Of a DNA stretch of 64,000 nt, positions 1 to 64,000 are shown piece by piece. The DNA is from a bacterium (GTDB taxonomy: Bacteria > Oederibacteriota > JAAXVQ01 > JAUVAV01): positions 124,001 through 188,000 of the forward strand of contig JAIORK010000032.1 of NCBI GenBank assembly GCA_021108215.1, in the 5' to 3' direction. The notes below the pieces were generated by a model. The model made no database searches and was not told the DNA's origin. It worked only from the letters and a program-made list of their open reading frames with translations. Each line of letters opens with the position of its first letter. Position 1 is the stretch's first letter. The translations under genes were made by a program, and so were the position numbers.

Positions 1-8
1 CGGCGACA

Positions 9-983
9 ATGGGAAAGCAGCTCCCGTTGGACGGCGATTCGCCGGAAGTCGCCGCCGTCATAAAAAAGTATCAGGCGCGGTTGCGCCAACTCAAGCAGGA
101 AATCATAGCCCGCCAAGAGGAAAACCATCGGATTGTTGAAGAAAATTATCGGCAAAATACGGAACTCCGTCAATTGAATCAGGTACTGGATGAAAAGGTG
201 AAAGAGCGCACACGTGAATTGGAGGCATCCCAAGAACAACTGGTGGCGCAAAACAAGGAATTAAAGGAGCTCGATGAGAGTAAAGAAGCCATGATGCATA
301 TGATCGTGCATGATATGAAAAATCCTCTCACCTCGGTGATGGGTGCGCTGAGTCTTTCACAGCGGGATTCTTTTCATGTGGATGCTCAGTTGCGGGAGCT
401 TTTGCAGGATGCGAATATACAGTCGATCAAGCTGCGCACCATGATGGATGATATTTTAACCATGAGTAAGCTGCGTTCCAAGGAATTTGAAATCCAGATT
501 CAGGAAGTCGATATGGTCAGCCTGATGCAGCAAAGTGTCATGCTGATGAATACCACCATGAGCGATCACAAGGTTGTGATTAATTACCAACCACCTGAGA
601 GAACAATCATTTGTAATATTGATTTTCAGATTATTGAACGGGTTATGAATAATCTTATCAACAATGCGATTAAATATGCCCCGCGGCATAGTGAGGTAAC
701 GGTGGAAACCCAGGTCGAAAATGGCATGGCGGTCGTGCGAATTTCAAATTGGGGCGAAAGTATTCAGCAGGATTGTCATAAGAAAATATTTGAAATGTTC
801 GGCCGGGCCAAACCTCAGGACACTGAAATCAGAGGGACGGGTCTGGGGCTGGCATTTTGTAAACTGGCGATTGAAGCGCACCAGGGTGAGGTCGGCGTTG
901 TTTCGCCTTTGCCGCCGAAAGATCATGGCGCACAATTTTATTTTACCATTCCATTTTGTTCTGAGTGCAAACCGGAAGATTAA
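9..983 (+). CDS. Cytoplasmic sensor histidine kinase (possibly 5'-partial)
   Basis: A sensor kinase that would autophosphorylate on His and pass the phosphate to a response regulator not present in the window. A charged coiled coil fills residues about 15-95. The H-box IVHDMKNPL has its His at residue 101. The ATPase half has an N-box (NNLINNAIKYAP, about 214-226) and a G-box (GTGLGLAFCK, about 276-285). No membrane segment or PAS domain is visible, so the sensory part may be the coiled coil or a separate protein. The ATG at 9 has no visible ribosome site and the frame is open to the window edge, so the true N-terminus may lie upstream. The family call is secure; the signal sensed is unknown. 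Confidence 0.88.
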   Translation: MGKQLPLDGDSPEVAAVIKKYQARLRQLKQEIIARQEENHRIVEENYRQNTELRQLNQVLDEKVKERTRELEASQEQLVAQNKELKELDESKEAMMHMIVHDMKNPLTSVMGALSLSQRDSFHVDAQLRELLQDANIQSIKLRTMMDDILTMSKLRSKEFEIQIQEVDMVSLMQQSVMLMNTTMSDHKVVINYQPPERTIICNIDFQIIERVMNNLINNAIKYAPRHSEVTVETQVENGMAVVRISNWGESIQQDCHKKIFEMFGRAKPQDTEIRGTGLGLAFCKLAIEAHQGEVGVVSPLPPKDHGAQFYFTIPFCSECKPED

Positions 984-1122
984 AAGAAAAAGTGTCCCGG
1001 CCGTGAACCGTTGCTGCTATAATGGTTTTGCTCGCGGTTGAAATTATTTTACAAGTCGCTTATTTTGATTCTGTGAAAAATGCGGGAGCACTTTGGGGAC
1101 GACATCATTTAATATGCGAAGG

Positions 1123-1189
1123 AATCCCCGTGCTCTTGCCCGGCGTAACTTGTCCGGCGCATGCCGGATGCCGGGGGAGTGCGGGGATG
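1123..1189. repeat. GC-rich imperfect palindrome in the 984-1220 intergenic gap
   Basis: Between the kinase and the first peptidase gene lies a GC-rich stretch with complementary ends (AATCCCCG near 1123 against CGGGGAT near 1182) and inner CCGGC/GCCGG pairs. It resembles REP-type intergenic palindromes and ends like the element at 42661-42753 (GCGGGGATGA here, GCGGGAATGA there). No promoter was recognised in this gap. Confidence 0.45.
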
Positions 1190-1220
1190 ATTTATTTGCA
1201 TATTGCATAAGGAGCCGGTT

Positions 1221-2681
1221 TTGCTGCAGCGTTTAATCTCTGTTTTTTTGTTGCTCTACATGAGCGGGTGTGCCGTATTGCCGGGTAAGGATGGCCCGCC
1301 GCCCCGGCATATTGCCGAGTATCCATTGGCCAATTGTCATCCCGGTATGGAGGATGCCAATTATTGGATCCGGAAATATGTTTTTCGCGACCAACTTTTG
1401 CTCTCGCCGGGTGAAATTCAAAAATTAAATCGAAAAAATCATAGTCGTGGATTGTTGACAAATGTTTTTGCGGATAAGCTTTGGGAATACAAGTATGTGG
1501 AGGTTGAACGGCCGGGTGAAGATAATCCGGCCGGGGAATGGAATTTAGAGCGGCCGACAGCCTACAGTCCGGGCGCTTTGGGCGGATACACGCTGTATAC
1601 TTATCTAAAAGATGAGACCGAACGCATCAAGCGGCGGACACGTTGGGACGTCAACGGACGGGCTGTTGCGCGGACCGGATTTTTAGCATTGGATGAAAAT
1701 TTGAATTTGACTGCGCTGCGTGAGGACAATCCCATTCGTTATGGGCTCACCCGGCAAAGAACCGATGTGCGTTACTATCCAACCGACATGTTGATTACCG
1801 GCAGGCGCTGGGATATTGATTTTGATATTTTGCAGGTTTCTGCGGTTCGCGCTTTGCAACCTGTGGCCGTTTTGCATGAAAGCCGCGACAAGAAGTGGGT
1901 TTTTGTCGTGACGGCATATTGCCGGGGATGGGTTTTGCGGGAACACATTACAGAGAAATGTAATCCCAGGGCGGTCCGTATGTTTACGGACCCCAAAAAA
2001 TTTATTATGGTGACCGGTCATTCTGTTGAAGTCCTGGAGGCCGGTGGCAGTACCCAGGTCGCTCAAAAATTGTATATGGGAACCCAATGTCCCTTGTTGC
2101 AGACAACAGCAAATTTTTATATTGTCGGGCTGCCGGTGCATACGCCCGCAGGAAATATTCGCCATCACGAAGCTTATATCCCGCGGACAGCGGATGTGCA
2201 TGTCGGGTATCTGGCGTATACCCCCCGGAATATTTGCCAACAGGCATTTAAACTATTGGAGACACCCTACGCTTGGGGAGGGAAGGGAGAATACCGGGAT
2301 TGTTCGCAAATGGTGATGGACGTTTATGCCTGCATGGGGATTGTTTTGCCGAGGAATTCTTCGGCGCAGGCGCGTGTCGGCAGCAGCCGATATGCGTTTG
2401 ATAAAGGCAATACAATTTTACAGCGGCGGGCGGAGTTGGACGGCATTCATTACCCGGTGCTGCTCCAGTTTCCCGGACATATTATGCTTTACTTAGGACG
2501 CGAAAATGAGCATTATTATGCTATTCACGATATTTGGGCATATCGCGTATTAGAAAAGCCGAACAAGGATCGGAAAATTATTATTGGCAAGGTTGTGGTG
2601 TCGGACCTGTCTTTGGGGGAGGGATCGACGCGTGGGTCGCTTATTCAGAGGTTATCCATTATTAATTTGGTCAGACCTTAA
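1221..2681 (+). CDS. NlpC/P60-family lipoprotein, paralogue 1
   Basis: Predicted murein peptidase (cell-wall amidase/endopeptidase) attached to the envelope by a lipid. I place the start at TTG 1221, 6 bases after GGAG (1211-1214); this gives an N-terminus MLQRLISVFLLLYMSGC with a lipobox. An in-frame TTG at 1203 exists but has no ribosome site. The middle (about 190-340) resembles the SH3-like wall-binding domains usual in this family. The C-terminal catalytic domain shows YRDCSQM (Cys361 from 1221), FPGHIML (His420) and a third polar site in the IHDIWAY segment. The next gene is a diverged paralogue. The catalytic family is clear; substrate specificity is not. Confidence 0.82.
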   Translation: MLQRLISVFLLLYMSGCAVLPGKDGPPPRHIAEYPLANCHPGMEDANYWIRKYVFRDQLLLSPGEIQKLNRKNHSRGLLTNVFADKLWEYKYVEVERPGEDNPAGEWNLERPTAYSPGALGGYTLYTYLKDETERIKRRTRWDVNGRAVARTGFLALDENLNLTALREDNPIRYGLTRQRTDVRYYPTDMLITGRRWDIDFDILQVSAVRALQPVAVLHESRDKKWVFVVTAYCRGWVLREHITEKCNPRAVRMFTDPKKFIMVTGHSVEVLEAGGSTQVAQKLYMGTQCPLLQTTANFYIVGLPVHTPAGNIRHHEAYIPRTADVHVGYLAYTPRNICQQAFKLLETPYAWGGKGEYRDCSQMVMDVYACMGIVLPRNSSAQARVGSSRYAFDKGNTILQRRAELDGIHYPVLLQFPGHIMLYLGRENEHYYAIHDIWAYRVLEKPNKDRKIIIGKVVVSDLSLGEGSTRGSLIQRLSIINLVRP

Positions 2682-2718
2682 TTATTATATATATAATGTA
2701 GAAAACGGGTAAAAAAGA

Positions 2719-4101
2719 GTGGTTATAAAATATCAGGTCAAAAAAGTTATTCAATGGGCAATTGTGCTATGGATTTCCCCCTTACTGCTTGGGGCGGTGA
2801 GTGTGCCTAGAATTACAAAAGGTCCTGAGCAATTGCCGCATGTTCTGCCGGTGATGAAAAGCCCGGACTATTGGATTGCCAAATTGGAAAATCCTGATGA
2901 AGTTTTGTGCACTGCCAAGCAAATACATGAATTGGAAAGGCACTGGAAATCCCGGGGACTGATTCATGATTTGTTTGCCTATCACCAAGTCATCAGACAG
3001 GCGGCATTACTTTCGCTTTTAAAAAGTGATTATTCTTATCTAAAAAGGGTAGGGCGCTTTCGGCAGGACGGCAGCCGCATGCAAGCATCGGATTATGCGC
3101 GCATAAAAAAAAATGTGAACACACCTGCGGTTCAGGTGTCTAATTCCGTTAGATGGGGAATGACGGTTCGCCGAACAGCCCTGAGATTATTCCCAACCCA
3201 AGAAAGTGTAACCAACAAACCACTGGACCTTGAATTTAATGCACTGCTTCATTCCGGATTGCATTTGGCGGAACCGGTGGTGGTTTTGCACACCAGTTTT
3301 GATGGTGCTTGGTATTTTGTTGATTCTGCAGTTGGATTTGGATGGGTGCAAATAAGTGATGTCGCGCTTGCCGGAAAGTCAGAGCAGGTTTTTAAGTATT
3401 GTCAAAGGGCAACCTGGGTGGTGGCGGCGCACGAGGCCCTATTCGAAGATGCCTCAGGAGAATTGCCGGCAGAGACGGCGCGGATGGGTTGTCGGCTGGC
3501 ATTAGACCCTAAAAAAAAGCAACACTTTGAGTTGCCGCAGCGGGATGCGGCGGGAAAGCTGTTTTTTCAATCTGGAAAACTTCGGACATCTGCGGCCATG
3601 CTCCCGCAGACGCGGCCGCTGACACCGCGGGGGCTTATTGAGCAGGCCTTTGTAGTACAAGCGCAGACCTATGGCTGGGGCGGCGGCAGCGGTTATGGCG
3701 ATTGCTCTGAAATGATTCGCCGTATTGGTTTGGTGTGCGGCATAGAATTTCCCCGCAGCACCAGCGCACTGAAGCGTGGGTTGCATGCGACCCGTTTGAC
3801 CCGGGACCCGGCAGCCAGGAAAAGACAACTTGCCGCAAGCCCGGGAGGTCGGACCTTGTTGTATATGCCCGGGCATATTATGCTGGTGCTGGGGACCGTG
3901 GCAGGCAGGACCTATGTGATGCATAATTTGTACGGCATTCATGATTACGATGTTAACGGTGATTTTATCCGGCGGGTTGCCCGAGTGTTGGTATCTGATC
4001 TTTCTCTGGGAAAACATAGCCGTAAAGGAACATTGCATCAAAGGATCACGCATCGTCTGGAGATAAAACCGGGACTTGACAAGGAGCGCAATTTTGAATA
4101 A
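2719..4101 (+). CDS. NlpC/P60-family exported protein, paralogue 2
   Basis: Second murein-peptidase-like protein, with the same domain order as its upstream neighbour but only moderate similarity. GTG start at 2719; the N-terminus has a hydrophobic signal sequence (about residues 11-27) but no obvious lipobox Cys, so it is probably periplasmic or released. Catalytic motifs are YGDCSEM (Cys329) and MPGHIML (His386), followed by MHNLYGIHDY. Both genes end with a shared pattern (VSDLSLG followed by a basic segment), supporting duplication of one ancestor. The gap to the upstream gene is 37 bases, so co-transcription is likely. Confidence 0.8.
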   Translation: MVIKYQVKKVIQWAIVLWISPLLLGAVSVPRITKGPEQLPHVLPVMKSPDYWIAKLENPDEVLCTAKQIHELERHWKSRGLIHDLFAYHQVIRQAALLSLLKSDYSYLKRVGRFRQDGSRMQASDYARIKKNVNTPAVQVSNSVRWGMTVRRTALRLFPTQESVTNKPLDLEFNALLHSGLHLAEPVVVLHTSFDGAWYFVDSAVGFGWVQISDVALAGKSEQVFKYCQRATWVVAAHEALFEDASGELPAETARMGCRLALDPKKKQHFELPQRDAAGKLFFQSGKLRTSAAMLPQTRPLTPRGLIEQAFVVQAQTYGWGGGSGYGDCSEMIRRIGLVCGIEFPRSTSALKRGLHATRLTRDPAARKRQLAASPGGRTLLYMPGHIMLVLGTVAGRTYVMHNLYGIHDYDVNGDFIRRVARVLVSDLSLGKHSRKGTLHQRITHRLEIKPGLDKERNFE

Positions 4102-4223
4102 ATTTAGTAGCACTGTTTTGTAATCGCCCGCGATACGGAGTGCGTGACAAGGCAGTCACTGTAAATTCGATTGCAGTATCTGATGATTTCAACACAATGA
4201 CACTGTTATTTGGGGAGGCAAAG

Positions 4224-5213
4224 ATGGACAAGGATATTCGTGTGTTAAATGAGAAGGTAAAAAAAGAGAGTGTGTTTATCGAAGAATTACGCCGGGAAGT
4301 CGGTAAGGTGATTGTTGGACAGCATGAATTGATTGATGGCTTGCTCATCGGTTTGTTGGCTGACGGACATGTTTTGCTGGAAGGTGTTCCCGGTTTGGCC
4401 AAAACCCTGACGATTAAAACACTGTCGGATGTCATTGATGCCCGATTTCAACGGCTTCAATTTACTCCGGACCTGCTTCCGGCGGATTTGATCGGTACGA
4501 TGATTTATAATCCCAAAGGGGAAGGCTTTAGCGTGAAAAAGGGGCCGATTTTTTCCAACTTGGTTCTGGCGGATGAAATTAATCGCGCACCCGCCAAAGT
4601 ACAAAGCGCCATGCTCGAAGCAATGCAGGAGCGGCAGGTAACCATCGGCGATAAAACATTTCCTTTGGAAGCTCCGTTTTTAGTTTTGGCCACCCAAAAC
4701 CCCATTGAACAGCAGGGGACCTATCCTCTGCCGGAGGCCCAAGTTGACCGCTTTTTGTTAAAACTAAAAATTGGTTACCCGACGCGTGAAGAAGAAAAAG
4801 AGATCCTCAGGCGTATGACAATGGGCGCTAAGCCTACAGCAGTGAAAAAAATAAGTGTCAAAGATATTCTCAAAGCACGCAAGCTGGTGGAACAGATTTA
4901 TGTAGATGAAAAAATACAAAATTATATTGTTGATTTAGTGTTTGCCACCCGGGAACCGGAACAGGCCGGGCTCAAGGACTTAAAAGACTTGATTGCTTAT
5001 GGGGCTTCGCCGCGCGCCACTATCAGTTTAACCATGGCAGCCAAGGCATACGCTTTTCTTTCCGGCCGCGGGTTTATCACGCCGGAGGATGTAAAAACAG
5101 TCGGGGCGGATGTTTTGCGTCACCGTATTATTGTTACTTATGAGGCGGAGGCCGAGCAGTTGACCTCCGAGGATATTGTGAAAAGTATTTTTGATGGGGT
5201 GGAAGTGCCGTAG
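4224..5213 (+). CDS. moxR: MoxR-family AAA+ ATPase
   Basis: Cytoplasmic AAA+ chaperone-type ATPase of the MoxR group, which typically acts with vWA-domain proteins encoded alongside, as here. The frame is open from 4140, but ATG 4224 follows GGGGAGG (4212-4218) and gives a normal 329-residue protein. Walker A GVPGLAKT is at residues 54-61, Walker B LVLADEIN at about 112-120, sensor 1 is LATQNP and the PEAQVDRF segment is present. It is the first gene of the MoxR-DUF58-Bat cluster, but 412 bases of repeat-bearing DNA separate it from the DUF58 gene, unlike the tight spacing of the later genes. Confidence 0.93.
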   Translation: MDKDIRVLNEKVKKESVFIEELRREVGKVIVGQHELIDGLLIGLLADGHVLLEGVPGLAKTLTIKTLSDVIDARFQRLQFTPDLLPADLIGTMIYNPKGEGFSVKKGPIFSNLVLADEINRAPAKVQSAMLEAMQERQVTIGDKTFPLEAPFLVLATQNPIEQQGTYPLPEAQVDRFLLKLKIGYPTREEEKEILRRMTMGAKPTAVKKISVKDILKARKLVEQIYVDEKIQNYIVDLVFATREPEQAGLKDLKDLIAYGASPRATISLTMAAKAYAFLSGRGFITPEDVKTVGADVLRHRIIVTYEAEAEQLTSEDIVKSIFDGVEVP

Positions 5214-5252
5214 TCTGTTACCGCATGGATTGCGGTTGGCACCAGGGTAGTG

Positions 5253-5387
5253 ATGCCGGAGAGTCTATGTTTTATTCAGAGGAACACGGAAATTCCCGGG
5301 TTATTTACCCTGGGTATTGCTTGGCAAGTAGTTTTGGTTGGGTCAGTGACACCGCTTCCTCTGAATAAAACATAGACTCTCCGGCAT
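5253..5387. repeat. Long hairpin: perfect 32-bp inverted repeat, 71-base loop
   Basis: Bases 5253-5284 are the exact reverse complement of 5356-5387. The intervening 71 bases hold no convincing gene. The structure sits just after moxR and interrupts the operon. Arms begin ATGCCGGAGAGTCTATG. It could be a miniature inverted-repeat element, a processed RNA hairpin or an RNA-level regulator of downstream genes. There is no T tract after the second arm, so it is not a standard terminator. Confidence 0.85.
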
Positions 5388-5557
5388 TCGGAAGCAATAT
5401 GGGGTGTCGGCTACCAGGGTTAAAGCATTTCCGAAAATGTATATCGATTGCTGCTTGGCCGAAAGTTGGAAATGGGCAAAATTCTTTTCCAGTGCTAAAA
5501 ATAACTCCGGGGTGATTTGCTGTTTTGGTGCCGGCCACGTTTTTTGAGAGTGATTTA

Positions 5558-5594
5558 AATTTTTTAATATGTTAGCCGTGAATTCCCCGGATTT
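5558..5594. repeat. 37-bp dispersed repeat, copy 1
   Basis: This stretch (ending GAATTCCCCGGATTT) matches 59674-59710 at 35 of 37 positions. Here it lies just upstream of the DUF58 gene and runs into a small GC hairpin (CCCCGG/CCGGGG, about 5585-5604). The copy at 59674 is also followed by GC-rich pairing sequence. DNA between 5388 and 5557 shows no recognisable gene. Confidence 0.8.
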
Positions 5595-5625
5595 CAAGCC
5601 GGGGATGAAATGGAAGGGGCAGGAC

Positions 5626-6504
5626 ATGTTACCCAAAGAAATTATTGCCAAAATCAGGCGTCTGGAAATTCGCACCGGCAGGATCGTCAACGAAATTTTT
5701 GCCGGTCAATATGAAAGTGTGTTCAAGGGGCGCGGGATGGAATTTGACGAGGTGAGAGAATATTTGCCCGGCGATGACATTCGCTCGATTGACTGGAATG
5801 TCACCGCCCGGACCGGCCATCCTCATATCAAGAAATTTGTTGAGGAGCGTGAACTGAATATTATGCTGTTGGTGGATGCATCCGCTTCCCAGCGGTTTGG
5901 GACGCAAGCTTGTACCAAGGCGGATATGACTGCGGAGATTGCCGCGGTACTCAGTTATACGGCTATTAAAAACAATGACCGCATTGGTGCGATTCTTTTT
6001 ACGGATCGGGTGGAAAAGTTTATTCCGCCGGCCAAAGGCAGCACCCATTTGTCGCGTATTTTACGGGATGTGCTTTATGCCAAACCGGAGGGCAAAAAAA
6101 CAGATTTGACACCGGCATTGGAATATCTCAATGAAATTATTAAGCGCCGTTGTATTGTATTTGTTTTGTCCGATTTTCATGCGCAGGGGTATGAGAAAGC
6201 ACTTGCGATCACCAACCGGCGGCATGATGTTATTGCGGTGGAAATTCGCGATCCGCGCGAGATGACCATGCCGGCGGTTCCGTATGTGGCCATGGAGGAC
6301 GCAGAACAGGGCACCAGTCGGTTGGTGCCGACCGGCTCGCAGGCTTTTCGGGATGCCTATCAGTTGTTTTGTGAGCAGGAACAAAAAGTCCGGCAGGCAA
6401 TGTTTAAAAAAATCAAGGTGGACAGCATTGAGCTGCAGACGAACCAGTCGTATATTGAACCGCTTGTGAAGTTTTTCCGGATGCGTGCGCGCCGGTTTCA
6501 TTAA
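5626..6504 (+). CDS. DUF58 domain protein (vWA-like, MoxR partner)
   Basis: DUF58 protein of 292 residues from ATG 5626, preceded by GGAAGGGGCAGG. The family signature is clear: GRGMEFDEVREYLPGDD, followed by RSIDWN, then a hydrophobic strand with LLVDASAS, which resembles a vWA metal-ion site. The upstream in-frame ATG at 5569 falls within the dispersed repeat and would add an unusual N-terminus, so it is rejected. These proteins are regularly encoded after MoxR and before Bat proteins; an assembly or chaperone role with MoxR is inferred from that conserved order. The exact biochemical role is not established by sequence. Confidence 0.9.
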   Translation: MLPKEIIAKIRRLEIRTGRIVNEIFAGQYESVFKGRGMEFDEVREYLPGDDIRSIDWNVTARTGHPHIKKFVEERELNIMLLVDASASQRFGTQACTKADMTAEIAAVLSYTAIKNNDRIGAILFTDRVEKFIPPAKGSTHLSRILRDVLYAKPEGKKTDLTPALEYLNEIIKRRCIVFVLSDFHAQGYEKALAITNRRHDVIAVEIRDPREMTMPAVPYVAMEDAEQGTSRLVPTGSQAFRDAYQLFCEQEQKVRQAMFKKIKVDSIELQTNQSYIEPLVKFFRMRARRFH

Positions 6505-6548
6505 GCAGGTCCCAGGGGATTGAATTGATAAATCGTGGTAGGAATGAT

Positions 6549-7568
6549 TTGAAAATAAGTAGCGTGGTTTGCGCGGTCTTGCTGATGGGTCTGGCCTGGC
6601 AGGGAGCTGAAGCGGTCCAGATGGAAATCGGAGACGCACCGGTTAACTCTGTAACCGCGCTGAGCAAACCGCAGGAACTGCCGGTGAAAGTTGACGTGGA
6701 AGTGCTGCTCGTGTCACCGAGGGTGGGTGATGAGATTCCCATTGCGGTCAGAATCACTGCACGCCCGGACATAACGATTGAGCCTATGGCGTATAAAAAA
6801 GCGCTGGGGGATTGGGATGTTTTGGCAGTCAACAGTACCGGTACGCAGTATGTCGGCAATGCCTGGCAGCGGACCGATCAACTGGTGGTGCAGAATTTTT
6901 TAGCCGGTGAGGCGGAATTTCCCGCACTGATTCAGAAATACAAAACCAAGGACGGGAAACCGGGAGAGTTTCGCAGTCTGCCCATAAAAATCACGGTCGC
7001 TCCCCTCCCCGTAAAAGAGAGTGATAAACCGGGAAGCATCCGGGGGTTGAAAAAACCCGAAGGTCTGTTTTCCTGGTGGCTCGCCGGCATCATTGCAGGC
7101 GTGTGTTTGGTGCTGGGTGCGGGGATTTGGTGGTATTTGCGCCGCACGCAAAGACAATTGTTTGCGCAACGCCCCAAAGTGCCGCCGCGACCGGCACATA
7201 GCGTGGCACTCGAAAAATTGGATGCCTTACAACAATCGCAATTGCTGATCCAGGGACAATTCAAGGTTTACTATAGTGTGCTTTCCGATATTTTGCGCCG
7301 TTATATTGAGGCGCGTTTTCAAACCCCGGCGATTGATATGACAACGCGTGAATTGATACGCGCACTCAAACCGCAGGAACTCAAGACCCAGGACAATGCT
7401 GTGCTTCGGAATGTGTTGACACAGAGTGATATGGTGAAGTTTGCCAAGTTGATCCCCAATGAAAAAGATACGAATAACGATTGGCAGGCGGTTCGTGACA
7501 TGATCATCCGCACAGCTGAAGCAAGCGGGCCGGAAAAGACAGACTCCGGGGAGGGTGCGGGCGTATGA
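6549..7568 (+). CDS. Membrane-anchored Bat-cluster protein with cytoplasmic C-terminal domain
   Basis: Hypothetical protein usual for this position in Bat clusters. Start chosen at TTG 6549 (TAGGA at 6538-6542), giving the signal peptide MKISSVVCAVLLMGLAWQGAEA; TTG 6525 is an alternative with AGGGGA upstream. A periplasmic beta-rich domain (about 30-165) is followed by one membrane helix (WWLAGIIAGVCLVLGAGIWW) and an Arg-rich stop-transfer segment. The cytoplasmic tail, with YYSVLSDILRRYIEARF and MTTRELI, resembles the C-terminal part of BatD-like and DUF4381-like proteins. Its stop overlaps the next start by 4 bases, so translation is probably coupled. Confidence 0.72.
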   Translation: MKISSVVCAVLLMGLAWQGAEAVQMEIGDAPVNSVTALSKPQELPVKVDVEVLLVSPRVGDEIPIAVRITARPDITIEPMAYKKALGDWDVLAVNSTGTQYVGNAWQRTDQLVVQNFLAGEAEFPALIQKYKTKDGKPGEFRSLPIKITVAPLPVKESDKPGSIRGLKKPEGLFSWWLAGIIAGVCLVLGAGIWWYLRRTQRQLFAQRPKVPPRPAHSVALEKLDALQQSQLLIQGQFKVYYSVLSDILRRYIEARFQTPAIDMTTRELIRALKPQELKTQDNAVLRNVLTQSDMVKFAKLIPNEKDTNNDWQAVRDMIIRTAEASGPEKTDSGEGAGV

Positions 7569-8554
7569 GGTTTGCCAATCCCTGGTGGTTTCTTTTATTG
7601 GTTCCGGTTATCGGACTGGGTGTACTCTTCTGGTTTCGTACACGCAAACCGGGCGGACTGCGATTTCCGCAATTGGCAGGCATCAATAAAATTCTCCCGC
7701 AAAAAATAGTTGGCAGCAATGAGATGCTGTATGGGATGGTGGCAGCCGGCATGGTTCTGATGACCGTGGCCATGGCACGTCCTCAATTCGGCACCACGAC
7801 CGAGCAGATCTCCGGCAAGGGTGTGGATGTGGTCGTTTGTTTGGATACTTCCGGGTCCATGCAATCGGTTGATTTCAAACCGCAAAATCGTCTGGGTGCG
7901 GCCAAAGAAGTTGCCAAGATTTTTATTGAGAATCGCAAGCGGGACCGGCTCGGGTTGGTGGTGTTTGGCGGTGTTGCGATGACCATTTGTCCGCTTACCA
8001 CAGATAAGCGCGCCCTGCTCAACCTGATCGATCAGGTGGCTATTGATATGACCGGCGTGGATGGGACAGCGGTTGGCATGGCACTGGCGACGGCGGCTGA
8101 GCGGTTACGTGAATCCAAAGCAGCCAGCAAGATTATTATTTTACTCACCGACGGGAGAAATAATATGGGGGCGATTGATCCGGTGACCGCAGCCAAGGCA
8201 GCGGCTGCGCTGGGGGTCAAAGTGTATGCCATCGGCGCAGGGTCACCGCAAGGCGGCATGATGCCGGTCAAAGATTCCTTTGGAAGAGTACGGTATCAAC
8301 GGGTTCGGAATGATTTGGATGAGACCACCCTGCGCAAGATTGCAGCGGCTACCGGCGGGATCTATTTCCGCGCCAAGGATCAAAAAGGGCTGGAAAGTAT
8401 TTTTGAGAAAATTAATCGTATGGAAATCAGTGACTATAAAATTGTGGAATTCACAAACTATCGTGATGTCTATTTTTGGTGGCTGGCACTGGGATTGATG
8501 TTGATCGGGAGTGCCTTTGTTTTACAGCATACAGTGTTTAGGCAAATACCTTAA
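7565..8554 (+). CDS. batA: BatA: membrane vWA-domain protein
   Basis: A 329-residue protein with two N-terminal membrane helices, a vWA domain and a C-terminal helix (WWLALGLMLIGSAFVL). The metal-ion site DTSGS is intact at residues 94-98, with the later LLTDGRNN segment also present. The ATG overlaps the previous stop (ATGA). Bat (Bacteroides aerotolerance-type) proteins are found in many Gram-negative phyla; despite the name, a direct role in oxygen tolerance is not universal. Here it probably forms a membrane complex with the BatB-type protein encoded next and MoxR. Confidence 0.9.
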   Translation: MRFANPWWFLLLVPVIGLGVLFWFRTRKPGGLRFPQLAGINKILPQKIVGSNEMLYGMVAAGMVLMTVAMARPQFGTTTEQISGKGVDVVVCLDTSGSMQSVDFKPQNRLGAAKEVAKIFIENRKRDRLGLVVFGGVAMTICPLTTDKRALLNLIDQVAIDMTGVDGTAVGMALATAAERLRESKAASKIIILLTDGRNNMGAIDPVTAAKAAAALGVKVYAIGAGSPQGGMMPVKDSFGRVRYQRVRNDLDETTLRKIAAATGGIYFRAKDQKGLESIFEKINRMEISDYKIVEFTNYRDVYFWWLALGLMLIGSAFVLQHTVFRQIP

Positions 8555-8578
8555 GGACGCAAGAGAAGGAAAGAGCAC

Positions 8579-10378
8579 ATGCAACTAACCTATCCTTACC
8601 TGTTTTACGGCACGCTCGCACTGGGATTGCCGCTGTTGATCGGGCTGGGTCTTTGGGCCGGCTGGCAGCGGCAGCGTGATTTGAAAGCTTTTGGTGATCT
8701 GGAATTGGTCAACCGGCTTACCGGCAATCTCAGCAATCCGAAAAGACGCGTGCGTTTTTTGATGATCCTTACGGGGATTTTTCTCAGCAGCCTGGCACTT
8801 TCCGGACCGCAGTATGGTACGAAAATGGTGGAAGTGAAGCGTCAGGGGGTGGATGTTATCGTCGCCCTGGATGTCTCCCGCTCCATGCTGGCCGAAGATG
8901 TTCAGCCCAACCGGCTGAAACGGGCGCAGCAGGAGTTGACCGCGTTGGTGGACAGTCTCAACGGTGACCGCGTCGGCGTGGTGGCCTTTGCCGGTTCTGC
9001 GCAAATCGCGTGTCCTTTGACCACGGATTATGCAGCCGTAAAAATGTTTTTAAATTATCTGACACCCGATACCATTGTGCGTTCGGGAACAAATTTGAGT
9101 ACAGCGATTCGGGCTGCGATTCAGACATTTCCTGAAGGCAGTGAGGGATTTCGCGTTTTGGTGCTTTTAACCGATGGCGAGGACCATGATTCTGATGTTT
9201 TAGAAGCGGCCCGGGAAGCCAAGGCTGTCGGTATCCGGATATTGGGGATAGGATTCGGCAACCCGGCCGGGGAACCGATTCCCATTCGTGATGCCGGGGG
9301 TACGATCAGGAACTATGTCAAGGATGATAAAGGACAGACCGTTGTTTCTAAATTAGACGAGGCAACGCTCAAGGAGATCACCGCTTTAACCGCCGGGGCC
9401 TATTTGACCGCCTATCAAGGAAGTATTGAAGCGGAGAAGATTGCCGCGATTATCGGGAAAATGCAAAAACGTGAAATATCCGGCGGACAGTTCGGCGCGT
9501 TTGAGAACCGTTTTCAGTTTGTACTGCTGCCGGCACTGTTGTTTTTAATCGTGGCATACTGGCTTCCCCAACGGCGCGGTGCGTGGCTGTTTTTTATCCT
9601 GATGATGTTGTTTTTCGGGCAATCCGCCTGGGCGGGACCGGCGGCGGAGGACAACAACCAGGGCAATCGTAAGTATCACAAGGGCGACTATGAAGCGGCG
9701 CTGGAAGCTTACCGGGATGCGCAAATAAAGAATCCGGATGAACCGGTTGTGGAGTATAATCTTGGCAATGTGCTCAACCGGTTGGAACGGCATGAGGATG
9801 CGGAAAATTCTTATCAACGGGCTTTAAAAAGCCGGGACAAAAAAGTACGCGCGAAGACATTGTATAATTTAGGTAACAATTTTTTTTCGCAGCAAAAGTA
9901 TAAGGAAGCTGTCGAACACTATAAAGCGGCGCTCAAACTCAAACCGCGTGATGAGGATACAATTTATAATTTGTCACAGGCCATGGCATTTTTGAAAAAT
10001 CCGCCTCCCCGGCAAAAAAAACAAAAATCACAGGACGAGGATAAGGAGAAGGCGGAACAAAAAAAAGACGGTCAAGCCCGGCCGTCTCAAGCAGACCCGG
10101 AAAAGCAGGGGCAACAGGACAAGCAACACCCTGGGGATGACAAAGAAAAATCTGAGGATGCCAAGCTGGATAAAAAAGGCGAGGCCAAACCTGACAATGA
10201 AAAAGCAGATGCAACCCCGCAAAAGGATGTGCGGGATGCACCCAAGCCCGGTGAGATGTCGCGCCAGGAGGCTGAAAATCTCTTGAATGCGGTGAGAGAA
10301 GCGGAAAAAGAGGCACAGAAGGAACGCATGAAGCAATTGAAACGGCAACCGGCAACCAAAGGCAGGCAGGATTGGTAA
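8579..10378 (+). CDS. batB: BatB-BatC fusion: vWA domain plus TPR repeats
   Basis: A 599-residue protein that joins two units often encoded separately. The N-terminal BatB part has two membrane helices, a vWA site DVSRS at residues 98-102 and LLTDGEDHD. A further hydrophobic segment follows at about 305-350. The BatC part starts near residue 355 and contains about three TPR units (for example YNLGNVLNRLERHEDAENSY). The tail is a highly charged Lys/Glu/Asp/Gln stretch (about 470-560), then an amphipathic helix rich in Glu and Lys. The fused TPR region would be periplasmic if the preceding hydrophobic segment spans the membrane. Only 24 bases separate it from batA. Confidence 0.88.
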   Translation: MQLTYPYLFYGTLALGLPLLIGLGLWAGWQRQRDLKAFGDLELVNRLTGNLSNPKRRVRFLMILTGIFLSSLALSGPQYGTKMVEVKRQGVDVIVALDVSRSMLAEDVQPNRLKRAQQELTALVDSLNGDRVGVVAFAGSAQIACPLTTDYAAVKMFLNYLTPDTIVRSGTNLSTAIRAAIQTFPEGSEGFRVLVLLTDGEDHDSDVLEAAREAKAVGIRILGIGFGNPAGEPIPIRDAGGTIRNYVKDDKGQTVVSKLDEATLKEITALTAGAYLTAYQGSIEAEKIAAIIGKMQKREISGGQFGAFENRFQFVLLPALLFLIVAYWLPQRRGAWLFFILMMLFFGQSAWAGPAAEDNNQGNRKYHKGDYEAALEAYRDAQIKNPDEPVVEYNLGNVLNRLERHEDAENSYQRALKSRDKKVRAKTLYNLGNNFFSQQKYKEAVEHYKAALKLKPRDEDTIYNLSQAMAFLKNPPPRQKKQKSQDEDKEKAEQKKDGQARPSQADPEKQGQQDKQHPGDDKEKSEDAKLDKKGEAKPDNEKADATPQKDVRDAPKPGEMSRQEAENLLNAVREAEKEAQKERMKQLKRQPATKGRQDW

Positions 10379-10422
10379 TGGACCGGCGGGAATACCCTGG
10401 GATGGCTTAAGGAATGAAATCT

Positions 10423-12285
10423 ATGCAAATTCGAAAAATTATTTTGGGCATCATGATCAGCCTGCTGCCAACCGGATATCTCTTTGCAGCGGATATTAAA
10501 GTCACGGCAGAGGTCAGTCCGCGACAGGCTGTGGTCGGAAAGCAGCTGCGTTTTGTTGTGATTGTAGAAGGCAAAGCCAACATCAAAGCAAATCCGGAAC
10601 TCCCGGATTTAAGCGACTTCCGTGTTTTCGGTGGAAGCCGGTCGTCGAATTTTTCATTCGTGAATGGAGAGGTTTCCTCGTCGTTAACCTTTACCTATGT
10701 GCTTATTCCCAATAAACCGGGCAAGCAGGTTATTGGACCGGTGAAAGTACACTACAAGGGACAGATTTATGCCTCGCCGCCGGTTACGGTGATTATTTTT
10801 AATCCCAATCAAAATAGACCGGCCCAATCGCAACCGGCACCCCAAGGCCAATCTGTGATGCCGCAATCAACCGCACCCCAGTCAATCAACCGCCGGACCC
10901 AGGAACCGGTTTTTATCACCACGGAGGTGAATAAAAAGCGTGCATGTGTCAATGAACCGATTATTCTCAAGTTTAAATATTTCCGGCGCATCCCGGTGCT
11001 TTCCCAGCCGCAGTATACGGCGCCGGCTCTCAGTGGTTTTTGGAAAGAAGATCTGCCGCCCCAGCGGGAATACGCAGTACGGGTGAATGGACAGGAATAT
11101 TTTGTCACGGAACTGCGGGTGATTTTATATCCCACCACCTCAGGGAAGTTGACCATTGGTCCTGCCCGGCTTCAGGTCGCAATTCAGGGTGCTTCCCGCC
11201 AGAGCAGGGATCCTTTTAACAGTTTTTTTGGCAGCGGTTTGTTTTCGCGCGGGCAGCAGGTCAGCCTTACTTCTGAACCGATTAGCATTCAGGTTGATCC
11301 GGTTCCGGTGGAAGGAAAACCCAGTGATTATTCCGGGACAGTTGGCAAGTGGTCCATGTCTGCCAAACTTGACCGCAAGCAAGCCAAGGTGGGTGAGGCA
11401 TTGACCCTGGAAGTGCGGATTTTTGGTGAGGGCAATGTCAAATCCGTGGGGCAGCCTAAATTGCCCGATCTTCCGGGGTTTAAAGTCTATGAGACCGTGT
11501 CTTCTTCAGAAGTACAAAAAAAAGAGGATACGATTCGGGGTGTGAAAATTTACCGGACACTCCTCAGGCCGCAAGTGACGGGAAAATTATCCATTCCACC
11601 GATTCATTTTAGTTATTTTAATCATGGGCGTAAAAAATACGAGCGCATCAGCGTTCCGAAAATGGAATTGAATGTTCTGGCGGGCGAGACCCAGGCTGAG
11701 AATTCCGGCATGACCCAGACCGAAGAACCTGCTGTGGATTTAGGTGTGAAAATTATTTCTAAGGATATTCGTTATTTAAAGACAAATCTGCCTTTAAAAC
11801 CGGGTCAGGCGGTTTTACCCGGCTGGTTCTGGGTCTTGGGGTTCCTTGTTCCGCCAATTTTACTTGTTCTGCTCCGTTTTTGGCAGCAGCATCAGGCCCG
11901 GCTGGCGGCAGATCCGCGTTATGCCCGGAAAATTATTGCGGATAAAAGTGCGCAAAAAGCACTGAATCAGGCTCGGCATGCGCGGAAACAAAAAGATGCC
12001 AAACTATTTTATACAGTATTGGCACAAGCTGTCTCCAGTTATTTGGCGGATCGGATGGGGGTCTCCCGGTCCGGTATTACGCAGCGTGAAATGATTCAGA
12101 AGCTGCATAGCCGGGGGGCAGGGAAATCGTTGACAGACGAATTAGTGAAGTTGTTTGATGAAACTGATTTTGCACGATTTGCACCCGGGCAAGCGGACCC
12201 GGAAGCCATGGCGATGTTGGAAAAGAGAGCGGAGGATTTATTGCTCCGGTTCAAACCCATTTTGTCAAAGGAGGCCAAACAATGA
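10423..12285 (+). CDS. batD: BatD: periplasmic, membrane-anchored Bat protein
   Basis: A 620-residue BatD protein. ATG 10423 follows TAAGGA at 9 bases; ATG 10414 would leave no spacing. It has a signal peptide (ends near LFAADIKV) and repeated Ig-like periplasmic domains, including the usual opening VSPRQAVVGKQLRF and PNKPGKQVIGP. A low-complexity Gln/Pro linker lies near residues 130-155. One membrane helix (about 465-485) is followed by a cytoplasmic helical tail with the AVSSYLADRMGVSRSGIT segment. The stop overlaps the next start by 4 bases. The family assignment rests on domain order and cluster position. Confidence 0.9.
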   Translation: MQIRKIILGIMISLLPTGYLFAADIKVTAEVSPRQAVVGKQLRFVVIVEGKANIKANPELPDLSDFRVFGGSRSSNFSFVNGEVSSSLTFTYVLIPNKPGKQVIGPVKVHYKGQIYASPPVTVIIFNPNQNRPAQSQPAPQGQSVMPQSTAPQSINRRTQEPVFITTEVNKKRACVNEPIILKFKYFRRIPVLSQPQYTAPALSGFWKEDLPPQREYAVRVNGQEYFVTELRVILYPTTSGKLTIGPARLQVAIQGASRQSRDPFNSFFGSGLFSRGQQVSLTSEPISIQVDPVPVEGKPSDYSGTVGKWSMSAKLDRKQAKVGEALTLEVRIFGEGNVKSVGQPKLPDLPGFKVYETVSSSEVQKKEDTIRGVKIYRTLLRPQVTGKLSIPPIHFSYFNHGRKKYERISVPKMELNVLAGETQAENSGMTQTEEPAVDLGVKIISKDIRYLKTNLPLKPGQAVLPGWFWVLGFLVPPILLVLLRFWQQHQARLAADPRYARKIIADKSAQKALNQARHARKQKDAKLFYTVLAQAVSSYLADRMGVSRSGITQREMIQKLHSRGAGKSLTDELVKLFDETDFARFAPGQADPEAMAMLEKRAEDLLLRFKPILSKEAKQ

Positions 12286-13046
12286 AGCGGGTTTTTGTGA
12301 TTGGCCTGCTGTTGGCGGCAGTGCTGAGTTGGGTTCCGGTCCACGCAGTGGAGAGTGTCTTTGAGCAAAAGAGCGTTCAGGCCCGGGAGGCGTATGATCA
12401 GGGGGATTATGCCCAGGCATTGGCGTATTACCGGGAATTGCAGTTAAAAGGGTTGGCCAGTGCTGAGCTTTACTATAATCTGGGGAACACAGCGTTTAAA
12501 CTGGGAAAGCTTGGACAGGCCATAGCTTACTACCGTTGGGCGCTGCGAAGAGATCCGAGTGATGCGGATATTTTTTATAATTTGGAATATGCCAGACAGC
12601 AGGTGAAGCGGCCCGGGGATAAAGCAGGACCGATTAGTCGCTGGCTTTTAAAGGTTTTTAATCGTTTTTCCGGACAAACCATCACCTTGGGCGCATGGGG
12701 GGCATATGTTCTTTTTTGCGTCTGTTTGGGCGGCATCATCCTGACGAACCGGAAAAAATACTTTTGGCAGTGGGCTGCCAGTATTGTTAGTGCGTTATTT
12801 TTAATTTTAGCGGTATGGGCAGCTGTCCGGATCACAGTTGAGCGCCAGGTGCGCTGGGGCGTGGTTGTGAACAATCAGGTTGAGGCCAGAAATGGTCCGG
12901 GCAAGGAGTATCAAGTTGGATTTATTGTTCCGGAAGGGCGTGAGGTTAGAATATTAGGGCAGGACAAAGAGTGGCAGGCTATCGGACTCTCGCCGGAAGG
13001 GTTTAAAGGTTGGATTCAACGTACAGAAGTATGGGAAGACCGGTAA
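12282..13046 (+). CDS. batE: BatE: TPR and SH3-like membrane protein
   Basis: Last gene of the Bat operon, 254 residues, ATG after AAGGAGG (12268-12274). It has a signal peptide, two or so TPR units (ELYYNLGNTAFKLGKLGQA), a pair of membrane helices (about 135-155 and 165-185) and a C-terminal SH3-like domain with NGPGKEYQVGFIVPEGREV and WIQRTEVW. This is the usual BatE arrangement. The IS3 remnant begins about 125 bases downstream, marking the end of the conserved block. Confidence 0.88.
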   Translation: MKRVFVIGLLLAAVLSWVPVHAVESVFEQKSVQAREAYDQGDYAQALAYYRELQLKGLASAELYYNLGNTAFKLGKLGQAIAYYRWALRRDPSDADIFYNLEYARQQVKRPGDKAGPISRWLLKVFNRFSGQTITLGAWGAYVLFCVCLGGIILTNRKKYFWQWAASIVSALFLILAVWAAVRITVERQVRWGVVVNNQVEARNGPGKEYQVGFIVPEGREVRILGQDKEWQAIGLSPEGFKGWIQRTEVWEDR

Positions 13047-13171
13047 GAGGCAGCATCATCTGAATACGGAATAACTTAAAAAAATTCAAACAAATTCCTT
13101 TTAAATGAGTCAAACAGAATACGAACTGAACTAAAAAACCGCCGGTATCAAAGTAGTTAAAAAGAGGAGAT

Positions 13172-13505
13172 TGATATATTAAAATTAATATATCACGCTC
13201 CATGGCCACTTCTTTCAGTTCTTTTTCCAGCTGACGCACCTTTTCGTCCTGAGGCATCATATATCCTTTACCAGGAAACGCTGTCTGACCATGTTTCTTG
13301 AATTTTTCCACCCAGTTATACAGTGTGCCTCCTTTAATACCCAATTCTCGGGCTACTTCTATCGCCGGCCGACCTCTTTCAACAACCAACTTTACGGCCT
13401 CTTGCTTAAATTCTTTGGTATAATTGTTCATGCTTTTCCCCATTCCACACCTCCGATAAGTTATTTTAGTTTTCTTTCTTCGGTGTGTCCACTAAATCAG
13501 GGGAA
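13172..13505 (-). mobile_element. IS3-family insertion sequence remnant
   Basis: Broken IS copy on the minus strand. The left side keeps the orfA start and, at 13480-13505, a terminal sequence of IS3 style (GTGTCCACTAAATCAGGGG read on the + strand). The inner end is a 10-bp hairpin of TGATATATTA type (13172-13195) where the transposase reading stops resembling the family. orfB and a matching right end were not found between batE and this point. The outer end joins directly to a beheaded coding region on the + strand. Confidence 0.75.
13183..13443 (-). pseudogene. Truncated IS3-family transposase OrfA
   Basis: The first 80 or so codons match an IS3-type OrfA: NNYTKEFKQEAVKLV, a helix-turn-helix with ARELGIKGGTLYNWV, and the leucine-zipper-like tail VRQLEKELKEVAMERDIL. 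After ERDIL the frame reads into unrelated sequence and stops at 13003, and no OrfB follows, so it cannot produce an active transposase. The start is supported by GGAGG upstream of ATG on the minus strand (13443). Confidence 0.82.
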
Positions 13506-13760
13506 GTTTATATGGCATATCCCAATCCAGCCAGAGATCAGATGAACTTCATGTTTCGGGTAATGGAAGATTGTGATGTGAAGGTTGAGATATATAATAT
13601 GAATGGTGAAAAAATCGCTGAGATTGAGGAATTCAAGACCGCTTCAGACAATGCGGTTGTGACCTGGAACTGTTCGGATGTGGCAGCAGGGATTTATTTG
13701 GTGAAAACGAGTGTGGGAGATAAGGTGCTGGAGATAAAGAAGATTGGGATATTGAAGTAA
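13506..13760 (+). pseudogene. Beheaded C-terminal FlgD/T9SS-like surface module
   Basis: About 80 codons encoding only a terminal beta-sandwich module: it starts at MAYPNPARDQMNF and ends GIYLVKTSVGDKVLEIKK. The same module ends the proteins at 15603 and 17288, so this was once the 3' end of a similar exported protein. Its 5' part was removed at the IS junction; no signal peptide or linker remains. The upstream in-frame ATG at 13485 belongs to the IS end and is probably accidental. Confidence 0.75.
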
Positions 13761-13772
13761 CTGCAAAATCTT

Positions 13773-13993
13773 ATCCGCAGATTACACAGATTACGCAGAT
13801 TTTAAAGGCAAAGAAATAGTATTAAAAGCCAAAGGAAAAATAGGGTTAAGGCACAATAGAGTCAAAGGTATAAAGCGGAATCAAATTTAAGATATTGAAT
13901 ATATTTTTTAGCAATGAAAAATAGTGAAATTTTTGTGTTTGATTTTAACCCTAATAAAGATTTTAATCTGCGAAATCTGTGTAATCTGTGGAT
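13773..13993. repeat. Inverted pair of CCACAGATTACACAGATT-type repeats
   Basis: Bases 13773-13801 and 13965-13993 are inverted copies (27 of 29 positions agree) of a sequence with core CAGATTACACAGATT. The spacer of about 160 bases is AT-rich and has no gene. The same core occurs inside the giant gene at 40778-40795. The whole interval 13761-14354 has no supported coding region. Confidence 0.82.
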
Positions 13994-14069
13994 AGCGATT
14001 TAAGTGCATGAAAGCCTCTGGATCTCTTGTACTGCAATGCAGTACCGTTTGAAGCACGCGGCGATGACA

Positions 14070-14185
14070 GGCGCAATTGTCATTCCTGCGGAAGCCCCTG
14101 GATAAAATCATCCAGGACGAAGGAATCCAGAGACTTAGAATCAAAGCCACTGGATCCCCGATAAAGACATTCGGGGATGACGGGC
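14070..14185. repeat. Intergenic palindromic repeat (GTCATTCC...GGATGAC type)
   Basis: A block opening with TGTCATTCCTGCGG and closing with TCGGGGATGACGGG. It contains at least two small hairpins: CCTGGA/TCCAGG (14097-14116) and ATCCCCGA/TCGGGGAT (14154-14178). The composition and layout resemble REP-like intergenic elements. It lies between the surface-module pseudogene and the LolA-like gene. Confidence 0.65.
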
Positions 14186-14354
14186 TAGAGATTACAGGCG
14201 CCAAATATTTTTAAGTTTCCCAATTTTCCCCGCATGGAATTCCAACAATATCAGTCTAACTCAATGATTCCTAAATAAATGGTTCAGCAGGAAGTGCACA
14301 AAAAAATGTGATATACTTAAAATTTGTTCCATTTGGAACTCAAGGAGGGCATCA

Positions 14355-15098
14355 GTGAAATTGGAAATCAAACATTTTACGTATTTTTTCATTCTGATGG
14401 GATTGATGCTGGCAGGTACACAATCCGTTTATGCAGGCAACCTATCCACCCAAGAGATTTTGGATCATCTCAAGGCACATCAGGAAAAAATTCAAAGTAT
14501 CGAAGCGGATTTTACAATGATCGTGTTTGGCATCGGCGGGATGAACCTTGAACATATAGGTCATTACAGCTATGCAGCACCGGATCATGTCCTCATGACC
14601 TATACAAAACCAACCCAGCAAGTCATCAAGACGGAAAATGGAAAATCATATATGTCCATCGCCAACGGACCATTTCAAGAAATACCAGTTTCCAGCCAAA
14701 CAGCGGATATGAATGCCGATCTTTTTCAAAATGCCTTTCTTGCGCAATTTTACCTGGAAATTGACACGGCCACACCGCCTGAAAAGGGCTATTTATACAA
14801 GGTGATCGGTTACCACAAAAACAAAGACGGCGGGATAGCGACCAGTGAAACCGTCCGCAATCCAAAGGCCGTAGAAATCATTTATGACAGCAACCGGGGA
14901 TTGGTCACACAGATGAATTTTACCGGTGCCGGTCCCATGCCGCCCATGGAGGTCAAAACAGTCTATGAGCAAAAGGACGGATGCTGGGTGCCCAAAAGCG
15001 TGTTCACGCGGGTGATCACGCCGGCGGGTGCGATCGCGAGTGTGGTTCAATTAGAGAATAAAAGAATTACACGGATAAAAGAGAATTACACGAATTAA
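14355..15098 (+). CDS. Exported LolA-like (outer-membrane lipoprotein carrier fold) protein
   Basis: A 247-residue exported protein, GTG start after AAGGAGG (about 14341-14347). A signal peptide ends near SVYAG. The body resembles the LolA/outer-membrane lipoprotein-sorting fold: a helical opening (STQEILDHLKAHQEKIQSIEADFT), then a beta-rich half with LMTYTKPTQQVIKTENGKSYM. A substrate cannot be named. The last residues, KRITRIKENYTN, are encoded by two copies of the dispersed aattacacgaatt repeat (15065-15096) and the stop codon begins on the repeat's last base, so the natural C-terminus was probably extended or replaced by repeat DNA. Confidence 0.7.
   Translation: MKLEIKHFTYFFILMGLMLAGTQSVYAGNLSTQEILDHLKAHQEKIQSIEADFTMIVFGIGGMNLEHIGHYSYAAPDHVLMTYTKPTQQVIKTENGKSYMSIANGPFQEIPVSSQTADMNADLFQNAFLAQFYLEIDTATPPEKGYLYKVIGYHKNKDGGIATSETVRNPKAVEIIYDSNRGLVTQMNFTGAGPMPPMEVKTVYEQKDGCWVPKSVFTRVITPAGAIASVVQLENKRITRIKENYTN
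15065..15096 (+). repeat. aattacacgaatt repeat pair overlapping a gene end
   Basis: Copies at 15065-15076 (variant aattacacggat) and 15084-15096 (exact core). They supply the last 11 or so codons of the LolA-like gene and precede the GxxExxY gene. Confidence 0.85.
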
Positions 15099-15135
15099 AA
15101 ACAAATGAAAAACGAATTGAAGGTGGATAACACGA

Positions 15136-15507
15136 ATGGTTAATCAGAAAGAACCGAAAACATACAGCATTATTGGTGCTGCGATGGAAGTTCATAAAGA
15201 GCTGGGATGCGGGTTTCTTGAATCGGTTTATCAGGAGGTGCTGTCCAAAGAGTTGGCCACCAGAGAAATTCCATTTAAACGGGAAGTGAAATTGCCCATA
15301 GTCTATAAAGGAGAGAAGATTTGCAAACATTATAAAGCAGACTTTGTTTGCTATGATGAAATAATCGTTGAAATAAAAGCGTTGGAATTTACCGGGAAGT
15401 TGGTAAAAGCCCAAGTGGTGAATTATCTGAAAGCAACGGGGTTTAAAGTTGGCTTGTTGCTAAATTTTGGCAAGGAATCGTTGGAGTACAAGAGGTTTAT
15501 AAACTGA
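15136..15507 (+). CDS. GxxExxY family protein (PDDEXK nuclease-like)
   Basis: A 123-residue protein of the GxxExxY family. The naming motif is GFLESVY (residues about 27-33), preceded by GAAMEVHKELG. A second conserved part, KADFVCYDEIIVEIKA, has the D...E-x-K spacing of PDDEXK nucleases. No activity is assigned experimentally as far as I know. ATG 15136 follows AAGGTGG (15119-15125). The gene is flanked on both sides by aattacacgaatt repeats, whose relation to the gene is discussed in the findings. Base composition is like its neighbours'. Confidence 0.88.
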   Translation: MVNQKEPKTYSIIGAAMEVHKELGCGFLESVYQEVLSKELATREIPFKREVKLPIVYKGEKICKHYKADFVCYDEIIVEIKALEFTGKLVKAQVVNYLKATGFKVGLLLNFGKESLEYKRFIN

Positions 15508-15517
15508 ATTGATAAAG

Positions 15518-15600
15518 AATTACACGAATGAAAAGCGAATTATACGAATGAATTCGTCTTCAATTGATTTTCAATTCGTGAAATTCCAAATCAGGAGGAT
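15518..15600. repeat. aattacacgaatt repeat cluster before duplicated gene 1
   Basis: Copies at 15518-15529 (core) and 15538-15549 (aattatacgaat), followed by inverted variants (GAATTCGTC, CAATTCGTG), then CCAAATCAGGAGGATG, the ribosome site of the next gene. The block is duplicated with changes at 17203-17287. Confidence 0.85.
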
Positions 15601-15602
15601 GA

Positions 15603-17198
15603 ATGCACCGCACACTATTTTCAACCACATTAATTCTATTCACAGCACTTCTGTTATCCACCCAAGTCGCAAGAGCGCAATGGGTCCTGGACGGGGACAT
15701 GAATGCAGACGGAAGCCTGAATGTTGATCCCGGGCAAAACGCGTACTATCCCAAGATCGCGACGGACGGGACGTATCCCTACGTGGCGTGGAAAGAAAAC
15801 AGCGGCACAGCCTACCAGGTTTATGTCAAGCGGTACAATGGCATCCAGTGGGAGCAGCTGCCCAATGACGGCACTAGCCTGAACACGGATTCAAGTAACA
15901 GCGCGGACCGTCCTGCGATTGATATCTCGGACGGGATACCCTTTGTGACTTGGACTGAAGTGGAAGCAAGCGGCAATACCTTGGTGTATGTGAAGCAGTG
16001 GAACGGAAGCGCCTGGGAGCAGATGGGTACCGGTGCGCTGAATTTGGTGGCAGGAGACGAGACCGGTGAACCGGATGTGGCCGGATACAACGGCACACCC
16101 TATGTGGCTTGGCGTGAATTTAACAAAGTGTATGTAAAAATGTGGAACGGCTCGGACTGGGACCAGATCGGCGGAGAATTGAACATCCCCGCAAATCCTG
16201 CCAGAAATCCGGATATCGAAATGGATGGTGCAACCCCCTATGTGGCATTCATGCGTACTTATGGATCGTATTCCTATGTAAAAAAATACAATGGCAGCAA
16301 TTGGGAACTGGTTGGTTCGGGATTTATCAACAACAGCATCAATGAAAGCGCTGATTGGCCGAGCTTGGAAATTTATAATGGGACACCTTATGTCGCTTTC
16401 CAAGCAAGCTCAACCGGAAATCCGGAAAAAATCTACGCCAAATATTTCAATGGCACAGCCTGGGAACAACTGGGCGGGGCATTGAATGTGGATGAAAATC
16501 GGGATGGTTACGGACCTATATTATCACTATTAAATGGCGTTCCCTATGTTCTGTGGAATGAAGATTATCCAGGTTCTTTATATTTGTATATGAAACACTA
16601 TACTGGTATTGGTTGGGAACTGGATGAAGGCCCTTTGAATATTGATATTAATGAATATGCCCGTTATTGTTATCTGGATTGCAAAAGTGGGACTCCATAC
16701 GCTGTTTGGTATGAAGATGTGGGTGTGTTACGGCGAGTATTTGTAAAACACTATATTACCCCTACCGCATCGCAGACTGCCACAATCACTGAAACCGCCA
16801 CGATCAGCCCGACGGCGACGATCACGCCGACCGCAACCATCACACCGACCATAACTCAGACTTCGACAATCACCCAGACCGCGACGATTAGTCCCACATC
16901 AACGATCTCGCCGACTGCGAGTCCGGGAATTGTCGTGGCAGAGGATGAGGTCCTGGCGTATCCCAATCCAGCACAGGACCGGATGTATTTCAGGTTCAAT
17001 TTCAGCGGAGAGGCTGAAGTCTTGGTGGAGATATTCAACATGACAGGCGACAAAGTGTCCCAAATTCGTGAAATTGTATCTCATTCGAGTAATTCCATAT
17101 TATGGGAGTGTGGCGACATGGCGGCAGGGATTTATCTTGTAAAAGTCAAAGTGGGGGATGAAGTGAAAAAGATCAAGAAGATCGCAATACTGAGGTAA
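15603..17198 (+). CDS. Exported repeat protein with Thr-rich linker and C-terminal surface module, copy 1
   Basis: A 531-residue exported protein, ATG after AGGAGG. Signal peptide ends at VARAQ. The body (about 30-385) is a set of 50-60-residue repeats with recurring TPYVAW, VYVKMWNGSDW and IPFVTW motifs, which suggests a beta-propeller or similar beta-repeat fold. A Thr/Ser/Pro-rich linker (about 388-440) follows, then a terminal beta-sandwich beginning VLAYPNPAQDRM and ending GIYLVKVKVGDEVKKIKK, of FlgD-Ig or type IX sorting-domain style. Function unknown; a surface or secreted role is inferred. A near-identical copy follows. Confidence 0.75.
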   Translation: MHRTLFSTTLILFTALLLSTQVARAQWVLDGDMNADGSLNVDPGQNAYYPKIATDGTYPYVAWKENSGTAYQVYVKRYNGIQWEQLPNDGTSLNTDSSNSADRPAIDISDGIPFVTWTEVEASGNTLVYVKQWNGSAWEQMGTGALNLVAGDETGEPDVAGYNGTPYVAWREFNKVYVKMWNGSDWDQIGGELNIPANPARNPDIEMDGATPYVAFMRTYGSYSYVKKYNGSNWELVGSGFINNSINESADWPSLEIYNGTPYVAFQASSTGNPEKIYAKYFNGTAWEQLGGALNVDENRDGYGPILSLLNGVPYVLWNEDYPGSLYLYMKHYTGIGWELDEGPLNIDINEYARYCYLDCKSGTPYAVWYEDVGVLRRVFVKHYITPTASQTATITETATISPTATITPTATITPTITQTSTITQTATISPTSTISPTASPGIVVAEDEVLAYPNPAQDRMYFRFNFSGEAEVLVEIFNMTGDKVSQIREIVSHSSNSILWECGDMAAGIYLVKVKVGDEVKKIKKIAILR

Positions 17199-17202
17199 AA
17201 AC

Positions 17203-17287
17203 AATTACACGAATTAAAAGCGAATTACACGAATTAATTCGCCTTTAATTGATTTTAAATTTGTGAAATCCCAAATCAGGAGGATGA
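17203..17287. repeat. aattacacgaatt repeat cluster before duplicated gene 2
   Basis: Core copies at 17203-17215 and 17223-17235, with an 8-bp hairpin GCGAATTA/TAATTCGC inside. This block corresponds to 15518-15602 and belongs to the 1,685-bp duplicated unit. Confidence 0.87.
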
Positions 17288-18886
17288 ATGCACCGCACAC
17301 TATTTTCAACCACATTAATTCTATTCACAGCACTTCTGTTATCCACCCAAGTCGCAAGAGCGCAATGGATCCTGGACGGGGACGTGAATGCAGACGGAAG
17401 CCTGAATGTTGATCCGGCACAAAACGCGTACTATCCCAAGATTGCGACGGACGGGATGTATCCCTACGTGGCGTGGAAGGAAAACAGCGCCACAGCCTAC
17501 CAGGTTTATGTGAAGCGGTACAACGGCATCCAGTGGGAGCAGCTGCCCAATGACGGCACTAGCCTGAACATGGATTCAAGTAACAACGCGGACCGGCCCG
17601 CGATCGACATCTCGGACGGCACGCCCTTTGTGACCTGGATGGAAGTGGAGGCAAGCGGCAATACCTTGGTGTATGTCAAGCAGTGGAACGGAAGCGCCTG
17701 GGAGCAGATGGGTACCGGTGCGCTGAATCTGGTGGCCAGTGATGAGACCGGCGAACCGGATGTGGCCGGATACAACGGCACACCCTATGTGGCCTGGCGG
17801 GAATTTAACAAAGTGTATGTAAAAATGTGGAACGGCACGGACTGGGACCAGCTTGGCGGGGAGTTGAACATCCCCGCAAATCCTGCAAGAAATCCTGATA
17901 TCGAAATGGATGGTGCAACCCCCTATGTGGCGTTCATGCGTAGTTATGGATCATATTCCTATGTGAAAAAATACAATGGCAGTGATTGGGAGCTGGTTGG
18001 TTCGGGATTCATCAACAACAGCAGTGCTGAAAGCGCGGATTGGCCGAGCTTGGAAATTTATAACGGCACACCTTATGTTGCTTTCCAAGCAAGCTCAACC
18101 GGAAATCCGGAAAAAATCTATACCAAATACTTTAATGGCACAGCCTGGGAACAACTGGGCGGGGCATTGAATGTGGATGAAAATAGGGATGGTTACGGAC
18201 CTATATTATCACTATTAAATGGCGTTCCCTATGTTCTGTGGAATGAAGATTATCCAGGATCTTTATATTTGTATATGAAACACTATACTGGTCTTGGTTG
18301 GGAATTGGATGAAGGCCCTTTGAATATTGATATTAATGAATATGCTCGTTATTGTTATCTGGATTGCAAAAGTGGGACACCATACGCTGTCTGGTATGAA
18401 GATGTGGGTGTGTTACGACGGGTATTTGTAAAACACTATATTACTCCTACTGCATCCCAAACCGCTACAATCACTGAAACCGCTACGTTCAGTCCGACGG
18501 CTACGATCACGCCGACCGCAACCGCGACACCAACCATCACACAGACCGCGACGATTAGTCCCACAGCAACGATCTCGCCCACCAGCACATCCACACGGTC
18601 ATTGGCAGGGATTGATCTGGGCAACAAAGCAGTGATGGCATATCCAAATCCGGCACACAGCGAAATGAATTTCCTGCTGCACCTGGATACAGCTGCCAAA
18701 GTAGAAATTATGATCTATACCATCAGCGGGGATTTAGTGGCCAAACTGGAAGAAACCTTGCCGGCCGGGCGCGGGCAGGTTGTGAAGTGGGATTGCCAGA
18801 CAGTGGCTAGTGGGATCTATCTTGTGAATATTGTTGTGGGTGGCAAAAGTCAAGGCGTGGAAAAAATCGCGGTTTTGAAGAAATAG
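17288..18886 (+). CDS. Exported repeat protein with Thr-rich linker and different terminal module, copy 2
   Basis: A 532-residue tandem paralogue of the gene at 15603, 1,685 bp downstream. Signal peptide and beta-repeat body are almost the same (differences such as IPFVTW/TPFVTW and SNW/SDW), down to long stretches of identical DNA. Similarity falls away in the Thr-rich linker. The terminal module then differs: VMAYPNPAHSEMNFLLHLD ... TVASGIYLVNIVVGG rather than the one on copy 1. This suggests either exchange of the 3' end with another gene or rapid divergence. Same RBS context (AGGAGG) as copy 1. Confidence 0.75.
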   Translation: MHRTLFSTTLILFTALLLSTQVARAQWILDGDVNADGSLNVDPAQNAYYPKIATDGMYPYVAWKENSATAYQVYVKRYNGIQWEQLPNDGTSLNMDSSNNADRPAIDISDGTPFVTWMEVEASGNTLVYVKQWNGSAWEQMGTGALNLVASDETGEPDVAGYNGTPYVAWREFNKVYVKMWNGTDWDQLGGELNIPANPARNPDIEMDGATPYVAFMRSYGSYSYVKKYNGSDWELVGSGFINNSSAESADWPSLEIYNGTPYVAFQASSTGNPEKIYTKYFNGTAWEQLGGALNVDENRDGYGPILSLLNGVPYVLWNEDYPGSLYLYMKHYTGLGWELDEGPLNIDINEYARYCYLDCKSGTPYAVWYEDVGVLRRVFVKHYITPTASQTATITETATFSPTATITPTATATPTITQTATISPTATISPTSTSTRSLAGIDLGNKAVMAYPNPAHSEMNFLLHLDTAAKVEIMIYTISGDLVAKLEETLPAGRGQVVKWDCQTVASGIYLVNIVVGGKSQGVEKIAVLKK

Positions 18887-18978
18887 TTCGAAAGGATTTC
18901 ATGTTTTGTTGGTCATAACTTAAGAGGATATTGAAAGCCAAAGAACGAGAAAAAAACGATGCAAAAGGAGAAAGTTCA

Positions 18979-19881
18979 ATGAACAAAAAGGGACTTGTAA
19001 TCATGATGATCGGCATACTCAGCACCTCACTCGTGTTTGGCATGGGCAAAGTCGATGCGGTGGATGAAGGAACCAACGAAGTAAAAGCGACACCGACGGT
19101 TGGACATCGCTATTCATTTAACGATTCTGATCGGGCCAAAACAGCTGATGAAAAACGGAGAATTCTTCTGGAAATCATTAAATATGAACCTGAAACCAAT
19201 GAAGATTGGGCTATTTCTGAAAATGCCCAAACTCAATACAACGCTTTAAATGAGTTCATGGGCCTGGATCCAACCAAGGCGGAAATTGAGACGGTTATTG
19301 ATAAACTCTATTCAGCAAAAAGTAGCCAGGCAAAAAGAAATATAATGGAATTTTTATCATATTCTCAATACAAAGACATCGTCGCTGTCGCTTTTAAAAA
19401 AGTCGCGGAAACAGATGAGGATTTATCTGTCCGTGGGTATGCGATGGGAAGGTTGATTTCAATGGGTGATGAAGAAAAAGGATTTGAGTATATGAAAAAA
19501 TTAATTGATGTGATGGATATTAAAAAAGAGATTATTAGTAATTTTATAATATTCCTTAATTTTGAAAATGAAGAAATAAAAGAAAAGATGAAATCTTATT
19601 TGCTTGCATTGAGAGACAATCAAACCAAAGGTGAAATGATCAGGTGTTATGCCGCGCTAATTTGTAATAAAAAATATAAGGTGCTCCTTTCCCCTTATTA
19701 TCCAATAATCGAAAAATTCATCCTAAACTCAAATGTCGAAGAAAATGAAGTAAAAATAATTTTAGGAAAAATAGAATATTTAAGCCGAAAAAATGATCCA
19801 AATGCCAAAAAAATCATGGCCAAAGCTAAAAAATCAGGAGGCACGGCAGTGAAAGAATTGCTTAAGAAATGGAACAAGTAA
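18979..19881 (+). CDS. Exported alpha-helical repeat protein, unknown function
   Basis: A 300-residue protein from ATG 18979 after AAGGAG (18965-18970); the in-frame TTG at 18931 would add a charged leader before the signal peptide and is rejected. Signal sequence MNKKGLVIMMIGILSTSLVF. The remainder is mostly helical, with pairs of helices resembling HEAT-like repeats (for example VAVAFKKVAETDEDLSVRGY, then AMGRLISMG). Codon use is more AT-rich toward the 3' half. It precedes the giant gene by 35 bases, so the two may be co-transcribed. Confidence 0.6.
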   Translation: MNKKGLVIMMIGILSTSLVFGMGKVDAVDEGTNEVKATPTVGHRYSFNDSDRAKTADEKRRILLEIIKYEPETNEDWAISENAQTQYNALNEFMGLDPTKAEIETVIDKLYSAKSSQAKRNIMEFLSYSQYKDIVAVAFKKVAETDEDLSVRGYAMGRLISMGDEEKGFEYMKKLIDVMDIKKEIISNFIIFLNFENEEIKEKMKSYLLALRDNQTKGEMIRCYAALICNKKYKVLLSPYYPIIEKFILNSNVEENEVKIILGKIEYLSRKNDPNAKKIMAKAKKSGGTAVKELLKKWNK

Positions 19882-19916
19882 CATGAAGTGAAATCATGAA
19901 GTAGAGGTATAAGGCA

Positions 19917-22900
19917 ATGGGCAGTCGCAGGTTGTTTGGAAGACTATTTTGGTTAGGCATATTGCTGTTGGGCGTTACAGTAAGCGGTAATGCAGCAACT
20001 TCTACATATGATGCTACAGAGGCGACAACTTATGCAAATACTTGGTGGGGTATTACAACTTTAAATAATGAATTTAAATGGAAAATATACAACACTTGGA
20101 AAAACACCAATGAAGGTGATGATGATATTAGCGAAATTGAAGAAAATGGCGTAACACGTGACCTGCCCAAATACACGACACCTTATTTCAACCACTACAT
20201 GCGCCCTGATAAAGAAGGTAATTGGTTCACTGATTGCGCGCACTTTGTATCCCAGTGTTTAACTGCTGGTGGACTCAGAGAAGAAATGAATACTTATATT
20301 AAACGAATATCACGGACAAAGCCCGACGAGAATACAAGTAAAACACTCCGCGATTATGGCGGGCTCAGATTTGAAGACGGGACAAACGATCACAATCCGA
20401 ATAACGGTTATATTAAATATCCTGTTGGCAATATCATAGCTGCATATTCACAAAGCATGAATAATAATGATTGGTCGGTTGTTGTCAATACCCGGCCGCG
20501 GAATGCAGGGATTTATAAAAACAATGACGGGATTTATGAAAACGAACTGAGCTTGATGTCCTATTTGCTCCATGAATACCATGCACAATATTTTTGTGGC
20601 CAAAGGCCAGCCAATTTAGCTGCCGGTGATGTTTATTTTCCGACTAAAAAACACGCAACCATTATCAACAAGGATAGCGCTGATGAAAATAATTTGGTCT
20701 ACACCGCCCATAATACGGATGTGCGGGATGAACCTATACCGCCAAATTATAAATATGATCGTCATTTTTTCCATATGGTCCGCTCGGTACCTTATGTCAA
20801 AAAAGTAATTCTCAAACAAAACGAAAAGACTATTTACCAGGCACAGTGGAATGGCGAAACCGGCGGCAATGCCCGCACATTGAGTCGCACAACCCAAGCT
20901 GCGGATTATTCTGCAAATATTACAATTACAGTTGAATTTAATCAATCCGTACAAGATGAAAAAATACCCTATATTGAAAAAGGCGGTGTTGTCGTAAAAA
21001 TAAAAGGCAACAATAACTATGAGTTTGAAATCAAAAACGGGATCTTGAGCTCCAATGGTCTGGGATGGACCGGCTATTTATTACCCGTGCAAATGAAAGA
21101 AGACGGACTCAATGGTATTTATACGCTTGACATCCAGGCGACAAGTTATTCGGATGACTGCAATCAACTAGATGGTAATCCGGGAACAGTTGCGCAATAT
21201 ATCCAGACAGACAGCAACGGCAAGACGACCTTTTCAAATTACGAGAATGCGGCCGGGACCAATGTTCAGCACGATAGGTGTCATGAATTTTCCATTGACA
21301 ATGGACCGCCCTACATGAAACAGATCAAAATCCTGCAAGCTGAAAACGGGCAGGAGGTTGTCAAATACCAGGCTGATTATCAAATCAACAGTAACCAGGA
21401 ACTGGAAAAAACCGTTTCCAGTGATTTGCCGCTTTATTCAGGTGAGGCGATCGTGGAAATTCGGTTCAACGAGATGTTCGCCGACCCGGTTAATCAATTG
21501 GCCTTTCGCGCTTATTCCAATGACCAGCAAAATTATGTATCCATCCCGGTCACTGGGCAACTAAGCTATACTGCTGACGACCTGCCCAATAGTGCATGGC
21601 GCGGTTGGATCGATCCGAAAATTATTGCCGAGCGGGTATTTTCGATTGATCCCGGGACCAATAGCTATACCGTGAATTTGGAATTGGATGAGCTGAACAG
21701 TGCGACCAAGATCCGGGATATGCAGGGCAATCCAATGGCCACGCAAGTACAGATTCCCGTGACCTGGCGCGGGTCGTCGGAATGGGTCGTCAACCTGCTG
21801 GCTTCATCGTTTCATTTTTCCGACCCGCAACCCATCTTCACCCTTTACAACAATTCAACAGGAACCGGACACTATCAGGTGGAGGCGTCTTTCAAGGGTG
21901 CTGGGAACTTTGGTTTGGGACAGGTAAGTTATTTCAATTGGGTGCTGGATTATGATTTAGGCAGTCATAGCATTGTCACAGATACCAGCGACAACACCTC
22001 AACAGCGCATGCTGTTTTAGAAAACGGAAAAAAGCTCCTTCGCTTTGACTGGGACGGGGCCAACCGGCAGGGCATCCATTTATATGATGAAGATATTTTC
22101 ATTGAAGTCAAGGTGACGGACGAAGTCGGCAATGTGACCGTCGACAATTCGCAATCCTTTAAGATCACGCCGGACGGGGTGGTCTATGATCCTGCGGACC
22201 CGGCCCGGTCGCGCGAGCAAATGATTGAGCAGTACGGCAACACGGCCAATAAGATGTTCTTTTTGCAAAGCATGTTCTCCATGGGCGGTGCGGAGTTCGG
22301 CAATACCCGGGCATTGCTCAAAAAATCCGGCGTGGATTTCCGGCCCTTCAACCTGTTCGGTGAGGCCAAGGCTGGGGACGATATCGAGACCAAAGTCTAC
22401 AACATCAAAGAGCAGGTGGATGCTTTTGCGGCCAACGCGGCGGACAAAATTACCATGGTGGCCTGGGGCGAGTCCGGGCTTTTGGCGGAAAAGTATTTAC
22501 AGGACTATATGCCCACGGACAAGGTGGCAAAATTAATCACAATCGGCACACCTTTGCATGGTGTCAACAGCATCCCCATGGCGACTCAATCCACGGCCAT
22601 CAGCATCCTGTTGAAACCCGCTGTAACGTGGATTGAGCAGCTCCAATTGGACGGCATTTTAAATGCCATCACAGCCAAGGCGGGTAAATACGGGCCGGAC
22701 ATGAACTTTCTCACTGTTCTGCAAAAAATCAACCGCAATGACATGGTGATCAATCCCCTGAATTTCATCGGGCTATTCCTGAAACGCCAAGATTTGGCCA
22801 GGCATTTTCAAGCAGATTCCGAACTCCTAAAGGACTTGTCCCGGTTCAGTGCTGAAGATCACGGTTTTGAAACAGCCAGCATTTCCACCGCCCTCTGGCC

Positions 22901-25900
22901 GGATATGGGTCTGGCGCAACCAGCGATTATTGCGGCTTTTACGGGATTCGGCTTTGCCGGACTTTATCAGAATATGGAACTGTTTTCTTTTGGCAGCAAA
23001 ACCTACAACAACATCAATGAAGAATTGGCAGAATTGTTGGCCAACCTGGTGGAGGCTGAGATCACGCGGCTTGTGATCAATCCCATCCTGACCCGGATCA
23101 ATGACGAGATCCGTAAAGTGGATGATCAATATTTAGGCAAGATCTGGAATGACTATGTGGCGGCGCACAAGGATGAGTTTTTGAATAACGTAAACTTCAA
23201 TCCCAAAACACAGTTGGGAACCTTCATGCGTGAAGAAGTCAAACAGCCGATTGACGACAAGCTGGAGGAACTGCATGATTTCATCTATGCTGATGACGGC
23301 GTGTTCAAAAAAATTGACAGCATTGTGAATGAACCCATCCAGGGGGACTTGGGCAATACGATCAGTCAGGTGCTAGGTGACAAAGGCAAAGATATGCTCA
23401 ATGACATGCTGCACGACATGCTCATCGAGTATGTTCCTGCGCTGGCCTTGATGGATGAGGACAGCGGCCTGATCGCGGCCATCGAACAGGATATAGAAGA
23501 TTTTCTAAATAATTTTGAGACCAAATTGAAGCAGGAACTGGACCATGTACTCACCTTTGATTTGTCAGATGACGTTGAGGTCAATCTGGCGCAGATGGAC
23601 CGGGAAGCGGAAAAATTGATGGTGGTTTTTGAAACCTACCGCAAAATGCCCTATGAAATGATCTCTTCCACCATCCAGGAGTTTATCCTGTCCAGCATTC
23701 AAATTCCCCTGCGTAAGGCATTGAAAGAGCAGATCATGGAATATATGCCGGACATCAATCAGTGGCTTTCCAGCATACCCTCATTGCGGGTCACCATCCC
23801 GAGCAGCTGGCCCGGTGCTGCGATTGTGGGTGTGCTGGCTTATTTGGGCACGGATTATTTAAAAAACACGGACGGTATTTCAGAAGCCGAACCCCTGGTG
23901 CTGACCCGGTTGATGGGGCTCAAGGCTGGACAATCGAAGATTGGCCGGCAGAAAAAAACAGTCAGCGGCTGGCATTGGTCCGGTGCCGCGGATTCGGATT
24001 CGATCCTGGCCATGGCCGCCAAATCAGCGCCCAAGATATGCCTCATCAGCCTGAACAACAAGGACCTCAGCGAATGGGACACATTTCCCAAGGAAACAGC
24101 CGGGCCGGGATTGTATATGATCACGCAGGACAAAATATTAAAAGAGTTCGGCAAGCTCGGTATGAACGCTTTTTTCACGGGACTGCGCGGCAAGATTATT
24201 GACAATAACACGCAATTGTGTTCCTTGCAGGTTTCCGTCAATTTCGACGATTACCGCAATGTGGAAGTCAATGACGACGGCGCCTTCACCCTGTATTACA
24301 ACCACAAGGAAATGGTGCCCGCAGAGACGGCGGGCAACACCTGGACCGCTGTTTCACGGCCCATCAACCTGCTTGACGGCATGAACACTTTTGTGTTCAA
24401 GGCAATCAATGAAAAAGGCGGGCAATCGGTGCAGGTGCTGCAACTGGTCCTGGACATGATGCCCATAGACATCGCACCTGTCTATCCGGATTACCAGTCC
24501 TATATTCCCGATGTCCGGCCTGCCATCAAGGCGCTGGTGTATAACACGGACATGATCCAATCGCCCCCGGTATTTGAATACGCCTTGACCAATTTTGATG
24601 CGCTGCAAAACGATGATCCCAGTGGCGCGGTTATTCCAATCACGATCGATCCAATGATAGGGGAGACGCTGGCCTTTCATGCGAATGAGGATTTGACTGA
24701 AGGCTACTATGCTGTGCAGATCAATGCCACGGACGCCCAGGGGAACAAGAGCCAGTCAAGCTGGGGGTTTACAGTTGATCTTGATCCGCCGGCCATCGCG
24801 GTCAGCCTGGATCCGGACGGCAAGAGCGTTTTTTCCTATGCAGATGACGACCTGGCCGATAACGCAGAGCCGGAAATGATTGTGCAGTACGAAATCACGG
24901 ACAGCAAGTCGCCCACTGTGGTGAACACCATCCTGTCGGTTTTGGACCAAAACGGCCAAGTGTTCTATAGTTGGACCATTGACCAACAGACCGTGGGTGA
25001 GAAACTGTTCAAGTGGGATTATAAAAATGCGGAGGGCTTGCTGCCGGGGCTGGGGCAAACTCCGGTATCCTTTTTATTGCGCATTGCGACTACGGATTTG
25101 GCCGGGCATACCACCCACATGGAATGTCCTTTTATCATGGACCCTATCGCACCGTCTGTGTCCGAGGTTCAATTGTTTGAGGGGATTGTGCTGGAGGATG
25201 ACACGCAAGGTCATGTTATCAATGTGATCAACAATCAGATGGATAATTTCACCCTAAAATATAAATTGGAAAACGACGATCAGGCCAATGTGCTTTTCAC
25301 TCTGATCAATACGGATACAAGTTTGCAGTATTGCGCGAGCCAGCGCGCCGCGGCCCAGCCGGAAGTGGCGGATGGATTGAACCCGGACGGTACGATCCAT
25401 TATTCCCTGATGGATTACAATTATTTTGTATGGGACCTGGGAAACCCCATGATGGCCTTGCCGGACGGGCACTATGAACTCTATCTTCGCGCCACAGACG
25501 ACGCAGGTAACCAAAGCATTGATCTTTTCTATTATGTGGATGAACAGGATCCGACACAAGTCATCATCATTGACCGCACCAGTCCGGTTGCGGTAGACAC
25601 TTTTGCCCAGCCCTTTATCCTGTCCCAAACCTCAGTCGAGCAAGGCGGCGTGGGGGTGCGGCTGTTTGGGAAGATCACAGAAGCGATGGACAGTATCAGC
25701 GAATTTAAAAAACCGGAAGCGGTTTGGGTGACGATTCAAGCGGTCAACCCCAAAACCGGCGAAGTTGTTCGGACACTGCACGATGCTCAGGGGATCGCCG
25801 CTGATGATACGTCCACGGACCCGCTGCCTGTGATCTGGGACGGTAGAAACTCGCAAGGTCAATTTGTGGACATCGGAAAGTACGCATTCAAAATTCGGAC

Positions 25901-28900
25901 CATTGACCAGCACGGCAGCCTGAGCATTCGCTATGCGGACCTTGTCAAAGACGGTATCCGACCAGTCATCAGCTTCCCGGACAGCACCTGCAATACCCTG
26001 ACCGGCACGGTGACCCTCCGGGGAACCGCGATGGACCCGCTGTGGGATAATGCCAATGGGTTTGCCCGCTACAAAATTTATTACAAAGCAAATGGTAATC
26101 ACAGTCCGCCGGATGAAGAAATGACGGCTCCGGAAAGTTTCGGATGGCTGCCTGACAGACTCGAGACTCCGGCCATCAGCCGCCAGGCGGATACGGCCCT
26201 GAATACGGCCCTGCGTGCAGTGCAAAACGAGGGTGTTCTGGCCTACTGGCATACTGAAAGCCTGACGCCTGGATATTATACGCTGCTGTTGATTGCCGAA
26301 GAAGAGGATCTGACCGATGCGGTCGGCGCGAAGCTGCACGATACAGCAGGAGTCTATGTGAACAATGATATTCTGGATCCCGGCAATCCTGATGCGCCGC
26401 CAAATCCGGTGATTAGCCTGGACTTTGATTCCCTGGAAACGCCGCTGATCTTCGACGGAGGGAATACTGCTACGGTCAGTTATTCGCTGGGCTTGCAGGA
26501 TGTCGGGGCTGCCAATGTGTCCTTTGCGATCAAACCCTCTGAGTCACTGCTTGCCGTCTTAGGCGAGAACCAATCTCAGATTCATTATGAGCGCCAGGAA
26601 AATGTGACAGGTGAAAATTTTGACACGTTGCCGGCGATCAATATCAATGCTTCAACAGCGGACATGGGCGTCTATATTTGGCAGGATGTATCAGGCTGGC
26701 ATGTGCGGATCAATGGCGACGGCAACACGTTGACCAGTGACCGGTTTTCCGGCTCACTGACCACGGACGGCTATTTTTCAAATGTTACCACCCAGTTCGA
26801 AAAATCGCGCTCCGAAGGGTTGATTGAGAACAGCAGCAGTGTGATCAGTTTTGAGTGTTTTGCGGACAGCATGGACACGACCGAACAGGGATTGGACAAC
26901 ATCGATTTCGAGACCACAGGCGATTTTGTAAATTTTGACCTATTTTATAATGGCACTGAAAAGCTGGCCCTACCGCCTGCGGACAAACTTCACATCCAAG
27001 GATCCGTGGTGATTACGGATAATCAGGTGACCAAATATCATGTCAAACCCAAAGGCCGGTTTGCCTGGGACGGCCGGGACACTTACGGTCGCCTGGTGTG
27101 CGACGGTGATTATCAATTCAGCCTGACTGCAAGCGGCAAGGACAACCTGGGCTATGCTGCAGTGACCCGGACTGTCCAGGTGGAGACGCCGCTCTATTTT
27201 GAGAAGTGCCAGGTTGCGACAGCAGCGTTTTCTCCCTATAGTGCAGCCCTGGGCAACACCGCGGTGTCAGTTGCTTTGCCTGATCATGCAGATTTGGAAT
27301 TCAGCCTGTCCAAGGACGCACTGGTGGATGTGCGCATCGTGGAGAAAACGAGCCAGACGGTTGTCTGTACACTGGCGCAGGATCAATTTTGTGAAGGCGG
27401 CAAGGGCTGGTTACACCGTATCACCTGGCAGGGGAATACACCTCAACCCGACAGCAAGACTCTGGCCGGCGTCAATGACTATCAATTTGTCATCACTGCC
27501 AAAGCGCGGGGAAATACACTGAATGCAACGGTCAGCGCACAGGACGTGGCGATTGTCGAACCTGACATGAGCCAGGAACTGCAAGCTGTCATTGAGGGTA
27601 TCGGAAGCCAGACCGAGACCTTTGACAGCCTGGATGTGGTTTCCGGAAGTCCGGAAATCGAGATGGCCGTCAAGGGCAGCGGATTTTGGTATCCCACCAT
27701 ACCCTTTTCTTACAAGCTGCACGCCAAGGGCTGGCAAAAGGCGGTGCGTTATCCCTACTGGCCTTTCAACAGCAAGGTCAAGCGCTATTATGATCAGATG
27801 CGCTTCATCATCGACAGCCCTGGCAACCAATCGCCGGAAAATCATGTGATCTACCGCGGCCACAGACAGGATGGATTTGATGTGCTGCTCAAGGACGATG
27901 AAGAGCCGTGGGAAAACCATCTGCTCCAGTTTAATAATCTGGACAGCCTGTTTGAACGTGCTACGGACATGCCGAAAATCGCGTCCAATGAAGACTATGG
28001 TATTTCCTTTTACGATGAATTCAGTGAGAGCCAGTGGGTGCAGGGCGGTGCGTTTGAACGGTTTGTGGATATCCAACGGGCCAATTTCAACTTGAAGTTC
28101 AAGCAGCCTATTGCCGGATGGCCCATCGTGGAGCCGCTTAATTTTGACTGGACAATACCGCAGAACATGATCCAAGGCGATTTTTACAGCTACGGTGACC
28201 AGTTCCGCGTCCGCATTTTACCGGACATTCAACAAAGATTCGACTTGCTCAAGGGTTGGATTTCCTATGAAGAAAAGATCATCCGAAAACATGAGGGTCA
28301 AAACAATGCCAAGCTTTATTTCGAGGCTTACTTGCAATATTGCGGATGGAATCCGGATTTCGGCGTCAACAACATCACCCACCGGTTCAGCCAATGGGCT
28401 TCAGAAAATGGCTATATTTACGGGGCCGGGAGTGAGGCCGGCAGCGAGACCGGGCTGGATGTGACCCTGACCAACCAGGACCCAGGCGGCGAGGAACCGG
28501 ACCGCCAGGAACCGCTGCTGCCCGGCGCCAAAACCTATTCTATTGTGTATGACAACGGGCAAGAGGCCAAAGATCTCAGTTCTTCAACGCCCTATCAATA
28601 TGTCAGTTACCTTCATCCGGTGACTTTTGATTTTGAGCAGTTCACCACGCCCAATGTGTTTTTAAACTTTCCAGCCAACAGCGGCTATCTGGTGGACGGA
28701 CATGATCATTATGTCATGGAGTTTTACCCGCACAGCAGCAATGCAGCAGCAGATCAGCAATGGCGCCAGCTTGCGGCTGATGAACGGATCGATTACCTGG
28801 CAGATGAGGCGGCCGGTTCGGTCAATCAAGCCCGGAAAATATGGTTTGTGCGTGAAGGCGCGGCCCAAGCCTACAGCGTGCATAGTGATCGCTACGAAAT

Positions 28901-31900
28901 CATCAGCAAGCTGCCTTTTCCGCTCGCAGACCAGGAAACCAAAGACGATGCGGCCATTGATTTGGTGTGCAGCCGGCTTAATGCCAATGACGGGTCCATG
29001 GATAATTATCCCAAGTACAGTCCGAAAAATCCGGGAGAGATGATCGATCTCACGATGCAAAACAATTTTACAGAGGTCAATCCGGACCTTTCCTTTATCA
29101 ATTACGGCGGCGAGGGCGTCTCCTGGGCGCAGGTGATTGGCGAACTGCGCTATTGCCTGGATGACGACGGCGGACAGCGGGTCGATGGCTATGCCTATCA
29201 ATTGGAAAATCCTTTGGGACTCTTTGACCTGCGCACATCCGGTCCCATGCTGCGCGGCGAATCTGTGTCTGACGGCCCGGCAGCGACCCCGGATTGGGCC
29301 ACAGAATGGGGATCGCCTGATTCGCCGCCCACGGTGTGGTGGAACAATATCACAGTGGATCATTTCACCATGACGGACATCACCAGCCTACGCCAGGACA
29401 TGCCTTTTGACATCGCGCTTGACGCTCAGGGAACGGGTTCAGTGGATTATTTTCTCATGGACTATGACCGGACCTGGACCACGGACGACGATGTCAGCCT
29501 GGTCGACGGGACCTTGTTCAGTGGGCGGCAGAAATTCAATGAACATGAATTCTCCATTGATGCGCTGAGTGCTGTTTTCAACTTGCGGGATTTTTACGGC
29601 GCATCATCCGACCAAACAACTGCTCTGTCGGATGTGACGCAGAGTAAATTCGCTTATTTTGTCCACGACCAGGTTGCGGACCAGGATAATCTGGAGACCG
29701 TGATCAAGGATTGGGATGTCCAGGTGCGCTATATTGACGGCAGCGCATGCGATGACTTTGATGTGGTGGATGAAGCATGGCACGACAATACGGAAACCGG
29801 CGAGGAGCTCAATGACAGATTCCGTCTGCGCCTGCGGCCGGGTGCGACCGGCCGGTGGCTGGTAGACATCCGCGGCGCTGTTACGGGCGACACTTTGGAC
29901 CACTATGAGTTGTATTACTATGACAATGATGGATGGCATTTGATTCTAAATTCCACGGATGATAAAGGCAATTACGCGAATTATGCGGATGGGGTGTTGG
30001 GGTATTGGGATGTGACTAACCTGCTGGGACGGTATACGGTCCTGCTCAAGGCGGTGGATCAAAACCAGGACGTGGCCTTGGCAACGCGGGAGGTGCAGGT
30101 CGGGCAAATGATCGAGGCCGACGGCACGACCCTGGCCGGGTCAGCAGCCTATGATCCTTATAAGCGCGTCAAACTGGGATTCACGCTCAACAGTTTCAGC
30201 GAAGACACCCTGATCCAGGTCAACAACGTCAGTCTGGATGAGGTGGAGGTGGCCAACAAGCCGGCCTTGATGCCTATCGGCCCGGTGATTGATGTGCGTG
30301 CTTCCCAGCCTGTGACCTTTACAGCCGGCACAGAGCCGACCATGGAATTCAGGTTCACCTATGAAGAGGCCAAAAGCTACGGGCTCACGGGTGACGGACT
30401 TATGAGCATCTATCACCTGGCAAGCGACGGCAATCTGGAAAAGCTTCCCACAATTGTTTCTTTCTATATTTATGAAAACGGACAACTTGTACCCACGGAT
30501 TTAGGTGGCTTGAATCAAGCAGGCCAGGGATTGGTGGTGGCCACGGCCACGATCAACCATTTTTCCTATTATATGGTGCTCAAGGGTGACGTGGTCATGC
30601 CCAAAGTACCGACCATTGACGCGCTCACCAGCCCGACGACTGCGGAGGTAATTTCGGTCAGCGGCACCGGGGCTATCGGGCAAACCATTGAGGTCTATGT
30701 GGATGATGATCCATTCCTGCTGGAGCACTTGCCGGGGTCATCCTATTACTATGGCAGTAACAATCAGGATGCCTATCCGCTGGATATTTCACAGGCTCCG
30801 GAAAATGACGCGACACCGGCTGTCAGACAGAATCAAACTTTTGCAGTATCGACTGAGTTGGCAGATGGCATGGGAACATATCAGATTGATGAGGTCGCGC
30901 TGCCCTATGATGGAACCCATTATGTTTTGGTGACGTATATGGATTTGGACAACCGGCCGGTGGCAGTGGCGGAGCTGGTCAAGGATGTGCAGCCGGCACA
31001 ATTTACATTGTTTGCAGTGGAGAATCCGAAGTTTTCGCCAAATGGCGACGGGGTGAAAGATAGTACACGAATTAAATTCGAATTAGACGAAGCGGCGGAT
31101 GTGATATTCAAATTATATGATACTTCGGGCAATGAAATTGAAACAAAAGAAATAAATTACACGAATTTAAATACAATTACACAAATTGAATGGGATGGGT
31201 TAAAACCGGATGGCACACAATATCCGGAAGGGATATATACAATCCGGCTGTTCGTGACGGATGGGATGGGGAATGTGTCAGCAGAATCCTCGCAGGTGCA
31301 GTCCATTTGGCTGGACCTGACCCCGCCGAGCATAACCAATACAGTCAGTGATCTGGGTGGGTTCTCGCCTGACTTCGACGGGAACAATGACACAATTGCT
31401 TGCCCATTTACCCTATCTGAATACGCATATATCACAGCGACTGTCAGGGATGAGAATAATACAATCGTACATCTAATTACACGAATTGAAAATGATAATT
31501 ACACGAATGAAAACCTAAATTACACTCATTATTTGGATGCTGGGCAATATACTGTCGAATGGAAAGGTGAGGTGGATGATCCTGGTCAATTTGGGGAAAA
31601 GGCATACTACATAAGAATCGAAGCCGTGGATGAGGCCGGGAACAAGGGCCTGTCGGTGACCTGTGAGACGCACATTGACCTGACCAAGCTCATCATCTCC
31701 CGCGCCTATTGCACTCCAGACGTTTTCATGCCTGGCTATGGGCAAACCACGTTACATTACCATATCAATGATTCGGCGCAAGTATCCATAAGGGTCAATT
31801 CGAGCAATTCGTCTTTAATCCGTGTAATCCAATCTAACCGATATCAGTCAAGCGGATATCAGTCCATCGTATGGGATGGGTTGGATTCAAACTATCAGTC

Positions 31901-34900
31901 CGTGCCTGAAGGCACCTACACTTTTGTCCTCTCCGCCACAGACGCTTCCGGACAGGCGGCTGATCCGGTGATGGTGGATGTGTCCACGCAGGCAGACAAT
32001 GCCTTCCCAGAGGTCTCCATTGTCGATGTCTCGCCCAATACCATCACACCCAATTGTCCGTCCAGCCTGGGAAAAAATGATGTGGCTAAAATATCCTTTG
32101 TGCTTTCCGATGAAGTGGCAGCAGGCAGCGGGCAGTATGCCGGGGACTTGGAAAAGGTCAACTTGGGGATTTATAAATACGGGAGATTAATTCGTGTAAT
32201 TCTTCATGATGAAGTTCTTGAACAAGGAATCACACAAATTGAATACTGGGACGGGAAGGATGAGCAGGGTGAGTATGCGGCGGACGGGTTCTACCAGATT
32301 TACCTCTCCTGCCAGGATGCGGCAGGGCACAGTACGAGCGACGTGGCTGTCGTGTATGTGGACAATACGGCTCCGGAAATAGTGTCCCCGAGCCACAACC
32401 CGCAAGTGTTGAATGGCAGGCAGGACAATGATCAGGTTGTCATCACCTATACATTGAAGGATGAAAAGCAGGAAACACCGCAGTTCCATGTGTCCATCTT
32501 GGCGTATGATTATGCTTCGCTGGGAAATCTGCTTGTGGAAATCCTTCCTGAGACCGTGCAATCTGCAGGGCAGCAGTCAGTGAGCTGGGATGTGTCCGGT
32601 TTGAGTGAAGGCAATTATTTTTATTGCATCCAGGCCACGGACATGGCCGGGAACCCGGCGCAAAAACGCTACGGCACCGTGCTGATTGACCAAACGCCGC
32701 CCGCAGCCGAGATTGTATCTGTACGCACGCCTTTTTCACCCAATGAACCCATGGGTGACGGGTACAAGGACACCAGTGAGGTTCAACTCACTTGCTCGGA
32801 CAACACAGACAATAACCCGGAGATTACGGTCAATGTATTGGATTGCACGAATGGAGAAATCAATTACCAAAATTTAATTAGAACACTCATTTCACGAATG
32901 AAATCACAAGCAGGCATAAATACTATTGTATGGAATGGAAAGAATCAGCAGGGGATCAATCCGCCGGATGGGGAATATTGCTTTGAAGTGATTGTGAGCG
33001 ATGCGGCCGGGAATTCCATCTATGCCTACAGCACGCCGGTCATGCTGGATACCGTGCCGCCGCCCGGGTTTGAGACCATGAACGTGGACTCGGATATATT
33101 CTCACCCAATGGGGATCTTTATAAAGATTCCACAGTCATTGAGTATACGTTGTTGGAAGATCCTGAGTCATCGTCTGGTTCTGTCATTCTTACCCACAAG
33201 ATCATTGGCGAGGCAGACCGTTTTGATTGGACGGCGGTTGGCGAAGGCGTCTATTATCCATCTCAAACCTATGATTATGAGGTGGAAATCATCGGCCAAA
33301 GGACGCATTATCAGGAGGTAACCTTTACCTGTCGGGTGGAAGTAGTAAACTATGATAAGAAAAATGAAGTTTATTCATGGCCGCTTGAACGCGCAGTGAC
33401 CTATCCGTCTATTGACTATGACTGGACGTTGCATAAGGATTTTTATGCATATGGGATTATCCAGAACCCTGATGAGCCTTATGATCTTGAACCTGCCTTG
33501 GGTGATGGCGTGAATGCCTATTATTGGGATGATGTGAATGATTTGCCGCATGTGGAAGATGAAAGCTGGCTGAATATTCATCACGCTGGCGACTATTATT
33601 ATTGGCGGGATCGGCAGTATTATTATAGCTATCCTTATGCTATTGCACCTGCCACGTGGCAGCGCACAGAAGACACGCCTTATTATGACTGGGGCCTGGG
33701 CGGGCCCGAAGGATTGACAGAAGAGATTATCAATGAACACGGCATGCCTGAAGACGTGTCGGTGACAGATGATTTTCAGGCCTGCTGGCGCGGGTATTTG
33801 TACATCCCGCCGCATGATCAAACCCTGAAATTCCGCGCCACATCCAATGACGGCCAGGAATTGGTGATGGTCTTGCGGCCTGAAGACATGCAATTGAACG
33901 GTTGCCTGATCTGGAACTGGGAGCCCCAGCCTTTGCCTGATCCGGAGTCAGATACCACCACAGCGATCGTCGCGGATACCGGTGAAACCAGCACTTTTGA
34001 GCAGACGCGGTTCATCCAGTACTCCATGTTTGAGACGGTGAACACAGCCACGGCCAAACTGGAGTGGAACCTGGGACCCAATGAATCGTGGGAACCCATT
34101 CCCAAGCGCTATTGGTACACGCAGGATGTAGGATCAACAGGTCACCAGGAAAGCATCACCGGCACAGCCCAATGCCAGGCAGATCAAAATCCGCAACGTG
34201 TGGACAACTTTATTCCTGTGCAGGAAGAATACAATGTGACTTATGATATGATGTCCGGCACCCCGAATGTCAACTATCATGCAGACGCGGATGCTTCGGA
34301 AGTGCAATTGTTTGTCCAGGGAAACAGCATCACGGCATTCACCTATGCGCATGACAACACCGGCTATGTACAGGATCCACAAACACTGAGTGAAAAATAT
34401 TGGCAAGATATCCATCTGCCGGGTTTATATACTGAATTTTATCAGGATTTGGAGCTTTTCGATCTGTCCGCCACAACCATCACGGCCTGCATGTTTTTTA
34501 ACTGGCAGACCAACCAGAATTTTCTGCCAGGTCCGGTCTACAATGCTGATCCCACAGACAAGCGCAGCGGCCCGCCTCTGCCCCAGGTGAGGGCGAGCGA
34601 TTTCAGCGTGCGCTGGACAGGCATGATCTATTTGCCTCAGGCAGGATCGTACAAATTTGGGGCTGATTTGAAGAACAACGGCATACGCCTCTGGATCGGC
34701 GATGAGCAGGTGATTGATGCCTGGGGGAATTACACAGGCTGGCGCGAAGCTTATACGTCCGATTTGCCGGCCAATACATGGATACCGATCCGCTTTGAGA
34801 TGAAATACTATGGCGAACTTTCTCCCTATGACCCAGCGCATTGGTATGAGGAGAGGGAATTGCTGTGGGATATTCCTGATAATATTCAGTATACACGCGG

Positions 34901-37900
34901 GCAAGCCATTGATCCGCAATACCTTAAAGTGCAGTCATGGCAGCAAGATCCGCAGGCTGTGACACATGAGAAAAAAGGCTATTATTCGAAAAAATTAAAT
35001 GAACTAATCATTGTGCCACATACAATTCACGAAAAAATTACGAACAAGGTAACACCTGTTTCGGTTTTCACCAACACCAATACGGTTTACGCCATATTTT
35101 CGACCCAATCAGGGATCTGGGAGCCTGAAGAAAAGACCACCATTACCTATACTGATCCTCATGCGCAGACATACTATATCGTCGCCAAGCCGATTGGCAA
35201 TGCAGGTCGGACAACAACCGCATGGCGCCGGCAATCGGAGCGACGCCAAGTCACAGCGGACAGCTTGCATAACAGCTCTGTGGTTTACAGTGAATTGGTG
35301 TACCCTGAACCCATTCCCAATACTGACAATGATGATATAAAAGATGAAGTCCTGGGTGTGATTGTGCATTTCTATGATCCTCAGTCCGGTGAAGAAGTGA
35401 CCAACACCATTACCAGTTATTTCCAGCACCAGATTGGTTTGAACGAGATCAGCGGCCTGCCGGATAAAATTGATTTTATCAGCAATACGCACCAGCCCTT
35501 TAGCACTGTGACCGTGGGTGAGATTAAAAAGCTTAATGATGAAGCCTATGTGTCTTTTGACGGGTCGGGACAGCCGCGCAATGTATTCGAGGACGCGGGG
35601 TTCAGCCTGTCTGAACCTTATGCCAACCGGGTGGAATTCACGGCCTGGCACATTTCACCCACAGCCACGGACGGAACCTATTACAACGACATCATCATCG
35701 AAGATATTGTGACCGATGAAAATGAGGACCCGGGCCAGGACCGCTTGTGCGGAGATTTCACAGTGCGCCTGGCTGACAGCCTGGAGATCAAGACCCTGGA
35801 AGACGGCGTGACCAAGACCGCACAGGAGGATTACAGCAACACCTGGCTGGGTGACAACAACCAGGGCGTGATCGTGCCGGACGGCACCTATTCCTCCAAG
35901 ATCTGGGCGTATGATGATGCCTGGAACTGGATGCTGGAGAGCCGGCATGTGATGGTGGATAATACGCCGCCAACAATCCAAATGACACAAATTAATGAGA
36001 CTGAAATTTTACAAATTGGAAATCCAATTACACCCATTAATGCTACGGGTGTGGTGGAGATATGGGGCAGTGTATCCGACCCGCATTTTGATCATTATAG
36101 CCTCAATTACACGAATGGAAGCACACTGACACAAATTGGAAATGGAAATTTACAAATTGAAAATGGATTGTTGGGAATCTGGGATACGGCAGGCATGAAT
36201 GAACAGGGCACGCTGATAGTGACGGCCTGGGATGTGGCAGGGAATTCGGCGACAACCAGTGTGACTCTGAATCTGATCAATGATACGGATTATGTGATCC
36301 GGATGCAGCCGCAGGCGGATACTCTGATTTCTCCCAATGGGGACGGGTATAAGGATGAGTACACGCTCAATTATTCTGCTCCCCAAGGGATTACATTGGA
36401 TTATGTGGATGTAAGAACAAGGATAGATAACAGCGTTGTTCAATCTCTGGCAATTAATCTGGAACATGTCAATGCGGGCGGGTATTCCTTGGTCTGGGAC
36501 GGTTCTTTGGCAGCCGGAGGTATTGCACAATCCGGAGATTATTACTATAGCCTTACGGCGACCGCGGATATTGGCGGGAATGCGTTGAAGGCATATCGTG
36601 TAGGGCCGATAGAGGTTGATTTGGAAAAACCAATTGCACAAATTGAAATGCCAATTTCACAAATTGTGGAAGGCACAGTGGCTGTGTCCGGGACGGCGAA
36701 AGATAAAAACTTTAATTATTATGAAATACGATATCTAAATTACACGAATTTACAAAGCAATTACACGAATTATGCGGATTGGGTGTTGCTGAAAAAGGAG
36801 AGCATACAGAAGGACGGCGAAAACCTGTGTTGGTTCAACACCCAGGGCATGAACGGGGATTATCGCGTTGGACTGTTTGTCATGGATGGGGCCGGGAATT
36901 CCAGCTATGCTTTTGCGGATGTGGTGGTGGACAATCAGGCGCCCATGGTGGCGATCACTCATCCTGGAGATCAGGATATTTTGGGTGGAATAATTTCCGT
37001 TGAAGCCATTATTGACGACCCTCATCTCATATCCTGGACATTAGACTATGGTGAGGGTCAAGCCCCCACTGCCTGGACGCTGCTGACATCAGGAAACACC
37101 AATGTTTCCCAGGCTGCGGTCATATGGAGCGGGGATACAAGTGGATTGGACGGGATGTATTCCGTGCGGATTGTTGCCGAGGATGAGGCAGGCAATAAAA
37201 CTTTCGTATCCAGGAGTTTTGTGTTGGACAATGAGGCGCCGACAGCCCTCATTACCGCACCCGGAGACGGTGGTGTGGTGGGTATGGTGTCTGTGTCAGG
37301 AACTGCCACGGATGAACATTTCGGCCAATACACTTTGGATTACACGGATGGAAATTCGCAGATGACGCGGATTGAATCTGGGCTTACACAGATTGAGAAC
37401 GGTTTGCTTGGGATATGGGATACATCCAATTTGGCGGATGGGACCTATGAACTGCGGTTGATTGTCACGGACCTGGCCGGAAATACAAGTATGGACACGG
37501 TTTCGGACATCATCATTGACCGGGAAGGGCCGGTCGTGAGTATTGAGAGTCCGCAAGGCACTGTCGGCGAGACGCCTCTGCTTGCAGGAACGGTTGACAT
37601 TCGGGGCACAATTAATGGGACGGATCTTGAAAATTATATTTTGGATTACATAAACGCAGATGACTTGGAGTGGGAAGTGCTGCGTGAAGAACAAATATCA
37701 GATGCAATCAATAATCAAGTCATCTATTCATGGAATACAAATGAGAATTACACGAATTCAAGTGCAATGATACGGATTCGGCTGCGGGGATACGACACTG
37801 CCGGCAATGAAAGCGTGGATGAGGTGACTGTTGAAATCGACAACCAGGCGCCGGTGGTGACGGTTAACGCGCCAACAGACCAGGACTATGTGCACGGGGA

Positions 37901-40900
37901 CGTGGATGTTTTTGGCACGGTTACGGAGACGCACCCCGGAATAACGTATTTTGGGATTGAAAAAGACGGGATTACGCAGGCGCTAACAGGCACTGCAAGA
38001 CCGCTGGATAATGATCATATCTTTCGGATTTATTCAGAGGATTATGCGGATGGAGAGTATGTCCTGGAATTAAGCCATGTTGATCTGGTGGGGCACAGCG
38101 CCAATGACCGGATAACTTTGCACATTGACAATAATCCGCCGCAATTGACGATCAGCGAACCCGGCGGGAACACACCGGTTGGGGACGTTGCAACGATTCG
38201 CGGAACAGTGTTTGATCTCAACCTAAGTAATTACATTCTAAATTACGCGAATTCACAAAATCAAATTACACAAATAAATTCGGGGACAAACAATGTAAGT
38301 GATACTATATTGGGAACGTTGGATACATCCGTGCTGCCTGAAGGGCAGTATACACTACGATTGTCAGCCGTTGACCAGGCGGGAAATACGAATGCTGTTG
38401 AGAGCGATATGGTGGTGGACCATACATTGCCAATCATGACAGTGCTTGGCGCTGATCCGAATCCGTTTAGTCCGGAATCTGCAAATAATAAAATTACACA
38501 AATTAAGTTCGAATTAAACGAATCATGCACAGTGTCGGCGTGGATTCTGGATGCCAATGGAAATACAATGACACAAATTGCAAATCAATTGCCAAAAGAC
38601 AATGGAGAGCAATTTATTGAGTGGAATGGCGTCATCGATTCCATGACCCTGGAAATTGCGGCACCCGGGACATATGCGTATATTTTGATTCCGACCGATT
38701 TGGCCGGGAATGTGGGTGAGTATGCTTCCGGAGAGGTTGTGGTTTCCAATGATGTCGCAGCGTCGGTTATTGTCAGCTGTGCCGTGGCGCCTGCATGGAT
38801 TTCACCGAACCAGGATGGCGTACAGGATGTGGCAAGTATTGCCTATGAGCTTGGGGATGATAGCGAGGGAGCGCTTCGCGTGAATCTTGGAATTACACGA
38901 ATGGGAGAGATGATTTCACAGATTGTTGATGCGATGCAAAATACGGGAACGGCATACACCGAGGTATGGGACGCGAGGGACGGCAACGGCGATGTGGTGC
39001 CGGAAGGGGCGTATCAATACACACTGGCAGTAGCCGATGGGGCGAACAATGTTGCGCAACAATCCGGGACTGTTTATGTGGACAATACCGCGCCGACAGC
39101 AACTGCCGTGTTTGCGCCGCAGATCATATCGCCCAACAACGACGGAGTGCTGGACAGCGCATTGGTTGCAATCAACCTGGATGACAATTTCCACACCTAT
39201 GTGACCTATACAGCAAGGGTCTTGGATGTAACGGACCAGGTTGTCAGGGTTCTGGACAGTGGTGCTGCGGACCTGCCCATTTCAACCCAGCTGCTTTGGG
39301 ACGGGACCAAAGATGATTTCAGTGCAGCGGCTGATGGTATTTACCATTTGGCAGTCGATATGGCGGATCAGGCCGGCAATAAAGTGGTCAATACGTCCAA
39401 TCAAAGCATGGTTGACCTGACCCTGCCGGACACCCGAATCAACTTTAATGACGACGCTTATCCCGACAGCCTGGGCAATACTTATGTGAGCATTCATTGC
39501 ATGCCCTGGCTGAATCAGATCGACCCGTTGGTCAATGATGCTTCGGCCGGCGTGGCCCGGACTTTGTACTATCTGCGCCAAACCGCGGATGCGCCGGTAG
39601 CCATGGAAGCTTTTGGACAGTATTCAGGTGGGCCGTTGCTCCTGTTTAATCTTTCCTGGGACGCGGAGGGCAATACGGTAGTCTCCCTGAAGGCGGACGA
39701 TGAGTATGCTGTGGACTACGTGAGTGTGGACGGGGCCGGGAATACGATGGCTGTTAGGTCATCTGTGTTCCGTATGGACAACACAGCGCCTGATTTACAA
39801 CTTATGAAAAATTATACGAATTTAGGATCAATTTCACAAATAAATGCTTTGCCGGAGGATGTGTTCTCTCTTGAAGCGACGGATAATTATTCAGGTCTGT
39901 CAGCCACAGCCCTGGCAATTGATGCGGGCGATTGGACCTATAATCCGGCACCGTTCAACCTGGGGTTAGGCGAACACACGCTGGCCTACTATGCTGTAGA
40001 CAATGTGGGTAACAGCAGCACGGTTGAATCAGTCACAATCCTCATCGTTGAACCCACAGCCACACCGACCCCTACTGCAACGCCGACACCAACGGCAACT
40101 GTCTCGCCAACCGCTTCGGTGACACCGAGTACTACGGCGACAGCTAGTCCGACAGCAACAACAACACACACACCGACCGGGACAGCGACCGATACGGCAA
40201 CGCCTTCTGCTACAGCAACCGTGACAGGGACAGCTACGCCGAGCGCGACGGAAACATCAACTGCTACGGCCACGTGGACTCCGACCGGCACAGCCACATG
40301 GACGACCACGGATACCGCGACCATGACGTCAACGGCGACAGTTACCGCCACAGCCACAACAACCGGCACAGCGACGTTCACAGGAACGCCGACAGCTTCA
40401 GCCACAACGACAGCATCACCCACAGGAACAGCATCGCCAATGGCTAGCTTCACCATCACTGCCACGGCGACAGCTACACCAACAGGCACCAACGGTTGTA
40501 TGATTTTGAGTCCGTGTGATGGAAGCCTGGTCAACGGTTATGTGCATGTGATTGGGATAGTGAAAACAATTACGCGAATTAAAAAGCAATTTTCGCGAAA
40601 GAAGATGAAACGAATGAGGTGGGTGCTGGCATATCGACCGGTGGCAGGTGGAGAGACAGTAACCATCAGCCAAGGCAGGAAACCCGTGATTATCGGCTTG
40701 CTCGGCGTGTGGGATACAGGTCATTTGGAGCCGGGATTGTATGAATTGATATTGACGGTGGAAAATAAAAACCTGTCCACAGATTACACAGATTCGCACA
40801 GATTAAAAACCAAGATAAATAAGGATGGTAAAAATAATCATTATAATCCGCGAAAAGCTGCGGATGATATTATGCAACATAAAGTCCGCGTGCGGGTGGG

Positions 40901-41441
40901 TGATTGGACTTTCCAGAGCCAGATCGGAACCGGCAGGCGCGGCAGTGGCAATGATGAATTTCATCTCCCGTGGGATGTCGAGTGCGATCCGTATGGGAAT
41001 GTCTATGTGGCTGATACAAAAAATAACCGGATCCAGAAATTTGGCGCTGATGACGGGTATATTCTGACCATCGGCGAGAAGGGGAATCGGCCGGGAGAAT
41101 TCAATGAACCGCAGAACATGGCGGTAGGGAACGGTCGCGACCGTTCCCTACTCTATGTGGTCGATACCAAGAACAATCGTATTCAGATATTAGACCTGGA
41201 TGGAAATTATATCGGCGAATATAAGAAAATTGACACCGGGAAGGGCAAGCACGGCAAGCCCTGTATGAAACCGCTCAACCCGGTCAGTGTGGTTGTGGAT
41301 GAAACCGGCCGGCTGCATATCCTAACGGAGAACGGAAAAATATATTACTTGGATGACAATGATAAATTGCGTGAAGTCAAACAATGGCCGGACGGTGTTT
41401 CAGCGGCTTGTAACAATACTGACCGGCGGTCATGGAACTGA
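19917..41441 (+). CDS. Giant exported multidomain protein (7,174 residues)
   Basis: One uninterrupted frame of 21.5 kb. Signal peptide about 1-27. Residues about 35-285 resemble the Amidase_6 fold, with DCAHFVSQC (Cys107) and KHATII (His246). Residues about 765-935 look like an alpha/beta-hydrolase of lipase type with AWGESG (Ser853) and TIGTPLHG. A helical stretch follows (about 1040-1280), then Ig-like modules. From about residue 3,695 there are many FlgD/CHU_C-type modules with SPNGDG..KD calcium-loop motifs. PA14-like regions lie at about 4560-4660 and 4836-4990, with more Ig modules to about 6690. A Thr/Ser/Pro linker is at 6712-6858 and NHL repeats at 7000-7162. It ends mid-propeller, and the propeller continues in another frame from 41432. 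Roles in adhesion or envelope processing are inference. Confidence 0.85.
31155..39822. repeat. aattacacgaatt-family repeats embedded in the giant gene
   Basis: Copies of the core within one base at 31155-31167, 31175-31187 (aattacacaaatt), 31475-31487, 31497-31508, 36105-36116, 36738-36750, 36759-36771, 37746-37758, 38241-38253, 38492-38504, 38891-38902 and 39810-39822; an earlier variant is at 29970-29982. One inverted copy is at 32189-32201. Read in frame they give NYTN (or NYAN), ITRI/ITQI and, inverted, LIRVI. Degenerate versions fill 31796-31830 and 32841-32905. The frame is kept at every site. Confidence 0.85.
40568..40620 (+). repeat. Degenerate aattacgcgaatt repeat block in coding DNA
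   Basis: A core variant at 40568-40580 is followed by three decayed copies up to about 40617. It encodes [17 protein letters not shown], a strongly basic peptide that does not fit the neighbouring Ig-like sequence. Confidence 0.75.
40778..40860 (+). repeat. CCACAGATTACACAGATT-type repeat in coding DNA
   Basis: The sequence starting CCACAGATTACACAGATT inside the giant gene matches the intergenic repeat at 13773 and 13965. It encodes [13 protein letters not shown] and a Lys/Asn-rich run up to the NHL part. It sits between two module types. Confidence 0.8.
41124..41151. repeat. Perfect 28-bp palindrome inside an NHL repeat
   Basis: The first half GTAGGGAACGGTCG is exactly complementary to the second. 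It is read as [10 protein letters not shown] between AV and YVVDTKNNR, where an NHL repeat would normally have a short Asp/Gly-rich turn. It looks like an in-frame insertion of a palindromic repeat. Confidence 0.85.
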
Positions 41442-42649
41442 ACGACAGTGAATTCTTCCATGGCAAATTTATTGACCGCATCCATCAGGCGGCACACAAG
41501 GTTGAGAAATTGGATGAATACGGAAAGCTCGTGTTCTCTTATAAGGGTACCCAGAATCATTATGAACCGCAAAACATCCAACTCGGCCCCTTGGGCAATG
41601 TGTGGATTTCGGACTTGAAATACCACCGCATACAAGAGTTCGGCCCTTATGGTAATCTGATCGGCACCTTCGGATCATTCGGCGCCACTGCCGGGAAATT
41701 CGACCGCCCGCATGGGATTGCGTTTAAACAAGAATTACACGAATTAAATACAATTACACGAATGTATGTAGTGGATACAGGAAATCAGCGGGTGCAAAAG
41801 TTCGGGCTGGACCTGTCCAGCGGCTGGCCTACACCCGGACCTACAGCCACCCCGGCGGCCCGGCTGGAAGTGCTTGCGCTCTCGGCACAGCCTGCGGCGT
41901 TTATTGCCGAAGACGGGCAGAAGACAACCATCAGTTACCTGGTCACCAAACCGGCGCTCGTGCGCGTGATGGTTATGGACCGGTTTGGCAGCATGATCCG
42001 TGATCTGGGTGAGCAGGAAAGCAAAAGAGCAGGGGAGCTGTGTTATCGTACTTGGGATGGTCGCAACAATTTCGGTCAAGTCGTATTGCCGGATGTTTAT
42101 ACGGTTCGGACCGAAGCAACGAGCGGTCAAGAGCAAGCCGTGGCCACTACTCTGGTAATCGTGCTGGCCCAGGGCCAGGAGCCGCCCACACCCATACCCA
42201 CGCCCACGGGTGTGATCACGCCGGTCTGGACACCCACGCCCCAGCCTACGCCGAGTCCCACCTGGACCGCGACGCCGCAACCCACACCGACAGCCACGCC
42301 GGATCTGGAACTGGATGATTGCCATGCTGTACCTAATCCGTTTCGACCGGATGAAGGTCAAGTGACGCATATTAAGTATACATTGAATATAGACGCGCAG
42401 ATTTTGATCCGGATTCGCGAGAAAAAAACCGGGCGACTGGTAAAGACGTTTGGCGCCTTTGCGCCGGGGGGGACGCATAGTCATGCCGGACAAAATCAGG
42501 TCACATGGGATGGCGGTGAAGATGATAGTGATGAGGTACATGCCGCCTGCCATTGGCGGAAATATAAATATATCTGCACTATCCGGGCGGAGATGGCGTG
42601 GCAAGTTGAAGAAAAAACACTTGTGATTGTGAAAGAAATATTTAAATAG
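41432..42649 (+). CDS. Continuation of the giant NHL protein in another frame
   Basis: A 405-codon frame overlapping the giant gene's end by 10 bases (ATGGAACTGA). It has no signal peptide and begins inside an NHL propeller, completing it with NHL units ([33 protein letters not shown]). Then come a FlgD-type Ig module (about 140-240), a Pro/Thr linker (about 250-288) and a terminal beta-sandwich starting [13 protein letters not shown]. The frame is closed upstream by TGA at 41420, so the join must lie at about 41423-41441. It is either a frameshift (real or sequencing error) in one gene of about 7,575 codons or a coupled second product. Repeats at 41733-41763 add LHEL and ITRM. Confidence 0.75.
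41733..41763 (+). repeat. Two aattacacgaatt copies in an NHL turn
   Basis: Copies at 41733-41745 (read ELHEL) and 41752-41763 (read ITRM) lie between GIAF and YVVDTG of one NHL repeat. This adds about a dozen residues to a turn that is normally short. Confidence 0.85.
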
Positions 42650-42660
42650 ATTTATTAGCT

Positions 42661-42753
42661 GGAAACATCCGGCACCCGGCATTCGCCCCCGCATACGCTG
42701 GGCAAGTTCGTCTCTGCGTGCGCGGGGCAAGCCGGACATGGTGCGGGAATGAC
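42661..42753. repeat. GC-rich intergenic repeat
   Basis: This block holds short self-complementary GC segments (CCCCCGCATACGC against GCGTGCGCGGGG; CATCCGG against CCGGACATG) and ends GTGCGGGAATGAC. It resembles the element at 1123-1189. The frame of the next gene reads through it only because no stop occurs. Confidence 0.5.
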
Positions 42754-42777
42754 ATAGTAAAAAATGATCTGTTTAGG

Positions 42778-43779
42778 ATGAAATATTCTGTAATGAACAA
42801 ATTGACTGTTTTTTTTATATTGATTTATTTCTTCTGTGGCGTTTCCGGACAGGCTGCTGATGTGCGTGAGTTTGACATCAACGCCCACTCAGTCAGTCTG
42901 GGGTATAGTGCGCTGGCTTTGACCGGAGATTTCCGCGCGTCCAATAATCCAGCCAGTCTTGGTTTTGCTCTGCCACCTATCCTGATTGTTGATAGTTCTG
43001 AAAACAGCATTACACCGGAAGTTGAACCGAAATACCGGCAACCGCTATCCTTATCTCTCAGTCAGGCACGTTTGGCTTATGACCAATACGGTTACCAGGT
43101 GATGCTTACCGTGCCGTGTTTCGGCAATTTGGCATTTAAATTTGATCAGATGATTACTCAAAATACTATTTATTATCGGTTGCTTTTTAATGCTGACGGC
43201 ACAGCTGTGATTGATTCCATCACCAACCAACAGGCTACCGTACTTACCTATGATACACAGGTTGATTCATTATTTGCTTTGGCATACGGATTACAACTTT
43301 TTCCTCGGCTTGCACTGGGGATAGAGGCCCAAGCGATTTATCTCAAAATCGGGGAAGATTATGCCTGGGGATTTGATGGGGATGTTGGCGTGGTGTATCA
43401 GTGGCCGGATGACAAAGGGTTGAGCGCAGGTTTGGTGATGCGTCACTGCAACGCACAGTGGCAGGCCTGGCATAAACCCTATAGAGAAGAAACGGGTTTG
43501 CGGAAATTAGAAGGTGGTGTGAATATTCCGCTGCTGGATTGGCAAACCACGCTCACGGCGATGATGACTCAGTGGATCAAACCGGATGAACTCCCCAAAG
43601 CCAGCGTGGGACTGGCGTACAAAGGATTTGATCCTTTGACGTTGCGTATTGGCTGGGATGCGGACCATATCAATCTGGGTGCCGGGTTTGTCTGGCAACA
43701 GGTGCGGGTGGATTATGCTGCTGTGATTGGTAATGCATTGTACGATGCCAACCGGATCACGATTCAAATATTTTGGTAA
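42778..43779 (+). CDS. PorV/PorQ-like outer-membrane barrel protein
   Basis: A 333-residue exported protein with a signal peptide (MNKLTVFFILIYFFCGVSGQA). Starts at 42778 and 42793 are both possible; neither has a strong ribosome site. The mature part opens with SVSLGYSALALTGDFRASNNPASLGF, the kind of opening seen in PorV/PorQ and related barrel proteins (a GD...NPA pattern). It continues as alternating beta-strands and ends TIQIFW. In type IX secretion PorV binds the exported cargo domain; whether that applies here is inference from the neighbouring proteins with similar C-terminal modules. Confidence 0.65.
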   Translation: MKYSVMNKLTVFFILIYFFCGVSGQAADVREFDINAHSVSLGYSALALTGDFRASNNPASLGFALPPILIVDSSENSITPEVEPKYRQPLSLSLSQARLAYDQYGYQVMLTVPCFGNLAFKFDQMITQNTIYYRLLFNADGTAVIDSITNQQATVLTYDTQVDSLFALAYGLQLFPRLALGIEAQAIYLKIGEDYAWGFDGDVGVVYQWPDDKGLSAGLVMRHCNAQWQAWHKPYREETGLRKLEGGVNIPLLDWQTTLTAMMTQWIKPDELPKASVGLAYKGFDPLTLRIGWDADHINLGAGFVWQQVRVDYAAVIGNALYDANRITIQIFW

Positions 43780-43793
43780 GCTCATAAAGCTAC

Positions 43794-43929
43794 TTACCAC
43801 GGAGATCACGGAGCACACGGAGAAAAACAAAAAAAGTAAGGATAAAGATGAAACATTTTTTTAAAACTTTTGCCCTAAAAACATTTATGGCTTTTTCTTT
43901 CTCCGTGTGCTCCGTGATCTCCGTGGTAA
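43794..43929. repeat. Long hairpin: perfect 32-bp CCACGGAG-type inverted repeat, 72-base loop
   Basis: Bases 43794-43825 are exactly complementary to 43898-43929. The arms consist of the CACGGAG unit repeated (ACCACGGAGATCACGGAG). The loop is AT-rich and has no gene. It separates the PorV-like gene and the NHL lipoprotein gene. Confidence 0.9.
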
Positions 43930-43961
43930 AAAGAATTTGATTTAAAATGTTGAGGTGGGTT

Positions 43962-44927
43962 ATGAAACGGTTATCAGTCTTGCTGGCTTGTTTACTTGTG
44001 TCAGGTTGTGCATCCCTCTCGGTTCAGACAGCAACGTTTGATTTGGCGCAGGGTGAATTGCTGGTGGAGTATCAAGGCAGTATTGGACGCTCGGGTAGCG
44101 GTCATGCTCAATTTCTCCAGCCGCACGGGATCATAGCACATCAAGCAGGAAACCTGGGATACCTCTTTGTAGCGGATACCGGGAATCAACGCATCCAGGT
44201 GTTGGGCACAGACGGTACCTTTCGGTTTGAGTTTGGCCGTTTTGGGATTGATCCGGGCAGGTTCAATGATCCCATGGGACTGGCGTTTGACGGCACCAGG
44301 TTGTATATCTCCGATCAAAAAAATCACCGTATTCAGCAATTTGATTGGCAGGGAAATTATATTACTGCATTTGGCTCGCAAGGCAGCGGCAAGCAGGAAA
44401 TGCATCGCCCCCATGGGGTGGCCGTTGACAGCTTGGGGTATTTATATATTGCTGATACAGAAAACGACCGGGTGCTTAAGGTTGATGCCCAGGGCAATCA
44501 GATTAAAATAATCGGCGGATTTGGGACCGGACCGGGATTTATGCTGCGTCCCTCAGCAGTAATTGCTGAGCCGGGCGGCCGGGTGCTGGTGCTGGATGCA
44601 CGCAATCATAGAGTACAACGGTTTACGGAAGAGGGCGATTTCCTGAGTATGTTTGGAAGTCCGGGCAAAGCGGTCGGCCAATTACGGGAACCGCAAAGTA
44701 TGGCGCGTTCTAAAGACGGCTTGCTCTTTATTGCCGATACCGGCAATAACCGGATTACCGTTTTTGATACGCAGGGCAAGTGGGTGCGTGAGATTACCGC
44801 CCCTGCCATGAAATCACCAAGCGGGCTGGCCGTCGGCCAGGACAATATGCTTTATGTGGCTGATACTGGCAATGACAGGATATTGAAATACAAGATTACA
44901 AGGATAAAAACGATAATGAAAAAATAG
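43962..44927 (+). CDS. NHL-repeat lipoprotein
   Basis: A 321-residue lipoprotein from ATG 43962 after GAGGTGG (43952-43958). The lipobox is LLVSGC. Six NHL-type repeats form a probable six-bladed propeller: FVADTGNQRIQVLG, YISDQKNHRIQQFD, YIADTENDRVLKVD, VLDARNHRVQRFT, FIADTGNNRITVFD and YVADTGNDRILKYK. Its ligand is unknown. The last residues, ITRIKTIMKK, are encoded by a decayed repeat-like sequence (GATTACAAGGATAAAAACG). It lies between two CCACGGAG hairpins. Confidence 0.85.
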   Translation: MKRLSVLLACLLVSGCASLSVQTATFDLAQGELLVEYQGSIGRSGSGHAQFLQPHGIIAHQAGNLGYLFVADTGNQRIQVLGTDGTFRFEFGRFGIDPGRFNDPMGLAFDGTRLYISDQKNHRIQQFDWQGNYITAFGSQGSGKQEMHRPHGVAVDSLGYLYIADTENDRVLKVDAQGNQIKIIGGFGTGPGFMLRPSAVIAEPGGRVLVLDARNHRVQRFTEEGDFLSMFGSPGKAVGQLREPQSMARSKDGLLFIADTGNNRITVFDTQGKWVREITAPAMKSPSGLAVGQDNMLYVADTGNDRILKYKITRIKTIMKK

Positions 44928-44936
44928 AGTTTTTTT

Positions 44937-45109
44937 ACCACGGAGGCGCGGAGAACACGGAGAAAAAAACTTTTTAGGGTAAATACTTAAAGACTTTAAA
45001 GGCTTTTAAAGTTTTTAAAACCTTTAAAGCTTTTTAAAGCTTTAAACCCTATTTGTTTTTCATATTTTTATTTTAAAAGATTTCTCCGTGAGCTCCGTGC
45101 CTCCGTGGT
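44937..45109. repeat. Long hairpin: CCACGGAG-type inverted repeat, 115-base loop
   Basis: Bases 44937-44965 and 45081-45109 are complementary at 26 of 29 positions. The loop is itself an imperfect inverted repeat built on TTTAAAG units (GACTTTAAAGGCTTTTAAAG against its complement). There is no coding sequence, although a frame starting at 45088 reads from the right arm into the next gene. Confidence 0.85.
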
Positions 45110-45150
45110 GGGAAGCCTTTGAATTATATATTTTAATGAATTGGGAACAA

Positions 45151-48100
45151 ATGATGAAAAAAGCAATATTAATCACATTTTGTGTATTATGTTTTCCTGT
45201 GCTTTCCCATGCCGTGGCCCTGCCCGGTGATCCGGCATTGCTGGAACCTATGGGCACCACGCCGGTGGCGCAGACGCAGGAGAAAGTACTCTTCGCCTAT
45301 ACCATCCGGCCCGGCGACACGCTCTGGGATATTGCCAAGTGGGTATTGAAAGATCCTTTCCAGTGGCCTGAGATGCTTAAATATAATTATATTGAAAATC
45401 CTGATCTTATTTATCCAGGTGACCGTTTGATTGTTCCCAGTCCGGATGTTTTGGAACAAGTGCGTCAGGCACGGGATGTGCGGGAAATTGCCGCCATCCG
45501 GAAAGCTGCTGAGTCAGGTGCGCGGGTTGAGGAGCTTCAGCCCCTGCCGGAAGGCTTGAGCCGTAGTTTGAGTCCAACCGCGAGTGAATTGGTTCGCGTG
45601 CCATTGTATGAAACCAAAGAGGAAGATGACGAACGATCATCTGATTTAAAACTATCAGGTCGAAAAAACATCACTTTGGAATGTCGTGAATACAAGGGCG
45701 GAACATCACCAAATTATTTTTCATCCGGCTATACACGGCGAGAGTCGTTGAACCTGACGCTTTCCGGTCAGATCATGAAAACCATTAAGGTGGAAGGGGA
45801 GTTTTATCAATCCGACCAAAGTCTGGAAAACACCTATATGCTTAAACTCTCGACCGATCGGATGGAATTGTTGCTGGGTGATTTTTCCGCAACCCTGCCG
45901 GATACGGAATTTGTTCTGGAGAACCGGAATATTTCGGGTGGGCGTTTCACTGCTGATTTTGCGTCCAGCGGTGGCATCGCGATTGTAGGCGCGTCCAAAG
46001 GGATTGACAGGTATGAAAAATTTTATGGTGATCGGACACAAGGACCGTATTATCTGGCCAACGCTCCGGTGGTTTTCGGATCGGAAATGATTATGCTCAA
46101 CAAAAATAAGCTTATACGCGGTACGGAGTATGAATTTGATTATTTTTCCGGAAGAATAATATTTTTGAAACAGGTTGTGGATGATGTGACGCTGGTGGAA
46201 GTGATTTATGAATCACGCCAGACAATTTATCCGCGAAGTTTGTATGCCGCTCGTTTATGGAGCAAACCGTTTTCATGGTTACGCTTGGCAGGTTCAATGG
46301 TGCGAGAGGAAGATCCCGAAGAAGCGGGTGTTGTTGATGTCGGCGTGGGCAACACACTGACCCCGATCGGGCATTGGGTGCTGGGGACGGATGTACAATC
46401 CGAAATTCCGGGATTCGGAAAAGTGAGCGGGGAGTTTGCGTTTAGCCGGTATCAGGCAAACCGGCTGGTGTCTGACAAAACCGAAGGGCAGGCACTCAAG
46501 GCGGCGGCCACCGGCAGCATCGGTCCGGTGGGGATGAAAGGTTATTATCGCAGGACTTCACCGGAGTTCATGCGGGTCGGCGGCTCAGAGCAAGGCAGCG
46601 ACCTGCTCAATTACGGGGGCAGCACAGATTTTAAAACCGGCGGTCCCTACACCCTGGCCGGTGCGTATGATTATAAAGAAGTACTGCAAAATGGTATTTG
46701 TGAACTGACCCAACAGAGCAGTGTCCAGGCCAGGGTGTTTCCCCAAGCATGGCCCTCATTGGGATATGAATATTTTTTTCTGGATGAACAAAATGATGCG
46801 CAGGAAAGCAGCCGGAAACTGGACCATGAAACCATCCGGCATACCGGGATCGTGGGTGTGGAGCAGGATTATTATGCAGCTTCAATTCGCGGTGAGCAGG
46901 AAAAGCGTGAAGGAAAATTGGCGGATCGGAATTCAGCACAAACCCGGCGTTTGGAAATTTCCGCCAATTCAAAAAATCTCAGTTGGTTGACCATGAGCGG
47001 CTTGTTTAATTATCAGAGAGTAGATGCATCCGGTGATAGTCTGGCAGCATTGGAAGATTACGCAGTCACCAAAGTTAAGGTCAATGGTGCTTTCAAGCCT
47101 TCGGAGCGTTACTCACTGACCCTGGCCAATGAATGGGTCTGGGATGAGGCATACGGATCGACCCGGACGCTGGACACGAAACTTAATCTTCGGCCGATTG
47201 ACACCATCCGGCTGGATGCGGATTACACCTGGGAAACACTCCAGAGTTTGGTCGGAAGTGTTTATCAGCCGGTTTATACGCAGACCGCTTCCGGGCAATT
47301 GGAAATAACCCCCTGGCAGCCGCTTTCCGTGCGGCTCTCACCCAGCCTGCGCTGGACCGGTCTGGCGCAAGGCGGCGGACTGTTGAATAAAACCCGGACT
47401 GATTTGGGAACTGTGAAATGGGCGCAAATGGCCCAACTTACGCATGAACTGGAAGGCAAGCGCGAGCTGTATATTCTGACTGACAGCACAGACCCGGGGC
47501 TGCGTTTCCAGACGGAGCAGGAGACCCGCAAAGCTGCCTATGCAGCCAGGATTGTTTTTTCCAATGCCTTGTCCGGGGATGCCAAAGCATCGTATGAACA
47601 GTTTCAAAAACAGAATTACAATTCATCTTTTCTGGAGTATGACCGGTTACAGGGTAGGGAACGCGACTTTAGTCTGGGCCTGCACTCCTCAGTGCAGGCG
47701 GTTTGGCGGATGGATGGTAGCTATACGCTCACCTTACGTGATCAGGACGGCACCAGTGCCGAGTCAGTCACCCGGACAGCGTATGCCATTTCTGAGACCA
47801 GTCAGACGACCCAGTCCTATGACCTGCTTAATTCCTACGGTTCCTTGCATACGCGTCAGGACACGGCAGACGGCAAAGTCACCTATCAATGGAACGAAAT
47901 TGTTTCCAGTTATCTCGAAGGATTGTACAGTCGCAACGAGGACCAAACCGGTCGGGAACCCATCATTCATACCGCTTCTGTGGGTGCAGGACTGGTCCTG
48001 CGCTGGACCAGGTTCCGCGCTGAAGCAGTTGCCAAACTGGCCGAATCTTGGGGCGGCGCAGATACGCATCAGGAAGACTACACCCTGACGCTGAATTATA

Positions 48101-48207
48101 ATCCTGTCAAACTGCTCGCTCTGAGCCTGCGCGGCAAACACGGCCTGACCCGCGATCCGGATACCCGTGCCACCGAAGTCACCATGAATTGTAGTGTGCA
48201 GTTTTAA
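45151..48207 (+). CDS. LysM-domain outer-membrane barrel protein
   Basis: A 1,018-residue exported protein from ATG 45151 (or 45154, GGGA at 45143); the upstream ATG 45088 lies in a repeat arm. The signal peptide ends near LSHAVA. A LysM domain spans about residues 48-100 (YTIRPGDTLWDIAKW; NPDLIYPGDRLIVPS). The large remainder is rich in alternating strands, with motifs such as LLLGDFSATLPDTEF and YEFDYFSGRIIFLK, and ends NCSVQF with a terminal Phe as in outer-membrane barrels. The domain order suggests a large barrel tethered to murein by LysM. Substrate or role unknown. Confidence 0.7.
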   Translation: MMKKAILITFCVLCFPVLSHAVALPGDPALLEPMGTTPVAQTQEKVLFAYTIRPGDTLWDIAKWVLKDPFQWPEMLKYNYIENPDLIYPGDRLIVPSPDVLEQVRQARDVREIAAIRKAAESGARVEELQPLPEGLSRSLSPTASELVRVPLYETKEEDDERSSDLKLSGRKNITLECREYKGGTSPNYFSSGYTRRESLNLTLSGQIMKTIKVEGEFYQSDQSLENTYMLKLSTDRMELLLGDFSATLPDTEFVLENRNISGGRFTADFASSGGIAIVGASKGIDRYEKFYGDRTQGPYYLANAPVVFGSEMIMLNKNKLIRGTEYEFDYFSGRIIFLKQVVDDVTLVEVIYESRQTIYPRSLYAARLWSKPFSWLRLAGSMVREEDPEEAGVVDVGVGNTLTPIGHWVLGTDVQSEIPGFGKVSGEFAFSRYQANRLVSDKTEGQALKAAATGSIGPVGMKGYYRRTSPEFMRVGGSEQGSDLLNYGGSTDFKTGGPYTLAGAYDYKEVLQNGICELTQQSSVQARVFPQAWPSLGYEYFFLDEQNDAQESSRKLDHETIRHTGIVGVEQDYYAASIRGEQEKREGKLADRNSAQTRRLEISANSKNLSWLTMSGLFNYQRVDASGDSLAALEDYAVTKVKVNGAFKPSERYSLTLANEWVWDEAYGSTRTLDTKLNLRPIDTIRLDADYTWETLQSLVGSVYQPVYTQTASGQLEITPWQPLSVRLSPSLRWTGLAQGGGLLNKTRTDLGTVKWAQMAQLTHELEGKRELYILTDSTDPGLRFQTEQETRKAAYAARIVFSNALSGDAKASYEQFQKQNYNSSFLEYDRLQGRERDFSLGLHSSVQAVWRMDGSYTLTLRDQDGTSAESVTRTAYAISETSQTTQSYDLLNSYGSLHTRQDTADGKVTYQWNEIVSSYLEGLYSRNEDQTGREPIIHTASVGAGLVLRWTRFRAEAVAKLAESWGGADTHQEDYTLTLNYNPVKLLALSLRGKHGLTRDPDTRATEVTMNCSVQF

Positions 48208-48405
48208 AGTCAGAGTTAGAGGATGTATTCCAAATAACTAAAAAATATATATATTGGCATAATCGTATTACTTTATCCACGCCGCATATACTATTTTATT
48301 GAAATAAGCCTACATATTATATAGTATTATCCAGTAACAGGATGGATACTGACAGTATGGGTTGTTTTAAATGATTTTTAAAGAATTGTGAAGGGGGATA
48401 GGGTC

Positions 48406-48573
48406 ATGAAAGATCATTCTCAAGCCGGATGGTTCTATTTTACAGGATTTATTGGTGCAATGGTCTATTTTATTGGACAGGCAGATGGATTTTGGCCCTC
48501 TGTTCTGGGAATTGTAAAGGCAGCTATATGGCCGGCCTTCCTCATTTATAAAGTATTTCTTTACATCTCCTGA
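48406..48573 (+). CDS. Small membrane protein, unknown function
   Basis: A 55-residue protein from ATG 48406 after AGGGGG (about 48391-48396). It contains two hydrophobic segments (FYFTGFIGAMVYFIG and SVLGIVKAAIWPAFLIYKVF) around the short loop QADGFWP. The pattern VKAAIWPAFLIYK resembles small integral membrane proteins I have seen in other bacteria, but I cannot name a family. The 198 bases upstream are AT-rich with no clear promoter. Confidence 0.65.
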   Translation: MKDHSQAGWFYFTGFIGAMVYFIGQADGFWPSVLGIVKAAIWPAFLIYKVFLYIS

Positions 48574-48595
48574 TCAAAAAAGAATTTTTCCTAGG

Positions 48596-48624
48596 TTGAC
48601 AATCTCGAAAGCCTCTCGTATATT
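48596..48624 (+). promoter_or_regulatory. Consensus sigma-70 promoter for the TCA cluster
   Basis: TTGACA at 48596-48601, 17-base spacer, TATATT at 48619-48624. It lies 59 bases before the Re-citrate synthase gene. Transcription would start about 48631, inside the hairpin of the next feature. Confidence 0.85.
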
Positions 48625-48626
48625 GG

Positions 48627-48655
48627 AGCACCTTTAAAAAAGGTGCTGTTTTTTT
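48627..48655 (+). terminator. Terminator-like hairpin at the promoter's start site
   Basis: AGCACCTT (48627-48634) pairs with AAGGTGCT (48640-48647), followed by G and seven T. It may end transcripts of the 48406 gene, or form the first bases of the promoter's own transcript. Confidence 0.75.
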
Positions 48656-48682
48656 GTATGTTTTATTTATTAGGAGGCAAAA

Positions 48683-50074
48683 ATGCTTAAATTTGACAAA
48701 CATCGTAGGACTCTCATGCGCGAGGAATACCATTATGAGTTGCAGGAAGTCCAGGAACCAAATCTTTACCGGGACATCTATACCTATGAGATGCCGCCGT
48801 TAATGTGTTTTAATCATCGGGTTTCACCGCTGATGCCGGCTGAGGATATCTGGATCACGGATACAACGTTTCGTGACGGCCAGCAGGCCATGCCGCCATT
48901 TAGCGTAGAGCAGATCGTGAAGCTTTTTGAGCTGGAGCACAAGCTTGCCGGCCCCCACGGTATTATCCGCCAATCGGAGTTTTTTCTTTATACAGATAAG
49001 GATAAGCAGGCGGTTACGAAATGTATGGAAAAAGGCTATGAGTTCCCGGAGGTTACCGGTTGGATCCGGGCGAAAAAAGAAGATTTAAAATTGGTCAAGG
49101 AAATGGGGCTGCAAGAAACCGGTATTTTGACCTCAGCCTCGGATTACCATATTTTTAACAAACTGAAGAAAACCCGGAAACAAGCCATGGAAGGGTACTT
49201 GGATATCGTCCGGTCCGCCCTGGAAATGGGCGTTATCCCGCGCTGTCACTTTGAAGATATTACCCGGGCTGATTTCTACGGTTTTGTCATCCCTTTTGCT
49301 CAGGAATTGATGCGTCTTTCCCGTGAATCAGGCATTCCGGTGAAGATCCGCGCCTGCGATACACTGGGTTATGGTGTTAGTGTTCCGGGTGTCATGCTGC
49401 CGAGAAATGTCAATGGGATTATCTATGGACTGAACAAATATGCCGGTGTTCCGTCTGAATTGCTGGAATGGCACGGTCATAATGACTTTTACCGGGCGCT
49501 TTCCAATTCTACCGCAGCGTGGCTCTACGGCTGCTCAGCTGTCAACGGGACGTTGCTGGGGATTGGCGAACGAACCGGCAATACTCCGATTGAGGCGCTG
49601 CTGATTGAATATATCGGTCTGCGCGGCAGTATGGAAGATATTGATACTTCGGTGATCACGGAAGTGGCGGAGTATTTTGAGAAAGAAATGGGGTACAAAG
49701 TTCCGGCCAATCAGCCCTTGGTGGGTGCGAATTTTAATGTGACCCGCGCAGGAATTCATGCCGATGGTTTGCTGAAGGACCAGGAAATTTATAATATTTT
49801 TGATACAGAAAAGGTGCTCAACCGCCCGGTGGATATCGGTATTACGGATAAATCCGGCGTGGCGGGAATTGCTTACTGGGTGAATGCGCGCCTGAAAATC
49901 CCGGAAAAAGTTAAGATCCAGAAAAATGATTCCGGCGTTATGGCGATCAAAGAATGGGTGGATGCGGAATATGAGAACGGACGCATCACAGGTATTTCAG
50001 ATGATGAAATGTGGGACCAGGCACGTATCCATTTTTCCGAATGGGTCGGTTATTTACATCATGAAAGAGGGTAG
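48683..50074 (+). CDS. Probable Re-type citrate synthase (2-isopropylmalate synthase family)
   Basis: A 463-residue acyltransferase of the HMGL/2-isopropylmalate synthase family, ATG after AGGAGG. Motifs: DTTFRDGQQAM (metal and catalytic Arg-Asp-Gly), GHNDFY, GERTGNTPIE and HADGLLKD. Re-citrate synthase of anaerobes belongs to this family and condenses oxaloacetate with acetyl-CoA. The call rests on context: the next genes are isocitrate dehydrogenase, malate dehydrogenase, fumarase and aconitase, no ordinary citrate synthase is present, and no leucine or lysine biosynthetic genes are nearby. Homocitrate or isopropylmalate synthase remain possible from sequence alone. Confidence 0.75.
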   Translation: MLKFDKHRRTLMREEYHYELQEVQEPNLYRDIYTYEMPPLMCFNHRVSPLMPAEDIWITDTTFRDGQQAMPPFSVEQIVKLFELEHKLAGPHGIIRQSEFFLYTDKDKQAVTKCMEKGYEFPEVTGWIRAKKEDLKLVKEMGLQETGILTSASDYHIFNKLKKTRKQAMEGYLDIVRSALEMGVIPRCHFEDITRADFYGFVIPFAQELMRLSRESGIPVKIRACDTLGYGVSVPGVMLPRNVNGIIYGLNKYAGVPSELLEWHGHNDFYRALSNSTAAWLYGCSAVNGTLLGIGERTGNTPIEALLIEYIGLRGSMEDIDTSVITEVAEYFEKEMGYKVPANQPLVGANFNVTRAGIHADGLLKDQEIYNIFDTEKVLNRPVDIGITDKSGVAGIAYWVNARLKIPEKVKIQKNDSGVMAIKEWVDAEYENGRITGISDDEMWDQARIHFSEWVGYLHHERG

Positions 50075-50077
50075 GGT

Positions 50078-51322
50078 ATGACGACATTGAATTATGCACC
50101 ACCTGCCACTGGCAGTAAGATTGAATGGAAGGAAAACCAGCTGGTTGTACCGGACAAGCCGATTATTCCGTTTATAGAGGGTGATGGCATCGGTCCGGAT
50201 ATTTGGGCGGCAACCCGGAAGGTCCTGGATGCGGCGGTGGCCAAGGCCTATCACGGCAGCAAGGAAATTCAGTGGATGGAAATTTTGTGCGGGGAAAAGG
50301 CGGTCACCCAGGGTGTCTCAGCCTTGCCGGACGAAACCTTAGCAGCGATTCAAGCGTACCGGGTTGCCATCAAGGGACCCTTGACCACGCCGGTAGGCGG
50401 CGGGTTTCGTTCTTTGAATGTTAGTCTGCGCCAGTTGCTGGACCTGTATGCCTGTGTCCGCCCGGTACGGTATTACGGCGGCACACCGGCGCCGGTGAAA
50501 CATCCGGAGAAGCTTGATGTGGTTATCTTCCGTGAAAACACAGAAGATGTTTATGCGGGTATTGAGTGGGCTTCGGGCAGTGTTGAGGCTAAAAAATTGG
50601 CGGCTTTCATTACAGAAGAATTAAAGATGCCGGTCAATAGCGAAGCCGGTATTGGCATCAAACCCATGACTCGTGTTAATACTCATCGGATTGTGAGCGC
50701 GGCCATCCGTCATGCGATTGAACACAATTGTCCCAGCGTAACCCTGGTGCATAAAGGAAATATTATGAAATACACTGAGGGCGCTTTTCGTGATTGGGGT
50801 TATGAGGTCGCGCAGCTGAATTTTTCCGAGCAGACCGTGAGTGAAAAAGATCTCTGGGAAAAATATGACGGTAAGATGCCCGCCGGCAAGGTTTTGATTA
50901 AGGACCGGATTGCGGATGCCATGTTTCAGCAGGTACTCTTGCGCCCGGATGAATATTCAGTGCTGGCAACGCCGAATCTTAATGGTGATTATATCTCCGA
51001 TGCATGTGCCGCTCAGGTGGGTGGATTGGGGATCGCACCCGGTGCGAATATCGGCGATGGGGTTGCACTGTTTGAGGCTACGCACGGTACAGCGCCCAAG
51101 TATGCCGGTCAGGACAAGGTCAATCCCGGATCATTGATTTTATCCGGGGTCATGATGGTCGAGTATTTGGGATGGCAGGAAGCTGCGGATGCGATTAAGG
51201 TCGCGCTGGAAAAAACTATTTTGAGTAAAATCGTAACCTATGATTTGGCCCGTCAGTTGGACAATGCCCGGGAAGTCAAATGCAGCCAATTTGCCCAGGC
51301 GATCACTGAAAATTTGGTATAA
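50078..51322 (+). CDS. icd: NADP-type isocitrate dehydrogenase
   Basis: Cytoplasmic, 414 residues, oxidises isocitrate to 2-oxoglutarate. Substrate-site motif [19 protein letters not shown], then [14 protein letters not shown]. The cofactor loop [17 protein letters not shown] carries the Lys-Tyr pair of NADP-dependent bacterial enzymes. It starts 3 bases after the citrate synthase stop, so the two are probably one transcript that ends at the terminator after 51322. With the upstream gene and aconitase it makes the oxidative branch toward glutamate. Confidence 0.95.
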
Positions 51323-51333
51323 GCGGTTTTTTG

Positions 51334-51377
51334 CCGGCAGCAAAGGCTGAAGGGCCGTTGCTGCCGGTTTATTTTTA
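51334..51377 (+). terminator. Rho-independent terminator after icd
   Basis: CCGGCAGCAA (51334-51343) pairs with TTGCTGCCGG (51358-51367), followed by TTTATTTTTAA. It would end the citrate synthase-icd transcript. Confidence 0.85.
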
Positions 51378-51453
51378 AGCCATAGTTTCTCCATGCAGCC
51401 GGACCATCAAAAAGCAGCCATTGCAATCGGGTTGTCAGTAAAGGATTATGAAA

Positions 51454-51708
51454 ATGAAGAATAAAAAAACCAACCAACCGGCAGCCAAACAAGCAGTGCT
51501 GCGGGATAAAAAAACCGCAAAAAAGATCCGGGATAAGTTTAATTCACTGGAAATGACGATCGGCGGCCTGCAACAGGAACTTCAGGAAACACTGACGTAT
51601 ATGGAATTGCGGCTGGAAAACCTGGAACTGTATGTCGCCGAGATACAGGCGGAACTCAATAAACACTCGAAATCCCGTGACGTGAATTCACGTTTATATT
51701 ATCATTGA
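51454..51708 (+). CDS. Small coiled-coil protein, unknown function
   Basis: An 84-residue soluble protein. ATG 51454 has AAGGA (51441-51445) at 8 bases; ATG 51448 is too close. The N-terminal 30 residues are Lys-rich (KNKKTNQPAAKQAV). The middle (about 30-70) is a regular coiled coil with LQQELQETLTYMELRLENLE. It resembles no family I can name and sits between icd and mdh, before the long hairpin. Confidence 0.6.
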   Translation: MKNKKTNQPAAKQAVLRDKKTAKKIRDKFNSLEMTIGGLQQELQETLTYMELRLENLELYVAEIQAELNKHSKSRDVNSRLYYH

Positions 51709-51759
51709 ATCAAGTTTGAAAAACGGTCTTGTCCGAATTAAACTATCCGGAGTTCAATG

Positions 51760-51905
51760 AAATCGTCCGGGGAGGTTGATTTTTACAGGAAAACCGGCAC
51801 GGTGTACACACGCTAGAGCCCGTAATGCCGATTTTGGTCTCGGCTGCCCGACCAGACACTTGGGGTGCGTTTTTTCCTGGAAAAATCAACCTCCCCGGAC
51901 GATTT
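51760..51905. repeat. Long hairpin: 34-bp inverted repeat (one mismatch), 78-base loop
   Basis: Bases 51760-51793 are complementary to 51872-51905 except for one position. Arms begin AAATCGTCCGGGGAGG. The loop has no gene. It lies just before mdh and has nearly the same size and arm length as the hairpins at 5253 and 43794, although the arm sequences differ. Confidence 0.88.
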
Positions 51906-51975
51906 AGCTGCAAGAGCCTGCATTCATTCGGACAGCAGTGTTTGGAAAAGTGAAATGAAAAGGGAGGGTGAAACC

Positions 51976-52926
51976 ATGGCAAGGAATAAAGTGACTGTGA
52001 TTGGCGCCGGTAATGTGGGTGCTTCTGTGGCGCAACAGGTACTGGCCCAACACCTGGGCGATGTGGTCCTGGTGGATATTGCCGAGGGGATTGCCCGGGG
52101 CAAGGCATTGGATATGAACCAATCAGCCCCTATTTTAGGATATCAGGGAAGAGTCGTGGGCACAGGCTGCTATGAAGACACGATTGATTCCGATGTGATT
52201 GTGGTGACGTCCGGTTCGCCGCGTAAACCGGGCATGAGCCGGGATGATTTACTCAAAATTAATTTTGAAATTGTGCATACCGTTACCGGACATGCAGCTT
52301 CCGCTTCGCCGGATGCGGTGATTATTGTGGTGACCAATCCGCTTGATGCCATGACCTATACTGCCTTGAAAACATCACACTTTGAAAAAAAACGGGTGAT
52401 CGGTATGGCCGGCATCCTGGATACCGCCCGCTATCGAACGTTTCTTGCCGAGGCACTCGATGTTTCCAGCCATGTCATTGATGCAATGGTTTTGGGGGGT
52501 CATGGTGATGAAATGGTCCCCTGTATTCCACTGACACGCGTGGCCGGTGCGCCTGTCACCGAGTTATTACCCCAAAATGAATTGGATGCGATTATTCAGC
52601 GGACCCGAGGCGGCGGCGGTGAGATTGTGAAGTTGCTTCAGACCGGGAGCGCCTATTACGCACCGGCAGCATCGGCTGTACGCATGGTCTCAGCAGTGCT
52701 GCATGATGAAAAAGCGATTTTGCCCTGTGCGACATTGTTGGAGGGGGACTATGGCTTTTCGGATCTCGTGCTCGGCGTACCGGTTGTGATTGGACGTGCG
52801 GGGGTTGAGAAAATTGTCAATCTTGCATTGACCCCGGAGGACAAAAAGGCATTGGCCCAATCCGCAGATGCGGTCGCGCCGCTTTGCCGTAAAGTCGATG
52901 CCTGGTTAAAGGAAAAAGCAGCTTAA
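51976..52926 (+). CDS. mdh: Malate dehydrogenase (LDH-like)
   Basis: 316 residues, ATG 51976 after AGGGAGG; the in-frame ATG at 51865 starts inside the hairpin loop and is rejected. Converts malate to oxaloacetate. NAD site VIGAGNVGAS, active-site loop with PRKPGMSRDDLL, TNPLDAMTY, DTARYRTFLAE and the catalytic GGHGDEMVP. The arginines at the start of the loop favour malate over lactate, as does the TCA setting. Confidence 0.95.
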   Translation: MARNKVTVIGAGNVGASVAQQVLAQHLGDVVLVDIAEGIARGKALDMNQSAPILGYQGRVVGTGCYEDTIDSDVIVVTSGSPRKPGMSRDDLLKINFEIVHTVTGHAASASPDAVIIVVTNPLDAMTYTALKTSHFEKKRVIGMAGILDTARYRTFLAEALDVSSHVIDAMVLGGHGDEMVPCIPLTRVAGAPVTELLPQNELDAIIQRTRGGGGEIVKLLQTGSAYYAPAASAVRMVSAVLHDEKAILPCATLLEGDYGFSDLVLGVPVVIGRAGVEKIVNLALTPEDKKALAQSADAVAPLCRKVDAWLKEKAA

Positions 52927-52964
52927 GACAGCACGGTTTATTTTTGATTCGAGGAGGTATGTCT

Positions 52965-53807
52965 ATGCGGGAGATATCCACAGAAGCGATTAAAACCGGA
53001 ATTATGCATGCACTGAAAGAAATTCATTTTCAAATTCGTCCTGATGTAAAAGCGGCATTGCAAAAAGCGTTGGATGAGGAAGCCTCGCCGCTTGGCCGGC
53101 AGGCATTGGAACTCTTGCTGGAAAATGCCAAAATGGCATCCGCCGGTATTCATCCCCTTTGTCAGGATACCGGACTTACCATTATTTTTGCTGAAGTGGG
53201 ACAAGAAGTCGCGATTACCGGCGGCGCCTTAAATGATGCAATTCAGGCGGGTGTGCGTGCGGCAACCCAGGAAGTGCGCCTGCGCCACTCGATCTCGGTT
53301 CATCCCTTCAAACGTGTTAATACCGGGGACAACACCCCGGCGGTGGTTCATTATCATATTGTTCCGGGAAAAGGATGTAAGCTTCATGTGATGGCAAAAG
53401 GCGGCGGCAGTGAGAATGCCAGTGCGATGGCGATGCTGTTGCCTTCGGCCGGGACGCATGGTGTGATGGATTTCGTTGTGGATCGAATTCGCCGGACCGG
53501 TGCGGCTGCCTGTCCGCCGTTGATAATTGGTGTTGGTGTGGGGGGGAGTTTTGATACTGCGCCCCTGCTGGCAAAAAAAGCGCTGCTGCGCAAGGTGGGT
53601 GAACCATCATTGGATGTCGAGACCGCAAATCTGGAAAAAAAATTATTGGAAAGAATCAATCAACAGGGCATCGGTCCGCAAGGGTGGGGCGGTACGGTCA
53701 CGGCGCTTTCGGTGGCAGTTGAGACTGCACCGTGTCACATTGCTTCCATGCCGGTCGCATTGAATGTGGAGTGTCACAGTCATCGTTTGGCGGAGGTGAA
53801 ATTATGA
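52965..53807 (+). CDS. Class I fumarate hydratase, alpha subunit
   Basis: 280 residues. ATG 52965 is preceded by GAGGAGG at 7 bases; earlier in-frame ATG codons are too close. Iron-sulfur class I hydratase subunit with HPLCQDTGLT, GGSENASAM and ACPPLIIGVGVGG segments. It works with the beta subunit encoded next (4-base overlap, ATGA). Interconverts fumarate and malate; the closely related tartrate dehydratase is the alternative, but the mdh neighbour favours fumarase. The enzyme class is oxygen-sensitive. Confidence 0.9.
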   Translation: MREISTEAIKTGIMHALKEIHFQIRPDVKAALQKALDEEASPLGRQALELLLENAKMASAGIHPLCQDTGLTIIFAEVGQEVAITGGALNDAIQAGVRAATQEVRLRHSISVHPFKRVNTGDNTPAVVHYHIVPGKGCKLHVMAKGGGSENASAMAMLLPSAGTHGVMDFVVDRIRRTGAAACPPLIIGVGVGGSFDTAPLLAKKALLRKVGEPSLDVETANLEKKLLERINQQGIGPQGWGGTVTALSVAVETAPCHIASMPVALNVECHSHRLAEVKL

Positions 53808-54358
53808 GCAGTGTTTGGCTGAAACTTCCCCTGCAATCCAATGAATTGAAAAAATTGACCATCGGGCAATGGGTCAATCTTAGCGGTCCGCTGTATACGG
53901 CCCGGGATGCAGCGCTCAAAAGAATTCATGGTTTGGTTACTGAGGGGAAAACTCCGCCGGTTGATTTTAAGGACCAGCTGGTTTATTTTGTAGGACCCAC
54001 CCCGGCTGCGCCGGGGGAGCCGCTCGGCTCAGCCGGTCCGACAACCAGCTTGCGCATGGAGCCGTTTTTGCCTGCGATGATGGATGCCGGTGTGGTGGCT
54101 GTGATGGGCAAGGGGCCGCTCTCAAAATTGATGGTGGCTGAGCTTCAGCGACGCGGCGTCATCTATTTATCCGCTGCCGGCGGTGCCGGTGCATTTTATG
54201 GATCGCGTGTGCATGGTGCAGCGGTGGTCGCTTATGAGGAGCTGGGGCCGGAGGCCATTTACAGCCTTAAAGTGGAAAGTTTTCCGGCAGTGGTGGCAGT
54301 TGATTTAAATGGCGGGGATCTGTTTGAACAAGGCCCCAAGGACTATCGGAAGGAATAA
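53804..54358 (+). CDS. Class I fumarate hydratase, beta subunit
   Basis: 184 residues, start overlapping the alpha stop, GGAGGTGA upstream. Motifs DLSGPLYTARD-like (LSGPLYTARDAALKR), GPTTSLRMEP, MGKGPLS and an AGGAGAFYGSR segment are typical of the beta half. It completes the enzyme encoded by the gene before. Aconitase follows by 4 bases. Confidence 0.9.
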   Translation: MSSVWLKLPLQSNELKKLTIGQWVNLSGPLYTARDAALKRIHGLVTEGKTPPVDFKDQLVYFVGPTPAAPGEPLGSAGPTTSLRMEPFLPAMMDAGVVAVMGKGPLSKLMVAELQRRGVIYLSAAGGAGAFYGSRVHGAAVVAYEELGPEAIYSLKVESFPAVVAVDLNGGDLFEQGPKDYRKE

Positions 54359-54362
54359 AAGC

Positions 54363-56396
54363 ATGGCAGTGAAAAGAAATAAGCAGCGTAATCCCGGCGG
54401 GAGCAAAAATTCCCCAGGTGTTTCAAAACGACGTTCAACAAAAAAAATGAGCCGGCGGTCGGGAGTACCCTTGACGGTGACGGAAAAAATATTGCAAGCG
54501 CATTGTGTGGAAGGTGAATGCAAACCGGGGAATCCAGTCGGACTGCGTATTGATCAGACCTTGACTCAGGATGCGACCGGGACCATGGCATGGCTCCAGT
54601 TTGAAGCATTGGGACTGGCGCGGGTACGCACCGATCTTTCAGTCTCCTATGTTGACCATAATACGCTCCAAACCGGATTTGAAAATGCTGATGATCATTT
54701 GTTTTTACAGAGCACAGCGAAAAAATACGGGGCTTATTTTTCCCGGCCCGGAAACGGCATCTGTCATCAGCTGCATCTGGAGCGCTTCGGTAAACCCGGG
54801 ACAACCCTGCTGGGTTCTGATTCACATACGCCTACGGCGGGTGGTTTGGGGATGATCGCCATTGGTGCCGGCGGGCTGGATGTTGCCGCTGCCATGGGCG
54901 GCGCGCCGTTTTACCTGGGTTTTCCGAAGATAATAAAAATTTATTTAACCGGGCGCTTGTCCAAGCAGGTCTCGGCCAAGGATGTGATTCTCGAGGTTTT
55001 GCGCAAGATTTCGGTCAAGGGCGGTGTGGGAAAAATTCTGGAATATACCGGACCGGGTGTAAAAATGCTATCCATTCCCGAACGGGCCACGATTACCAAT
55101 ATGGGGGCTGAGACCGGCGCGACCACCAGCATTTTTCCGTCAGACGATGTGACCCGGGTGTTTTTAGAATATCAGGGACGGGGAAAAGATTTCAAAGCAC
55201 TGTCTGCGGATTCCCAAGCGGTTTATACGGGCGGCGAGATTAAACTTGATCTTGGGAAATTGGAGCCTCTGGCTGCGCAACCGCATTCACCGGATGCTGT
55301 TATTGAAGTGAAAAAACTCAAGGGTTTAAAACCCCGGCAGGTTGTGATCGGTTCTTGTACCAATTCTTCTTTGAAAGATTTGGTGACCGTTGCCGGCATT
55401 TTGGCAGGCAAGAAGGTTCATCCGGATGTCTCCTTGGTGATTACGCCCGGTTCCCAGCAAGTCCTCAATGCGATGGCCAAGAACAACGCGCTGGCGGCTT
55501 TAATTGCTTCCGGCGCCCGGGTTATGGAACCATCCTGTGGTGCTTGTATTGGCATGGGGCAGGCGCCCAGTACGGGTGCGATCAGCCTGAGAACATTTAA
55601 CCGCAATTTCAAGGGGCGTTCCGGAACAGCGGATGCCGGGGTTTATCTGGTCTCGCCGGAGACGGCAGCGGCGGCCGCATTGTTTGGTACTGTGGTGGAT
55701 CCCCGCAATATAAAAAGCATTAAAAAATTTAGGATGCCTAAAAAAGCGGAAACATCGGATAGTCTGTTGATCAAACCAATGAAACAGGCTAAAACGGTTG
55801 AGGTTGTACGCGGGCCCAATATTCAAGCATTGCCCCAGTTTAAGGAACTGGCGGCACAAGATGCCGGGCAGGTATTATCAAAATTTGGCGATAATATAAC
55901 CACAGATGATATTATGCCGGCAGGCGCCAAAATACTTCCTTTGCGTTCGAATATTACAGCTATTTCCGAATTCGTTTTTTCCGGACTGGACAGTGACTTC
56001 AGTGTGCGGGCCAAATCCGCTCAAGGCGGTTATGTGGTCGGAGGAGAAAATTATGGTCAGGGATCTTCGCGCGAGCATGCGGCTTTGGCGCCGCGCTATC
56101 TGGGTGTGCGCGCTGTGCTGGTCAAGTCATTTGCGCGAATTCATCTGGCAAATTTGATTAATTTTGGAATTCTGCCGATTACGTTTAAACATGCCGGGGA
56201 CTATGAAAAAGTGGAGCAGGGTCAGCAGCTTTCCATGCCTGGTTTAAAGGCCAGACTTATTGCGGGTCAATCGCTTTTGGTTCGCAATGAAACAACCCAA
56301 GATGAATGGGAGATGGAATGCAGCCTCTCTCCCCGCCAGCTGAAAATTATACTGGCCGGCGGCACACTTAATTTTTTAAAAGAATCCCTCACCTGA
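54363..56396 (+). CDS. acn: Aconitate hydratase with a basic N-terminal extension
   Basis: 677 residues, ATG 54363 after AAGGA. Iron-sulfur enzyme converting citrate to isocitrate. Motifs: YVDHNTLQ, GSDSHTPTAGGLGMIAIGAGG, the cluster cysteines in GSCTNSS and PSCGACIGMGQAP, and QGSSREHAALAPRYLG in the C-terminal swivel domain. The first 35 or so residues (KRNKQRNPGGSKNSPGVSKR) are unusually basic and precede the normal family start (VTEKILQAH). With citrate synthase and icd it forms the citrate-to-2-oxoglutarate branch. Confidence 0.93.
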   Translation: MAVKRNKQRNPGGSKNSPGVSKRRSTKKMSRRSGVPLTVTEKILQAHCVEGECKPGNPVGLRIDQTLTQDATGTMAWLQFEALGLARVRTDLSVSYVDHNTLQTGFENADDHLFLQSTAKKYGAYFSRPGNGICHQLHLERFGKPGTTLLGSDSHTPTAGGLGMIAIGAGGLDVAAAMGGAPFYLGFPKIIKIYLTGRLSKQVSAKDVILEVLRKISVKGGVGKILEYTGPGVKMLSIPERATITNMGAETGATTSIFPSDDVTRVFLEYQGRGKDFKALSADSQAVYTGGEIKLDLGKLEPLAAQPHSPDAVIEVKKLKGLKPRQVVIGSCTNSSLKDLVTVAGILAGKKVHPDVSLVITPGSQQVLNAMAKNNALAALIASGARVMEPSCGACIGMGQAPSTGAISLRTFNRNFKGRSGTADAGVYLVSPETAAAAALFGTVVDPRNIKSIKKFRMPKKAETSDSLLIKPMKQAKTVEVVRGPNIQALPQFKELAAQDAGQVLSKFGDNITTDDIMPAGAKILPLRSNITAISEFVFSGLDSDFSVRAKSAQGGYVVGGENYGQGSSREHAALAPRYLGVRAVLVKSFARIHLANLINFGILPITFKHAGDYEKVEQGQQLSMPGLKARLIAGQSLLVRNETTQDEWEMECSLSPRQLKIILAGGTLNFLKESLT

Positions 56397-56483
56397 TACA
56401 CGTGTCTTTCCGTCCGAGTCTGATCAAGATCGCAGAGCACCTATTTTTTTCATATACCCACAAAAAATCCTGAAGGATTTAAA

Positions 56484-56802
56484 TAGTCGATCCTGAAAAA
56501 ATCAAATTGAAGCTGCAACATCACACGGGCCGGACCTTTGTGCATTGTTTCTCTTCTTTGCTGCAAATGGGCCATATGATAATACGGGGACATCAAAATA
56601 ACCGCCTGCGATAAACCAATAAATATCAGGCCAAGTTGGCAGGCCATACCCATGCAGCGCATTCATTCAACAATACACAAAGGTCTGATTACAATTTGCA
56701 AGGGAGTTTGACTTTTTTGTGCGTTTTCTTGCAAATTGTACTATGCCTTTTCTACTGTTTTTTCAATATTACAATACTTTTCGTGTTTTTCAGGATCGAC
56801 TA
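56484..56802. repeat. Inverted repeat bounding a 319-base intergenic segment
   Basis: TAGTCGATCCTGAAAAA at 56484-56500 is exactly complementary to 56786-56802. Inside it, 56690-56702 and 56728-56740 form another perfect 13-bp inverted pair (TACAATTTGCAAG). The whole gap 56397-56947 has no supported gene; a TATAAT at 56906-56911 lacks a clear -35 partner. Confidence 0.7.
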
Positions 56803-56947
56803 AATAGTGATAAGGAAATTTGGTGTTCATTTTAAGGAACCTAAAAAATAATGGATGAGTCTATAAAATGTGTCGAAAAAACTATGCAGCCCTGGCAGCA
56901 TACACTATAATAATTGTGTTTTTACGTACACTTTAAGGAGGAGAACC

Positions 56948-58171
56948 ATGTTCCGAAAAACAGTCGGTATTGCTTTGATCCTGGTTTTTTCCCTGACCGG
57001 AATCGCTCAGGCGTTAACTAAAATCCCCCAGAAAATGAACTACCAGGGCTATATCACATCCAGTGGTTTGCCGGTCACGGCGGGTCTTCAGATTGATTTT
57101 AACATCTATGATGCACCCACGGCAGGTAATCTGCTTTGGTCTGAGACAATTAATCCAGTGACAGTGACCAATGGGATTTTTAATGAAGTGCTGGGTGAAA
57201 CCATTGCCATTGATCTACCGTTTCGTTCCACCTACTGGCTCACATTTCAGGTCTCGGGAGATACCGAAATGGCGCCCCGGCATAAGCTTACCTGCGCAGC
57301 GTATGCCAATGCCAGCCGTAAAATTGTCTATCAGCAGGTGTTGACTGTGGCGGCGGACGGCGGAGATACCATCACTGTCAGCGCAGCCATTGACATGCTC
57401 AATGGTGTTGTACCCTTCGGTGCCTTACAGCCGCAACCCAACGCCAATCTCCAATGGGTGATTGAGGTCCAGGCCGGAACATTTAATGAACCGGGGACGA
57501 ACGGCGGCGGCGGACAAATTATGGTGCCGCAATGGGTCACCATTCGCGGCCGGGGATGGGATGACACGGAGCTCGACGTGCAGGGGATTAAGCTGGCTCC
57601 TGGCAGTGCGCTCGAATCCCTGCTCATCCGAACCGGCGGAATGACTACAAGCGTTGATATGAATGCGATAAATATGGCTTACTTACGCGAAGTGAAAATT
57701 GAGGCTGATGCGCCGGTAGGACGCGTGGTGGATATGCGAACTTCCCAATTTTGTGAATTGATTGATTGTACTGTGGTGGCGACTGGCGGCGGTTTCAATG
57801 TGAATCTTATTGAAATTGATGGATCGGTGGAGACGCGGATTGAAAATTGTGTGGTGGATTTACGTCAATTGGCACCGACCACTAACGGTGGTATTAGTGA
57901 AAACATAATTTTTGCCATAGATGTTTTTATTTTGGAAAATACTTTTTTATATACCACCAGCGGTGATAATACAGGAACCTTTGGCGTTGGCACCAATATA
58001 GGCAGCAGCGGACGGATCAGCCATAATGTGTTTTATGGGATGTCAAGTGGAAGCGGCAATGAGATTATAGACGTTACCACGGGTGTTTTTCCGGCATGGA
58101 CAGCACCTGGTCCGGGCACGCACGGTGCATTTAATCAAGCCCTGAATGGCACGGTTTTGGGCGGGTTTTAA
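56948..58171 (+). CDS. Exported beta-helix protein
   Basis: 407 residues, ATG 56948 after AAGGAGGAG. Signal peptide ends near AQALT. The N-terminal domain (about 25-115) has the pattern [32 protein letters not shown], found in many exported proteins of environmental bacteria. The rest (about 130-390) reads as a right-handed parallel beta-helix: [49 protein letters not shown]. No catalytic residues were recognised. The next gene follows by 23 bases. Confidence 0.7.
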
Positions 58172-58194
58172 TTCGTAGAAAGCGGAGAGGAACT

Positions 58195-59541
58195 TTGGGA
58201 AAAAAACGCGCTAGCATCTTCATATTGGCATTAGGCATGCTGCTTGGGATGGAACAGGGAATAGCCGATGCACACCATGGATTCGGTTCGTCGCTTTACG
58301 GAGGACGGGATGATGTGCAGGATAGTGCTGGTAATACAGCATCCTCGGTTAATTATGAAGTGATTAGTGCCATTGCGCAGATCGGGATCGGCAGCAACAT
58401 GGGTGGGAGCACCTATTTTGCAGATGCCGGGTTTTTACGGTACCAACTTTATTTTACGCCGACAGCGACGGTAACACCGACTTGTACGATTACGCCATCG
58501 CCTTTACCGACGGCTACTGTGACCTCGACGTTATCCATCACGCCATCACCCTCGCCGTCCGAGTCGCCGACATTCACCACCACACCGTCGCCCCCGCCGT
58601 CTGAGTCGCCGACCTCGACATTATCCATCACGCCATCACCCTCGCCGTCCGAGTCGCCGACATTCACCATCACACCGTCGCCCTCGCCAATGATTTCAAC
58701 TACCAATACCCCAACCGCAACCCCGACTGACACACCGGATGGAACATTAACATTTACACCGACTGTTTCTCCGACATCCAGTATTACGCTGACCGGGACT
58801 GCCACACCCACATTCACACCGAGCGGAACCGTTACAATTACAGCATCGCCTACAGCAACACCCACTCCCAGCGGCACACATACTTTGACCGCTACAATGA
58901 CCGTATCACCGACTGAGAGCAGTACCTATACATATACGCCAACCGTAACTGAAACCATGACATCCACAGCAACCCCGACGGAGAGTGCCACTGTAACGCA
59001 CACCCCGACCTCGACTGAGACTGCCACAGTGACTGCCTCGCCGACACACACGCCGACCCGGACGGCGAGTGCGACGATCACACTTACGCCTACCGAGTCG
59101 GCAACCTATACGGCAACACCGACTATAACCATGACTCCGACAATTACGATTTCGCCCACCATTACGATGACATTAACGGTTTCATCCACGTCAACCATCT
59201 CACCGACTGCCAGTCACACGCCGCGTATCACGGCCACACCAACACCGCAGCCCAATGAGGAGGTTGTGGTGATTTACCCCAATCCCGGGAAAATCGGGGA
59301 CCCGATGTGGATTCAAATTAACATAAAAGATCAAATCTACGCCGATCAATCCTGTTTGGTCCATTTGGAATTTTACAATCCGGCCGGCGAGCGGGTTGCG
59401 AGCTTTACAGAAGACTGTTACGCCGGTATGAACTTTTTTACATTCGATACTACCGGGTTGGCGGGTGGTATTTATTTTTACCGGATTATTCTTGATGGGA
59501 AAGCCAATGGGACGCGCAAGCTTGTATTGTATAAGTACTAA
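58195..59541 (+). CDS. Exported protein with long Thr/Ser/Pro linker and terminal surface module
   Basis: 448 residues, TTG start after GGAGAGG (58184-58190). After the signal peptide and a short domain with [20 protein letters not shown] and [14 protein letters not shown], residues about 85-350 are almost entirely Thr, Ser, Pro and small residues ([16 protein letters not shown]...). A terminal beta-sandwich follows ([16 protein letters not shown] ... [19 protein letters not shown]). Same overall plan as the proteins at 15603 and 17288. The linker contains a 90-bp tandem duplication. Confidence 0.72.
58522..58693 (+). repeat. 90-bp tandem duplication in the linker
   Basis: The unit starting ACCTCGACGTTATCCATCAC at 58522 recurs at 58612 with few changes, for about 82 bases of the second unit. 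It adds 30 linker residues. It indicates slippage or recombination in this Thr/Ser/Pro region. Confidence 0.85.
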
Positions 59542-59673
59542 GCGAACAAGGATTTGAATTTTGTTTGTTTTTGAATTTACTGAGGGCCAAAAATAAAATA
59601 CCGGCTTTCGGAAATCCCTTCGTTCATTTCCGCAAACATCGCCGCTTAAACATTTATGTTTTTACAGTCGCAT

Positions 59674-59710
59674 AATTTTTTAATATGTTAGCTGCGAATT
59701 CCCCGGATTT
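59674..59710. repeat. 37-bp dispersed repeat, copy 2
   Basis: Matches 5558-5594 at 35 of 37 positions. The gap 59542-59945 also holds GC-rich pairing sequence after the repeat (CCGGATTTCCC...), but no gene or clear promoter. Confidence 0.8.
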
Positions 59711-59945
59711 CCCTGGGAAATCATCCGGGACAGGTAAACCGGGGCTGGAGCGGGATACAGATCATATCCAAATTCTCCGAGCAGATGGATGAGTAAAGGC
59801 CGGGATTTCTATTGGTCGCCCGCTTTTTAGAACGGGGAAATTGAACAAACAAAGTTCTTTTGGCGACTTTTTTTTCCGCAAAAACAATTTTTACGGTACT
59901 ATAAATTGTTTTTAAATCAATGACCATGGGACAAGGGGGCGGAGA

Positions 59946-60491
59946 ATGAGAAAAGTATTTGTGGCAGGCTTTATGGCTGTGTTCATGATACAGGGATGTG
60001 CAAGTGTGCCGACTGAAAAATCACCTGAGAAAGGAAACGTGAAGAAAATGGAAGAGGCAAAAGCAACCATCACCGAAGCTGCTATTCAGACCGGCAAAGG
60101 GGAAATTGTATTTAAGTTTTATCCCAAGGACGCGCCGAACACAGTTGCGAATTTTACCAAGCTGGCGCAAAAAGGATTTTATGACGGTCTGACTTTTCAT
60201 CGCGTGGAACCTGGATTTGTCATACAAGGCGGAGACCCCAAAGGGGATGGTACCGGCGGGCCGGGATATACAATTAATGCGGAGTTTAATAAACAGTCGC
60301 ATATTACAGGTGCGGTTGCCATGGCACGCAGTATGGACCCGAATTCAGCCGGGAGTCAGTTTTATATTTGTTTGGGACGCGCACCTCACCTTGACGGTAA
60401 TTACACCGTCTTTGGTCAAGTAACAAAAGGAATGGATGTGGTGCAAGCCATACGTGTTGGAGACAGCATGACAAAAGTAAGCGTGCGTTAA
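59946..60491 (+). CDS. Cyclophilin-type peptidyl-prolyl isomerase lipoprotein
   Basis: 181 residues with a lipobox (VFMIQGC). The cyclophilin domain fills residues about 40-178 and keeps the key segments [31 protein letters not shown] and [11 protein letters not shown], including the catalytic Arg and Gln-rich pocket. It would catalyse proline isomerisation for proteins folding in the envelope. Stand-alone transcription unit; no clear promoter was found. Confidence 0.92.
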
Positions 60492-60736
60492 TGTTGACGT
60501 GTTGTTGGATAAAATAATTGAGTTGTGAATCGTGCGGCAGGTTGATTTTTTAAAATAGTTGGCCGATTAAACTTTTTTTGGAAAGTTACGATACTCATGA
60601 TATGAAAAAAGATGAATAAAAAAAATACAAAACTTTTAAAAAAGTATTTTGAAAGTCCGCATTGTATGATATAAATAAATTAACGCGATGATTGTTAAAA
60701 AAATAAAAACATTGCGCAAGAAAAGGAGGTGAGAGA

Positions 60737-60871
60737 ATGGCAGTGAAAAAAGCGGCGAAAAAAAAGGTGGCTAAGAAAAAAGTAGCGAAAAAGGTTGCTA
60801 AGAAAAAAGTAGCGAAAAAGGTCGCCAAGAAAAAAGTAGCAAAAAAGAAAGTCGCTAAAAAAAAGAAGTAA
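60737..60871 (+). CDS. Lysine-rich 44-residue histone H1-like protein
   Basis: A short gene with a very strong ribosome site (AAGGAGGTGAGAG) and ATG 60737. The product is almost only Lys, Ala and Val: repeated KKVAKK and KKKVAKK units. Such proteins resemble the C-terminal tails of histone H1-like bacterial proteins and probably bind DNA or RNA. A possible promoter with TTGAAA at 60649-60654 and an AT-rich -10 near 60670 is weak. A strong terminator follows. Confidence 0.78.
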   Translation: MAVKKAAKKKVAKKKVAKKVAKKKVAKKVAKKKVAKKKVAKKKK

Positions 60872-60901
60872 GATAACACCAGTAGGTGAAGTTATATTTA
60901 T

Positions 60902-60937
60902 AAAAACCGGGGAAATGATTTTGTTTCCCCGGTTTTT
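60902..60937 (+). terminator. Rho-independent terminator after the Lys-rich gene
   Basis: A perfect 14-bp stem, AAAAACCGGGGAAA (60902-60915) with 60924-60937, an 8-base loop and a T run in the second arm. Confidence 0.9.
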
Positions 60938-60957
60938 ATTTTTGGCGGGAAACAATC

Positions 60958-60986
60958 TTGACAGATTGGTTATTGCAATGTATTGT
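60958..60986 (+). promoter_or_regulatory. Promoter of the pyr operon
   Basis: TTGACA at 60958-60963, 17-base spacer, TATTGT at 60981-60986. The transcript would run into the PyrR-binding leader that starts near 61010. Confidence 0.8.
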
Positions 60987-61009
60987 CGTTAACAACATAC
61001 CGTGATGAA

Positions 61010-61106
61010 TCCTTTAAACTGGTTCTGCGAGACCAAAAAGGGTGATAAGCATATGCTGGAAGCAGCCGCAAAACCTCCCTTTTGAAAATGCCGGGGAGGT
61101 TTTTTT
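61010..61106 (+). promoter_or_regulatory. PyrR attenuator leader with terminator
   Basis: A PyrR-binding hairpin: CCTTTAAA (61011-61018), TGGTT/GACCA stem (61020-61024 with 61031-61035) and hexaloop CTGCGA, matching the CNGNGA loop of known PyrR sites, closed by AAGG (61038-61041). A terminator follows: AAACCTCCC (61071-61079) with GGGAGGTTT (61094-61102) and a T run. PyrR bound with UMP would favour termination and lower pyr expression. Confidence 0.88.
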
Positions 61107-61233
61107 CATTTCGGGAATTTTGGTGCGAACCGGCTGAAAAAAGCAATGCGGATTGTTTTGCATCAGGTGTCGGTGTATGCGGAAGATGCTACAATGCTTG
61201 CCGACGATAAACCGGGAATTGGAGGAGAGTGCC

Positions 61234-61806
61234 GTGTCCGTTTTGAAAAAAAATCAAATCATGGATGCAGAAAATATCCGCAGAGCCATTACACGGATCG
61301 CGCATGAAATATGCGAGCATACCAAAGGGGTGTCAGATCTTGTTTTGATTGGTATTCTACAGCGCGGCGATATTTTGGCTGAGCGGATTGCGCAGCAGAT
61401 TGAGAAAATTGAGGGAACCCCGCCCCCGGTGGGCGCACTTGATGTGACGTTTCATCGGGATGATACCATGACGCACAGCGGCCGGAATGCAAATAAAAAA
61501 CCGAGTCATATTCCTTTTGATCTGGACAATAAGCATGTTGTGTTGGTTGATGATGTTTTGTATACCGGACGAACGGTCCGTGCGGCAATGGATGAGCTCA
61601 ATGATTATGGGCGGCCGCAGAGCATTCGGCTGGCGGTCATGGTTGACCGTGGACATCGCGAACTGCCAATTCATGCGGATTTTATTGGGAGAAATGTGCC
61701 CACATCGCATCTTGAAAAGATTGGTGTTGATCTGGTTGAAACAGCCGGCAAAGATAGTATTGTGTTGGTGCAAGCCAACCTTGAGGAAAGTCAGAAAGGG
61801 GCGTGA
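61234..61806 (+). CDS. pyrR: PyrR: pyrimidine attenuation regulator
   Basis: 190 residues from GTG 61234, with GGAGGAG at 61221-61227; the in-frame ATG at 61153 adds a Cys-rich leader and lies before the ribosome site. RNA-binding regulator and uracil phosphoribosyltransferase. Clear family segments: [17 protein letters not shown], the PRPP loop [28 protein letters not shown] and GRNVPTS. Its leader and the two following genes fit autoregulation by attenuation. Confidence 0.93.
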
Positions 61807-61810
61807 GGTC

Positions 61811-62749
61811 TTGGAATTTAATCGGAAAGATCTTTTAGACCTGGAAGAATTGCAGGTGGAGGAAATTGTTCGAATTTTGGATACGGCGGCCTCATTCAAA
61901 GAAGTCGTGCAAAGGCCGATTAAAAAAGTCCCGGCATTGCGGGGAAAAACGGTTATCAATTTATTTTTTGAACCTTCCACGCGGACGCGAACGTCTTTCG
62001 AACTGGCGGCCAAACGTCTTTCGGCGGATGTTGTTAATTTTACCGCCTCAGCGTCATCCCTGGTGAAAGGTGAATGTCTGCTGGACACAGTTCGCAATAT
62101 TGAAGCCATGAATGTTCAGACAATCATCATGCGGCATGGTTGTTCCGGGGCGGTTCATTTGGTTGCCAAGCACAGCAAAGCTTGTGTGGTTAATGCCGGC
62201 GACGGCACCCATGCGCATCCTACTCAGGCATTGTTGGATATGTATACGATTCGGGAGTGTAAGAAAAAATTTAAAAATTTGATTGTGACCTTGGTGGGGG
62301 ATATTACCCATTCCCGGGTAGCCCGTTCCAATATTCATGGTTTGCTGAAATTGGGCGCTACGGTGCGCTTGGTTGGGCCGGCGACCCTGGTCCCCAAAAG
62401 TTTAACCCGTCTGGGGGTTGAGATCCATCACCGCCTTGAGGATGCAATCGCGGATACGGATGTTATTAATATTTTGCGCATTCAACTGGAAAGACAAAAC
62501 GGGCAATATTTTCCCAGTGCGCGCGAATATGCCAATCTCTATGGGATTAATGCCCGCCGGCTAAAATTGGCCAAACCCGATGTGCTGATCATGCACCCGG
62601 GACCGATGAATCGGGGAATCGAGATATCGCCCAGAGTTGCTGATGGACCCAATGCGGTTATTTTAGATCAAGTGACCAACGGCGTGGCGGTACGCATGGC
62701 GGTACTTTATCTGCTTTCCGGAGGTACATCTGATGAAACAAGTGATTAA
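61811..62749 (+). CDS. pyrB: Aspartate carbamoyltransferase catalytic chain
   Basis: 312 residues from TTG 61811 (AAAGGGG upstream); the upstream part of the frame overlaps pyrR and is rejected. Carbamoyl-phosphate site [31 protein letters not shown] and [11 protein letters not shown] are intact. It forms carbamoyl-aspartate, second step of pyrimidine synthesis. No regulatory chain (pyrI) is nearby. The stop is inside the next gene. Confidence 0.95.
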
Positions 62750-64000
62750 AGGAGGAAGAATTCTCGATCCGGCAACCGGCCATGATGCCGCAGGTGATCT
62801 TTGGATTGAGCAGGGTAAGATTACGGAAATCACCCCTCCTGGGGCAGTCAAACCAAGCAAAGAAGATACGGTTATTGATGCAGCCAATCAGGTGGTGGCT
62901 CCGGGGTTGGTGGATATGCATGTACATCTGCGTGAGCCGGGATCCGAATACAAAGAAACCATTGCATCGGGAACGCGGGCAGCCGCAGCCGGTGGAGTGA
63001 CCAGTGTCGCCTGTATGCCCAATACGAATCCCCCGATTGATAATTTGGCCATGGTGGAGTTGGTTCTTTCCAAAGCGAAATCTCAGGGGGTGGTGAATGT
63101 CTATCCCATCGCCGCGATTACCAAAGGGCGGGAAGGAAAAAACCTTACCGAGATGGGTGAACTTAAATTCGCCGGTGTGGTAGCGGTTTCTGATGATGGC
63201 GATCCTGTATCCTCACCGACTTTAATGCGTTCGGCGATGCAGTATGCCGGTATGCTGGACCTGTTGGTCATCAATCATGCTGAAGAAAAATCCTTGTCCG
63301 GCAAAGGGGTGGCGCATGCCGGTTTTTATGCAACCAAGTTGGGGTTGGGCGGGATTCCGCGCTCGGCCATGGAGGTGATGATCGCCCGGGATATTTTATT
63401 GGCGGAAGAAACCGATAGCCGGATTCATATCCCGCATGTTTCCACCTGCGGGGCCGTGCGTATGATTCGCGAAGCCAAGGCACGCGGCGTGCAGGTTACG
63501 GGCGAGACCGCGCCGCATTATTTGGCGCTGACCGATGAATGTCTGGCTGGTTATGATACTAATGTGCGGGTGAGTCCGCCGATTGCCGAAGACACGGACC
63601 AGGCAGCCTTGATGACAGCCATTGCGGACGGAACATTGGATGCTATTGCGACCGACCATGCTCCGCATTCACGCCGGGAAAAAGAAATGGAGTTTGCGCT
63701 TTCCGCACCGGGCATATGTGGTCTGGAAACATCGTTGTCATTGGTGTTGACCACCATGGTGGCGACAGGAAAAATTTCTCTGCTGGATGCATTGCGGACT
63801 ATGAGTTTTAATCCTGCAAAAATCCTTAAGATTCCTAAAGGGACACTGGCCAAAGGTGCTGATGCGGATATTGTGATTTTTAATCCGGATACCGAGCGGG
63901 AAGTAAAGGCGTCAGCGTTTTTCAGCCAGTCGGATAACACCCCGTTTGATGGGTGGAAAGTCAAGGGCGTGGTGCACCGGACCTTGGTGGCAGGTGTAAC
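62733..64000 (+). CDS. pyrC: Dihydroorotase, 3'-partial
   Basis: At least 422 codons, open at the window end. ATG 62733 follows GGAGG (62720-62724) and overlaps pyrB by 17 bases. Zinc-site motif [19 protein letters not shown], then [22 protein letters not shown] and ATDHAPHS. It closes carbamoyl-aspartate to dihydroorotate. Residues near the end (DIVIFNPD) show that only the last few dozen residues are missing. Confidence 0.94.

Follow-up and report, generated by a model that had tools for sequence, protein, structure and literature searches.

A long hairpin at the core of a probable non-autonomous IS4-family element in an Oederibacteriota genome

Results

The window analysed here is a stretch of 64,000 nucleotides from an Oederibacteriota genome (contig JAIORK010000032.1, positions 124,001 to 188,000), and carries three long hairpins at 5253-5387, 43794-43929 and 51760-51905. 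A repeat search recovered all three, with an arm of 32 bp (100%) for the first, a core of 32 bp (38 nt at 95%) for the second and a core arm of 34 bp (41 nt at 90%) for the third. Positions, arm sizes and loop sizes were all as given in the preliminary description of this DNA, which had also held, correctly, that the arms of the three are mutually unrelated. RNA folding of the window hairpins gave z-scores of -8.6 to -13.8 against shuffled sequence. A single ORF of 7174 aa (19917-41441) is also present in the window; its domains, FlgD Ig-like, Big, PA14, NHL and CHU_C (type IX secretion), suggest a giant protein that is surface-located or adhesin-like. For a neighbouring malate dehydrogenase, the nearest named relatives include MAGs of Firestonebacteria and candidate division FCPU426, and the host is probably an uncultured bacterium from around these groups.

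Inverted repeats were scanned, as the preliminary description had proposed, in a sample of stretches totalling 1.26 Mb, or 35% of the 3.56-Mb genome. The scan returned 46 repeats of score at least 22, whereas an equally large Markov-1 control had none, even at score 18; the three window hairpins are genuine and exceed chance expectation by far. A broad distribution of loop sizes with no mode, which the same description had said would reduce the match in geometry to chance, was not what emerged: loop sizes are sharply peaked, with the mode at 70-79 nt (23 of 46) and 33 of 46 falling between 60 and 89 nt.

The window's three hairpins fall into three different repeat families, called A (5253-5387), B (43794-43929) and C (51760-51905). 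The family B hairpin is a CCACGGAG-type repeat with core arms of 32 nt and a loop of 72 nt, present in many partial copies; as a blastn query against its own genome it gave many matches, in the arms only. Two looser relatives, absent from the earlier finding, were located in the window by the repeat search: a CAGATTACGCAGATT-type hairpin at 13772-13994 (loop 163) and a second family B hairpin at 44937-45109 (loop 115). Yet another family of hairpins, whose loops measure 47-52 nt and whose core reads GAGCTTCCC.AAGGGGGCGAGTTA.GC, occurs elsewhere in the genome (G000:C12:156107-156212 and G000:C36:73011-73105).

The family A hairpin (plus strand) has arms at 5253-5284 and 5356-5387 and a loop of 71 nt, the arms being the element's own ends. 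Used as a blastn query it found one weak relative in its own genome, while a covariance model and alignment placed the family at 39 sites, all in this genome (G000); the models for families A and C were scored with stricter filters, so that remote members of both may be missed in their counts. Ends resembling IS4-type terminal inverted repeats (TIRs) were seen at 3 of 78 family A ends, against 1 in shuffles, and family A is not claimed as an IS4-family MITE. At least three family A copies stand in doublets of opposite orientation with a conserved spacer. Opposed doublets or a triplet, with spacers of about 31-35 bp, were noted at L242, L245 and L258 (G000:C32:190291-190757), G000:C55:69234-69531 and G000:C29:6719-7016.

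The family C hairpin at 51760-51905 consists of two 34-nt arms (51760-51793 and 51872-51905, plus strand) around a conserved 78-nt loop (51794-51871, CACGCTAGAGCC ... GGGGTGCGTT). It lies within a putative 217-bp element at 51724-51940 (plus strand), which has IS4-type ends at a fixed distance from the stem and contains no transposase. The left TIR, CGGTCTTGTCCGAATTA (51724-51740, plus strand), matches the TIR pattern at 14 of 17 positions, and the right one, CACTGCTGTCCGAATGA (51924-51940, minus strand), at 15 of 17. Directly outside them are the two copies of a 9-bp target site duplication, TTTGAAAAA at 51715-51723 and TTTGGAAAA at 51941-51949, with one mismatch between them. Across the family the stem measures 30-34 bp, the loop about 78 nt and the whole element 209-272 bp, mostly 212-217; the 17-bp TIRs (consensus CACTGCTGTCCAAATTA) are found 24-26 nt outside the stem on both sides. 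Of 92 family C ends, 49 match the TIR pattern at 14 or more of its 17 positions; shuffled flanks gave 2. Beyond the TIRs are direct repeats of 9 bp, which match exactly in TATTAGACT and ATTGTAAAA and, when shifted by one base, also in GTATAATAA. Two deletion derivatives, L074 and L085, have kept the ends and lost most of the hairpin. A coding loop was rejected, since loop lengths shift by single bases (76-80) and reading frames would break.

With blastn, the 51760 element has more than 20 relatives in its own genome, and the covariance model places family C at about 40 sites there. The model also finds it at six places in G002, which belongs to another genus of the same taxonomic family, and in none of the remaining 43 phylum genomes, so that two of 28 genera carry it. 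A GTDB-wide scan for the exact pattern of the loop gave zero matches.

While the loop is conserved, the arms of family C vary between copies yet remain complementary. Both sides have changed in some copy at 22 of 29 stem pairs, and double-changed cells number 134, compared with 41.0 (sd 5.4) after shuffling and 11-18 when the partners are slid. Selection on an RNA strand should leave mainly G-U mismatches and few A-C. The family C arms contain 47 G-U and 50 A-C mismatches (25-43 and 25-46 when related copies are collapsed), with no excess of G-U over A-C on one strand; because the two are even, no RNA selection is visible on family C. In family A, in the orientation used, the raw counts are 19 G-U and 63 A-C, with p from 0.05 to 0.0003 according to how related copies were collapsed, and this A-C richness equals G-U richness on the other strand. 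Some members of family A were collected with a model that takes structure into account, and this should not introduce a strand bias. Apart from this asymmetry, nothing in the data hints at selection on an RNA; an RNA role is possible for family A, on the strand carrying CCAAGCAGCA.

Polarity analysis showed that in 4 of the 31 copies that could be classified the family C loop runs opposite to the outer shell and flanks, with no conflicts. The window copy is one of these four; alignments to three relatives show its loop inverted against the outer flanks, and relatives of opposite polarity are present in both G000 and G002. Most copies lie 3' of a gene, in the same sense: relative to the loop orientation, both neighbouring genes, as called from simple ORFs, point leftward in 22 copies and rightward in 5 (p 0.0015).

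All six genomes of the taxonomic family show enrichment of the TIR motif, among them the own genome (34 against 6 in the control), and it is strongest in G003 (41 against 5). Other interiors in G003 are also bounded by these TIRs and flanked by exact duplications. G003, of a third, sister genus, contains an intact 1270-bp element (L320:123-1392; G003:C173:123-1392), whose TIRs, CATAGCTGTCCAAATTA and CACATGTGTCCAAATTA, match at 17 of 17 positions and are flanked on both sides by an exact 9-bp duplication, AAGAAATAT. Its 387-aa ORF scores 277 bits to the IS4 equivalog NF033592 (cut-off 115) and carries PF01609 and PF14294. A YREK motif (YKDRWQIEIFFKTLK), the defining feature of IS4, was read from the sequence as Y-KD-R-WQI-E-IFFKTL-K and, together with the DDE transposase domain (PF01609, and NF033592 above its cut-off), identifies the element as a member of the IS4 family. 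The 17-bp TIR consensus is common to this element and the family C copies. Hairpins of the CAGATTACGC type were also observed inside the same IS4-type TIRs (L079, L081, L305 and L318), a class found in the window at 13772-13994. At L288:1499-1835, a TIR-bounded miniature element is nested within another, each with its own 9-bp duplication.

A profile search found no PF01609 (DDE_Tnp_1) gene in the own genome, nor was an autonomous element with family C ends found there. A transposase adjoining the solo TIRs was also sought there, and only host genes were found.

Discussion

In this study we focus on the hairpin at 51760-51905, which is likely the core of a non-autonomous IS4-family MITE, with a transposase supplied in trans, a proposed correction of the arms by template switching, and a geometry shared with the other two hairpins through separate families. 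With no transposase inside its 217 bp and about 40 places in the genome, family C has the make-up of a MITE, and its 9-bp duplications, exact or nearly so in several copies, lie within the 8-13 bp known for the IS4 family (8-10 for IS4Sa; PMC2266710). The mobilising enzyme is likely to be of the class encoded by IS4-family elements of the L320 type. We infer mobilisation in trans across genera, because no autonomous element bearing these ends was found in the own genome. The source of the transposase in G000 may be lost, unassembled or divergent, and loss is probable because this genome has no DDE_Tnp_1 gene.

An IS4-type transposase would have spread family C by acting on its TIRs in trans, and was probably lost from this genome. 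The stem would fold during replication so that one arm is templated by the other, and such template switching would homogenise the arms and occasionally invert the loop. Template switching at inverted repeats is known to give both arm homogenisation and spacer inversion (PMC8604942), and the presence of the two in family C suggests that it acted here; the hairpin core is unusual and apparently self-correcting. The earlier suggestion of a mechanism that makes inverted copies came close for family C, given its TIRs, its 9-bp duplications and arms that look homogenised. Selection for an intact stem in active source copies may also act and, followed by neutral decay, would give the same paired differences and the same even G-U/A-C ratio; the loop flips are the part that it leaves unexplained. 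Because the copies are old, correction after insertion and correction in active source copies are indistinguishable in family C.

The orientation bias of 22 against 5 speaks against the MITE reading, since random insertion of a pure parasite would leave no such bias unless selection removed one orientation. The bias may come from a preference at insertion or from selection, within operons, against copies in the opposite direction. The state of the ends also speaks against this reading, as only about half of them (49 of 92) still reach 14/17.

An unlikely variant is that long hairpins are modules repeatedly captured by different IS4-type TIR pairs, their stem and loop sizes being kept because the fold aids the element, as a transcribed RNA in family A and as folded DNA in family C. 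The family C, CAGATTACGC and CACGAAG hairpin types all lie inside the same IS4-type TIRs.

It is rather improbable that the hairpin is a structured RNA, either a sense 3'-UTR element or a small RNA, whose compensatory changes record selection on the RNA fold. The covariation of family C is strong, as this explanation would have it, its copies lie mostly 3' of genes in one orientation, and family A mismatches are G-U biased on one strand. However, one-strand selection should not give G-U and A-C mismatches in nearly equal numbers, the family C loop flips relative to its flanks, and the family is limited to two genera of the phylum. Moreover, Rfam gave no match at gathering score within the window, and the weaker matches obtained under permissive settings were plant miRNA foldbacks. 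Selection for an RNA of a set size, the other origin suggested in the preliminary description, is therefore not borne out for 51760-51905, and is possible for family A.

Equally doubtful is a single size rule, in which a host process makes or keeps unrelated inverted repeats of about 32 bp in the arms and about 75 nt in the loop. The loop peak at 70-79 nt fits such a rule, as do several repeats that belong to neither A nor C and have loops of 66-96 nt and arms of 32-34, but some of these may be distantly related to A or C. In the 1.14 Mb of stretches that had not been picked for known copies, A and C, each a family of homologous repeats, account for 60% (21 of 35) of the repeats whose loops measure 40-130 nt, while class B/E loops are broad, at 67-364 nt. 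Homology between the A and C loops was not accepted (shuffle p 0.085). The architecture shared across unrelated sequences thus holds as to size but follows no single rule, A and C being separate families of fixed length; the equal geometry comes mostly from these two abundant families plus chance, and because the three hairpins belong to distinct families, no common RNA is needed to account for it.

It is very improbable that the stem is a transposition signal of the REP/RAYT or IS200/IS605 kind, which a Y1 (HUH) transposase would recognise when folded as single-stranded DNA: the arms are variable but paired, the genome has six Y1_Tnp matches and the opposed family A doublets resemble BIMEs, but none of the six Y1 genes is flanked by such hairpins (GTAG-type REPs alone flank one), stems of 30-34 bp far exceed those of REPs (5-13 bp, with loops of 2-20 nt; PMC3733652), and family C bears DDE-type TIRs and 9-bp duplications. 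An ordinary REP/RAYT system is present in the same genome, where a Y1 transposase gene has GTAG-tagged REPs (GTAGGGAACGGT..) next to it (L154; G000:C45:96948-97286).

Covarying stems are usually taken as proof of a functional RNA. Family C combines strong covariation with loop inversions and shows no RNA strand signature, which suggests that template switching, or selection on the fold of a mobile DNA, may mimic RNA covariation. Comparing G-U with A-C mismatches is a cheap way to tell covariation at the DNA level from that of RNA, and multi-copy families such as these offer natural material for measuring, in bacteria, how arms are corrected and spacers inverted.

Among known systems, family C is closest in description to IS4-family MITEs, as it shares its TIRs with an IS4 element, has a 9-bp duplication, is short, contains no ORF and occurs in many dispersed intergenic copies. 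It differs in its interior, where a stem of 30-34 bp encloses a conserved loop of 78 nt whose orientation is inverted in some copies, and in having the TIRs outside the stem. ERIC/RU-type enterobacterial repeats, of about 127 bp, are also large intergenic palindromes, a likeness of description; the arms are conserved in sequence in ERIC, unlike those of the hairpins here. REP, BIME and REPIN elements, tagged GTAG or CGTC, are likewise intergenic palindromes in many copies, and the closely spaced opposed doublets of family A recall BIMEs, but the hairpins here have stems and loops several times longer and flank no RAYT gene. The G003 element resembles IS4Sa (PMC2266710) in its 1270 bp, 5'-CA ends, 9-bp duplication, YREK motif and DDE domain, its placement there being by size, ends and duplication only. 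Finally, the template-switch correction of quasipalindromes (PMC8604942) yields the same arm homogenisation and spacer inversion as in family C; it was described for short repeats with very short spacers, whereas family C has 32-bp arms and a 78-nt loop inside a transposon.
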